This document shows, one piece after another, positions 1 through 64,000 of a stretch of 64,000 bases of DNA. The stretch's first letter is position 1; each line of letters opens with the position of its first letter. Origin of the DNA: Pisolithus tinctorius (lineage: Eukaryota > Basidiomycota > Agaricomycetes > Boletales > Pisolithaceae); assembly GCA_024663395.1 (NCBI GenBank), contig JANFAH010000020.1, positions 1,054,001 to 1,118,000 of the forward strand, in the 5' to 3' direction. Below the pieces are notes generated by a model. That model worked only from the letters and a program-made list of their open reading frames with translations, made no database searches and was not told the DNA's origin. The position numbers and the translations under genes were made by a program.

Positions 1-1075
1 CATGAGCTCAAGGCCAGTGATGTTGAATGAATACTTACTAGTGGTTGCCTCTGCTGCACATATCGCTGCTCTAAGTTGGCAATCTCTGTTTCCTTCTCTG
101 CCTGAGTGTATCTGAATATGCGGAAGGGAAACAAATCTCGACATTGACTTACCCTAAGACTCGCCTCAGCCTTGTTCATTTTCTCAGAAAATGCCTTGTC
201 ACATTCCTTCAGCTTCTCAGCAAACTTGAGGTCGCATTCCTTCAAAGCTTCAGCGAGCTTCATTTGAGATAACGCTGGCAACTTTGCGAGTTGTGCCTCC
301 ATATGGACCTGGGTTCTGCTAAGCGCTCTCTGCTCAAATTACCAGAATAAATTTTTACCTTCATCTCATTGCAGATACTTTCGATATTGGTTCTACACTG
401 ATTGATGGTTGCTTCATGCTGACTCTGAATGCATGCCTGAGTGTTGCTATGTTCCTGTATATATTCCTAGCAAAGAGAGTGACCTACACATTTGCATGAG
501 AACATAAGATTTACTCACTTCTTCACAGCGTTCCATAATTCCTTGCAATTCCATCACTTTCCTTTTCTGATTCTTGATCTCCACACATGCCATCTGATAG
601 CAGTCATCGATGTTGTGGAGCACTGCCTCTTGCTAGGTGGATTGGGACAGGCATTGGTGGATCACCAGAGGCAAGTCGTCAGAGGCAGGTCATTGGAGGC
701 TGATCATCGGAGGCAGGTCATCAGTGGCAGATCCATTCATGTACATACCACATGTTACACACCTCTTTCAGCTGACGGACATGTCCTCTCAGTTGGTTAA
801 TGACTCTGTGCTTTTCATATAGATCCCAGCACAATTTGTGTGAGTAGTCGACCTCTTCATGATGACATTTATCTTGGGTGTTAGAGCCCTGGGATATACC
901 TTTGAGTGAATTCCTAAAATGTGCAGAAAATAGAAGAGTGCAACCTCAGGTTCTTGGGAGCGCCATGTACCAGGAACAGACATGAGTTCTAGCAATTTCA
1001 GGCAGGGCATAATTGCACAAGTCTCAGGCGCAGTTTCAGGTGGTTCCGACCACCGCTGACTTGACACGATGGACT
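1..1075 (-). CDS. coiled-coil protein, 3' part off the left edge
   Basis: Reading the minus strand, a chain of short exons encodes strongly heptad-like, Glu/Lys/Gln-rich peptide. An exon after acceptor CATTTTAG near 919 gives NSLKGISQGSNTQDK then YEKHRVINQLRGHVRQLKE. An exon near 530-606 gives YQMACVEIKNQKRKVMELQG, one near 360-465 gives EYIQEHSNTQACIQSQHE, and one near 170-310 gives LAKLPALSQMKLAEALKE and KLKECDKAFSEKMNKAEASL. The last visible exon (about 55-120) gives YTQAEKETEIANLEQRYVQQ, and the gene then runs off the window. No catalytic domain is seen. The first exon is uncertain: an upstream open stretch to about 1067 may be included. The gene lies in a transposon-rich block and could be element cargo. 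Function unknown; the exon chain is convincing, the ends are not. Confidence 0.6.
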
Positions 1076-1100
1076 TGTACTGGGTATCTAAAGAATGGTG

Positions 1101-2634
1101 TCTTCAATAGTGTACCTTGCTGCTGCAAGTGCACTGAACCCACCTACCTTTGTCAAAGAGACTGTCATCTTGCTGGATGGTCTGTGTATCTTCTGGTATG
1201 AAGGAGGCCGTGCAGGAATGGGACACTGGTGTGACCTGGCACGTCTTGTAAGGAAGGCTCCCAGGGAATATTATGTCTGTGTTGTCAGTCATCAACCTTG
1301 CTTATTTGGCAAGAAAGGCTCCCGCAAGGAAAATGTTTTATACATGGAGGCTGGTCATCAATTAATGCATACCAAATGCATAGTGTTGTCAAGGAAATTT
1401 TTCATGTCTTTTTGTGAAATTACCTTTCTTTTTGTTGATGGCCTACTTGTGATCAGCTCCAGCCCTCCTAACTGCACTTGTTATTGTATCAATTATCCTG
1501 GACGAATCTAGCAGTGCATGTGGGAGCATGCTTTAAACCCTTGTGCAATGTAGTCGCCTGGTAGGATCGCCACTCTCTCTTGTTTTCTGGTCAAGTGGTG
1601 CAGGTCTCCACTCCACTCGTCCCCCAGTTGCCTGGTAGGATCGCCACTTTCTCTTATTCTCATCAAGGTGCAGGTCACCACTCTACTCCTCCCTCTTGTT
1701 AGCATTCCATTTTCATATCTTCCTCCTGTGATGGTAAACACGTGTGTTTATGTTTTTCCATCATCCTCTGTAAGCACCCACCTGTCATCTGCCCAGCTCC
1801 ATATCTAAATATCCTCAGGCTCCTGAATTTCGTCTGCGGTGCAGACTATACTCAACCTCCTGTGACAGGCCCCAGCAGGTCATGATGCTGACATGCTGCA
1901 CTGGCACATCTTGGGCTTCGCTTTGCTTCCTGTTTGTGGAGACCATGCTTCAAGAGGCAGCGCTCCAACCCTATGTTCATAACTGTCAAGTGACTGTGCA
2001 CAAAGGGAGAAGTACTTACCATTACTGCGTGTTCTTCAAATGACACTGCCATCTCCAGGAAAACACCATCCTGAGTAAGGTTGATGATCCATTTCGTGGC
2101 GATGTCGTTGTGATGAGGCTGGGGACTCATACTCATTCCGTTGTAAACATGCATGCAAGGGATGCTGCAATTGCCGACTACATCATATCATGGTCAGCGA
2201 AACAGCTTGATATTCTATCAGTTACTGAAGCTTATGCAGGGTTGCTGAACGCATAAACTGCCACAGATCCAAGCCTCCATGCTTCATTAGCCTTGTGAAG
2301 TCTTTGCATAGCTATACCCATTATAACTTGCAGTCATCTCGTTAGCCTTGTGAAGTTTTGCTTTGTAACTTGCAGTCGTCTCATTCCTGCACAATGTAGA
2401 TACCATGTTACGATCTACACAACACGTGAGCACAGAATGTCCGCTGTTCCCCTTACCTCGATGTCATAGAATGGACAGGAAAAAAAAAAGATAGGAAAAA
2501 AAAGGGCAGTCTCAATTGTTGAGCGACATGCTACAACAGTGGATGGGTATGGTAACCATGATAATGCACTATAGCCTCCTTACTTCTGTTTGTATGCTGA
2601 GAGTACTGCCAGAGGGGATGCAATTGAGATTAGC
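1101..2634. other. no confident gene
   Basis: Nothing firm can be assigned. A minus-strand open stretch at 1852-2154 reads MSMSPQPHHNDIATKW and INLTQDGVFLEMAVSFEE, which looks protein-like and may be an exon of a neighbouring minus gene. Imperfect repeats of a 'ctggtaggatcgccactctct' type motif occur near 1557 and 1631. Two oligo-A tracts lie at about 2480-2510. Confidence 0.4.
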
Positions 2635-3493
2635 TTACTGATTCCATTGCAGACCTGGTCTCCCGCTTAGTCTTCCCTGCCGCCATCTCTACCTCTTGGC
2701 GCCTTGCACGACTAGATGTATATTTCAGGTGCATCATTATCATGTCGCTGACAGGCCAGGCATTGGCATAGTTATCAAGATATGGGAATGCAGCCACAGC
2801 CTAAGGATACATTAGTGATTCTATCTCCTGGCTTCAATCAAGACTTACCTTGTTGCATACAAGTCTGAGAAGTGTCGGATTTTGCGCAGATGCACACTTT
2901 GTGACGTCCAGGTGTTCATCGATGAGGTGGAAAATAAGTTTCTACTCTCACACATTTCAGATGGGACACTCAGAAGTATAAGTTCGACATACCTTGAACT
3001 TCACATATGTCTTACGGTTCCAATCAAGAGCAATTTCAAGTGTGTACCCTCCACATCCAGGATGTCCAGGCTCCCCAGTAGGCTTGGGGATCTTTGAGTC
3101 ATCCGAGAGCATGCTTGATGTGCAATCACTGTCAGAGGATTCAACAGACTCAGCAGCCAAGTCCTCTTCTGAGGATGGCATAGTAGATGATGCTCGTTGG
3201 ATGATGGGTCTCTTTGAATACAGGGAAGTTCTGTGTTTAGTTGACTTGGGCTTTTGTGCAAGACGGAACTCTGGGGCAGGTGTAGATCTATGGGAGTTGG
3301 GCAATTCTTCAGACTTGATGACCCACCTTGTGTCCAAACCAGCTGGAGCAAGAACTTCATCAGCAAGCAGTGTCGTAGGGCGGCATGGACTGCCAAATAA
3401 CTCGATTTGATCTGTTAGCATGGAGGGTAAAGGTGGAGGAACAGTGGAATCATCGCTGAAGAAAGGTGATACTGGCTTGGCTGTGGTAGGCAT
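2635..3493 (-). CDS. Agaricomycete family protein with GEPGxPGxGGYTLE motif
   Basis: The first exon (3493 to about 2957) starts MPTTAKPVSPFF. It has a Ser/Thr/Pro-rich, acidic N-terminal half and then the motif IPKPTGEPGHPGCGGYTLEI followed by LDWNRKTYVKFKV. After an intron, FHLIDEHLDVTKCASAQNPT and LLRLVCNK follow. A third exon gives AVAAFPYLDNYANAWPVSDM then MIMMHLKYTSSRARRQEVEM and a basic tail, ending at TAA 2637-2635. From memory this is a recurrent Agaricomycete family, often multicopy and found among mobile elements. Its biochemical role is unknown to me. No stop or frameshift is visible, so this copy may be intact. The 3' end could be spliced further, because a GTAAGC lies just at the stop. 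Confidence 0.65.
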
Positions 3494-3842
3494 TTCTGCT
3501 TAGCTTGAGCAACGAGATGCTCGATGGAGATTTATGATCCTGGAATGCAGAGAGGCATTGCAGCATCATGAAGTGGAAAACAAAACAAGAGCTGCAATAA
3601 CACAGCACATGGCAATTGGCAACTATGACAGCAGTACAACAGCAGTACACAATTATGCAATTATACAATAGCATCAATTATTGAGCTGGGCTTGACACCA
3701 TGGTATCACACCACAATAGTGGTATTGTCCAACAGGGTTGCAAAGGACCAGGGTGGCCCTTTTTTGGGTTCCCTAGCACATACATTTATCCACTATTTAT
3801 GCGCGATGTGAGTGGGCAAAGAAATCACCAGAATTTCAAACC

Positions 3843-5359
3843 ATGTACGCATTGCAATCGCTATTCTCCCCTTCACCATCCTTAAAGCAGCATTACCAAA
3901 AAGTCGCTTCTTTCAAGAGCACAGGATCTGTGCATGCACTTGCCATATCCATTGATGGGCAAGTTCTTGCTGCTGGCAGTAGGTTTGTACCATGTACTGA
4001 GACTCATACTAATGACATCTAGGTACTGAGGGAGTTAAGCTCTGGAACCTCAAAACTCGGAAGGAGCTGACTTCAGTGACACACTTGGAGTCCCGTGGCA
4101 TTGTAAGTTGTGCTATTTGGATGAAAGCGAAGCATGTGCCTGCTGAAACTCTGTGCTATGGCACTGGTTTGGGATACCTTGTATTCATGAGATCCAACAC
4201 TCTTGATGTAAGACACTTCTCTCAATGCAAAAAATCATCTAATCTGAGATATGTAGAAGCAGTTTCAGGAGATTTGTGCCAGGCAGTTAGGCTCAGGATT
4301 TGAAATTACCTGTGTTGCATGGGACACATTGACCACTGATTCAACTTGCCGTGTTGCCATCGGAACCCGAGACAATATTGTTCAGGTTCTTTCACTGAGT
4401 ATGAGCTCACAGCTTCAGCTGGTGTTTGCAGTTTGTCTCGATAGTACTGTTCCGAAGTCTATTGCCTTTGGCAAGAATGGAAGCATCTATGTCTTTGGCT
4501 TGTATGATGGGAATGTGTAAGTGCTTTGTCCCATGTTGGAGTGTGACTCATGAGGTCTGTAGTGTCAAGATGGACAGAAATGATGGAAAAGTGATCACTG
4601 AACATCACTGTCAATCAGTAATGTAGGACCAACCATATCTAATTTATGCCCTGCTCATCTTTCAATAGCAGATCTGCTGCTGTCCATTTGAAAAAGGGGC
4701 TATTCATGATCGACAATGCAATGAATGGGTTCACTATGTATCATCTGGATGGCACATGGTCCATCAGGATGTTCTTGACTGACCTGCCACCTAGTTTAGC
4801 CATTCCAAAACAAGTGGGATTTGGAGAAGATGCCAAAGTTGTCATCGGGGGTAGCGATAGTGGATGTGTATACATATTCGACAGGAAAACAGGTGCAGGC
4901 ATTGAAATGCTCCGTCACACCAGTAGTACTCTCGTACAAACTATTGCAGTCAGTCATCTCTCAACATTATTTTAAAAGCCTTTACTAAAATATGTGCAGG
5001 TGCGAGATATCGGTGGACATTGCATTATCATGTGCACTTCACTAGCTGCCAGTCGCAAGAATACGTCAATTAGTGTATGGGATCACATGTATAACTCATG
5101 GAAAGCTCCCATCTCCAAGCCTTGGACAATTATACCGATTTTATGGGGCCTGACTGGCATTATCATTGTGTTGGCCCTAATTGTGCTAGGAGGACACCTC
5201 CCAATTGCACGTACTAGCATGAGTATGCTACCATACATAAGATATTACATATTGATTCTCGGGAACAGATTGAGCTGGGTGCGTGGACAATGGACCATCT
5301 GTTTGTCCCACGCTGGCCAAATGTATTTACCATTGACCTATCCTGCCTCTTCCATGTAA
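3843..5359 (+). CDS. WD40-like protein with C-terminal membrane helix
   Basis: Exons read 3843-3978, 4023-4207, 4257-4516, then two further exons (about 4564-4620 and 4671-4950) and a last one from about 5000. The N-terminus MYALQSLFSPSPS is followed by VHALAISIDGQVLAAGSTEG and VKLWNLKTRKEL, a typical WD40 blade. ITCVAWDTLTTDSTCRVAIG and SGCVYIFDRKTGAGIEML are later blades. SISVWDHMYN precedes a hydrophobic segment IIPILWGLTGIIIVLALIVL near the C-terminus, a probable single transmembrane helix. It probably forms a beta-propeller anchored to a membrane, but the partner is unknown. I stop at TAA 5359. An in-frame-looking tail with ISEVKQIIGDVQ continues to 5585 and may be a spliced last exon. 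I recall similar proteins as a multicopy Agaricomycete family. No disabling change is seen. Confidence 0.65.
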
Positions 5360-5585
5360 ACCCACATCTGCAGTTCCTTACAGTGGGGAGGGTGACATAG
5401 ACATGCTTCGGGACATCACACAGCAAATCAGTGAGGTCAAGCAAATTATTGGGGATGTACAAGCCAGACACAGCACGACTGGAACTGCCAGCATGAGCGG
5501 GAGCAACAGAGTCATCACTGGGAGCCGGAGGAGGCTTGAACATTGGAAGGAGGGCTATGCCGGAGAATCAGTGATCTATTTGTAA

Positions 5586-7754
5586 ATGTAGGTTGTCATG
5601 TTATATACCCCGGTACTGAAATTTCACCTATCAGCGACCACTGTAACAATGGGGCTTCACTCTGAATGAAGGGTTGAAATCGGATGCATGCACTGATGAC
5701 AGTCCTAGGTTGGCTTCAATGTCATGTGGACCATTGAAATCCGAGCAAGCCATCGTTGAATGTTTGAATTAAGTAGTATAATAAAAAATCACCAGTACTA
5801 GGAAAGCTGCTACAGAGAGGAGTAGGTCTCTGACTACTGTTTCTGTAGCTGACAGGGACACGAAGCTCACCCTAGCTCTGTTCGCCTGGTCGGAAAATTC
5901 AGATGCCTTGCATCGGGCACCTAGGACCCAACAGAACCCATTTTGACATCACGAGAAATTTTCAGGTGTCTACTGGTGCAACTGACAGTCTATGGAACTC
6001 AAGTATGGTACATAGGTACATATACCAACGCCCTCCGGGCTACAGTCATCGCACCTTACAGATTGTCAGCATCAATATTACCAGGACCATCACTATCATC
6101 ATGACAACATTGACCGCCATCATCTCCATCTTTGTGGCCATCGTTGTCATTGCACAGTCGGAACCATATCAAAAGTTCGAAATCTGTCATTGTGGCTGCC
6201 TATAGTGATCACTACTGTCCAGGAGTTGTGAGCACTTACCCCATCTTGACATGTCCATACCATCATCATCCTAGCCCACACCAAGTTATTGTTGTCATCT
6301 CTTCCCTGCTGTGACTCGCTCCCTTGGCATTTCTATGAGAATGTGTTGCTACCAAAAGTAAATGTAATCATGAAATTACCTCTGTGCACTCTGGCACTAC
6401 TTAATGTACTTGTCTATTCAAGATGGATCTTGAGAAAGGTGTCCTTACATGAGCAAATGTGATCGCACTGTCTGTGAGGGGGTAATTTTGGGGCATGAGA
6501 ACGGAACAGTGAATGTTGGGTTTCTTCCCACAGTGCCCTGAAATCGAATCCAGGGAGTGCAAAGCTGAAGGAATTAGGGCACTAGCTGTTCTGGTTCACA
6601 AGATATTTCAATTCTGAGATGCGAGCTGCAAGACAAGGAAGTGGCAGTGTCACACACCAAAGGTGTTGTGGACATGGTTACAGCTGACTCTGCCTAACTC
6701 GTTGACAAGTTGCACACAATGCCCAAGCATGCAGATGAAGACTAAAGGCCTCATGCATAGAAAGACTGTCAGACGTTAACAGTCATCCTTCGCACAAGAA
6801 CGAGTCATCAGTGCTAAAGAGAAAAGAGGAAGCGAGTTAAGCGCACATTAAAGGTTTTTAGCACCCATGTATGGCATTCTGGTTTTCATTGTATCTCCAC
6901 CATTTCCAAAGATATCGACTCCATTCCCACACTCGCTTAAAGTGCTCAGCCCCACGATTCTTCCTTCCAAATTTGGAGAGGATCCTTGCACCCTGTGCAT
7001 TTCTACAGCACTCCATCTATCAGATGCTCATTTCGCTAAGTCCATCAATCATGGCCACCTCTTCATCGGTCATCTCACTTGTCTCGTTTGCCAGAGACAG
7101 TGGCTATGTATATCTGCCAGGTGTTCCCACCAGCTTCTGTCCTGAAGCCCCCTGGTTCATCCCGTCATTGTCAGCCCCATCTCATCCCATGCAGCTTGGT
7201 CAGTGTGTTCTCCTTGTCAGTATGACTTCCAGAAGGACGTTCTTTGGTTGCCTCAGGTCTGTCACTCAGTTAGAAAGGTCTTATGTGGTCATTTCAGTCT
7301 CCCCGGTTGATGAAGCATATGGATCGTTCCTCCCTGCTCCCTGCACCGTCTTTATTCCAGTCTCATCCATCATTCTTCCCACATTGCGACAGCTGCAGTA
7401 TAATCTACTGTCCTCCAGCCTCCCTGATCGCATTCATGATGAGTATGACATGCATCTTGCCTTCTTACTGCAGGATCCAGCAGAAGACATCCCCCCTTCT
7501 CCTCCTCCTCCATCAGAACCCCATCCATGAAGTTTTTGTTAACTTTGCTGAGAGGATGAAAGGGTGGGAGACGCGATCGCATATGCTCTCATTGCCCCAC
7601 AGACCCCCAATGCCCTAGCCCCCTTTGACGCCTGACTCATGCCCTTCAATTCTGGAATTAATACTTCCCTATCTGGAAACACTGTCCATCTGTCATGCCA
7701 TCTTTGGATCTAGAGATGTCTCTGCCAAGATCTAACTTGCATTGCCACCCCCTA
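5586..7754. other. mostly non-coding; possible relict reading frames
   Basis: No gene is convincing. At 6060-6200 a + strand stretch reads ITRTITIIMTTLTAIISIFV, hydrophobic and perhaps a relict membrane segment. A 219-codon + strand open frame (6871-7530) has no recognisable domain and an atypical Ser/Pro/Leu-rich composition, so I do not call it a gene. Confidence 0.4.
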
Positions 7755-7755
7755 A

Positions 7756-8450
7756 TGTGATATCAGTGCACTTACTCAGTTTCTGACTCTATTTGACTCG
7801 TTCTGTGATATTTTGACTATCCTTGACTCATTCATTGCCAATACTTACCAATCTTCTTTGCTTGCTTACTTTTCATTTCTCACTTACTCATCATGATTAC
7901 TCAGTCCTTACTCATTACTTACCAAGTGTTTGTGCCTTGTTTGTCACAAGCTGTGCTCCCCCCACAGTATATAAACCCCCATGTACTTAGCTACCAAAAA
8001 GCAATCAGAAGCCATTCACTCAGCAGTCAGTCAGTTCTTCAGTGCATAACTCGTTGTCAACAGTTGAGGCTCATTCGGAAGAGTCTATCTGTCTCCATTC
8101 ATATCATTGGTAGTTGAGGCTCCATGAAGGGGTCTATCTGCCACCATCCATCATCTGCAGTCTTATCCACACTTAGTCAGCACTCTTGCTTAGTCATCCA
8201 TCCAACTCCTGCATAACTTGTCATTGACTTGCGCCAGGAGCATGTCTTATCAAAGTCTGTCATCCCAAGTCCTTTCAGCTGAACACCTTCACTCTGTTCA
8301 GCATCCCCCATCCAATCATCACTTGCTTATCTACTCCTGCGTAACTTGTCGTTGACTTGTGCTAGGAGCACCTGCCATTGAAGTTTCCTCCTCTTAGGTT
8401 TCTGCACTCCAGGTTCCACGGAGGCACACCACCACTCACTCTACATTTGT
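7756..8450 (+). repeat. LTR-like regulatory stretch (possible solo LTR)
   Basis: The stretch begins TGTGATATCA, is CT-rich, and has a TATATAAA box at 7968-7975. Downstream the sequence is rich in CAGTCAGTCAG-type motifs and short repeated blocks, as in the R/U5 region of fungal Ty3-type LTRs. No second copy, primer-binding site or target-site duplication could be confirmed by eye, so the right boundary and the LTR call are both tentative. Confidence 0.3.
8206..8370 (+). repeat. two 37-bp direct repeats with internal stem
   Basis: Copy 1 (8206-8242) and copy 2 (8334-8370) differ at only 4 of 37 positions, all transitions. Each begins CTCCTG. Copy 1 ends CAGGAG CA, so CTCCTG/CAGGAG can pair as a short stem. 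Copy 2 has TAGGAG and a weakened stem. Confidence 0.7.
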
Positions 8451-8747
8451 CTATTGTGTTGGTTTTGGTTGGTTTTCACCACCTTTCCACACTTTGACTC
8501 ACAGTGGCAATTTCAAGGTTTTTCTCTCACAGCAAACCTTTCCCGAAACAGCTGTAATACAAGTGTTCAAAATGACTTCACTACCCATCTCTCTCTGCCA
8601 GATTGTCTAAGCAAGAATGGTGACCCTGCGGCACACCAAAGTTGAGCGATGCAGTTCGAATTAGGATATGGACAATGGTAAGAACCTGAAAACTGTTGCC
8701 ATCGTCGTCTGATGACTGAGTGTTTAGAATCGTACTAGGAATCTCTG

Positions 8748-9069
8748 TCACTTTCCATTCTCTACCACCAGTTGCAGCAGTGCTGGGTCCTTCCTGAACA
8801 CCTGCATAACGCTCCTCAAACTATCTCCTCCTCTCCAATTGTGCCTGATCTGTTCCATACTCATCATGCACTTGACTGCTGCTTTTGCTGTGACCAAATT
8901 GTTGTCCTTCCATGTATCCAAGGCCAAGATCACAGCAGATAATGTGTTTGTTGAGTTTGGTACCACTGATATACTTCATGCATGTGGGTAGTATTCCACT
9001 CATCAGAATCTGCAGGGCATCCTTTGAAGAGGAGAATGTCAGGTAGGGGTAAGCGGATACCACCACCAC
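8748..9069 (-). CDS. hypothetical minus-strand exon(s)
   Basis: Two overlapping minus-strand open frames look protein-like: KDALQILMSGILPTCMKYIS (from 9069) and then, in the other frame, NTLSAVILALDTWKDNNLVT followed by AKAAVKCMMSMEQIRHNW and SLRSVMQVFRKDPALLQLVV, ending at 8748. A splice between them near 8950 is plausible. No domain is recognised. Codon quality is better than in the flanks, but the gene limits are not known. Confidence 0.3.
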
Positions 9070-10178
9070 CCTCTGGACTGGTATACTTACAACTCATATA
9101 CTTGCTCTTCAGTCATATAGAAGCTCAAGCTATCAATCTGGGAGCCATTGAACGACAAAGGGTAGTGTGTAGTGTCGTACATATAATGTCAATGATTTTG
9201 AAAGAAAATCATACTGCCTCCCTTACATCGGTCACCGCCATGTCCACCACCTATGCCAACATGCTGAGTTTGCAAGGGGGTTATCAGGGCTGGTTTATGC
9301 TACTGACTCATTTCTCCATGCAAAATGGTACCTGTCACACATCACATCCATCCTGCTTGATTACTGCACCAAAACTCGTTCAAACTAGAGGTAAGACAGG
9401 GCCCAGATTGGCATTTGGCATTCTTTGAGGCCACGAACCTCCACTGGAGGTGGAGGATATCTGTGCATGGGGAACTGCTGACAGAGGTTGTGTGCCTTTC
9501 ATGTGGGTCTGCAACAATATCAGCAGGCCATGCGGGATCGAGGGCAGGGGAACACTAGCAGACATTTGTCGGGATGTCACGAGTGGTGAGGTTCCACTGG
9601 TGTACATGCGTTGGGCATTTTGCTGCTCTTTGCAACTGACAGGTTGAGGAACACCTATTCAGTAGGGAGTGATATGTTGGTGATGCCTGGTGAAGTCACC
9701 CACTCTACTTCCTGCTCACTAGTTTCATGTTGTCATTACAATCGTCGCAATCTCTTGTGCACAGATGGCGATGAAACGCTTAATGCAGCTGAAATGCTAC
9801 CAGATCAATTAAGTCCTAAGACGTATCCTACTTGCCAGCCAACGATCCATCACTAGGCTCTGTAATATTAATTGTCAACTGTTTGCCACAATCGTCACAA
9901 TCTTTGTTGTAACTTGTTCCATTTTGGGGTAATAGCCTTGTTCCATCATAGATTCATGACACGGCGCCGCCGCACACAAAGACATGTACGTTGTACAGTG
10001 ATTCCCACTCTTATCCTTGTTCAAAAGTTGCCACCCTGCCACAATATGAGTTGCACAAGCTGGTATTTCGTTGGCCATGCTCACATCCTTTTCATCTCAA
10101 AGCCCCAAGATTACATTGTACGTCGTCCTCAAACATTTGCAGATATCCACTTAGTGTTGATACCACCAGATTGGAGGG
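9070..10178. other. no confident gene; upstream flank of the CACTA transposase
   Basis: Several short open frames exist on both strands and none has a recognisable domain. The stretch ends at the start codon of the transposase and may hold the 5' part and terminal region of that element. No CACTA terminal repeat was identified by eye. Confidence 0.4.
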
Positions 10179-13100
10179 ATGCCTGCCTCCCGCCCTACTC
10201 TCAAACGATGTTTTTGCGAAGAATGCATCGAGAAAGGTGGCACAGACAGCCACAGGAAAGCAAGAGGTGTTCTTATGGAGGCTCATTTTATGCCAGCGCA
10301 CATGAAGTGAGTTCATGAAGAACATGCCACCCAGTACTCACTACCTGTCCAACAGAGCACCATAGATGCCGTAGACTCTGTCGCTGGGCACCTCTTTGCG
10401 CTTACCATTACTGATGATGGTCCGGACCCTGGTACCACTGTCAGTAAACTGTAGCACTCCCACACTGATTTTCAGGCCATGGGTCCAAGCAGCAGCACGA
10501 TAAGCAACCCGCCCAAGGCAATCCCTTTAGATGATCTTGCCAGTAGTCTGAGTCACCTTACCCTTCATTCCCCTGGGCCTTCTGTCGCATCCCCCCCCAA
10601 AGATGCCCTTGAGAGAGAATGGCTCTCGCCTGACTTGCCTGTTACTTCCACTACCCCCACTGTATCTGGTTATTGCAAGTCGTCAAGGAATGGTGATCGT
10701 CACACCATCAGAGCTCTTCAGATCCTTAGCAATATTGAATCTTGAATCCATTGCTGTCAGTGGCTCCTCCTCGATTCATCAGACCTTGGCTCTCTTGATG
10801 TCCAGCATGAACTTGTCGTTCTATGCAAAGCAATTGATCAGGTTACTCGTTCCACAGAGTTGGTGGCTACACGCAAAAAGGCTTTATCTGCATTGTTGGA
10901 TGAGGTCCAATCCCAGGCAAATGAATGGGTGCCTACACCTTTGCCTCGAGATCCAGTTGAGATTGACACAGGCGAGTATCTGGATGTCATGATTTTTACC
11001 ATTGCTGATGTTTGATTGTACAGGGAAGCAGTACTCACCACCAATCGAGCGAATGGATGTGATCACCCAAGTTGCACTATTGCTAGGAGTCGTGTGCAGT
11101 ATAATTTTTGGTGTTGGCACTCCGGGTGCTAACTTTATTATGAACGGACTTTCCCTCTTGCTATACCTTGCCTTTCAGAAGCCGGATGGGACACTGAGTC
11201 ATTCGCATGAGACTGTGCTGAAGCAAATACTGTCGACCATCAGTGGCGTCTTGTCCAGGTTCCACCTCGCAGCCAAGACAGTGATGTATGCTGTCTGCAG
11301 CTGCCATTGCCTCTATGCTCCCACCTTTTCACTCGGATCGGATGTCCCCACTTATCCTTCCTTCTGCACTCATTTCCCTTCACCAGAGAACCAATGTGGC
11401 GAGTTGTTACTCAATACATGAGCTGAGGGGAATCCTTACCTGAAGAAAGTGTTTGTCTACCATGACTTCAAAGACTACCTCACAACACTACTGTCTCGAC
11501 CAGATACTGAGGCAGTGATGGACTCTGCGTGTGATGATTTACATGCCTCATCCTCGCAACCACACTTTGTGAAGAACCCATTTGAAGCCCAGTTCCTTTG
11601 AGAGTTCCATGGTCCTGTGCCTGGGAAGCATTTTGTTGATCGTGGAGATGAAGGTCAATATGCGTTTGCACTTCATGTGGATTTCTTCAACCCTGGAGGT
11701 ATGAGTGTACAGGGACCAAGTGTGTCGTCTGGGATCATTTCGATGGCATGTCTCAATCTGCCTTTGGATGTGAGGTACAAGCCAGAAAATCTTTATCTTG
11801 CTGGCATTATTCCAGGCCCCAAACAACTGTCACTCGAAAATCTTAATCATTATATACGACCACTGATGAATGACCTAGTTGCTGCTTGGGATTCTGGTAT
11901 TCGCTTTTTGAGAATGGCAAATCATCCTGGCGGACAAGTTACACGCAGTGCCATTGCCCTTGTTGTCTGTGATCTCCCTGCCTCTCGCCACCTTGCTGCT
12001 TTCGCTGGAATTGGGAGTCACTTCTTCTGCACTGTTTGCAGCTGCTACCACAAGACAAATTACAGTCAGACAGACTTCAACAACTGGATGGTGTGTGACA
12101 AAGACAAGCTCCGCCAATATGCAGAGCAATGGAGGGATGCACATATGTCTTCCACATGCGACAGGATATTCAAGGAATATGGTGTTCACTACTCAGAACT
12201 GTGGTGTTTGCCATATTGGGACCCCACTCACCAACTCATCATAGATTTGATGCATTGTATACTTGAGGGCCTTGTTCAACATCATGTGCACAGTCTACTT
12301 GGGTTAACCACAGAGACTTCTTCCGCTGCGCACTCCGTAATTCCTGCATTTCACTATGAGTTCAAGTGGGTCATCCCTGGTACCCCCGAGGTGCTGTCTA
12401 TGACAACGAAGGAGATCACACAAGTCTTGGCACTTCACAAGCTTCTTGTTTCACCGGTCCCATCATATGATGACAACACAGCTGTCGAGTCCTTCATGAC
12501 TGACTTGCAGGAGTCGCTAGTCCACAAAAATGCTCGCCCTCTGAAATTTGTTTGCCAGAGCTTAGGGTGTGTTCCCTCAAAGAGTGGTAAAGTTCTCAAA
12601 GCTGATTATGCCAAGGCGCTTGTTGCTTGGGTAAGTTGTTCCTGATCTTACTACATGTCCTGCAGCTAATGCGATGTATACTCAGCAGCTGCAGATGCCC
12701 TTGTCTGCGTTACAGCAGCGACCCAGCAAGTTTGCCAAGTCAGACATGTTGAATCAAGTTTGCAAAGTTATTCATGATGTCGTGACACCGTCATGGTTAG
12801 GCTCTGTTCCCAGCAATTTTGGCGATGTGTCCACTGGCACTATCAAGGCAGATGAATGGTGCTCACTGATCACGATGTATCTTCCCCTAGCGTTGATCAA
12901 TCTTTGGGGTACAAGTAACGACTGTTCCAATGATGGCACAGACCTTAAGGCTGTTCTTGATCACACAGTGGATCTCGTTTCTGCCATCAATCTTGCCTGC
13001 ACTCGGACCATGAGTACTTCACGAGCTTCTGCATATCGTGCCTATATTGCCAGCTATGTTGGAAAGCTGAAGGAACTCTATCCTACACTTGATGCACAAC

Positions 13101-13947
13101 CTAATCACCACGTGTCGTTTCACATATATGATTACCTCCTACTCTTTGGACCCGTGCAATCATGGTGGTGCTTTCCATTTGAGCGGTTGATTGGGGTGCT
13201 GCAACATCTTCCAACCAACTACCAGACAGGTTTGTGATCGATGGATTAAGCCGTAGAATTTGAAAACTGAATCTAACAAACAGGAGAGCTGGAGAAAACA
13301 ATGATTCAGTCATATCTGAAGGCTGGAAGACTTCGTAGTTGGTTGTCTCGACCTTGCTGCCCCCCTGCTATCCATGAATGTAAACTTCTTCTTGATCATG
13401 CATACAGTACTACAGATGGAGGTTGGGAGACCCATGGAGACGCATTGGACACTGGAACGCAAGTGCCTGACAGTGCTAAGCTGGTAGTGATGCCGAAGGA
13501 CTTGTTTGAACTAACCCAACAGCGACATGTAGTCCTACATGCCCACCTCAAACTTGACAACACTGTGTACAGCAGGTTCTTGACTCATGACGGCAACTTG
13601 CTTATTCTATTCTATCCAAAAGGCGACTACAAATGCTCACCCATCCCTGGCACTATCAAGTATATCTATGGTCATGACAGGGTATTTGTCTTTGCTGTAC
13701 TGCAATATTCCTTGCTGCCACATGCTACAGAATCAGATCCATTTGCTGCCTACCCCCACTTTCCCGCCAAGTCGTACTCTTCCACACTCTCAAACCACTT
13801 GGAAACTGTCGAATCATCGTGGGTTGTCAGTCACTTTGCCAGGTGGGCTGTCGCAGATGATCACATCATCATGCTCTCTCTTTGTTGGGTGAGCAATTTT
13901 GTCCTCTCACCCAAGATATTTCCATTAACTCTTTCATGCAGGACTGA
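10179..13947 (+). pseudogene. CACTA-type transposase (tnp2 / Transposase_21), broken by TGA stops
   Basis: Start MPASRPTLKRCFCEECIEKG shows the Cys-rich N-terminal motif of this family. Exons: 10179-10306, 10358-10439, 10476 to about 10980, about 11023-12630, 12686 to about 13207, about 13285-13888, 13942-13947. The catalytic core includes DRGDEGQYAFALHVDFFNP with the first Asp, then LYLAGIIPGPKQLSLENL and a later CLPYWDPTHQLIIDLMHCIL with the second Asp region. The end is a short exon encoding Asp-stop after LSLCW, as usual for the family. Three in-frame TGA codons interrupt it at 10743, 11419 and 11599. The last lies in FL*EF, where relatives have Arg. No frameshift is needed. It would have cut and pasted the element from the nucleus; this copy cannot make a full protein without readthrough. 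Confidence 0.85.
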
Positions 13948-14280
13948 TCTGCAAGCTTCATGTAGTATAAAAATCTGGTTGTCATTGCTGTTGTTGACAG
14001 AAATTGGGCGCTTGAAGTAAAATGATAGTGATTTTGGGCGACCAGAGGGCGATGGGTGGGTGATTGGCAGGTGATGGGCGGGCAACCAATGGGCAATTCA
14101 TATAAACTGTACATAATCACCTTGTTTACAAGGTCACTCCACCCCAAAAATGAGACGCTTTTTTCGACATCTGCACATTTCCCCCCAATTCCACTCCACA
14201 TGACAAATGCCCTGCTGCAGTGCGTGAATCATGTGAGGTCTACATCTCAGGATGAACGACTAGGCTCCAATCGTCTGTAG
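13948..14280. other. intergenic between CACTA and Helitron
   Basis: G-rich repeats of GGGCGATGGG/TGATGGGCGGG type occur at 14035-14095. The Helitron 3' terminus (CTRR preceded by a hairpin on the minus strand) should lie here or within the last CDS flank. I could not identify it with confidence. Confidence 0.35.
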
Positions 14281-17200
14281 TCACATGAACTCAACCAATC
14301 TGTATCCACTATTAGTTTCCAAACGTCTGTATACTGCTGCTGAGCTCTTTGTCGATTCCCACCATTGCCTCGTGTCCTCATCCATTTTCTGCAAGCGTTC
14401 ATCCTCCTTCCATAAGTGTTTGCTGGGGTGTTGCATGAACAGTCGCTCATCGAAGTCTCTTAAAAGGCGGATTGTGTCCTGGCCTCGGCTATGTGACAAT
14501 GCCACATATGTGTTAAATGGTGTCAGCTGCCCAGTAGGTGGTGTGCCGATGTTGACGATGCAGTGTTCTAGAGTCTGCGCTTGTGCATGATAATCCGTAA
14601 AAGCATAGGCAGGTGTTATCGGCAACTGCAATTGGGATATTGTTGATCAGTTGCCAACTCCTGTTGTGATGGTGAACATTCTACAGATAGGCATCACCGG
14701 CAGTACCCCCCGCATGCAATCCTGGTAGAGTCTTGGCCTTGGTACGCTTCATCTCCACAAGCACATACAAAGGTGGGTATTGCAGTTGAATCCTATTGTT
14801 CACAGCGTTATTGGCACACTCCCTTGGGTCAAGCACGATATCAACCACATGGCCTCATGTGCCATTTGCCATGTCGATATCGGTTGCGACGTTGAATGTG
14901 ACCATCACATCCATGCCAATGGCAATGTCCACCTCATCCGACAGTCCTCCACGCTCAAGTCGATTGCATCCCCATCCACTTTTTGGTTTGGCAGTGACAG
15001 TGAATTTCTCTGGCAAGGTGAGTGCCCGACCTCCTATGGTGTCCAGAGCAGGACAGCTGACGAGTGATATACCTTCCATGTTCGCTCGTTCCTTCGCTGT
15101 CATCAAATTCCACTCCATCCACACAGCATGACATGGTGTCACTAACACTGCATCTTTCCAAGGCGATGAACTGAAGTCGGTCGGTGGACATGCTGCACTT
15201 TCCAACACAAGGCCCCAAAGCATGTTTATATCATGTTTGGCGCAGCTGCTGTGGCATACGTGATGCAGCAGATCACACCACTCAGCATCGGTGACTCTAA
15301 CCTGAGTCTTCAGGCACATGACAACATCGAACTGTTCATAAATACATCGACCCACGAGTTCCTCATGCGTATCCTTTTCCACTTGACACAGCCAAAATAA
15401 TGGCGCGGATGCTTTGGTGGCCACTGGTGGGAATTGATGAAAGTCTCCTACCAGAATAATGTTCACCCCCCCGAACGGATGGTCTGTTGACATGGCATCT
15501 GTGCCTGTTCACATGTGACATATGATGTTGGACACCTTGGCCAACAAAGCTCAAGAGACCATCGACATTTCGTCAATGATAAGATAGCTTTTGTCTTGCC
15601 AGTATTCCTCTAGTCTTTTCATCATTTGAGCTGATTGTTTACCACCATTCAGCAGTATCATGCCTGTCACCCTGACATCAGCCTCAGCATCCATTGCTGT
15701 GAGTAACCGTACATATGTTGTGCAATGTCTTCCCATCGATCACTGAGGCAGCGATGCCAGTGTACGCCACTTTCACAAGCATCCCTTGTATACCCCGATG
15801 AGCAAAATTCTCTGTGATGGTTTGAATTGTCCTCAATTTCCCAACACTGCCTTCCCTGGGTATGGTCATATGCAATTGATCCAGACACCTTCCCATGACA
15901 AACTGCTGTAAGTGCCAATCGATAATGTTGTACGCTTGCTGTTGATCATCTAACAAATCCTCGATGTTGTTAGGCTTGAGTGACAGCTCCATGGTGGCGA
16001 GTTGCGCAAGCATATAGGCGCTTCCTACTTGGGGGCCTGTCATGCCGTCATTATCCACCACGTTGCCATGATCCATATCCTGCTCAGCCTGCTCTGACAT
16101 CTCCATCATGCTACCAGGTACACAGTCCAACATGGCTCGCATTGCGACCATCCAATGTTCCAGTTGAGGTACGTCCTCTCCCATAGCCACTTGACAGGAA
16201 TAATTCATTGATCGCTGCATCACACCACTTGCTGTGAACACCCCATACTGCAGCGCTATGGCGATAGCCTGCTTAGCATGTGCTTGCTCTTGTGCAGAAA
16301 GTTGATCACGTTTGAAAGTGGCAAGATCAGTCTCTGAGAGACTTGCTGTCCAGTCCTTGGTTTCTGATCTGTCCTCAAAGGAATCATCGACAATGTCTGC
16401 AAGTTGACGATCTCCTACCGGCGAGTGGTGTTGTTGTGTTTTGCCTGGTATTGATGCTGTTTTTCTGGCTGTTTTTGAGTCATAATAGTATTGCAGGCCG
16501 GCCAACACATGCGTCTCCCATGGTGTATTGGAGGCCTCCAAATGTTCGAAGGCCTCACTCCATCCCTCGTCACTGCTCTTCAGACTGGCTCCTATTCGCC
16601 ATGGCTTTAACAAGGCCAACATACACGCGCAGTAGAAATCATAAGTGCTGCTGTCATCATGGTGGGGCAGCCATGGCCCAACTATTTGGGGCAGGGTATT
16701 ATGTCCTTTGGCTCGGCAAACACGGTGGTGTGACTGTGCCTTGGGGTGATCATCATGGTAAGGTGAGTGCTTGTGTGCAGGCCGTCCCTTGGTAGGAGAT
16801 GTTCACTGATTGCGGTTCACATCTGTTGCAGTGTATTGTTCCTCCCATGTATCACACACAAATGCAAGAAGCGATAGATCGTCCAATTCTGCACCGCGTT
16901 GGAGATAGTCCTGCATTTGGGTGCATGTGTATAGCTCCCCTTGCCGACTGCACAGTAACATGATGACATCGTTGTTGTCGTCACCATTTGTGCAGATGTT
17001 GTCATGACCTGTTGAGGGGTATGAGTACCTGCTTACACACATATGTCAGTATGCATTCCATCATGCCATGCTGGTGACAGTTTTGCTGACCTATCTGTGG
17101 ACGCCATCAAGAACTCAGGATACAACTCTTTTATTGTGCTGAATAACAGCCCTGTGTACAAAGCCACATAATTGTGCGATGTAAAGGCATCACCGTAACC

Positions 17201-20200
17201 CATGAGGTACGACACGACCTGTGGTCCTGACAATTCAGCTTCGTGGTTGATCATGTTGATACAGCAGTATATCAACAGGTGGTTGCGTTCGCACACATCA
17301 TCGTACTTTGGGTTATTTATATGATAGGGCAGTGCTGATGCCATTAATGCAGAAAGGTTGTGACTTTTCTTCTGTTTTTTGGCGGCATATGCTGTGATAT
17401 AGAACGCGACGTCTTTGGTGTCCGCACCATTGGTGTTGATTTTGAGGTCATTGTTGCACCGCATTGTCATCAGCAAGGCTGGGCAGTATGCATTTATATA
17501 CCCATGCAACTGCCATGGACCCCAGTTCCCTCACTCGTCAATGTAGTCGTCACCACTCAGTGGCCAAGGTGCTCTTCATTTGCAAACCAGTCCATCATGT
17601 GTGACATGAAGACACATCACTCTGGAGCATGTATGAAGTTGCTGGGACCTAACCAATTGTCACTCAATCTCATGGGAGCCCTGTCACCACCCTGCAGTAT
17701 GTGGATCATGTGGTTGTGAATATGCGAGCTGAGGTGCTCGGGGCATTGTTTTCAGGTCGTTGAGATGCGTGCAGATATTCATGCGAATATAGTTATGGAT
17801 GGTATCCTGGAAAGACTCTTGTTGCAACAATGCCTGCATTTTGTTAGCGTTTGGAGTGTTCGTGAGCCACAAGAGCATATGGACATGAAGTGTTCCCCTC
17901 CCCTGTGCCTCCACCACCCCAAAATAACCTGCCACCCGTCCAAGCATGCCCACCTGGCTGTGGACCTTATTGCCCATGTTCTGGATTCCGAAGAGGGTCT
18001 CTAAAACAGTGTGTATGATAAAATGAAAGTATCGAGCTGCTGCATAAGGATTTGCGGTGATGTTTTCTGCACATCGGTTGCTATCAGGGCCGAGGTGCGT
18101 GTTGAAATTGTTCAAATCTATGTTTTCACCTGCAAAAACCTGTGCAATAGGGTCATGGATGTCAACAGGATTTATAGTCAACCAAAGCGAGGGCCCTCCA
18201 AGCATTAGACAGGTACCCCAGATCATGCTGTGATAGCTGGCCCATGTGTTATCCAAGCCGATCACACGTCCATTCACCACCATGACATGACAACGCAGAG
18301 CCCGCACTCGAGTGTTACTGATCGGCTCATGCCATGCCTCCTCCACCGCTGCCTGCTTTAGATCAGCCACTCTGATAGACAACAAGGCAAGCATATCGCG
18401 TTCAAAGTCCTTCCACCTCATTTGAAGACGCACAGATTGCATGGTCTCTCGCTTTTGCATAAGAGCGAAGACCACGAATGGAAACGAATGGTGTGTGGCG
18501 AATCGACAGTCATGATACTGCATTGCCCATTTACAATGTTCTCTCAGACTAAGATTCACTGGATATTCGGCCTCGATAGCTCCCCTGCTGTAGGGAAACA
18601 GCACTGGGAATGCTGCACCGAGAGGATTGCACATCATGTGGGACTGCATTGATGGGGGGAAGTCATTGATTGGGGTATTGCCATGGCACACGACATATCC
18701 TCCTTCCTGGGTGTTATTGTTGAAATTGGCAAGTGCCTGGGCCATCAACTCAGATGTGGGCACCCTGGTCAGCTCGACATCTGCCACTCCGAGGACATGT
18801 AACAGGGTAACATCTCCATTATCTGTCTCATATGGATGACATCGCTGTTTGCTTCGCATGTTTCCCTGACGTACCTTCGCTCGCAGGAGCACCATCGGCG
18901 TCACCATCCTCTGTACTTTGTTCGCTGTCCTCACCCGCCATTGGTATGTCATTCTCTGTGTCTATTTCAGCTGTAGAACATATGTCATGCCTGTTTCCAA
19001 TGAGGTCATTAAATGCCGACGTCTTACCATCGTCCACCATGTAGTCGGTCATCGTGTACCCCTCTCTCTCCCTAACTGCCACCTCCTCGCTATCTTGATA
19101 TCGGATCATTGCCTCAATTTCTGAAGGTATGCCATCCTCTGGCAGAGTCATGACACAGTCGTGGGATATGGTGATGTCACTATAGTTCTCATTGTTTGCT
19201 TGCAGCCATTTCAGTGCCTCGAATACTACATCCCATCGGACTTGAAACGTGTGAGATAGCCAATCTGTAGGCAAGTGCTTTGTCCCCACCAATGTGATTG
19301 CCAAGACACTGCTCAACATCTGGACAGTCTGTGGCATCAATCTCCCTTTGATCATATCCACAACAGTGGTGACGTTAACTTCATACAGTGTCACATTCCC
19401 TGCCATGGCGCATTGCAAATGGCATGGGTTTTGAGAGTGATGGGCGTCTCTTGGATATAACTTGAATACATAGCACTGTGGATAGTGACGCATGACTAAC
19501 AGGGTCTCGACAAAGTTGAGCTTGCACAGCGCCAATGGTACCTCGCCAATCCACAGGTTGTTATTCAGTGCGTATTTGGGCATCTGATCTGCACACATGG
19601 CTTGCTGACATTCATGGCATACCCAGCCTTTGCCGTCTGCCGCTATATGTGACCCGTCTATGAGAAGACCGTCCCACAACTTGCATGCCAGATGTGCATT
19701 GGCTGGGGTCAGATGACATCAAAGGTTGGGGAGGTCTTTCATGACCACCAATTCTCCTGCTAACGCTGTCAGATCTGCTTGTTTTCATCTCGACCCCTGA
19801 CTTACCTTCTTTACACAGTTGCTCATGCACACAGATAACACACACCACATTTGCAAGCGCCTCGTTATTGGTAGCATCGATGAAGGCTGCAATGCTGCGT
19901 TGCTGTTGTTCAGCTGTTGGCAACTGCATATATTGCGTGCACATATCGTGATGTGAGTTGTGCACTTCACCATCAGATTCCCTTGCTCTGACATCTTCAG
20001 TCTTTTGGCACTGTTTGGCTCGCCATCGCTCCTGTCGGTTCTCCTTCGCTTTATGCTTGTGCTCAACTGTGGCTCCTTCCTTCACGGTAGCTGCAGTTTG
20101 GATCACCTCATGCATATTCAGCAGTAACAGATCAATTGCGGGACGCAGTTGCACCCATGTTCACAAATGCTTCGGCAGTGTGCCTGCTGGAAGGCAGTCA

Positions 20201-20241
20201 TAAAGTTCCTGTCGTGTCAGGCGTCCCCAGAGGTCGCTCAT
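14281..20241 (-). mobile_element. Helitron (autonomous-type, inactivated)
   Basis: One RepHel coding unit fills the interval and defines a rolling-circle Helitron on the minus strand. The element itself must extend somewhat beyond both ends. The 5' TC terminus is expected right of 20,241, perhaps within 20,242-20,400, and the 3' CTRR terminus left of 14,281. Neither terminus nor the A|T target was fixed. The neighbouring CACTA copy is on the opposite strand and separate. Confidence 0.8.
14281..20241 (-). pseudogene. Helitron Rep-helicase (RepHel) with nine in-frame TGA codons
   Basis: Start MSDLWGRLTRQELYDC at 20241. Order: N-terminal coiled/basic region, CHECQQ zinc-like motif with NLWIGEVPLALCKLNFVETL (DUF6570-like), then the Helitron Rep domain with the HUH motif GRGTLHVHMLLWL (about 17,880) and the two-tyrosine motif FYITAYAAKKQKKSHN (about 17,390). 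A linker follows, then the PIF1-like helicase with MTIPREGSVGKLRTIQTITE as the Walker A region, SYLIIDEMSMVS (Walker B), ILVGDFHQFPPV, and YVALSHSRGQDTIRLLRDF as motif VI. The end is TGA 14283-14281. Introns are short, e.g. 18823-18874. Premature TGA codons begin (plus coordinate) at 20161, 19719, 17684, 17660, 17576, 17531, 15551, 15509 and 14855. No TAA, TAG or frameshift is needed. Walker A is degenerate: relatives have GEGGVGKS. Confidence 0.88.
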
Positions 20242-21053
20242 CTTCCCTGTGACTCCGGTAATACCTTGCATGCTCGGTAATATCCTTCGACAAACTCCTC
20301 TTTATTGCACATCCATCATGTGGTCCCCTATTCCCTGGGCTTTAAATGCAAGCTACCCTGTTAAGGGGGGGGGGGGGATTCTAGTCTTTGCACAGAGCCT
20401 CCATCAGGTCACATGTCTGCTTTGAACCCCCTTCGCAGCTCATCGTCCAGGGACATCAATACATCCACCACAGACCATGCTGATGTGTTGTTGTCAATCA
20501 TTAGCCACGACTCTCCTCCATCTTGTCAAGTACGGGATGTCTGGGTTGAGGCCGGACTGGAGACCGAAGTGGGCGCAAGGCCGAGGGGTTGGGATCAGGG
20601 GGGGAGTTGAAGGTACAGATAGTTGGACTGATTGGACTTAGCGACTGAGGATACAGCACCATTCCCTTGCATGGGTCTCAGTCTGAGTCTGAGGCTGAGA
20701 TGGAGTTATCAGAGGTAACTTAGTTGATTTCAGACTGAGGTCTACAGGCTGAGTATCTATGAGCTTATATACTAGAAACAACTATAGTATGGAGACTGGT
20801 AATGCTGGTCTCGCAAGGATTGCTAAGACGATTGGTAAGACAAGGATTACTAATGTATGACTAAGGTAGCAGAGACCAGAACAGAGTGGACCAGGGACAA
20901 GACCGGGCAGAGCTTAACCAAAGTGACAGACACTGCAAAGCAGTGTCTACCACGCTAGACCAATTAGAGATATGGGACAGGCGAGGCCAAGGCCGGACTA
21001 AGTGAGTGTGAGGCCAAGTCCGGCCAGGGTCGAGGCATGACTATGACACATCT
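20242..21053. other. non-coding, repeat-like
   Basis: A run of about 14 G begins at 20367. From 20,600 the sequence is composed of short imperfect repeats (CTGAGTCTGAG, GACCAGG, AGGCCAAGGCCGGAC and AGGCCAAGTCCGGCC). This suggests an LTR or decayed element, but no boundary or partner copy was found. Confidence 0.4.
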
Positions 21054-21089
21054 TCAGCGTCTGTACTGGAAAATCTCAAAAACAGTACT

Positions 21090-22059
21090 TTGGCTATTTA
21101 TGCTGCCACACCAAATTTGGCCAGTCGCACTGAGTTTTTCTTCGGTGGCACCACCAGCAACGTCGCCATTGTGAAAGGCGACTCTGACGATGTCACAGAG
21201 TTGGTGCTCAGTGGCATCTTCGAAATCGACTGTCAAGGTTTCTTTATGGCTCCTGAGGGCAGTTACAACCCCAGGAACGGATTTGGCTGCGAATTTTCAG
21301 AGACCAAACTCACATGCAACCTTCTGGCCGTGCAGCGAGATGCTGTATATAGCACCACACAGCAAGACTTTCCCCACATCATCTCGAATATCAGGTCGTT
21401 GGAAAAGCTCGTGCCCTTGAAAAAGGGTGAGACCCTCCTCTCATCCATCCAAGAGAGTCGTGGCATGCCTTGCATCTGTCTCAGCCATGCTTTGTTCACT
21501 GTACATGTTCTTACAATCCTGCAGCAATGGCTTGACTGTATCTGATGACACCATCTTAAACATAGAAAAAGGACAATGACGATGACCCCGACAGCATCGC
21601 CCAGAATGGTGAGGGTCTCCATTTCTTTCATGGTCTGGGCACTCAACTGCATGCATCAGAGGATGCTACCACAGCATGGCCCATGCCAGATGACATCAAA
21701 TATGTGCTTGGTTGTGCTGCCAGCACTCACTACATCTCACCTCTCCCTGCATTTGACATCCATGGCACACCCATCCTGCCTGTTGACTACGCCCGGCTGT
21801 TAAGTGGTGCAATCATTCAGGTGCATTTCGCCCTGTTACACTTCTTCATCAAAGGTGACAGAAAGTCAATTTTTACCACATCTCTGTGGGAGATGTGCGT
21901 GCTGTGTACCCTGCAGTGTGGTCCTGTCAACCCCCTCAAATGCATGCATGAGCGGGCGCTGAAGATGAATCCTGGTAATAAGAAGTCTCGTCTGGTATGC
22001 CTCCCACACATGCGCACTGGGTCATTCTGATCTCACTGACCTCCCTTTTCCAGGAGTAA
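21090..22059 (+). CDS. uncharacterised Agaricomycete family protein
   Basis: Exon 1 (open from at least 21,060) reads YAATPNLASRTEFFFGGTTS and LVLSGIFEIDCQGFFMAPEG. It is joined to exon 2 by an intron from 21,426 to about 21,565. Exon 2 carries MPDDIKYVLGCAASTHYISP then LPAFDIHGTPILPVDYARLL and IQVHFALLHFFIKG. A final intron (from about 21,995) leaves Glu-stop at 22054-22059. I recall close relatives, with a VKYVLG..THYISPLPAYDIHG core, as a multicopy Agaricomycete family; its function is unknown. No start Met lies in frame near the beginning, because a TGA precedes the frame about 70 nt upstream. The true start may be in an earlier exon, or the copy may be truncated. Confidence 0.5.
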
Positions 22060-22666
22060 ATCGCTGGAAATTGTTACAGGCGCCAAAGGGCTACACTATG
22101 CTGTCATTAACTTAAGTAGTTTCAGCTTGTAAATAAAACACACGCATGAGATCTGCACTTGTCACTATACGTGGGGGTTTTCCTTGGTGGGGCTGTGCAT
22201 GGATTCGTCACAGCCATGAGCGCCTGCCATGTGAACACTTGGAACCGTCGATACCCATTCCTGCTTCCAACATTGACAGTATAGATAACTGGTTATTGAG
22301 CTCTGATGATATGCAAATCCCTGGTGGCTAAATGTGTAATGAGGTTAACAAATGGTGCATGTTCAGTGTCTCCTGTGTGCTAATGCTTGACATATCTCCC
22401 ACTCTAGCTGAGGTGTATAATATGTGGGTGTGTCTAATTGCTGGGGATCCTGCAGTGGCTGTCTTGGGGAACCCTATGAAGTGTGGATGCATGTGATGTC
22501 GTGAGAGGGGCGACCCTGTTGCAATGGGTTCAAAGTCTCCTATCTCGCATTGGTCTTCAAGCTACCTGCACTACGCTATGTCTGCTGTCCATCTAAAAAT
22601 CTTCCATGCGCTGGTAGGTTGCAGTGTCACTCGTTGTTCACATGTTGCAAACACTGATGTGATCTC

Positions 22667-23026
22667 GTGCAGGTTATCATGAGTTCACTCGCAGAAGAGG
22701 ATGTGATTTCTACACAATATGAAGTTTGGGGCTTCCTGTTTGGCCCAACATCAGGCCCCCACCGTTTGAATGTTTGGGTGTCTGACAATGATAACATCTG
22801 GATCTCGGGTTCCCAGTTCCTGTTCGCTGCAGATGTTGAGGTCGAGACGACCTGCATGGAAGTCCGTGGGAGACTGTATGTCGTCTTTTTCAATTTGGCC
22901 CACCATCAGACAGAGCATCAAAACGCATCGTATGTCTTCGTGAGAGTGTGGCCTGCACATTTGACGCCATTGAACATTCACGCAGAGGATGACCTGCAGG
23001 ACATCCTGCGTGTCTTATTGGTGTAA
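22667..23026 (+). CDS. hypothetical protein (exon)
   Basis: The open frame begins after a good acceptor (CTCGTGCAG) and reads MSSLAEEDVISTQYEVWGFL, GPTSGPHRLNVWVSDNDNIW, then SGSQFLFAADVEVETTCMEV and RLYVVFFNLAHHQTEHQNAS. It looks like genuine beta-rich protein, but I do not recognise it. It ends at a TAA overlapping a GTAAGT, so it is probably spliced onward to about 23,075. Upstream exons in 22,060-22,650 are possible but not resolved. Confidence 0.4.
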   Translation: MQVIMSSLAEEDVISTQYEVWGFLFGPTSGPHRLNVWVSDNDNIWISGSQFLFAADVEVETTCMEVRGRLYVVFFNLAHHQTEHQNASYVFVRVWPAHLTPLNIHAEDDLQDILRVLLV

Positions 23027-23304
23027 GTATTTCCTGCCTGTGCACTCTCTGACCACCCTCATGTGCCTTTTCAGGTTGGCTAATCGCTTCCTGGCTGTTA
23101 GGGGTTCAGTGGAATCAGGAGTGTAGTCCTCTCCATGACTTACTATACAGTATTCTCAACCTTGCCAATAGAGAAATTGTCTCACTCTGCCCTTACTATC
23201 TTTAGTGCGATCGACCTCATCTGCCCCTCACATGCCTCAACAGACACGTTAGGGGGACTCCTTTTACCCCTAGTGGGCTGGAGTATTTATTAAGTGACAG
23301 CATC

Positions 23305-24268
23305 ATGTCCTCTCACCTATCTACCATGTATAGGCTCCCGCTCGAGATCAAATGACATATCCTTGGCTATTGTAACATTCAGGACATTGCCAACTTGGCA
23401 CAGGCCTCTGCTGTGCTGAATGGGTTAGCTTGGGATTTCATCCAGCACCGTCTGTGTCTCTTGACCAAGCCATTTTTCAAGAACACTGAGACCCTCCTTG
23501 GCATCTTGCGGACATGTGATGCAGTCGTGTCTGGTTCCTGTGCTCTGCACATACTCTTGCCTGCAAACGAGACTTGTTGGATTCTGTCGGACCTCGATAT
23601 ATATGTCTCTTGCCATCACATGGCTTGCCTCTCTGTGTCTCTGCAATGTGAAGGTCGGTGCATCTGCGATTGAATTGTAACTATGCAGCGCTCACCTCGT
23701 TGGCACAGGCTATGTCATTGTGCGCCAACAAACGGTCAATGCAGGCCCATATGGGTCATCTTCCATTCGTTTGGTGGTGTCGTTTGCCAATGACTGCCAG
23801 TCAATTGATGTCATCGTGTCCTCCACCGCGGCTGCCATGTCTCCCATATTTGAATTTCACAGCACCGCCATGATGAATTTCATCAGTGCCAACCACATCT
23901 TCTGTGCATATCCAGCACTGACCCTCCATCTCATGTCGTTGGTTAATGCAGGACCTATATACTTTGAGCCATTCAGGTTCAGGACAATGTGCACCCTTGA
24001 GAAATATGGTGCATGTGGCTTTGTCTTGGAGGCATGCCAGGATGTCCATGGCATATCTTGTTTGTGTCGATCGATGCCTCAGTCGATTGCTGACCATCAT
24101 TGCCTGTGGGTTAATATGAACATGCTGGGGTCTGTGTCAATGTCCCTTGTTAAGGTTCTCGACTGCTTGGGGTTCATTGACTTGATCTGGCTTTTGGGTG
24201 GGTATCTGTGTGGGGGTGTGTATCCCTTTATCCATAGCCAATGTTTCCTGATCGAGGACAATTTGTGA
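23305..24268 (+). pseudogene. F-box plus nucleotidyltransferase-like protein, one TGA stop
   Basis: Exons 23305-23653 and 23709-24268. The N-terminus MSSHLSTMYRLPLEIK then (stop) HILGYCNIQDIANLAQAS is F-box-like. It is followed by VVSGSCALHILLPANETCWI and LSDLDIYVSCHH. That spacing, GSxxL followed by DLDIY, resembles the GS-(x)n-DxD signature of the nucleotidyltransferase fold. The second exon has SSIRLVVSFANDCQSIDVIV, then FEFHSTAMMNFISANHIFCA, plus LEKYGACGFVLE, regions I recall from a large Agaricomycete family. The in-frame TGA at 23353-23355 sits inside the F-box. A start downstream of it is possible but would lose the F-box. Function is unknown; ubiquitin-linked recognition plus a (possibly inactive) transferase fold is an inference. 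Confidence 0.6.
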
Positions 24269-24984
24269 GTCTCTGCTGGCTGCTCACTGTGGACGTGTCT
24301 CTGATTTAACTTAGGCATGAGCTGTTGGGGCCTCAGTTCCTTGGCAGTCAAGAGTCTGCTTAGACACAATGGTGACCTCACACAAGTCTGTCTCAGATGT
24401 ATACTATCTGTTCCTGGGGATACATCGTTGTCGGTTGCCAAATGAGGGCTGATTGTACATTAATTTATCTTGTTTTTGTGGGTTTGAATATCACGCCACG
24501 GTGTCAGTTTCATGTGGCGCATGCCATGGAGGCAGCACTCCGGTGTGGTAAACAAGGTGCCTGCCAGTGGCGCTGGCCATGTTCTAGTACTTTACATTTC
24601 AATCAATGTTTTGTCCTCATCCCAAACTTCAAAATTAGGCAGAGTATTTATTGTTTGTGCATATTTGGAATCTTGGTCAATACACGAACATAGTTCATTC
24701 TTGATGTTTTGTTGAAGTCACAATGTGAAGACGAAATCGGAAGTTTGCATGCACATTCAAACCACTACCAAACTTGAAGCTAAAATTGACATTCTGATGC
24801 CATCGATACATGTGTGTAAACTTGAAGTATTGGTAAACATCGAGGTGTTCACGAAAACTTCAAGTTTCGCCTTCGAAAAATTGTTGAATTAATTCTCAAG
24901 TGTAGTCTTTACATTTTCTACTACATTAAGACCTGTCCTTAACTCTCCAAAATCCGTTGTGATGCGTGGACGTTGGTATTACTC
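24269..24984. other. AT-rich intergenic, no feature seen
   Basis: The sequence is AT-richer than its neighbours, with many stops on all frames. I see no gene, RNA or structured repeat. Confidence 0.5.
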
Positions 24985-26400
24985 ATTATTCGGTCTACGA
25001 GAGCTCGCTAAGAACATGAAGCGATAAGACCATTCAGGGTATACTCCGTCCGTAGCTGCAGGTACGCCCGACTGTGTGCCACCACAACAGCAAGGGCACA
25101 GATGAATTTACACAGCAAGCTTTGTTGGTCCAAGGGAGTCTTATTGTCATCGTGTTGGAAGTCAGGCACGAGTCACATAGGATACTAGTGTGCACTACAA
25201 CTTGAGTGTCGACCTTTGGGCTAGCTGCGTGTAGAAATGACATCTCGTAGTACAGTGCAGTAGTCCTACCTGCTTTATGGTCATCACGTTGCTGTGTGGC
25301 CGATCCGAAATTAAGGTATCAACAACTGCAAGTCAAGAGATCCGCAAATCACAGACGGATTTCGCTTAGCCACAAATCATGCTGTCTTCGCCCAGGAAAC
25401 GTATGGGCGGCGTCATGAGCGATATGGTTCTCCGGCTGGAAGGGCTGATGGTAGCCACACTCGCGAACGAACCAAAGGTAAAGTCACATAACTCGCTGTC
25501 GGAAGGAGCATCCAAACAAATTTGTCAGACACGCACGCCTCGTAGCCAGGTGTGAACGGCACAACCTCATCGAGGCCTCTTTCTATAACTACCTCGAAGT
25601 ATGAGAGTGTATCTGATCCATCTTCCCCACTAGGGAACCGTCCTTCATAAAACCTGCGTTGCTCGCTCGTACGTATTATGGAGACGAGGTTGCATGGCCT
25701 CTGCAGAGTACTTTGGTGGTGAAAGCACCTCGAGAGACTCTTGGAGGGGGTCTTTGTGGAACCCTTCGTCATCAAGCGTTCAGAGACGGACTTGGGTGCA
25801 TTTAGAGTGCAGGTAGGATTCGGGAAAGGGAACTCACCTACGTGACATTCCAGCTGCACATAGCACGCAACTGCAGCTTGTTTGTCCAATCGAAACGCAC
25901 CATCCAGCGATCTTTTCCAACAAATGTGTGCAGGTAATGTCTCGCCTGCTTCTGGGCCCCAGCGCCATGACCTTTAATACCTATATGCACTCCGTTTCCA
26001 TTCAGTTTACTTTCTGCTCAGCTTAGGGATTGCCGGATAGATACGTACTGGAACGTGCCCGCGGAAGAGAGCACCAAACGTGAGCTTGACCTATTGGCTT
26101 GCTTGCAGCACAGCATTGAAAATGAAGTGCAGGACGAACGTAGCCGTGAACAAATCCAGCACGGGCGATAGCCATTACAGGTTGGAAGCTGAAACAATGC
26201 AAGCACGTCAGTGGAGTGTATCGCAGTTGGACTGTTAGCATGAAAGGCAAGCACTGTCTCCGCCGGGGATTCTGTGGGTCTGACCAAGTTGTTCCTGTGC
26301 AGCGTTTCCCTGAGCCCTTTGCTGGAGCAATTTGAGGTGGATGGTTCAAAACTCCTCGCACCTTGGCAAAAAGTTCAAGTGTCCCTGTCAGCATATGGAC
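24985..26400. repeat. diverged dispersed repeat, left copy
   Basis: By eye this aligns in the same orientation with 35505-36580. Shared anchors include GGTCTACGAGA, GGGCAC.GATGAATTTAC, CGTATTATGGAGAC.AGG, GCAACTGCA.CTTGTTTGTCCAAT and GAGCACCAAACGTGAG. Similarity is patchy, roughly three quarters or better at the anchors. A minus-strand frame at 25413-25889 (SIIRTSEQRRFYEGRFPSGE, then SDKFVWMLLPTASYVTLPLV) may be the remnant of the gene that was duplicated. I do not recognise it. Confidence 0.6.
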
Positions 26401-27456
26401 CTATGGTCAACAATTAGCCTAATGCCTGCACTTACCGCCTCCTTGTTGACGTCTACACATGACCACGCTTCGTGGTATCGTTGAGTATGTTGCTTCCAGC
26501 TACAGCAGCTACGGCGTTCGGAGAAGCTTGACTTCGTTCCGGACATTGGGCGTATTACTGCATCCTCAGCGCCAACCTTGCATTTCTGGTTCCCTTGTCG
26601 ATATCCCTGTGGCGCATTCCCCCTCATCCCTCTCCTCACACAGTACAACGCGGCACAACTGCCATGCTGTTCGTGAGTACTTAGGCAGTCCATCTTTATG
26701 TATGAAAAGGACTATCTTGATGTTAAGCGAACAATTCCGATGGTAGACAACCTGGAAAACCCCGCTAAATACTCCGTTTCCTCAGATCTAATTCTTCTGG
26801 TGCTGACACTGAGTTGTTACATCTTTTTGGGTGGAGAGGCAGATGTCAAATACGCCCCACACGAGAAGTATTGTCAGGCATCTCAAACGAAGCTTCGTTA
26901 TAAACCATAGTGCAACCCTCCATCGGCTTGTTCATAAGCAGGCGAACAACCCACACACATATATGCAACGTTGAGATCCGGGGGGCTTGCGGCACGATGG
27001 TTACCGATTTATCTATATTGGTGACTGGTTATGTATTAGGCGGTTGAACGCCAATTACGTAACGTGCTAATTATATGGAACCCTCTTGAATTCTTAACCT
27101 GATCTTTCTTGCTGACCGTGGAGAGGTTCCCGCGCGGCGTGTCCGCATGGTCGGTACAAGCTTGTTCCCTGCAGCTGCAATCATGGTATGACGCTTCTCT
27201 GGTTATGTAACTCGAGTCTTGCGTCGGTGGAGAATAGTCGGGCCTAAAACCCTCTTAAGTTCGTGATTGGACCTTTCTAATTGAGGTTGTGGGGTGTTTG
27301 TGCCATGTGCAGCATTCCCCTTCTCCCCCCTTTCACGTATCTGCGCATCTCCTTTAAAATGAAGTGCGCGTGGACATTGTCTGTCCCGGTGCGTATCTCC
27401 TTGACTTCCATCCCTTTCCATATCCTCACAGACGACTGTCTACATTCACCTCTAGA
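26401..27456. other. intergenic and promoter region of the transporter
   Basis: No gene is seen. The last 150 bases before the ATG are pyrimidine-rich (CCCCTTCTCCCCCCTTTC near 27,317), a usual basidiomycete core-promoter feature. Confidence 0.4.
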
Positions 27457-29928
27457 ATGGCCGGCTTGGAGCTGGACCGCGAGATTCCTGCTGCTTTAGC
27501 AGAGGTCGAACGCCATGAGAAAATTACCTACGACTATGATCTACAGAAGAAGGGTACAATATCAGATGAAACTGCCGATAAGGCTGATCCTATTCACGAG
27601 GGATTGGAGTTTCCAACCGAGGAACAACTCGTCACTCTTCGCAGAGTGTCAGACACCATACCGTGGACCGCTTACAGTTTGTTTATGCTCTTGTGCACGT
27701 ATCTGCGTTTCCTGACGTAGTCTGGTAGTGATCGCTGTCGTAGAGCTGGCTGAACGGTTTTCTGTGAGTATTTATTTTTTGTGACATTTGAAGTCGAACC
27801 CACTGAGGAATTTTTGCGCCATGCATAGTACTATGGTATGTATTCTTTGACTTTCCGTATCAGCTCTTCAACTTTCTTTTCCCGTGATAGGTTCAAGCGC
27901 GGTCTTCGTAAGTTTTTGCTCCTTTCTTGCCAAATGCTCAACACCGTCTCACTGAGCGTGGCAGGTCAACTTCATTCAACAACCACTTCCACCAAATTCA
28001 ACCACCGGTGCAGGCGGTTTGAATGGCCAATCTGGTGCTCTTGGAAGGGGTCAACAAATGTCCACGGGTCTCACGACCTTTTATCAATTCTGGTGTGTAA
28101 TCCTCAGTGGGTGCTCGCCTCACACTGCTCACAGCCAGATAATCTCACGACTGTACAGGTCGTATGTTACGCCTATCGCAGGTGCCTACATTGCGGACAC
28201 CTATTGGGGTCGTTACAAGACCATTTGCGTGAGCGTCGCAATTGCCATGCTCGGCCACGTTATCATGATTATCTCGGCCGTACCTGGTATCATCGGAGGC
28301 AATGCCTCTGTTGGTCTTTTTATCCTTTCTTTGATCATCACTGGGATGGGCGCCGGCGGGTTCAAGTCTAATATCTCCCCTCTGGTGGCGGAACAGTATC
28401 GCCGGACAAAGATGTTTATCTCAGTAACAAAAACAGGGGAACGCGTTATCGTGGACCCTAGCTTGACAACAGCCAGAATTTACATGGTAAGATGTGATGT
28501 CATTTGGTCTCTATGATGTAGAGCTCATGTTGCACCAGTATTTTTATCTCTTCATTAACATCGGCGCGCTCATTGGTCAGATAGGCATGGTATACGCGGA
28601 AAAGGTTAGCGTTATATGGTGTTTTTATCTTAACTTGACTGTTCAATCTTTCTGTCCAGCTCGTCGGGTATTGGCTGGCCTACACGCTTCCAACTGTTGT
28701 TTTCATTCTCTCCCCTTTGGTCTTGTGGTATGGACACGGCAAGTATCACACCTCACCACCAACGGGTTCAGTGCTCGCCACTGCGGTTCGTGTGTGGCGA
28801 TATGCTATGCGCGGACGATGGAGCTGGAATCCTATCAAGACCATTCGGAACCTCACCGCCGACGACTTCTGGGAGAGTGCCAAGCCAACCAAAGTAGTTG
28901 GTGAGAAACCGGCATGGATGAGGTTTGATGATAACTGGGTGGAAGAACTTCGGCGTGGGTTTAAAGCTTGTTCCGTGTTCCTATGGTTCCCAATCTATTG
29001 TGAGCTGCCAATTTCGATGCATGTTGGGTGATGATGCGAAGCGGAACTTGCAGGGTTGTCCTACAATCAATTGAATAACAATTTGACATCGCAAGCTGCC
29101 ACCATGAGCACGCATGGTCTACCTAACGACATTCTTTCCAACCTGGACCCTTTGGCTCTCATTATCTTCATTCCGCTGTGCGACTTGATCGTGAGTACCC
29201 TTCTTCCTTCCCTTGTTGTCTGTGGTTTATGGCGACCCTACCAGTTCTACCCGGCTCTCATCCGATGGAGAATCAACTTCAGGCCCTTGCAAAAGATTGC
29301 TTGGGGGTTCTATAGCGGTGCTGCGGCGATGGTATGGGCGGCCGTCGTCCAGCACTACATTTACAAGGTAATCCCTCCAGTTCCCGTGTGACGACATCTG
29401 ATGGGTACCTAATCATCAGACAAATCCATGCGGATACCACGCCGGTACATGTGTTGACAGCAACGGGAATCCGTTGGTGTCCCCCTTGAACGTGTGGATT
29501 CAGAGCGGATCGTGAGTACTTGAGTTTTCTCATTGCTTCTCTTTGCGGAAAATTCACCCATGCGTGTCTTCAGATATGTCTTGATTGCGTTCAGCGAGAT
29601 CTTTGCTTCGATCACGGGTCTGGAGTATGCGTTCACTAAGGCACCGAGGAACATGCGATCGCTCGTCATGTCCATGTTTCTCTTTACAAATGCTATCGCT
29701 GCTGCTATAGGCGAAGCCTTTGTTTGTGAGTGCTTTGTTGCGCGTTGCTATGTGGGCGTATACTGACCACTGGTGGTAGCCCTCTCGACTGACCCGCTGC
29801 TCGTCTGGAACTACGGTTCTGTCGCTGTTATATGTGGCGTTTCTGGTATCATTTTCTGGATCCTCGTGAGGAAGTTGAATTCTCAGGAAGATAAATTGAA
29901 CAACATGGCTGAAGGACGGTTTGACTGA
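27457..29928 (+). CDS. PTR2: proton-coupled oligopeptide transporter (PTR2/POT family)
   Basis: A plasma-membrane proton symporter for di- and tripeptides. Exons start 27457-27680, 27721-27763, 27829-27835 (7 nt), 27891-27907 (17 nt), 27965-28092 and 28159-28496; further exons continue to TGA 29928. The soluble N-terminus MAGLELDREIPAALAEVERH is followed by helix 1 with the ExxER proton-coupling motif (VELAERFS then YYG). The PTR2 signature GAYIADTYWGRYKTICVSVA is next, and GMGAGGFKSNISPLVAEQ is the second signature region. Later segments are YFYLFINIGALIGQIGMVYA, LSYNQLNNNLTSQAATMSTH and EIFASITGLEYAFTKAP, matching the family in order. All splices keep frame and no stop or shift is seen, so the gene looks intact and of normal length (about 600 residues). 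It is flanked by copies of a dispersed repeat. Confidence 0.92.
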
Positions 29929-31362
29929 TGATGTGGTCACTGAAATTTGAGGCGATAAGGACAATTACTGCTGTTAAATATAACTATCACTATTTACAAG
30001 TGTAACGGGTAACCAACGATATATGAACCACCGATGCATCATCGATCATTCCCACTCCTGAATTATGCAAAGCTTTTGGGCATTTGCGGTAAGATGCCTG
30101 AAAAGTAATAGTACGGTCAGTCCATCTGAGAGGTACTGTACATACAAGGACATATGAGCGGCAAAGTTCAGAATTGCAGATATGCAAGTCAGCAGCTGGA
30201 GTGCGAAGTCTATCAGACTGTTGAGCTTGAACATGTAATGTGATTTTGCATTCATCCCATGAAAAAAAAAAGACGGAAGAAAGGAATCCCAGACTTGCCT
30301 TCTGAACCGGAGCTTCTTCCTTGCCTCCGGTGTGCTCATACGGAAGCGAGTTCCCTATGCAATTGAGACTCCGACAGACGCCTGGTTACGTTTTGCACAT
30401 TTCCTGTAATACTAGTAGTAACGTTGTCTGTTCTTTTTTGTTGTCATCTATCCACTCAAAATCTGATTTCGACGACGACTGGCCCGACGCCAAAGAGGAT
30501 ACTTCTGGTGGGAAACGTGCAAGCCCATTGATCCTCAGACCTCTCTAGCACCCTCGGACGGGTTCAGATTCTCGAAGCGAAACGCTCTCGGACCACCACA
30601 ACCTTGACGCTCAGAGGTTTGACATATCCAGCATCGCCGAGATCCTCGATCCTCGATCATCAACGATTCTTGGTCGGAGCCTGCCGTTGACAACTTGGTA
30701 ACTGATAGTTATATCCACGCTGTGATGATCGAGGATAAACTTCGGACATCGACGACCTACACATGGTTCATCCTCACAAATCCGATCTTGTCCTAGGTAG
30801 CCTCTGAAAACCATGCATAAGCATGCCGCGCTGTGGTGCGATGCAAAAGGTAAGAGATGGAAATAGAGTGACTGAAAAGCAATAGACCAAATGACGGGGG
30901 GAGGTAGCGGGATAGATATTACTTCCGCACTTTAAGTCATGATAACCTAACCCTAACTAGACGAAGACACCCATTACTTTGAGGCACCAGCTAGTGAATA
31001 CGTGTTGACTACACACTCCTCATAACATCACGATCGTCGTCGATGGGGTGAATTTATTCAGACAATATACCTGCCAAAATCCATGTCTACTAAACCGCTG
31101 ATGTGGATGGAATTTGAGAGCTTGTCCTCGGAGTGGTACCTTGGGAGCCGTTGCTGATGGTGCCTCTCGGAATGGATGTACCTGACCACTTGGCTTGTTC
31201 TGCAGCTCGAGCATCAAGTAGCAGTTGATGTTTCGATGTACCCGCCCCTGCATCAAACATGATCCTAGAACATTGTACATTCAGTGATTTGCATCGACGC
31301 TATATGCCAAATGATGTCGCCTACCGTTGCAGGTGAGCTTGACCGTCAGCTGAGTCAGTTAA
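29929..31362. other. intergenic, no confident gene
   Basis: Two minus-strand open frames are noted only. At 30046-30339, MSTPEARKKLRFRRQ is followed by hydrophobic LNSLIDFALQLLTCISAILN. At about 31080-31261, MFDAGAGTSKHQLLLDARAA leads into a Ser/Thr-rich tail and could be a last exon of the gene to the right. Nothing else is seen. Confidence 0.35.
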
Positions 31363-33125
31363 TGAACGTATAGCCAAGTAAATTTCCCGTAATCCCTGCT
31401 GACGGCGATGACGTTGCTACGTTCTAGCGTGTGATGCCACTTACTTCCATGTTTCCTTCCCTCCGAATGTAATTCACAACCTGAACCATGTCAAGTGGCG
31501 TATATGAAAATAGAAATGGGAGAGATGGCTTGCCTGTGGTAATAGTTGGTCCACTTCTGCGCAGATCCCACACCAACAGAACCACAGGATCTATTGATTA
31601 AAGGACCATCAGTATCGAAAGGTAGCAAGTTGATGCTTTCCTTGCCTTTCCCGTGATATCCTCCTCTAACGCTCGTTGTTCGTCGTCGTCCCTTACTTCA
31701 TCAAGTCTTGCTTGAAGTACATCTATCTCTTGTACCAAGGACGGAGTGTCGAGCTGCCTACATATAGCGTTCAGGGCATGGACTGCTGAATGTTAATAGG
31801 TATGGTACCGACCTGTCATACTCAATGCGGCTCTCTGGGTCTGGTTGTCTGGAACCGGGAGGCATTAAATGATGGAAAAATGAAGCATCGGAAAAGGTGG
31901 TATCTATGTGATTGAGTAGCTTGTTATGGTTAGGATTAGCACCAACCCTTTCACGCTGGTAGTAACACTTACACAGGCACTCAGAGTTTGCGATATGGAC
32001 TCCAACTCGCGCTCCACTTTCTGCTTTTCATCAGCATACCGAGGCGGGGCGTCATCCTCTGCACAAAAAATTTGGCACCGCTCACGCAAGAGAGGTAACA
32101 CAACTTCAAGGCGCGGGTCCTGCGCGACACGGGATTGCCGGCGGCCCATAAATAAGGATGCTAGTAAGCCATGCTCTAAAGCGGCAGTGTAAGTTTATGG
32201 GCGAAAATACCCAGTGTGACGGGCCAACCTTCCGCAGTAGTTGTCATCATCCCGGAGAGCCCTTCGAAGAATGTTATTTTTCCGACCTACATTCAATGGT
32301 GGGTATGAGCGGGATGAGGTAATGAAAAGATGAGTACGCACGTAATTTCTCAGAGGCTGCAGACCAAACATGTCTGAGAAGAATTTGATCGCTCTATCTT
32401 TCTTCTGTCTACTCTGTTGCTATCGTAAGTAAATGTTTGCATGTTTCACATAGTTCCCAAACGTACCGCAGACCTATGACGGGCTCCAGGACCTGTAGAC
32501 TGATGCTGAACGCAGTGTGATCAACACAGACAAACCCCAAGCATAATAAGAGAAGGTACCATATGCATGAGGGCGTAAAAGTGCTCCCTACATCCCGACA
32601 CACGGTATCAGTAACAGTAGTAACAGTACATACCAATCCCATGGACTTACCGAATGCTTTGGAATTGTCTCCTTCTGTGTATAAAAGGCGGTTCTCTTTG
32701 CCAAACTTGCGGGCTTGCGACAGTACATAGTGGAGTCAAAATCCGTGGCTCTGTGGAGTAAATCCCGCTGTCTAAGGCTGAACCTGATAATCGAAGTTAA
32801 AAAGTGAGCAGGGTACGATCGCCGCGGAAGTCTCACTGGCCCTAAAACCATTCCTGTCAACTCGATAGAACCCGTTACATTGTATGACTGTTATGACCAA
32901 GTGTTTGCCTGCAGCACGGGTAGACAACGCTTTCAGCAACAGCACAAAACGTTCGTTGATGGGAAGCGAGAGGCCTTTTGATTCATGCAGCGCCAGGTGT
33001 GCGCCCTCGTCATGGTGTGCCACAGCACGATCGTCCAGACTACTCATTGGCCCCCAATAGCTAAATACGTGGGAGACCACGGGGATATAGGCTGAGTCCT
33101 TGGGATCGATGTCAAGGAGCCTCAT
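31363..33125 (-). CDS. uncharacterised multi-exon gene with coiled-coil segments
   Basis: The first exon starts MRLLDIDPKDSAYIPVVSHV at 33125 and continues HESKGLSLPINERFVLLLKA. A later exon (about 32,790-32,650) reads SLRQRDLLHRATDFDSTMYC then RKPASLAKRTAFYTQKETIP. Another (about 32,150-31,980) gives RLEVVLPLLRERCQIFCAED and EKQKVERELESISQTLSACV. A further one (about 31,770-31,650) gives LVQEIDVLQARLDEVRDDDE. The likely end is GKFTWLYVH-stop near 31,363. The second half is coiled-coil-like. No domain is recognised. It sits head-to-tail downstream of the HET gene on the same strand and begins with the same residues MRLLD, but no HET domain follows. Exon joins are inferred by eye and several are uncertain. 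Confidence 0.4.
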
Positions 33126-33318
33126 ATCATCAAATATATTTCCGGCGTGCTCGAAGTTACCATTGACATAGTCACCATAATCACCCAGCTATTTATATCA
33201 GGCTCGGAACGAGGATGTGTACGCATGGCAATACGCACCGAAATCCGTTGACCAGAACACTCGTTAAGCAGGGCAAGCCATCCGTCCAGATACAAGCGAT
33301 AAGAATGGCGAACCAAGT

Positions 33319-35244
33319 TCATAGGCCCCGGCATATCAAGGCCACTCCGATCGTTCTATGGTAATGCAAATAGTTAGGACGGCATTCCGTGAGGGAGACA
33401 GTACCAACAGTTGTAGTTGTCCATCCGCGTGGCCCGTCACAGCAACCAGGGCATTGGTGGACATCAACCGTAACCTTGAAATTGTCTATCTCCCATCTAC
33501 CCCAGACTACCCTCACAGCCCAAATTGATCGAGGAAGGTGCGCGTGCTTGATGAAGTGGTCATTACGGCGCTCATCGCTGTGATCTTGCTTGGGCATACT
33601 CCGAGCATGTTCTGCACGAGTATTCCACATTCGATCATATGCTCTCTTGCCAAAGCTTGACCATAATGTCTGGTTTCCCTCCCGAGTTGCAGGGCGATCA
33701 TCATAGACGATGTGCACCCATCCTCGACCGAGGTAGTATCCGAGGCCAACTGCAAAGCGACACCCATGACTATCGTTGGCATAGACTACGACGATGAGAT
33801 CGTCTGTGAGGGATGAGAGTGAGACAGCATCGCCTCTAAACTCGCGCGGGTAGGTACCGCAGCAGGTGAATTCATGGTATGAGGCATGCTTGTCATCTAG
33901 TTCAAACTCGCGGCGCGTCTCGTTGGCGTCTTGATGATGAGTGAGATGGAGTGTCTGGAATTCTGGATACACCGCGGCCCGCGAAGCACTGCGGACATCA
34001 CCGCGAGTCGTGGGAATGTCCGTAGTGCTTCCGATCGCGGTCCTGTCAAACCTGAGTCCAGAGGATACCAAATCGATGGTGGCCAGACCCAAATCATTGC
34101 TACATGCCAATATGGCTGTGAGATGAGACGGAGAGTCGCGAGAGGGGACGACGGGCAAGTATACTTGGATACCGGCATTGCTAATAAAAAATGTACGAAA
34201 CTGCTGGGAGTGCGCCGCATCACGCAACGCAGCCTCCGCGAGTTCGAGTTTCCGTCGGTTGTGCCCCTCTGCTCCTTTGGGGACGCGCTGTGGGCCTCCG
34301 AGATCCTTTTTGATGTACTCCGTGCGTAGTTTACCGACAAATTGGTCGGGTTCCACCTTCCTGATATCGCCACAGAGCCGGAAGTCGCTTGGATCCTCTG
34401 CCAGAACACTGCCCGACCTTGGTTTCGGTGGATTCCATGCAAATATGCTTTGGTCGCTGGATTCCCGGATGATTTCCAGTTGTAGACGTCGAAAGGCCTT
34501 TTTACCCTCTCCATATAACATGGGCATGTTCACACCGAACAACCCCATCAATGAGTATGCCCGATCTTCCACGCGTGTCGTCTTCCGGTCGGCTGCCCAG
34601 GACATGATTTGCGCCACACTAAGACGCTTTGCACCCAGGCCACCCCTCAAAACTTCATATGGAATTCCTGTGATTTCCTTCAACACAGGTGCCAGGCGTC
34701 GTTTGTTGCCAATAGGGACCCAGTCCTTGTTGAAGAATTCGACTTTCTTTGGTGCGATGAGCTCCTGCAGTGTCCATCCTCGCATGAACCACTCTGGCCA
34801 ACCGTCGGATTTGTCAAACTTGTGGCGGTCTCGCTCGCTAGGGACGCCTGGTTTGTCAACGTCGTTCAGGTACGCATAGCACACCTGGGCATTTTGGTAC
34901 CACCGATACATCGAATTGATGGCTTCCGAAAGTTCTGAACTACTCCTCTTGTCGATGCAGCAGGTATCGATCCACATCCACTTGTAGCCGTCCTTCAGAG
35001 CTTGTTCACAGCTCCTGGTGATCTTTTGGTAACCATCGCGTTGCCTTACTTCATCTCTCCTTCGCTCCTCCATCTTCGTGAGCCCAATCATCTCTTCGTA
35101 CCTGACCTCGACTCCCCAACGATGTGACAGTATGGCATAACTTGTGGTCTCGTCATCGAGCTCCTTGAGGACTTCACGGTCGGGAACCGTCTGTTGGATA
35201 TCCTTTTCGCGGTCGAGAACAGCTTTTACGTCTAGTAACCTCAT
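33319..35244 (-). CDS. HET-domain protein (heterokaryon incompatibility)
   Basis: A long open exon starts MRLLDVKAVLDREKDIQQTV. The HET domain occupies roughly residues 33-190: TSYAILSHRWGVEVRYEEM, YKWMWIDTCCIDKRSSSELS, SMYRWYQNAQVCYAYLNDV, WPEWFMRGWTLQELIAPKKV. It is followed by the usual Agaricomycete extension RVEDRAYSLMGLFGVNMPML and YGEGKKAFRRLQLEIIRESS. The C-terminal part has a CPGCC Cys cluster in a non-catalytic region. Such proteins trigger or regulate cell death on non-self recognition between hyphae; that role here is inferred from the family. Reading straight through ends at 33319. A consensus acceptor at about 33,354 (after CTAAC) would instead join an exon reading GPMNLVRHSYRLYLDGWLAL down to about 33,230. 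Intact. Confidence 0.85.
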   Translation of the reverse strand: MRLLDVKAVLDREKDIQQTVPDREVLKELDDETTSYAILSHRWGVEVRYEEMIGLTKMEERRRDEVRQRDGYQKITRSCEQALKDGYKWMWIDTCCIDKRSSSELSEAINSMYRWYQNAQVCYAYLNDVDKPGVPSERDRHKFDKSDGWPEWFMRGWTLQELIAPKKVEFFNKDWVPIGNKRRLAPVLKEITGIPYEVLRGGLGAKRLSVAQIMSWAADRKTTRVEDRAYSLMGLFGVNMPMLYGEGKKAFRRLQLEIIRESSDQSIFAWNPPKPRSGSVLAEDPSDFRLCGDIRKVEPDQFVGKLRTEYIKKDLGGPQRVPKGAEGHNRRKLELAEAALRDAAHSQQFRTFFISNAGIQVYLPVVPSRDSPSHLTAILACSNDLGLATIDLVSSGLRFDRTAIGSTTDIPTTRGDVRSASRAAVYPEFQTLHLTHHQDANETRREFELDDKHASYHEFTCCGTYPREFRGDAVSLSSLTDDLIVVVYANDSHGCRFAVGLGYYLGRGWVHIVYDDRPATREGNQTLWSSFGKRAYDRMWNTRAEHARSMPKQDHSDERRNDHFIKHAHLPRSIWAVRVVWGRWEIDNFKVTVDVHQCPGCCDGPRGWTTTTVGTVSLTECRPNYLHYHRTIGVALICRGL

Positions 35245-35504
35245 CTTCCAATCAAGTCAATGCAAGGTTCAACATGTCAGCAAAGAATCACACGCACTCT
35301 ATTAGGTGTCCGAGCCTACAGAGTATTCTTTTATGTGGTAAGTTTCAAGTGCAGGACGAAAGGCAAACGCAAGACTGATGCTGGTTGCTGGTCACAGGTC
35401 TTAAGGGAGGGACACAAGTGTGGACGTGAGTGCAAGCTGCTGCGTTATATATTCGGCAGCCGCGCGCAAGGGGTATTTCGCGTTCGACGCGGACACCAGT
35501 TCTT

Positions 35505-36580
35505 GTTCGCGATACGGTCTACGAGATCTTACCAAGATTACGAGGCAGCGGGATCTTCAAAGGTCTCCGTTTAGTACATTTCAGCCATTCACTCCGCAGT
35601 TGCGGTTACGGACCTGTAGTGGCGTCTCCGCTGATCCAACCGTCTGCCACCATACCAGCACGGGCACCGATGAATTTACGCGGGCAATAGCTGAACCGCT
35701 GTCGGAAACTTCAAAACAATGATGTTGAACGCTCTCACCTTGTAGCCGGTGTGAGTGATGCGACTTCATCGCGGCCTCTTCAATGCCAACCTCTAACCAA
35801 CTCGAGGTGTGGTCGCAGCGTATCTGGTCCATCCTCCCCTGCTGGCGAGCCGTCCTTTACATGACCTGGGTTTCTCGCTTACGTGTATTATGGAGACCAG
35901 GCTGCGAGGCCTCCCAGAGCACTTCAGTGCCGGAAGCGCGTCAGGAGACCTCCTTGAAGGAGTCGTCGTTAGTCCGCGCTCCATTCTTCGTGACATTTCA
36001 TGCTAGACCGATCTGAAATTCATGGATAGGGGAAATGAGATGCAAGGACTCATCTACGTGCACAGAGTGCGCAACTGCACCTTGTTTGTCCAATTAGGGC
36101 ATACCGTCGAGCTATTACGTCCCACCTGCTTCAACAATATGGTTTTCATTCCCCATATGCCCGCCCTTCTGTTCTATTTAAGGAGGGCCATGTACAGGAT
36201 ATGTACGTACAGGAAAGTGCCCGTGAGCCTGGGGAACGGAGCACCAAACGTGAGGTCGACGTATTGGCATGACTGGAAATGAGGTGCGTACACGGCAAAT
36301 GAGCGCTCCGAACAGACCCAAAACGGGCGGAGAGGACGAACTTAAAAGTTTGTGAGATGTTTATGACGATGTAATATCCTCTTATATGTGGACGCTGATC
36401 AGGGGAAGTTGGCCGTGGCACATAGAGGCCAAAATGGGCATAATAAGCACGCACCGCGATTTCTACCATGACTCTGTCCAAGTTGCTTCTGGCGTTGCGC
36501 CGAGCCTTTGCTGTGAGGGGTGGTTCAGTTGACACATTGGCACAGAATTGCCCAAAGTTGTTAGCTATCAGCACCCTTCG
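35505..36580. repeat. diverged dispersed repeat, right copy
   Basis: Direct-orientation partner of 24985-26400 (anchors are listed there). The two copies flank the transporter-HET segment. Many differences are transitions, and this copy is shorter. Open frames here are short and broken, so if the repeat once carried a gene it is decayed in this copy. Confidence 0.6.
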
Positions 36581-36881
36581 GCGCTGGCATCTATTCCTGG
36601 ATCACGATTCGTGATTTCATGCATGGGTACACGTCAAAGGGACGGCGACCTTTGTAACAGGGCGGAGACAGACTCGATGTACAATCTTATATTATATGGA
36701 GCAAGCATGTTCTACAGAGGTTGAAACCAAGAAGGGGTGATCAATCTTCAAGCTAGCGACGTTCTGGACGTGAACGTTGGTCTCGTATTGGTAAAGAGCG
36801 TCCGCGAGTGTATGGTATATAGTCGAAAACGGCTTCAAGCCGCGTTTGGAACTGTGGGGAACAAAGTTACTTTCTGGTCTT

Positions 36882-38443
36882 TCATCCAACGGAGATAGAA
36901 CGGACCAATTGGGTACCGGCACCGCCGGTTGCAAGCTCAAGACCCTTCTCGATCTCGTTGAGATCGTTATGAATCTCATCGTGAACTTGAGTCAAGTGAC
37001 ATCATATAGCCGAAAGCACTCACGAATTGCCAAATCTTTCCGAAAACGACCAGCTTCTCCTTGATCATCTCCATGTCGAATTTCAAGGGATCAAGGACAG
37101 TGTGGATTTTACGCATTCCTTCTGTGGATTTTATCTGTTGCTCAGGAGTTTCCGCAGCGTTTCTAACTCTGCCGTTTTCGCTAATACAGGAAGATTTCAT
37201 GAGAAAGTAGGCAGTTGTGAGTAGACAGCCCCATACCTTTTCGTTCCAGAATTATTTGGACTAAGCCTGCTCCCTTTGTGACAGCTTTATATGCTTCCAA
37301 CTAGCACGGCATCATGTTTGAGTGAGAAATGCACACCAGAAGTAGGAGCAATCCATACAGCAACACCAATCCACAGAAGTGGACACAATACACCAACTGC
37401 ATAGGACCCCCGCAAGACCACTTGCTACAACGCCTCCAATGAGATCTGCGGCACCAAAGAAAGCCTTGTAAAATTTTGTGATCATTACAGTGATTAATGG
37501 CACCGAGAGAACATACCCGCCAAGTCAGTCTGCAGTCCAAGACGATTTGATCAGTATTGGACTTCATCATATATGTAGATAGACGAAACCGAGAGATATC
37601 CTTCTTGATTTTGTCCAGGTTTGCCCGTAGATCCTGAACTTGGGCTTCTAGTTCGCCACGAGACTGCAGAAATCCCACTACGTCGCCCTGAAAACGTTCC
37701 ACAGCATTCTGTAGATCGTAAAAACCCTGGGAAAGGTTTGAGGACTCCTTCTCATCCTCTTGCAGTTGCTGACGGTGGGGAACGAAGCATGAGCAAGGCG
37801 CGTAACGCATATCAGCGCACATCCATACCACGCGATATGCCTGAATCTCTTCCTTTTTTTCAGCAAGTGTGACATTAGTGGCAGTCATTAGATTCAAGAA
37901 ATTCCCAGCGAAATCTAAGTCGAAAATAAGATACCTGAGAGGACTATAGAAGAGGTACACCGTTCACCGTCTGCAATCACTCGAGCATGCCCAGCAACAC
38001 GACGCGATTCCCACAGCAGGCGGATGTATTCCTAGGAACCGTAGTAGGACAGAGACGAAATGGAGAGAACAGGATGGAGAATTCACCTTGCGATAGATCT
38101 CCCACTCTTCAGCATATCCCATCAACTCCAGTGCTTGCGCTTCTGTCCCTTGCCTCTGGGCCTGCGAAGACAGTCGGCGACGTTATTGAAACATATTTCA
38201 ATCGTGTGGGTAGAGTCGCCCAGATCTTTGATTGCATTTTGAAGTTCTGACTTGGCTTGGGGAGACCCTGAGCGTATCATTGATGACATTCAACACCTCC
38301 GCGGACGGTGGGTGATAAGGAGAAACATCTGCAAACAGTGCGAGCACGTCGAAGTTGAAAGCATCCCCCTTTGGGCTTTCAACATTGAATACAGGAACTT
38401 CACCGCCAGAAAAGAGATCAAGGTCACTGATATCGGTAGACAT
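36882..38443 (-). pseudogene. helical-bundle protein with hydrophobic hairpin, paralogue A (frameshifted)
   Basis: Start MSTDISDLDLFSGGEVPVFN at 38443 (an upstream Met at 38575 is possible). Segments in order are an acidic N-terminus, a long amphipathic helical region (EYIRLLWESRRVAGHARVIA, DFAGNFLNLMTATNVTLAEK, SSNLSQGFYDLQNAVERFQG, ELEAQVQDLRANLDKIKKDI), a hydrophobic Gly/Ala/Val hairpin region (about 37,320-37,470), a second helical region (IHTVLDPLKFDMEMIKEKLV) and EIHNDLNEIEKGLELATGGA. It ends at TGA 36884-36882. Long helices on both sides of a hydrophobic hairpin are the layout of alpha-helical pore-forming proteins, which is an inference. Compared with paralogue B, one base is missing at about 38161-38168 and the hairpin has a frame-changing deletion. 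It is 766 bp downstream of B in the same orientation. Confidence 0.5.
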
Positions 38444-39208
38444 ACGGGTGGAGGACAATCGACGAGAGATCAGATCGAGTTTCCTGCTTCCATAACCTGG
38501 ATAATTTATACCTTGTTGACAAGGAGGTGTCGGAGGACGCTCTTCCAGTATCCGGACTAGTCCTCTGAGATACAAGCTGTACTATCACTTGACAGGTGTT
38601 GCAACATCAGAAAACACTGCTTCAGAACTTCACAATCACAGCAATTAAAATACACTAAAAAATACATGGGCGCGTAGAGGAACACGTACAGAGAAACTTC
38701 TGATAGAAAAAAAGATGATATGTGTGTAGAAGATGCCAGAGAGATGCGGTTTTGGACACAAAATGATACAGGGGGCTGTCACACACAATGTCACACCTTA
38801 CATTGTAACTCCGACGCGCTGATAATCCGCAGTAACTTAGCACGAGAATTTGCAGGTGGCGATGCCGTGGGAACTGCCTTAAAAGGAAATGCCGCCCTCA
38901 GGCGAGGGGGGCGGGGAAGGGGGTCGGAATAAACGTACTTTCGTCGACGAATTTTTGAATGGCAGCAAGACAGAAATTGTAATGTCACTCCACATTGCTC
39001 CGCTTGTATTATCACGCTCTTAAAGTGTGGTGCAACAGTGTCATGTTAACTTTCAACTTGTACTAGTAGTACGCGGAGCTGTTACAAACAAAGCAAATGA
39101 AAAAGGACAAATCACGGCAGTCTGGATCAGTCTTCAAGTTTACCGATCCTTTGTATGTGAACATTGGTCTCATACTGGTAAAGAGTGTCTGAGAGCAAAG
39201 CATACACC

Positions 39209-40778
39209 TTAGAAGTCGTCTGAAGTCGGCGTTTGAACTGCGGCCAGTGAGGTTAGTTCACATTTTGGTGCTGCAACAATACAAACCATAGCAACACCAG
39301 CAGTGTTTGTTGCGAGTTCAAGGCCCTTTTCGACAGCGTTGAGGTCCACATGAATCTAACCCCAGAAGTGAGAAATTGTCACGATTTTCGGGGGGTAGAT
39401 GAAAAAGAAGCTTACCAGTTGCCATATCTGCCCGAACACTGCCAGCTTCTCTTTGATTAGCTCAATATCAGATTTCATAGGGTCGAGGGTAGCATATATT
39501 TGCCCATTCCTTCTAAACCTCTGATCCGTTCTTCAAGCTGCATCTGTTGCTTTCCTAACTCTGCCACTTTATCTATACACGTATTTCATGAAGAAGTGGA
39601 TAATTTCGAGTAGAAAATACCTTTTTCATCCGACGTTGTTTGTAAACATTTGCGCTTACTCGGGCGCTTAGCACCCCTATGCTCTAGGGAGGGTTATGTG
39701 TAAGTGAAAGATATGCATACCGAAACGAATTTGATCCATACAGCGGGGAAAATCCACAGAGGCGGGCAAAGCACACCAAGCACAATGGCGGCCAATGCAA
39801 CACCAGCTGTACCCAAGGAAATGCCAATAGACCAAGAAGCTTGAACATGGTTAGTACCACCACATCGATTGAAAGCGTCAGAGAACATACAGCGGTGTCA
39901 AGTCTACAATTGGAAAGTGTTCGGATCAGTTAAGCAGGGTACGAAAGTTTGTATAGCTACACATACTTGGAGATCTCCTGTTTAAGTGTAGCCACCTTTC
40001 TCGCTGCGATTTGAAGTGCAGCTGGTATGTCACGACAAGAACTCAGGAACTCCGCCATGTCATCCCAAAATTCACCACAGCCTTACGCAGGTCATTAAAG
40101 CGCTGAGAAAGGTCTGAAGACTTCTTCGTGTCCTCGTCTAATTGCTACGGGATGAGAGTGATGTATGGGTCAGGTGCAAAGTTCTATGCCAGCGCACAAC
40201 ACTACCTTGCGGTATGCTTGAATTTCCGCCTTCTTTTCACTAAGGGTCATGTCAGACGTATCCATTAGGCTCAGGAAGTCCCCAGAGAAATCTGCGATGA
40301 CAGATAAGATATCAGACTGGTACATTGAGGAGTACCTCATTTACCAGTCGCAATCACACGAGCATGTCCAGCAATGCGGCGCGATTCCCAAAGGAGGCGC
40401 GTGTATTCCTGGAGACTACAGTAAGACCAGGACAAAGAAAATAGGACAGCATAGAAATCTTGCCTTGTGGTGTACGGCCCAGTTGTCAGCAAATGTCTGC
40501 AACTGCTGCCTCTGCGCTTGTGTACCTTGTGTGTGAGCCTTCCGGAGACCCTCGGCGACATATTGAAAGCTTATGTCGATGGAGTACGCAGAGCTCCCTA
40601 GGTCTTGAACTGCTTTTGAAGTGCTGCCTTAGTGTCTGGGGACTCAAGCACATCAACAATTTTCAGCAGTTCCTCCGGCGAATAAGGGGGAACGGGATCG
40701 AGGATTTCAAACCCCCCAGTCTTCATACTCGGAGGTAGGAAGGTGATCTTTCTTGGATTTTTCAGTATTGGTGGACAT
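39209..40778 (-). pseudogene. helical-bundle protein with hydrophobic hairpin, paralogue B (frameshifted)
   Basis: Start MSTNTEKSKKDHLPTSEYED at 40778; end VQTPTSDDF-stop at 39209. Segments parallel paralogue A: SAYSIDISFQYVAEGLRKAH, EYTRLLWESRRIAGHARVIA, DFSGDFLSLMDTSDMTLSEK, KKSSDLSQRFNDLRKAV, a hydrophobic hairpin with GISLGTAGVALAAIVLGVLC, then MKSDIELIKEKLAVFGQIWQ and VDLNAVEKGLELATN. Four apparent 1-2 nt shifts lie at about 40712-40717 (C run), 40614-40617 (T run), 40067-40072 and 39498-39502, mostly in homopolymers. As written it cannot make a full protein. Flanking non-coding sequence is also duplicated (39155-39245 resembles 36765-36860), so the unit was duplicated in tandem by about 2.3 kb. 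Family identity beyond this is unknown. Confidence 0.5.
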
Positions 40779-40866
40779 CCGAGCAGGAAGGGAACAGTTT
40801 TGGCGACCCTGAATCTTACACACGTCTCGTTTTAAGTGCCCAACTCCTTAGGTACTTGCATCGCAG

Positions 40867-40976
40867 TAGTCTCGAGACATTCTTCCGGCGCTGCCTAGCT
40901 AGTGTCGAAATTTTCCGGTTATAGGAAACATCCTGCTTCCCTGTTCACCCGAACTTCCTATAACGGCTCGAGACTA
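40867..40976. repeat. nested inverted repeat (hairpin)
   Basis: An outer perfect 10-bp arm pair TAGTCTCGAG (40867-40876) / CTCGAGACTA (40967-40976) encloses an inner perfect pair GTTATAGGAA (40918-40927) / TTCCTATAAC (40955-40964). The total span is 110 bp. It could be a miniature element or a cruciform-forming site. Confidence 0.7.
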
Positions 40977-43900
40977 GCATCGCAGGAGATTGCGTGAAAC
41001 AAACGAGGCTTGCCAAACGTACACAGGAACAAATACATACACTGGCTGACATTGCTTTCCCAGCAAAGTGATTTATCCATATACGGATACTCCGTTCCAG
41101 GGAACTGATTGTGAATCTAAAGTTCAGAATGGATGCTGCTCGAGAGGCAATGTATTCTCAGTGAACATTCGAATAAGAATATTCTTAGGAGCGTGATGGC
41201 ATAGCATTATCCCTACAAGCAGGTAAATGCTAACGTGGTGAGATGGTTGATAGAAGTGTACATATGCCCAAAGCCAGGGAATCACATTCTCCTAATTGAT
41301 AGTTTTTCTTTCTTGAGCTTGAGCCACTGACCGCGGTTTGCAGTTTCCTGAATGAAACGTGCACTTCAAGACAACGACAGGCGCCTGGACTTAAGGCATC
41401 AAACTGGTTGCATGGAAAACGCCAGGGATCAATCAATCACTTCAGCCTGTTGCACATACTCGGCACGTAATCGGAGAGGGCCATGTAGCTGCGGCCATTT
41501 TACAGTGCACTGATGTAGCGCAGCAATCAACATGCTTGTATGACATGTGCGTACAGTCTCCATTCCTCTTCGACAGGAATACCAAATTGAGCATGGGGGC
41601 GCGGGGTTAAAGAAAGAAGATTAAGATTATAATGACGAGAGGTGGCTTCTCTGAAGGAACGGTGCATGTACTACAGCCCTGAAGGCAAGCTGAAAATTCG
41701 GTGCACGTCAAGTCCATCTTCTCCAGGTATGAACGCTCTCGCACCGCAAAGTTCAGTCAACGGACAGCATAATACAGCTTCGATAGCAGACCGGGCAAAC
41801 CCAGACAAAACCGCTGCATCCAAGAGTGCATGCACACGCTATCCTGGGCACATCTACGATTATCTCGTGGATAGATGACGGCCCAGCCCGCACGCTAGTA
41901 CTTGATGTGGTATACGGCAGGCCGCCAAGCACCTCCACCCTGAAAAATAGCGATTTCAAACAGCAACGAGTATCGTTAATGCACCCCTTCCTCGTACTCA
42001 GGCTTCGTATCTTGACTTAACCGTCACTGACAATAGAAAATCCCAAGCAACGTCCTTGCCGCCGCAAGGTTGAAGGTGGCTATCCCCGAGTAGAGTTATT
42101 ATGAGGAATTGCGACGTTCCTCTACCCCATCAAGTATTATGGCAATGTTCCATCGAATTTCAAGTTACAGTGTGCTACAGGACTGTGGTCCCGGTGGTTT
42201 TATTGTTATTAATATTACAGGCTGACTTCCGTTACGTTCACATTACTTCGATTATTCGAGACATGTACTAATCTTTTCGAGCAGGTTGCGGTCTTGAATG
42301 TCCCCGGTGTCCATTCACTCAAAGTCTTTGACTCAAGATGAATCAGGACTTCCCTCCGGAAGATCGAACGAGTTCTCTCAGAGACTATCTTTGATCCAAA
42401 CGATCAGTTCACGAAATTGCGTGAAGCTTCCTTCTTGCCGCCATTATATCTATCGCTGATGGCTACTGTTGCATTGTCCAGAACTATGTACAGCTTGTCT
42501 GGAAGTCGAAAGGGGCGGCGGCGGAGACCTGCGCTGGTAAGATATGTTCTTGGTAAGGGTTTCGAAGCTGTTGATGGATAATGACCAGGCTTCTGCGGCA
42601 ATTTGTCGGCCCATGGATGGGCGCGGACTCGTCGACAATAACAAGGTTAAGGAATTCGAGGCTGTAATCAAGGTATACAGCGGGGTTTACAGTTCACTGT
42701 TTTTTTTTACTCACAAGATATCACCGTATTTGCAGGGAGAGTGGAGACCGACCCCCATATGGGACAAGACTTGATAACATCTGCGGTGCACTCCGGAGAC
42801 TTTCCTAGTGCCATACGCTGACGACTGGAAGATTCCACAAACTGCAGAACCAGCATTGAGGCTTGAAATCGACGAGCTGAACAAAGAAATTGCACGATGC
42901 GAATCGGGCTCCGGCCGGTGATTCGTTAAGTTCGCTATTGAATGCTGCTCGTCAGAATCCCTGCTGCTTTCCAGGGCTCCAACTAACTTACCGTTGGCAA
43001 GGGAAATTCACGTTGCGTTCTAATGTTGTCAACTTACCAAATCCAATGAGCTAATTGGCAGCTTCCGATTGAGTGCGGTGCGTGCACTTCGTCAGGGTCT
43101 GCAATTATACCTCCCTGATCATATGAGTAAAACCGTTTCAGAGCTTAGCTCGTGGGATACGTATTAATGTCCGTTGCCTCAGAGTCGGCATCAGCGGCTA
43201 TGCAAAAACCCATAGCCCCATAGTTCTATAGAGTCCAGGCATGCTCCCCATCAGGGTAGAAAGGTTAAAATAACCTATCGCAACCAACGATTGGAGATGT
43301 GCTTGAACTAACCGGTTGATAGCGCAGCACAGCTTCGATCTGGAAGTACAGCCCTGCAGGTTGCATCGTGTCCAGTAAACAAGGGGCCGAAAATAAATGC
43401 CGAGTTACCAGTGGGGTGGAACGGCGCAAGCCTTGAATCTAAAGGCATACGGTCTTCAGATATGGCAACCACTTAACGCTGACCTCGAGTGACCTCGTTC
43501 AAATTCCACAGCGGATGCGCACTGTTCCCTATCGGGATGCGAACGTGGCCTAGTACTGGCCCACAGGTCTCTCCTATCTCCTCCTAGCCGAGCTTATCAG
43601 AATATTATGCAACATTATTCCTGTGCTAGGCTGCATTCAAATGACCTTGCTTAACTTCCCAGAGCCCCATTGGGCAACCACCGTTCCAATCAGAATGCGA
43701 AAAGTGACTGCAGGTTTCCTACCGCTCCTAGCCAAACGATTGTGGGTTTGTCAAGATAGGCGACCTCAGACATGTGCCAAGCGTGCTGTTCTATTGGGGC
43801 TCCATCTCCAGTGTCGACTATAACGTTTAACAGGTCACATGGCAATTAGGAGTCATATACCTCCCTTCCATTGTCCACCGTCACTTGGGTGTTTTATTGC

Positions 43901-45242
43901 CCGCATAAAGTTTTACCATAGTTGTCAACAACGTCAGTAAGCTGATGGCAGGAATTGAACATTCTGCAGAAACTGAAAAAATTTGAATTCGGGCGGCATG
44001 TAACACGGATGCCAGACTTGGCTGAATTGGGAAAGCTGGAGCAAGGCTGGACGACTTGAATAACATGGTTCTCCAGGTGCAAATTGAAAAGTTGCAAAAG
44101 CTGCAACGTCCAAAAACTTAATGGAGGTGGTGGCAGGAATCCGGTAAAGATCCCGGAGTCAAATGTAAAAATCGGGTGACTCCCACGCTTCCAGAACTTA
44201 CCAGAATCTGATGAGAAAGGAATATTTAATCGGGCGTAGACGATCCCCGGCGCTCCGCGGACCGCAGCAAAGCATCACTTCAGAACCAGATTGAAAGATC
44301 TTGGGGATGCCACCGTAACAATTCAGCCTCAATTGGAGAGGGTTGCTACTGACTGACTTTCCGGCCTCGGCGAGTGCTGATCCATGCACTGGCAGATGTT
44401 TCTGCATCTAATGACTTCAGAATTACTTGTCGACGCACCTTCGATAACAATAGGTTGCATTACTGCAGCGTCATGTCCAGTCCATCACAAAACCAAAAAC
44501 AAGGCAAACCCAATGGAAAATCAAGGAATATCGGATCATCCGGCTGGTACTGATGAGATGTCACAAGTGCCCTGCTCACTCCAGCTGGCTCGAGTTTGCT
44601 GCTTGGATCAGTCACGTCTGCATATAACTGCCATCTCTTCATTATTCCAAGGTTTCGTGGGAAACTTCCTTGATGACTCCTAGCGGATGCTACCATTAGT
44701 CTTAAGGGAAGAAAAAAATATAAAGGCTTACCAAGCGGTAGGTTCAATGCAGCATTGAGCGAGTAGCAGTCAACTAGTTACGCAATTCCTGCACCGGGAA
44801 ACTGACGTCCCTCTAGTTGTCTCTGCCAACGATGGATCGGTTCAGCACAGGGAGCGTCTTCGGCGCCAAAGGTTTCAATATGCGCTGCGTGACAGCGGAA
44901 ACCTCTGAAGATCAATATCTTCACTACGACATACCCGGCGTACCATACTTGTGAGAGTGCCCGTGGAACGACCTGCATTAGCAAGCTCAAGTAGGGTGGT
45001 ATAAGTCTTCCTACCTCAACATCCGCCAGCGCAGACCGGAGGAAACACCGAATCTGGACGTCAGTTTTGATTGACTCACATGCTGCTCGCACTGCGTCTT
45101 CCAATGGTTCAAAAACAAGGAGATCAGGAATTCTTCGCCGCCCACGAAATCATACCGATGAAATGCACGCTATCACACTCGTCGGAATCTTACATTGTCA
45201 AAAGCCCAAGAAGGAAGTATGGTACAAGTGACGCAATCGCGA
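40977..45242. other. no confident gene; scattered relict frames
   Basis: Short fragments only. On plus, LDDLNNMVLQVQIEKLQKLQ near 44,040-44,105 is coiled-coil-like. On minus, FPRNLGIMKRWQLYADVTDP then SSKLEPAGVSRALVTSHQYQ lies at 44,470-44,660, and MEDAVRAACESIKTDVQIRC at 45,104-44,778. They may be remnants of further members of the helical family to the left, but no continuous gene can be built. No RNA gene or array is seen. Confidence 0.4.
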
Positions 45243-46264
45243 TTACACGCCGTTCTTGTCGATGATATCGTAATGACCAGGTCTATAAACTAGTTCAGCG
45301 ACACGCACATACCAAGGGGGAAGAATTCGCTAACCGGTACAGCAGCAGCAAAGGTTCGCTCCTCGAATCAGGTGCTTGGTCAAATTCCACAAACTTGACT
45401 TTCCCGTCTGGGCTATGCCCGTCCAAGTACGCAATATGGATGCGAACCTGCAGCGCGCGAGAAAGAGGTTATCTGAACGTGATCTTATCCCCAATATGAG
45501 TCCAAAACAAAGGAAGAATGCAATGCAACGTTTCACGATACCTGCTTCCTTGCCCATCGGATCGACAAAATTCTCGCAAAATTCGGTTACCGTCATTTTC
45601 ATCCCGGTGTCCGGGTGCATGATGAATTCCTCAAATTCCTCCGGTGCTGTACGAATCTGGGCAGAAGTCAAAAGACGCAGATACATCACGATATACTGGG
45701 GAGCTGTTTCCAAGTCAAATGAGAAATTCTATCCAGAAAGAGTAAGTTATTAATTGCAATACTCACTTTGTGTACCCTCAGAATCCTGGAAAGTCTCTAA
45801 CAGACCAGCTGATGTGAGGAGATCACCAGATTGGCTGATGATACGTTTGATCAAGTCTGTGAACACGCCGTAGGGCAGATCATAGACAATTTCCTGAAAA
45901 CCGGCATCCTTCATTAACTTCTCCTTCTGAGATTCGAGGCCGGATAAAGCGGTTACGACAGCTAGTTCAGGTTCTTCTGCACGGATGAGCTGTTCGATGT
46001 ATGCAAATGCAAGTGCTGAAGAACTATGCCACATCAGAAGGGGTCTACTCATCGCATCGGAACACTTCACATCGATAGAAACAATCCCCATCGCCTGGAA
46101 TTGTTGTAAGATTAAGTAAAGAAAGACGGGAAGAAGGCAACTTACCTCTGGTTCGAATTATACTGGTAAAACCTTGACGAACGATCGTCGATCTGCGCTA
46201 CAAACGACGAAGAGCCATTCTCATACTCCGCCCGTAGCGTTGAAATCGGGGCCGGCTCCGACAT
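45243..46264 (-). pseudogene. otubain-type deubiquitinase (peptidase C65), apparently frameshifted
   Basis: Otubains remove ubiquitin chains using a Cys-His-Asp site. Start MSEPAPISTLRAEYENGSSS at 46264. The catalytic block GFTSIIRTRGDGDCFYRSLA is present with its Asp and Cys across introns, followed by FAYIEQLIRAEEPELAVVTA, SGLESQKEKLMKDAGFQEIV, APEEFEEFIMHPDTGMKMTV and TEFCENFVDPMGKEADHV. The end RPGHYDIIDKNGV-stop at 45243 carries the catalytic His. So every family landmark is there, in order. However, exon 1 changes frame between FVAQI and VRQGFTS (about 46186-46191). A two-base loss is needed before QVRIHIAYLDGHSPDGKVKF (about 45450), and the junction near 45,735-45,770 also fails to keep frame. 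It is either a recent pseudogene or an uncorrected sequence. Confidence 0.7.
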
Positions 46265-46277
46265 CAACGGTTGCTCG

Positions 46278-46550
46278 CTAGGTATACTCTCTTCTAAAAG
46301 CTTCTATAACACCATAGCTCGCACTGGATGAATAGAACACTGGACTGATCGGATACTCGCCTGATTCATTGCATACAGCTGTGCTCTTGGAAGGTCCTTC
46401 ATCTCTGCGTGGGCAAGGTGAACACGGAACAGTGATGACATGGTACATCGTTTCCTCACCCATGTCATCCAGGAGTATAGGATAACCGCTCAGGAAAGCT
46501 GTCTGCTGAACCATCGTTGCGTTGCCTTCCTGGAGCAAAACCGCTACCAT
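46278..46550 (-). CDS. hypothetical open frame between helicase and otubain
   Basis: It reads NATMVQQTAFLSGYPILLDD then MGEETMYHVITVPCSPCPRR and SGEYPISPVFYSSSASYGVI. It looks protein-like but has no known domain. It could be a small gene together with an upstream exon ending near 46,560 (SERTPMSSIDNNATANSPPS). Low confidence. Confidence 0.25.
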   Translation of the reverse strand: MVAVLLQEGNATMVQQTAFLSGYPILLDDMGEETMYHVITVPCSPCPRRDEGPSKSTAVCNESGEYPISPVFYSSSASYGVIEAFRREYT

Positions 46551-46799
46551 TTAACAAAATATGTGGCGTCAGGCAACAAAAGCAGAAGGAAGGAAGGCTG
46601 ACAATCAGATGGTGGTGAGTTTGCAGTGGCATTATTATCGATGGAAGACATGGGCGTTCTTTCAGACATGGTGCGATAGATAGTTGGTGCTCGGCAATGA
46701 GTGGCAAGTTGTTGATCAGAGGTCGCCACCGACATACCAAATCGGGACAACAACCAATTAATAAATGAGAGCGTACAACATCCAGATACAGTACAGTAC

Positions 46800-49700
46800 A
46801 CCAAGACTAAATATACTATGAATGATCCTGCTTGTTCATCAAGCTTCGCGATCACCTCTTGCTGCTCTTCACCACTCATTCGACCGCTTTACAAGAGAAG
46901 ATCAGTCAAAAACAACAAAACAGGTGGTAACCACCCCTAGAAGTTGAAACTCACAAAGACTGCGCGAACGTCGGTAAATGCGCAGGACTCTGGATCATCC
47001 CAAGCTCGATCAGAGCTCGCTGTCTCGAAACAAGCCTGGATCAGATGTAAGTGACTGGGTTCATAACACGAACACGGATATCAAAAAATAAAAAATAAAA
47101 ACTCACAGTGTTTGCGGGCTCGCAGGAGCTTTATGGTGTTTCCGCTTCGGCGGCCATTGCTCCTCCGGCGTCTTAGACCTACTAGCAGGTTCCGATTCCC
47201 AGCCTGCTTGCGTTTCCTCGCAGCGGATTTCCGTTCTTTATGTCTCTGTGCACAGCGTGTCATGCAACGATGATATCATTCAATGTAATAAGTATAACCC
47301 CTCACCCGAAGCGCATCACGCGAACGTTCTTCCTCGATACGGCTCGGCTGCAGAATATCATCGTTACGATGACTGTATCTCACGCCAATTTCACCGAGAG
47401 TTTTTCTGGACGTCGTTCTCTTCGGCGAGGGTCGGGAGGTTCTGCGAAAGCAGAAGTGTAATGGATCTTGATAAGAAGCTGTTCTTACTTACCATCATCA
47501 AAAAGGAGAGCGCTTAGTCCTCGCAAATCCGTCTGTAATACGAAATCATGACGCCTCTTCATCCGCTCCATTCCAAAGTCGCTCACCTCTTCCTTCCCAC
47601 CCCTTCACACGTCCGCTTCGTGAACCCAACCATCGGCCTTCAACTTAGCCCGCCTCTTATTTTTGCCATGGAGATGAGCCAAAGCCCAATCAAGCTCTAC
47701 GATAGAAGCTCTCTCGATCTAGGGGAAAGACAATTTACGCTCCACACCGCAACCCCAATACAACAAACAAAATACACTCACAGCAACTTTAGTAGCAAGC
47801 GTATCTTCGTGCAGCTTGAATATATTCTTAATCCCGAACAGTTCACCTTGTCTACTGGTATCGCCTTGTACGCCATCGAAATACCTTCGTCTCGACATCA
47901 ACATCTGGCAACTACACATTCTAAATAAAGATGCAAACCAACCTCGTTTGAATGCTAGCTTGGTAGCCAATAGCCATCTGCTGTTGTTTATACACTTGAC
48001 GTGCATAGATCAGTTCCTCGATCGACCCAGCTCCTAGTAGTCTGTATACAGACACGTCACGACGCTGACCGAATCGGTATGCTCTGTCCATGGCCTGCAA
48101 ATCATGGGCAGGATCTACAAAGACCATCATGAGCATCAGCAACCGAGCCTGATATGTCAGTCATAGTAACACTCACTCCAGTTAGGGTCTGTCGTGAGTC
48201 CAGTTCATTTGTGGTCAGCCTCCCAAACACATGGAGATCGTTGTGCACGTACCAAAGATGACGACTTTGTTAGCCCCGGTCAAGTTCAAAACCGGTCCCT
48301 CCAGCAAGCGTTGAAATCAGGAAGACAAATACATCGGGATTTCGGTGGAACTCGTCAATCATAGGCATTCCTTGATACGAAAGTGAGCGTATCGTGACAA
48401 AGGAACGCGACTGAACGACCGCTCACGATCTGCCTGCTTCGTGGACCCATCGAGTTTTAGGAAGCCGTAACCTAGATGGGAAATAGATGAACATCGCCTT
48501 CAAGAGCAGATACACTCAAGACCGGTATCGCACCATTTTTGCCAAGATGAAACTCTAGCATCTCCAAGAGCTTGACAGACTTCGTGAACAAGAGAACCTT
48601 GTTAGATCGGTCTTTCCGCCAGTCTCGAAGAAGCATATCCAGAACCTAAGGAGAGAAGGGGGTCGCTCTAAGCATTGAACATACATAGCAAAACAACGTA
48701 CGGCCCATTTTCCACAATACTGAGGTTGCATGATGGCGGTTCCGTATTTCGGAATGGGTTCGCCTGCAAAAACGTACTCTGCAAGCTCGCGGTGTCGAAC
48801 GGTCTTCATCCTATGTTGTCAGCGGACTGTCCGTGAGATCATACTCAGCATTCACCTGCTCTGGGGTATCACTTGGGGCTAACGCGATACGGTGGGTCAT
48901 TACAGCATCGAAAATAAATGAGTGAGTTACCTGGAAGAATCAATCCTAGATGGTTTGAGATCTTGATGAGTATCGACATGTGCTTAAGGACGTCTCCTTT
49001 TTCGAAGGGATGACAACAATCCTTGCGCCTAATATCCCAATATCAAGACCCCCGTAGCGTATAGTCCTCGAAACGTACTTCTTCCTCGATCCGCACTCGC
49101 ATTGCTCGTCTTTACGCATGAGGTTCTGGACCGGCCCAATCGACAAGATACGTTTATAAACGTTGATCTGTGTAGGAGTTAGCGGACAGAAGACCACTTC
49201 ATCAATTCTGGTCGGCAGCTATGGGCGATCACGGTTAATAAACTGCTACGACCACAAGCGAATACAACCAACTTGATGTTTTATGATATCCTTTTGTCCT
49301 GAATAACAGAGTAAAAACGACGGTACTGGAACTCAAACGTGTAGAAACTCGCCTTCGCTTGAAGAACTTGGGAAGTAACTTATCCCTGACGATCATCGCA
49401 ACCGCCTACAAATACTGATCAGGCACACAATCACCTAACAAAATCAACGAAGAACGACATACCAACGCCTTAGTCCTCTCTTCCTCCGTCGCCTTCATCG
49501 ACTGCCCAATAGTCAACGGCTTCACCACATACCCCTTCCACTGTTTACCTCGTCCCCAACTTGCCGGGATTCGTCCAGTCGAGGATCGTCCACAGCTCAC
49601 TGTACGAATTCTGAATGGCCGTCCCTGTCAACCCGAACCGTCTCATACATGCAAAGCGATTGTATGCCTCGGTTATCTTCGATCGAGGATTTTTGACACG

Positions 49701-51623
49701 GTGAACTTCGTCCACGATGATCGTCGACCATGCCAGATCCTCTAGAAGGGTGATATCTCGCCTCGCGAGGTCGAACGATGTGATCACTACCACTGATAAG
49801 CAAGGGAAACGGTACCATAAAAAAGATATGGGGCGTACCTACGTCCAGCCTACCATCTTGAAGTCGACGAGGACATCCTCTCTCTGGGATCCCGTGTACA
49901 CCCCAACCTCGAAGTATCCCCACTTCACTCGTCAATCAGCTTAAACAATATTCGCACAAAACAAGAGGAGAACGCGCATACTGTTTGGAATTCACGTTCC
50001 CAGTTGGGCACGACGGACGACGGCGCGATGATAAGACATGTCGGCCACGTAGCGTCGGCAGGAGGAAGCGTTCGTCGCTCCGCCCACTCCGGACGATCTT
50101 GAAGTTGGGAGACATGTTTTCGCCTCCGATCGATATCTCTTGTGTCACCGTATTTCTTCATGATCGCAGAAAGAAATGAAATTACTTGTATTGTTTTCCC
50201 TTTAAAACTCGACCGTTGGCCGTGAATAGACGCCCCCTGCCAAGGAAGCTCACCCTAGTGGACAAACGTGAGCTCAATCAAAACCATAAGAAGAGGGCGT
50301 ACGAGACCCATATCGTCCCCGAGAAGGCCACCCCTCCCTTGATCATACAACTCCCAAAAGAAACGTACAACCATCCCGTTGATACTCGCGCAAATAAGTA
50401 TTGATGGCTGCGGGAACCATAATCCCTTTGGCGAGTACGAGGGGACCCAATGGTACTTGGTCCGGACCTAACAGGAAACCTGGTCGTGGCGAAAATGACT
50501 TTCATAAGGAGGTCAGATATGTTAATCAGAATGTAGGCATTTGAAGTAAGTGTACCGGAATAGCCACTAAATCGGCTTCGTCTTCCGATTCCGTCTCTGA
50601 GTCATCGGCTATGAACGATAGAATTCTCGCGTAAAAAGATTGGAATGTGAGGGTGCTCAAAAAGTCCTCACCGTCCTTTGCAGGAGACGCCTGTACCGGC
50701 TCCGCTTCTGACTCTGACTCCGTCTCCGAATCATCTAACACATACTATCGAGCTGTCCCGCACGATACACATTCCAAGTGACCTACCTCGTGGTGTTTTG
50801 ACCCGCTTTGCCGGTGGCAACGCCTGCAGTGGAAATGGAGACTTCCGCTTTCCGGGTCTAGCAGTAGATTCTTCGTCCGACTCGGACTCCGTCTCTGAGT
50901 CATCCATGGAGGGTCCACCGGAACTCGGCGCTGTCAAGACTGCCTCTTCCATCCGGTCACTTATAAATGGCAATCAGTGTCTGAGGTAGAATGGGTTCTT
51001 CTCGCGCTGGAACATCATTATCTGAACCATCGTCCACATGGTCTTCGGTGACCTCGACGTCTTGCTCGTCCTCCTCCGACGCTGAATGGAGATCCAAATC
51101 GTCACCTAAACGAGAATAACGACTTGATCAGCTCACGACTTGCCCGTCCCGAACTAACAGCTTACCGAAATACTCGAGCAGAGGATTTCCCTTAGCAGCA
51201 TTTCGCTCCCGCGATCTCTGTTCTGTATGCCACTCGTCAATAGGCTCTGCGCGACACGAAATCAAATACCCACTCGACGACCCGACGTCGCTCTGCACTA
51301 CACCCCCTCTCCGACGCGAGTTTCGCCGGGATAGGGGAACATCGGACTCGGAATCATTTGCAGACTTCCTGCCGCGCTTCTTCGTCTTCTTCTCGTACAC
51401 GAATGTTCCAGCATTGAATTCCGGGTCCGAATCTGGGTCTTTGGTGCGAAGCGTATCACGAGTCAGCCCGAATTAACCGGGAGGACCATTGCTCGTGGCG
51501 TACCTAGGGGTGCAGGTATGGAATGCGAATGTCCTGCCAAAAAAGAGGGTTACATGGTCTATCCTTACGATTAGAATGCTCACTTTGCTCGTAGGCTGAT
51601 ACTCTAGCTTTCCGAAGTACCAT
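46800..51623 (-). pseudogene. SNF2-family DNA translocase, ERCC6L2-like, with several small indels
   Basis: Start MVLRKARVSAYEQ at 51623. A basic/acidic disordered N-terminus (YEKKTKKRGRKSANDSESDV, repeated DDSETESES) precedes the ATPase. That has VPAAINTYLREYQRDG, GGLLGDDMGL then GKTIQVISFLSAIMKKYG (Walker A), CLIIAPSSVVPNWEREFQT, VVITSFDLARRDITLLEDLA, STIIVDEVHRVKNPRSKITE (DEVH box) and RFGLTGTAIQNSYSELWTIL. The C-lobe has NLTGANKVVIF, DPNWNPAHDL and [20 protein letters not shown] then [21 protein letters not shown] tail with SRQRALIELGMIQSPAHLPT and MSGEEQQEVIAKLDEQAG ends near 46,800. Such proteins remodel DNA-protein complexes in repair. At least four one-base frame changes are needed, at about 50369, 49853, 49550 and 48288-48291. 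The start and end exons are approximate. Confidence 0.72.
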
Positions 51624-52003
51624 GACAGTACACGCTCAAGCGACACGACACAGGGGCGAATCACCTAAGCACTGATCACGTGTGCGATAGCGTGGTATGT
51701 GGATGGCCAAGTCGACCGACCGTGGAACAATACAGTCATTTTTGATGTGTATATACGGACAACAGCACGGACCAACAGTACGAATACGACAGTGAAGGAT
51801 AGGATAGCACACATAAGGGGAAAAAAAGGAGGATAGAGAGAGAGAGAGGGAGGGAGCACAGAATAACGTCCAGCCGACGAGGAGCTTCGATCGTCACACG
51901 CCTCGCATAGAACAGGTAGGGTAAGTGGGGGTGGACATACAAACACCAGGAGCGTCTGGAAAGGGGAAGGCATGTCGTACACCAAAATAACTTGATGGTG
52001 TGA

Positions 52004-52626
52004 TTACTCGTCGTCTTCGTCCCCTACGTCCTCACCACAGCTCTCTTTGCCAGATTTGCCGCCCTGCAGAAGTGGTGAGCACAGGTATGCAGGAAGAAGG
52101 AAGGGGGGCATACGGTAGCCAACGATGCCTTTTCTTCCTCGGCCCGTGCCTTGTCTTTCGCAGCCATCTCAACGTAAGGCTAACGAGGTGTCATCAGCAT
52201 CATCCCCAGCCAAGACGAACCCAACGCACCTTCCTCTCATCGTCACTTAGTTCTTTCCATTTGGCACCGAGGAGCTTGCCGACCTCACCTGCAGAGGAGG
52301 GATCCGTTGAGCTGAAACGTGGATGATGAGAAGCGATGCCTCCACTTACCGAAGCCAGCGTCGGGGTTCTCAGTCTTGATTCGTTCTCTCCAGTCTTGAC
52401 TGAAGAACATGTATGCGGAGAGAGCCCGCTTAGGGCCCCCCTTGGCCTTGGACTTGGAGCCCTTTGCTTTGGCCTCGCCCTTTTCGGCAGCCTTGCGCTG
52501 TTGAAAAAGTGAGCATCCATGCGTCGAGATGACCAGAGTTGAAGAAAAAAACGGAAAAGTGTGTATATGCGTGGGTGGTGTGGTGGTGTGGAGTGTACAC
52601 ACCTTTGGTTTCGCTTCCTTTGGCAT
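52004..52626 (-). CDS. NHP6: NHP6-type HMG-box chromatin protein
   Basis: A small nuclear DNA-bending protein that assists transcription complexes and FACT. Start MPKEAKPK at 52626. The second exon reads [20 protein letters not shown], then the single HMG box [20 protein letters not shown] with [11 protein letters not shown]. The third exon gives [19 protein letters not shown] and the fourth [20 protein letters not shown]. The last gives an acidic tail [10 protein letters not shown] and TAA at 52006-52004. Total length is near the usual 110-120 residues, with a basic N-terminal arm before the box as in yeast Nhp6. All four introns keep frame. Confidence 0.88.
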
Positions 52627-53135
52627 CTGGAATGGAAGAGATAGGATCAGATGAGCATTGGACACGTCACGGACACGTGAAACGATGTAGAAACAAAGTG
52701 GGGACTCAATGGACACGGGTAGGACGCGTTGTGGATGGACGCGTTGGCAGCCAAACAAACAAGGTCAGCCAAGTGTGCAGAGTGCTTTTTTCGTGCGTCG
52801 ACAGCGGTGAGCGACGACGGACGACGACAGGGCGATGGAATGCCTCGCCAGTGTCGAGCACAGCGATCTACGAGTATGTAGAATAAAAGAGACACACACC
52901 TTGAGCGTCGGTTGCAGCGGGAGTCAGACGGAAGAGGGCGCGGATGGATTTATGCGGGGGCACCACTGTTGGCTTGTGAGGGGGCGTTTGGCGGGTGGGA
53001 GCTCCCCTCGTATAAGGCCTCTCTCACTTTCCAACCGTGTGAATCGTACACTAAGCAGCTTTCCCACCACTCAACAAACACATCATTACATAATCACATA
53101 TTATATAACAGCATCTAATCCAGTGTAAGACAAAA
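52627..53135. other. NHP6 upstream region
   Basis: No gene is seen. It contains a GT-rich tract, and on the minus strand it is the promoter and leader of the HMG-box gene. On the same strand, its far end may contain the last exon of the gene to the right. Confidence 0.35.
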
Positions 53136-53953
53136 CTAGAGAACACATATAGGGAGCTCACCAGGAAGACACAGCTGGGCAAGTCCCAGGTCGTCCAGTC
53201 GCGTCATCTTCAGCAGCAGTCCCAGCCCCTCGTCACCGATGCCGACACCGGGTTCATTCAACAACTCCCACGTGACATCATCCATCTCCTCTGCGACGCG
53301 TCCCCACGTCGTCTTGATTGCTCCAGGGTGATTAAACGACGCCATAATGAAACAGAGCGGAGAACCTGCAGGGCATACATTATATGACTCCAACACCCAG
53401 ATTATTGGCACTTACACAGACCGGAGATGACCTGCTCTCGAGCTAGTATGGCGATCGGGGTTCCAGAGTGAATTCCGAACTGTCCTGAATCAGATCCGGA
53501 AGGACGTCCCCTAGATTGTACAGCCGTCGACACGAAGGGCATACCCGCCCCTTTGCTCGACTCTTGTTGTACCATAGAATCTAATGCAGACGTCAATCCT
53601 ATTACCATGCACATAGGTAACACACATACAACAGCAGTGTCTTCAGGAAGTACCGTGCACAACATCTGCAGTATTTCTTCCTGCGCGAATTCTGCACATA
53701 AAGGGTCATTTAAAGACGGTGGTTGGGCAAAGAAAGACGACAAGAATTCTCTTGCACTGCGAACTCGAGGTCCAGTACCAGGATCGTATATATTGGGCGT
53801 AGCTGGTAGCGATTCGCCGTGGTCATCATAGTCAAAACATGGTGTATCGGGTTCTGTGACCGGTGGTGGTGATGACTTCTGTAGCGGCACGAGTGCCTTC
53901 TCGCGTTTAGCCAGCTGCTTTCTCTTCTTCTTGATATTGCAAGGACCCGGCAT
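53136..53953 (-). CDS. conserved Agaricomycete protein (MPGPC..KKKRK family)
   Basis: Start MPGPCNIKKKRKQLAKREKA at 53953: a short Cys-containing, strongly basic N-terminus. It is followed by TPNIYDPGTGPRVRSAREFL, SLNDPLCAEFAQEEILQMLC and TVLPEDTA. After a short intron comes SMVQQESSKGAGMPFVSTAV and a low-complexity segment ending LAREQVISGL. After another intron it reads CSPLCFIMASFNHPGAIKTT then WGRVAEEMDDVTWELLNEPG, ending in this frame at 53136. I recall this family as widespread and usually single-copy in Agaricomycetes, with no assigned function. It is divergently transcribed from leucyl-tRNA synthetase across 279 bp. The last splice is uncertain. Confidence 0.7.
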
Positions 53954-54232
53954 CTGACCTCAAAAGAAAGGAGCTAGACTGTGTCACGTGTGACATGTCG
54001 TGTTGCGTGACACTCGTTTGGAACTGTTTGTATCCGGTCTTTCATCAAGTTACCGGAGACCATTTCCCCCCCATCTGACTCGTTAGGGATATTAGAAAAA
54101 TTCGGAACTAACTGATTATCTTTTTTGGCAGCCAAGATTGCAGCCCAACTGTTGCGACGCCCGTCACTTATTCGCCCACCCTGGCGTTGTAAAATATCTG
54201 TACATTGTTGTCGCACCTTATCGAACTTGAAG
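53954..54232. promoter_or_regulatory. bidirectional promoter region
   Basis: The 279 bp between two divergent start codons must hold both promoters. A TGTCACGTGTGACA palindrome (core CACGTG, about 53,981-53,994) is a candidate bHLH-type site. Confidence 0.55.
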
Positions 54233-57200
54233 ATGGCTAATACGATAGAACTGGCACAGGTACGATATCCGATCTACCATCTCTCTCTCTCTCTCCTCGA
54301 CTCAACCGCGACATAAAAATTAGACAGGCAAAAGAGACTACTTGATATCCCTGGAGAAGAAATACCAAGCACGATGGAGAGAAGAACGCCTGTTCGAGAC
54401 CGACGCGCCCTCGACAGAGGAGCTGCACGGTCTGTCTGCATCTGAGATCAGCGAAAAGCATCCAAAGTGGTTCGGCAACTTTCCATACCCGTACATGAAC
54501 GGAGCCTTGCACTTGGGTCATGCCTTCACCATCTCAAAAATCGAGTTTTCCGCAGGATACCAGCGTTTGTTGGGAAAGCGCGTTCTCTTTCCCCATGGTT
54601 TGCATGCAACGGGAATGCCCATCAAGGTGTGTTTTCTGCATAGTATATCTTTGTGTTCTGCTAATATATCCGTCTCGCAGGCAGCGGCAGACAAGGTACA
54701 ACGTGAATTGGAAATGTTCGGTGAAAATTTCGAACGCTACGACGAAACTGCAGGAGGAGAAAAACCAAAACCAACAGAAAACGGCTCAGCTGCTCCCACC
54801 CCTGCCGTCGGTAAAGCAACCAAAGGAAAAGTCGCAGCCAAAGCCACCGGTCTGACCTATCAATTCCAAATCATGGAGTCGATGGGCATTCCTCGATCGG
54901 AAGTCAAAAAGTTCGCCGATCCTCGTCACTGGTTGTCTTACTTCCCTCCGATCTGTGTCGTATGTTTTTGTTATTCTACTTGATATCGAGGATTTCCTCA
55001 CTTGCCATACCCCCCCTCAGAACGACAACAATGCCATGGGCAACCGGATAGATTGGAGACGTTCGTTCCTAACGACAGATCTGAATCCCTACTACGATTC
55101 CTTCGTCCGATGGCAGATGAACAAACTGCACCAGCTGGGAAAAATTAAATTCGGTGAACGATATACCATTTACAGTCCTAAAGATGGTCAACCATGCATG
55201 GACCACGATCGCTCCGATGGTGAAGGCGTTGGTCCACAGGAGTATTTGGCATTGAGAATGGAGGTCGTCGAGTGGAGCCCGGCTGCAAAAGAGGCTATCG
55301 AAGGCAAAGTTGGCGGAAGAAAAGTGTACTTGGTCCCAGCTACGCTACGACCGGAGACGATGTACGTCGCCTTGAGATGCAGATCGAAGTTCGCGCTCGC
55401 TGACAACTTGTCTAGGTACGGTCAGACCAATTGCTTCGTGGGCCCGAACATCAAATATGGTGTCTTCGCCATCAACGACACTGAGGCCTACGTTTGCACT
55501 TATCGTGCAGCCCGCAACATGACGTTCCAAGGAGTCTTCCCCGTGCGCGGTGAAATTCCGCAGTTAGTGGAAATCGTTGGCTCGACGCTAGTTGGAACGA
55601 AAATCAAGGCACCCTTAGGTGTCATTCCCGAGGTATACGTGCTACCCATGGAGAACGTCAAGGATACCAAGGTAACAATTCCTACATCACAGGTGAACCT
55701 CGCTGATGGATGGATGGGCTACAGGGCACTGGCGTTGTCACCTCCGTACCCTCCGACTCTCCCGACGACTACACCACCACCTCCGACCTACGCAAGAAAG
55801 CCGAATTCTACAAAGTCGACCCTAGATGGCTAGACTTCGAACCCATACCGGTCTTGAAGACTGACAAATACGGAGACCTGAGTGCAGTAGCGGTTTGCAA
55901 GGAACTAAAGATCCAGTCGCAAAAGGACATCAAGCAACTGACCGAAGCCAAGGAGATCGTGTATAAGGAAGGCTTCTATAATGGTACCATGGTCATTGGA
56001 GACTTCAAGGGCGAGTCAGTTCAGGAAGCGAAACCTAAAGTGCGAGCACAGCTGATCCAGATGGGTTTGGCATTCCCGTATGCGGAGCCTGAGAGTATGG
56101 TTATCTCTCGTAGCGCAGACGAGTGTGTGGTCGCCCTGATGGACCAGTGGTATCTGGATTACGGTGAACCCGTATGGAGAGCACAAGCGGAGAAGTGAGT
56201 TACCCTTTTTTGTTGTTGTTCGCGTGTTTAATCGATGGCTCATCATGCATCGGTCAATCAACAGGTTGCTGGCCAAGATGAACACGTGGGGATCGGAGAC
56301 CCGTAATCTGTTCGAAGCGACTTTGGCGTGGTTGAATCAATGGGCATGTGCTCGGACATATGGACTGGGTTCGAAAATGCCATGGGACCCCCAGTTTTTG
56401 GTCGAGAGTTTGAGTGACTCGACGATATACATGGCTTATTATACTGTTTCGCACTTGTTGCACGGTAAGCACCAGGATCCAATTTTTACGTTACGCCTTC
56501 CTTACGGTCATATGTCCCCACAGGTGGAGACGTCACCGGCCATACCGTCGGTCCGTTGGGCGTAACCCCAGAACAGATGACCGACGAAGCATGGGAATAC
56601 ATCTTCTGCAATGGACCATGGCCTAACCCAGAACCTTTCCCCAAAGAGAAAGCCGATGCCATGAAACACGAATACAACTACTTCTACCCCTTCGACATGC
56701 GTTCCTCAGGCAAAGACTTGGTGCAAAACAACCTGACGTTCTTGCTGTACAACCACGTCGCGATTTTCCCCGAGGATAAATGGCCTTTGGGCATTCGGAC
56801 GAATGGTCATTTGATGATCAACGGCCAGAAGATGTCGAAGAGTAAGGGGAACTCGATGACGCTGAGAGATGGTATCGAGAAGTTCGGCGCCGACGCGATG
56901 CGGTTGACGTTGGCAGATGCTGGTGATGGTGTTGAGGATGCCAACTTTGACGAGAAGACTGCTAATGCGAATATCTTGCGTTTGCATACTTTGTTGGGTT
57001 GGTGCGAGGTCAGTTCGGGGTTTTAGCTCTCGTGGAGTACGCTCATCGACTGGGTTTTCCTTTTAGGAAATGTTGAAGGACGATTCAAACTTGAGACATG
57101 GAGCCAAGTCTTCGTACCATGATCGTGTCTTCGAGGAAGAAATCATCGACTTGATCAACATCACCAAGACACATTACGATGCGTACGCATGCTCTTTGAT

Positions 57201-58103
57201 TCGGTTCTAACGCGTCAGAACCATCTCACGTTTATCTACCAGAACCGCCTTCAAAGATGCTTTGAAATACGGCTTCTACGAACTACAAAACATCCGTGAC
57301 TGGTACCGCGAAGTGACGTCCGACGTCGGGATGCATGCCGACCTAGTCAAATACTGGATCCGCGTGTCAGCATTGTTGGTAACCCCCATCGCACCTCACT
57401 TCGCAGAACACATCTGGACGGAGTTCCTGAGGGAACCCAAATCCATCCAGTTGGCTCTGTGGCCTGATCCAGGTCGTCCAGCCGACCGCGCGGTCATCGA
57501 AGCAGGCGTTTACATGCGCAGCACGTTGAAGATGATCCGGGACGCCGAAACGACGCTGTTGAAGAAGATGCAAAAGGGGAAGAAGGGCAAAGGGGACGGA
57601 CCGTCGTTCGATCCTAAACTTCCCAAGAGCGTTCGCATTTATGTCGCTTCGCGATTCCCGGAGTGGCAAGATGTTTGTGTGCAAGCGATCAAAGATTCGT
57701 ATTCGGCAGAGACGGATAAGGTGGACGATGTTAAAGTCAGGACTATCCTGACGGAGAACGGAATGATCAAAGATAAACGAGCGATGCCATTCGTCCAGGC
57801 TTTCAAGGTATATATACTCTTCCGAAATGCACGCGTACGTGGGCTCATCCAAATACTATTATCACGCAGAAACGAATGGCCGAGATCGGTGCTACCAACG
57901 CGTTCCGGAGAACTCTGCCATTCTCAGAGTCACAAATCTTGGCCGAATTCCTGCCTTACCTGAAGAAATCTTTGAATCTGGTGGATGCGGAGGTCTTTTC
58001 GGTAGAGGAGGCGTTGCAGAGACATGGTCAACCTGGGTTTACACCTGTTATCATCGAAACTTCGGAGCCGGGCAGTCCAGCTTTCGAATATCGCAATGTA
58101 TAG
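54233..58103 (+). CDS. CDC60: cytosolic leucyl-tRNA synthetase
   Basis: Charges tRNA-Leu with leucine in the cytosol. The first exon MANTIELAQ joins TGKRDYLISLEKKYQARWRE. The class I signature is NFPYPYMNGALHLGHAFTIS (HLGH form of HIGH, about residue 70). The editing (CP1) domain follows with TLRPETMYV, YTIYSPKDGQPCMDHDRSDG and GTGVVTSVPSDSPDDY. The second class I motif is MINGQKMSKSKGNSMTLRDG. The anticodon-binding helices include HADLVKYWIRVSALLVTPIA and APHFAEHIWTEFLREPKSIQ, and the end is EPGSPAFEYRNV-stop at 58103. Length (about 1,090 residues), domain order and all splice frames fit the archaeal/eukaryotic cytosolic type. No frameshift over the whole gene, a useful control for sequence quality. 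It converges on DIM1 with 111 bp between stops. Confidence 0.96.
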
Positions 58104-58214
58104 AATGCTCTACATAGATCCTATTGCGCTTACCCCTAATCATTACAATGGAACGGAATCCTTTTTTGAGGTGGCCGGACAATGTCAGTGACAAGCCTGA
58201 ACTAGGTAGCGGAA

Positions 58215-59492
<1,278 letters not shown>

Positions 59493-60487
59493 CGTCGGTC
59501 AGTACTTCAGTGAACAAGTCTAGTCCATGGGGCTGCTGTCCAATTTTGGCTGTCCACCCATGTGGCATGTGCGACTCGTCACTCGATAGCATTTTTCCAT
59601 AGTCAGTACCCAATTCTGGTTGTTTGCTTAGGAATTTACTCGTGGCCACCGCCATCAAAAAGCTGGACTCGACAGCATTTTATCAGTCCTGTAAACCTAC
59701 ATACTCCGTTCTTCGTGGCTGTCGTGTCTGTGCAGTGACCTAGTATTGATTGACTTCGGACCATCCACAATCCAGTGCATACTACATGCTAGAATTCTCA
59801 GCACCAGCGTTCACGTTCAGCAACGTAGGCGAACAGGAATCACCAAACGCCCTGGTCTGGCCCCAAGTGGAAGTTTTCTACTGCAGAATCCCTCGCTTTC
59901 CTCTCACGGAGCTCTCCGCTTAGTCATGCATTTTGCGGTGGCTGTGGGCACACCACCTTGCAAACTTTCCGGAATAAATTGACTACGTACAGTACGTAGC
60001 AATTACAAAGCAGTGCCCCACAATTCCATTCCCCTCCACTGCATCTACTGGGAGCCACAACGTCCCCCATTCACAGGTATGGCGCTCAATGGACATACCC
60101 CCGTCCTTGGGGCATCGAATTGCTATTTCTGATACCTCGGTCACTGTATGAAGGCCGCAAGTTAGCTCCATGCGCCCGTTTAGCTATGCCAACGGCCTTT
60201 CGCCCTGGGATCCCAATTCAGGAGGAGGACTTTAATCCAAGATTTGGCCTACGATGCAACAGACTTCCGAGCTGGATCTTTCCCATGTAGATTAGCCTGA
60301 GAAGTTTTCGCTGAGCGAAAGACTCGGGTGCCTCTCGCAGGAAAGTCGGCTGTTGGCCTAGTAACGTCACACACACCCTCATCCAGTGGTTCAATCCACG
60401 ACCACGCTCCATCTACCCTCCACAAGATAAATAGTGGAACCGTGCGGGGTGGTAGCTGCTTTTCAACACTCAACGACTGATTATACG
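59493..60487. other. intergenic, no gene seen
   Basis: It contains the DIM1 promoter at the left and the kinase promoter at the right. No open frame here has domain similarity or consistent splicing. Confidence 0.5.
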
Positions 60488-61673
60488 ATGTTACGAATCC
60501 CTTGGAAACTTGACCTCAACAACCAAGTTGACCGAGATATTTCCCTGGTCCCTCTGCGAGGCACTAGAGCCCTAGTTTACCCAGGTAACCTCCGTTTATC
60601 GGGCAGGAAAGTTGCCATCAAAGTATTTCGTTTCGGTCCTCCCACCAGCGAGCAGGCCCTCAAGGTAAAGGCATTTATTTCAGCAACATTTTGCAAACTC
60701 ACTTACTTTGCAGCGTATCTACCGTGAGGTGGCTTCATGGAGGGAGCTGCATCACCGAAACATCCTTCCTTTGCTGGGCATGACTACTCAGTTCGACTAC
60801 ACAATTTCACTCGTAAGTGAATGGGCGGCAAAAGGAAACGCATTCGACTATGTGCAGAGCCAAGCAGTAGATCCGCGTCCCCTGGTGAGTTGCATTCTGC
60901 ATGAAATCGTTCCTTGTCTCAGATGTGTGATTGCTAGCTTATAGGCATTGCAAGTGGGCTAGATTACCTCCACGGCCGTAAAATAATCCACGGTGATCTC
61001 AGAGGCGTAAGTCGCAATCCGCTGATGCGTGACACCTTGCTTGATGTATTTACCATTCAGCACAATGTCATGGTCTCTGAGGACGGTCAGGCTATGATTA
61101 CCGACTATGGTGTTTCATCCCTAGTCGATGCTGAGTTTGATCAAAACGCCGCCATCTCAGCGCCCGGTGGGCGCAGCATAAGATGGATGGCGCCAGAGAG
61201 TATGGAAAGTTACGGAGAAGTCAGCATACAAGGCGACATTTGGACATTTGGCATGACAATATTGGTATGTCCTCATTCGCGCCCCAATTTCTCGGACTTA
61301 AGCTTAGTCGTCCCTGATTCAGGAACTATTCACCAGACAAGCGCCTTTCTACTACATCTCCGGGCTGCGGGCGGTCATTGGTCGGATTATGGATGGACAG
61401 CCAGATAGACCCAGCGGTCCAGCTACATGTTTCCGCATGACTGACGCTTGGTGGAATCTATGCTGTCTCTGCTGGGCTCGTGACCCTTGGCAGCGCCCTT
61501 CTATGACGGACATTATCAGAATAATAGAGCGAATGTGGTACGTCATTCCTGTACCAGTATCCCACATTCTGATGTGCAGGGCAGATTTTTACGAAATCAG
61601 AGGCTTTCTTCTAAACATGTTGCACCGTACTTCGTTTCCAGGTATACTTTCCTCTTCGCTAGGTGTCTGTTAG
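60488..61673 (+). CDS. protein kinase, Agaricomycete TKL-like
   Basis: A single kinase domain fills the protein. Start MLRIPWKLDLNNQVDRDISL at 60488. The ATP-binding Lys lies in RKVAIKVFRFG and the C-helix Glu in RIYREVASWRELHHRNILPL. The hinge region is ISLVSEWAAKGNAFDYV. After an intron the catalytic loop reads IASGLDYLHGRKIIHGDLRG then HNVMV, and the magnesium loop is ITDYGVSS (DYG where DFG is usual). The activation segment end is SIRWMAPESMESYGEVSIQG and the F-helix Asp is in DIWTFGMTIL. ELFTRQAPFYYISGLRAVIG and ARDPWQRPSMTDIIRIIERM complete the lobe. Short introns of about 50 nt keep frame throughout. All key residues are present, so it may be active. The last exon after 61,540 is uncertain. 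Its role is unknown; the family is expanded in mushroom fungi. Confidence 0.82.
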
Positions 61674-63767
61674 CCGTAGTAGCTGTTTCAGCAGACATAG
61701 AGTTTTGCGATCGTGGTATGGTTCTTAACATGCTTTTTTCATTTCCAGCTACTTATTGGCATAGCTTTGCATGTATCTCCGTTAAGGCACGTTGACAAGA
61801 CTTGTTGCTGCAGCTTTAATCGCCACTGGGACACCTTGTAGCAGCGTTTTCTGTACCAGTTACGGGAGGTTCAAAAACACGTGTGTTGGCATCTCGAGAA
61901 CCATGTTGGCCTTGAGGCTTCCTAGTAGGTTTGAGTTTTCTTTGCCTACCTGCTTCCACTATTTGTTGCAGTACACAAGCCAAAGAAAACGCGATAGGCA
62001 GATAATGCGGACTCAGTAAGTGTGTGCTTCACTTCTTGCGGCGGTATTTACTACTGGCCGCTTTCTAAACAGGTCGCTTTGGGTTTCGGTGGAAATACGC
62101 TTATCACCACTGCAAGAACCTGGTTGATGATATGGCCATGGAACGACTAGCGTAATGGTCGAAAACGCTCAGGCGCGTCGAACCGCACTTGAATCTCACC
62201 GGTATTATGTATGCATGCGCGATTCTCGGGACTCTTTGAGAAATGGTAATTGGATTTATGTTTTTGCTGATTGTATTCAGGCTCACTCTGCAGGTATACG
62301 GGTCCGGATTACCGCTCCGCAGAAGCATGTGCTCAGTGAGCTGGCTAACCTGGTAGATGACAATCTTCTCGGGTATTGTTTGAAGTGTTAATTCTCCTAA
62401 TCATTGGGCGGCGCAAAAGCTGAAACATCGCATCAGTTTAACAACCGGTGGTGCTTATTAAAATAGCCAAAGTGGGCCTATAACTGCGGTTCCTGGACCT
62501 TGCAGAAGAGCGAAGATGGTGAGGTCCCCGAGTTCAATTCATATCTGCAACAGCAACCATCAGTTTACAGTAATGACAATGTAATTGACGAAGCTCAGCT
62601 GGACGCGGTTTCCTTCGGTACTCGCCACCCGCAGTCAGCAGGGGCGTTACGCTCGTAATAAAGACGAGGGTTCCCATGCGACCACGAATCTCGTACTTTT
62701 TTTACGGCCGACGCACATTAGCGCACACGAATGACGCAAAAGCCGAAACATCGCATCAGAGCAGTGGATAACTTAGAATGCTCTCGAAATCTGTTCTGCT
62801 TATTGCTTTGAGTTCATCAGATGTTTTTTTTTTTACTCGGACGATGGCAATGTGGAAGTTTCTCGGTTGATGCGGGATTGATCATGGCAAATTACTCCAT
62901 TACTCCCTGTGCACCCGCTCATACAAAACTCAATTGACATCCCTTTAGCCGGCACAGCTCCAAACACACTGCCTCCTCGGCTTCATTTTGGCTTTTTTTC
63001 CGAGTATCGGTATGGTTTCGTCATCACTTCTCCACTATGAAGACAACAACCATGTTCAGAGACATCAGTGAGTGTCTGGACATGAATCTCATTGTGGGTC
63101 GGGCACAGGCTAAGAACCGATAAAGATGTGGTTGCAAGAATGCACTAAAGAACACGGATCGCTCCCAACATGCGTACTCGATGTTACCCCCTACCCTGTG
63201 GGGGTATTTTCTTCGAGGATTGTTATTCAATAAACGGAATGCAGGAAGTCGGGAAGTCGGTGATGATCGATGACCCATTTCCTTCCGTGTACACGGTGGG
63301 CCAGCCGTGTTGTCGACAACCACTCGACGCTCATCATGAAGTCGAACCCAAGGTAAGTGAACTTCTAAAAAATGAGTATGATTTGGATGGATACAGAAAT
63401 CCCAATGCTATTCAGAAGCTACCTTTTGCACGAGCTCCAGCCCACTTCGCACACGCGCAGCTTTCAGGAGGCTGCTCCAATGGTACCCAAAGCGGGGGTT
63501 GAAGCATCTCACAAGGCCTGAGGCCATGATATGCGGTGCAATGTATTACTAATTCATTCCTGTTCCTTGCTAACTAGCTCTTTACTATTGAACCACGCCG
63601 ACTATATTTGCAATAGTTGCAGAACGGGTTGAGGACAAAGTGATTCTTGGTGAGTAAATAATTCAACACGTCACGTTGATGCTGGCAGCCGATTTTACTC
63701 TTCTACTTATTTGATACACTTTTCACCACTCCTCAGAACGTTGCCAACCACCTTCCATCATATCCAC
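61674..63767. other. no confident gene
   Basis: Fragments only. A plus-strand frame at 62155-62391 (VENAQARRTALESHRY, and after a possible intron HVLSELANLVDDNLLGYCLK) looks protein-like. So does 63170-63502 (MQEVGKSVMIDDPFPSVYTV). Both lie downstream of the kinase and could belong to one poorly resolved gene. Confidence 0.3.
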
Positions 63768-64000
63768 CTAGATTTTCTCGATCGTTGCAGTGCATGTGGA
63801 GGTCGTAGAACCTCCGATCGTTACCTTAACCTGTATAGAACACGATGGTGGCCATGTGAGTTGATGGCAGAATCATGAGTGACATGTCTCAGAAGGACAA
63901 AAAAAAAGAACTTGCCCTGTAACCATACTGAGAATCTTGGTGCCGATTCTTCGCCTTGTCATCCAGCAAATCTAGCATATAACTCTTCGAACCCACAGCC
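63768..64000 (-). CDS. 3' end of a gene running in from the right edge
   Basis: On the minus strand the edge exon reads AVGSKSYMLDLLDDKAKNRH then QDSQYGY, with codon use and sense like real protein. A downstream exon after acceptor TCTATACAG gives VKVTIGGSTTSTCTATIEKI-stop at 63768. Too little is visible to name it. Confidence 0.35.

Follow-up and report, generated by a model that had tools for sequence, protein, structure and literature searches.

In RIP of the Neurospora type, the C-to-T decay of repeats shows a CpA preference, which would yield TAA and TAG stops, and individual copies bear long runs of changes on a single strand. For Basidiomycota with Masc2/DNMT1-type methyltransferases, Amselem et al. 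(2015; PMC4352252) describe, in the sections available, C-to-T mutation of transposons with a CpG signature. In Tricholoma matsutake, masc2 homologues but neither rid nor dim2 are given in the accessible part of PMC6980582, which also relates, second-hand, that RIP is absent from Agaricomycotina, and for Rhizoctonia solani AG8 the available text of PMC4014442 already stated that nonsense codons arising from CpG-biased hypermutation would primarily be TGA. In this study, we analysed a 64,000-nucleotide stretch of the Pisolithus tinctorius genome, referred to as the window, in which the genes of a transposon block are interrupted almost exclusively by TGA. We propose, with a probability of about 80%, that these are dead transposon copies which decayed via methyl-CpG deamination, and that the nearly uniform TGA stops are a consequence of this decay. 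The block comprises the following features.

9001–14117, plus strand: left portion of a DNA transposon of Tnp2 type (CACTA-like) with six near-complete sister copies of 93–96% identity and a CpG o/e of 0.43; 9001 marks how far the compared sister loci extend and is not a proven element end
10275–14017, plus strand: transposase gene (PF02992, E = 9.5e-8; tblastn relatives; sister codons)
14118–24588, minus strand: Helitron inserted in the Tnp2 element; six sister Tnp2 copies pass directly from window position 14117 to 24585
14338–20299, minus strand: Helitron RepHel gene with DUF6570 (PF20209, 4.6e-36), Helitron_like_N (PF14214, 7.6e-33) and PIF1 (PF05970, 4.8e-12)
14711, minus strand: window-specific one-base length difference in a G run inside the helicase, shifting the RepHel frame (one base more in the window than in any of the three close copies compared)
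20524–21048, no strand given: 525-bp dispersed repeat inserted between two Helitron gene blocks, with matches of 88–91% identity elsewhere
21051–22027, plus strand: reading frame(s) without assigned function, conserved in other Helitron copies (codon periodicity; counts in nine copies including the window; no premature stop)
23326–24265, plus strand: F-box gene carried by the Helitron (premature TGA at 23353; 34 relatives; sister codons)
24585–24961, plus strand: right end of the Tnp2 element, beyond which (24961) the flanks differ from one sister copy to the next
24838, no strand given: position within 15–40 kb at which a single change point fits CpG against TpG+CpA best (CpG share rising from 0.13 to 0.26)

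The outer element encodes a Tnp2 transposase of the CACTA (En/Spm) type, as seen from the PF02992 match; the terminal inverted repeats of such elements start with CACTA. The right end of the outer element reads CACAACGG inward, and a 19-base probe taken from it had no other match within the window at up to three mismatches. The transposase gene has four exons (approximately 10275–10970, 11020–12630, 12665–13234 and 13292–14017), for which the evidence is tblastn among the 120 listed of 223 relatives, and its true start possibly lies further upstream. The inner element carries the Helitron hallmark, a protein with Rep (Helitron_like_N) and PIF1 helicase, whose frames we set by codon periodicity and 47 relatives; Helitrons have TC...CTRR ends and insert between A and T and do not duplicate the target. 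The 525-bp repeat is absent from sister Helitron loci spanning the site (e.g. L024, L026 and L031), and 22 matches, among those listed, are to this part alone. For the F-box gene, an F-box-like match (PF12937, E = 1.5e-4) falls under the gathering cut-off, and the relative P0168 shows 86% identity over 97% of the query, in an alignment starting at 23326. A Pfam search of the reading frame(s) at 21051–22027 gave no match. Frames 1 and 2 of 21.4–22.2 kb, one of them rich in TGA, were considered as a further broken coding sequence and rejected, since periodicity points to a different coding frame, which is open.

The original prediction listed thirteen premature stops, and each of them is TGA on the strand given and lies within a coding frame backed by intact relatives and codon periodicity, the frame switches from one to another being mostly introns common to the copies. 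With three further sites (10308, 16803 and 14647), the premature TGAs in window genes amount to 16. They are located at 10308, 10743, 11419 and 11599 in the transposase, at eleven codons of RepHel (lowest coordinate per codon: 20161, 19719, 17684, 17660, 17576, 17531, 16803, 15551, 15509, 14855 and 14647) and once in the F-box gene. It had also been stated that no TAG was needed; this is incorrect, since the transposase gene contains a premature TAG at 10452, a codon that is TGG in all six close sister copies and Trp in 8 of 13 aligned relatives. It is the one TAA or TAG that had been overlooked, a non-CpG change, and does not upset the CpG explanation. Likewise, the statement that no frameshift was needed fails at 14711, where intact relatives are continuous in another frame, unless the additional base is an assembly error. 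Four affected genes had been announced and only three listed; the Helitron has another small reading frame at about 21.05–22.03 kb, which is free of premature stops over the codons counted.

The genome itself holds many copies of these elements, from which the ancestral codons can be read. Each of the 16 premature TGA sites is CGA in one or more of the other copies, and close copies carry exclusively CGA, TGA or CAA at these sites, which are the states of a decaying CpG and thus support CpG decay. Arginine had been expected in homologues: at most sites this does not apply to distant relatives, many sites being simply variable, while the close copies decide what the ancestral codon was. Where at least two other copies have CGA (77 codons), the window displays 14 TGA, 19 CAA, 31 CGA and 13 other codons, so that with 14 TGA against 19 CAA both strands are affected alike. 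Over the aligned copies of the four reading frames, window included (RepHel 10, transposase 7, F-box 11, small frame 9), we counted 90 TGA, 4 TAG and 3 TAA, which are cells and not independent events; gapped or unaligned copies or codons, the 20524–21048 insert and copies not covering a gene were left out beforehand. Doubtful as coding among the seven non-TGA cells are two TAA at 23305, which precede the start of the F-box gene indicated by P0168, and the two TAG of copy HD (18830 and 17066), at edges of the exon as drawn. Genome-wide, among the matches listed, TGA accounts for 124 of 130 stops read through in Helitron_like_N matches and 61 of 70 in Tet_JBP matches, compared to a baseline of 46 of 94 in protein-kinase matches; these tallies are hand counts whose rows include haplotype duplicates.

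We propose a model in which CpGs in the transposons would be methylated, consistent with the presence of DNMT1- and DNMT5-type genes, and 5-methylcytosine would deaminate to T, probably passively rather than driven by an enzyme, turning each methylated CpG into TpG, or into CpA if the other strand changes. Since CGA is the sole codon that one CpG transition makes a stop, namely TGA, premature stops would consequently be nearly all TGA. The methyltransferase genes correspond to three PF00145 matches (two distinct genes), one DNMT1-like (E = 2.7e-20) and one DNMT5-like (PDB 7r76, E = 1.9e-73, plus a SNF2 domain). CpG o/e is 0.44 in 1–24 kb and 1.01 in 52–60 kb, with TpG/CpA at 1.51 and 1.11, respectively, so that the anticipated depletion with TpG/CpA excess is present and confined to the transposon block, the change point falling some 120 bp before the outer transposon ends. 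C-to-T changes are concentrated on CpG and equal on both strands, and CpG-type changes make up 0.85–0.95 of the differences in 21 of 21 Tnp2-element pairs and 0.87–0.93 in the four closest Helitron pairs. Together with the CGA codons of the sister copies, the depletion and this CpG-dominated spectrum bear out the preferred reading of the original prediction, a CpG C-to-T change from CGA to TGA. Among sequence contexts, TCG is mutated least (0.137 compared to 0.235 for ACG); a TpCpG preference as in Microbotryum was tested and the result was reversed.

An active, repeat-directed (RIP-like) mutator of the sexual cycle, converting CpG to TpG in duplicated DNA with TGA stops as a by-product, appears unlikely to us. 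Several observations fit it, and several, in part the same ones, count against methyl-CpG deamination. The CpG/non-CpG transition rate ratio is very high, about 50–140 for most pairs with at least nine non-CpG transitions, 27 and 37 in the two HC Helitron pairs, and 40–322 in ten pairs with only 1–4 non-CpG transitions, and thus lies above the mammalian value, which is roughly tenfold. Among the papers listed by a literature search for mushroom CpG mutation rates, none was on the point judging by its listing. Missing repair as a cause of the high rate was dropped, since UNG exons were found: the null result for PF03167 (uracil-DNA glycosylase) was an artefact of split exons, TIGR00628 located UNG exons at two sites and in what looks like a second haplotype (best E = 5.7e-18, none reaching the curated cut-off set for the entire protein), and TIGR00584 gave one weak TDG/Mug match (E = 1.3e-5). 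HhH-GPD matches also occur in the genome. CpG loss is furthermore no uniform clock, as private changes of the window Helitron divide into 232 CpG-type and 8 other, and those of two sisters into 154 and 18 (odds ratio 3.4, P = 0.004; CpG-capable sites were set apart because of decayed CpGs common to sisters). CpG o/e is 0.04 in copy HI, 0.47 in HC and 0.86 in HA, and HI and HC show equal non-CpG divergence from the window (0.0275 and 0.0278). Against methyl-CpG deamination also stand the double-decayed TG/CA sites, which deviate at least 1.8-fold from independent expectation, in either direction, in 6 of 18 pairs with an expectation of at least five, and the TAG derived from TGG, which is not a CpG change. 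It is conceivable, if improbable, that Pisolithus has its own RIP-like defence, a mutator aimed copy by copy at CpG and disfavouring TCG, which would explain copies with a CpG o/e of 0.04 beside equally diverged richer ones as well as the excess decay of the window Helitron; the sharp confinement to repeats would also agree with it. However, the same-strand runs that a processive event would leave gave no signal in 13 of 14 tests (P above 0.15; P = 0.034 in the remaining one), loss is dispersed nearly binomially along the element, and in the Tnp2 family it grows roughly with non-CpG changes. Moreover, no RID-type gene is among the three PF00145 matches, as judged by a six-frame, exon-by-exon search that may miss split genes. 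The lack of strand runs and clustering favours passive decay; the rate ratio is high and one copy is over-decayed, which leaves room for an active RIP-like process.

UGA as a sense codon (readthrough or recoding), raised originally as an alternative, would match the observation that all in-frame stops but one are TGA, but it is refuted by the Arg codons of the sister copies and has hardly any probability left: close copies alternate between CGA, TGA and CAA at the same codons, and two of the six close Tnp2 sisters are free of in-frame stops over the 1201 codons counted, one of them also being free of exon length changes relative to the window. The nearly equal numbers of TGA and CAA indicate that TGA is neither kept nor avoided, and a TAG and a frameshift occur in the window genes as well. 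That ordinary mutation produced mostly TGA by chance is less credible still, since 16 TGA and one TAG face a TGA share of 37% (71 of 192 one-step stop routes, transitions alone, in one sister RepHel copy; binomial P = 1.4e-6) and 85–95% of the differences between the closest copies are CpG-type.

Stops that are all TGA in fungal transposons can thus be considered a fingerprint of CpG decay, not to be mistaken for UGA readthrough, and sister copies allow this to be demonstrated beyond composition alone. The graded series of copies, with CpG o/e from about 0.9 to 0.04, renders passive methyl-CpG loss and active CpG-directed mutation in mushrooms testable against each other, in a species in which crosses and methylation maps could be tried.

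The process is already known in fungi, and the locus is a clean worked example of it, not a new reading of the genetic code. With Neurospora-type RIP it has in common the C-to-T decay of repeats yielding stops, but here CpG-type changes dominate, TAA and TAG are nearly absent, and the same-strand runs are without signal in nearly all tests. The Rhizoctonia case, as far as the available text goes, differs in that genes and repeats are hit alike, whereas loss in this window is confined to the transposon block. Tricholoma matsutake is likewise an ectomycorrhizal agaricomycete with CpG-biased C-to-T changes in repeats; the accessible part of that report also leaves true RIP open, and the present analysis adds stops gene by gene. 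Closest is the system of Amselem et al., which in the sections available shares the CpG-only signature, the transposon targets and a DNMT1-type gene, and is also explained by methyl-cytosine deamination; those basidiomycetes are Pucciniomycotina, and Microbotryum among them prefers the very TpCpG context that is spared most in Pisolithus.

Pisolithus tinctorius (Boletales) is an ectomycorrhizal fungus, and in the 92.5 Mb genome holding the window a Helitron was found nested in a second transposon, with the following features:

At least 9001-14117 and 24585-24961: Tnp2-type DNA transposon (outer element), split by the Helitron
14118-24588: Helitron, inserted in the Tnp2-type element
Within the Helitron, minus strand: RepHel gene with DUF6570, Helitron_like_N and PIF1 domains
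20524-21048: dispersed repeat of 525 bp, inside the Helitron
21.05-22.03 kb: small conserved reading frame in the Helitron
About 23.33-24.27 kb (23326-24265): F-box gene, carried by the Helitron

At the Helitron joint, the outer element runs on uninterrupted in six sister copies, as seen from comparison of sister loci, and the F-box stretch adjoins RepHel sequence at eight other loci (L024, L025, L026, L028, L029, L031, L032 and L034). The F-box gene contains a GSxxL...SDLDIYV stretch, presumably resembling a nucleotidyltransferase motif, for which Pfam gives no match. The Helitron ends (14118-14140, 24550-24588) carry CACCTTGTT near one and AACAAGGTG at the other, a 9-bp inverted pair, with a small palindrome at the end at 14118. 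Positions 6648-8503 hold a 1.86-kb high-copy repeat, likewise CpG-poor, with at least 43 copies at 90-95% identity. Matches on the contig pairs C3/C59, C5/C84 and C20/C144 are near-identical, which suggests that a second haplotype is partly included in the assembly.

Transposase exons were set from the listed 120 of 223 relative proteins, RepHel exons from 47 relative proteins and codon periodicity among diverged Helitron copies, and the F-box frame from 34 relatives. All 13 premature stops named in the original prediction are TGA on the strand given for them and lie in frame, and additional in-frame TGAs were observed at 10308, 16803 and 14647. The claim that neither TAG nor frameshift is needed did not hold, however, since TAG is present at 10452, where six of six sisters have TGG, and one extra, window-specific base at 14711, barring an assembly error, shifts the RepHel frame. 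Near 17751, 15 bases present in three of three close copies compared are missing from the window, with the frame kept.

At all 16 premature TGAs, CGA is found in at least one other genomic copy. Close copies covering the site (CA-CF of the outer element; HA, HB, HC, HI and HM of the Helitron) show exclusively CGA, TGA or CAA, and TGG was found in none of them. Site 23353 has CGA in one copy only, CGG in three diverged copies and TGG in three. At 17576, CGA occurs in a single copy and AGA, also Arg, in the diverged ones. The expectation that relatives carry Arg is therefore borne out clearly for sister copies and only partly for distant homologues, because distant proteins are less uniform at these sites: with gaps counted, Arg occupies 95 of 120 alignments at 11599 (among the listed 120 of 223 transposase relatives), 38/40 at 14855 and 38/43 at 17576, but is scarce at 17531 (1/43), 11419 (9/116, among those listed) and 23353 (6/22), and Lys is the most frequent residue at 15551 and 15509.

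The anticipated CpG depletion (observed/expected 0.44 in 1-24 kb vs 1.01 in 52-60 kb) and TpG/CpA excess (1.51 vs 1.11) were both recovered. The best single change point in CpG, at 24838, falls within the element, 123 bp short of its end (24961), and loci holding methyltransferase genes show observed/expected values of 0.95-1.07. CpG is nearly absent from the aligned parts of locus L010 on contig C134 (0.04) and of copy CG (L018, L019; contig C10; 0.00). Decay in the window is neutral and strand-symmetric; where at least two other copies have CGA (77 codons), the window has TGA at 14, CAA at 19, CGA at 31 and other codons at 13. Over the aligned copies of the four reading frames, stops comprise 90 TGA, 4 TAG and 3 TAA, each copy of shared ancestry being counted.

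In every one of the 21 outer-element pairs, changes at decaying CpG account for 85-95% of the differences; the share is 87-93% for the four closest Helitron pairs, 64-74% for same-clade pairs containing HC or HI, and 22-39% for diverged pairs, in which non-CpG changes have caught up. Among outer-element pairs, the ratio of CpG to non-CpG transition rates is 51-91 where at least 15 non-CpG transitions are available (11 pairs) and 40-322 where there are only 1-4 (ten pairs). For the four closest Helitron pairs it is 102-139, and three pairs that include HC or HI give 27, 37 and 83. Pooled over eight non-independent comparisons, the fraction of cytosines changed is 0.235 in ACG, 0.209 in CCG, 0.166 in GCG and 0.137 in TCG.

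The same preference for TGA is seen genome-wide in hand counts that include haplotype duplicates. Six-frame matches, among those listed, hold 124 TGA, 3 TAG and 3 TAA for Helitron_like_N and 61, 8 and 1 for Tet_JBP, vs 46, 21 and 27 for protein kinase (Fisher test, P = 3e-16 and P = 2e-7), a host-family comparison whose stops are expected mainly from read-through introns. Tet_JBP-family (5mC-oxidase) genes are abundant in this genome, with at least 150 domain matches scored, many with in-frame TGA. DNA methyltransferase genes of two kinds are present. One matches a chain of PDB 7r76 (deposited as Rad8; E=1.9e-73), which we take to be Cryptococcus DNMT5, and has an SNF2 domain downstream; the other matches DNMT1 (E=2.7e-20). 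According to a passage of a review (PMC13297926), CpG maintenance in Basidiomycota falls to the pair DNMT1-RFD and DNMT5.

We put passive decay of presumably methylated CpG first, ahead of active or episodic mutation. It is supported by the absence of strand runs (14 tests, one with P = 0.034, the remainder 0.19-0.88) and by a roughly binomial spread of CpG loss (dispersion 0.61-1.32 of binomial, with one outlier of 0.10 from two blocks). Among the 18 pairs in which at least 5 TG/CA double states are expected, 6 depart from expectation by a factor of 1.8 or more. Passive decay is further supported by the outer-element family, in which CpG loss increases with private non-CpG changes: CA 1 (loss about 0.12), CB 2 (0.05-0.11), CC 2 (0.15), CD 4 (0.11), CE 3 (0.18), window 18 (0.89) and CF 24 (1.64). 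Episodic mutation of CpG in transposon copies is a less likely alternative. Counting against passive decay is the window Helitron, whose CpG loss of 0.93 is similar to that of its older host element (0.89), although other changes are much rarer in it (8 of 7059 sites vs 18 of 4702; P = 7e-6), and about three times that of HA (0.30) and HB (0.28), with 6 and 12 other changes, and of HE (0.27) and HF (0.26), with 15 and 16. Relative to other changes, CpG loss is about 3-fold faster in the window Helitron than in two sisters (P = 0.004). This excess would be explained by locus-dependent methylation, and also by episodic mutation.

It is already in print that basidiomycete transposons decay with a CpG signature (passages of PMC4352252 and PMC6980582) and that CpG hypermutation yields TGA as its primary nonsense product (a passage of PMC4014442); the TGA pattern of the window thus adds a new, well-resolved example to a known kind of process.
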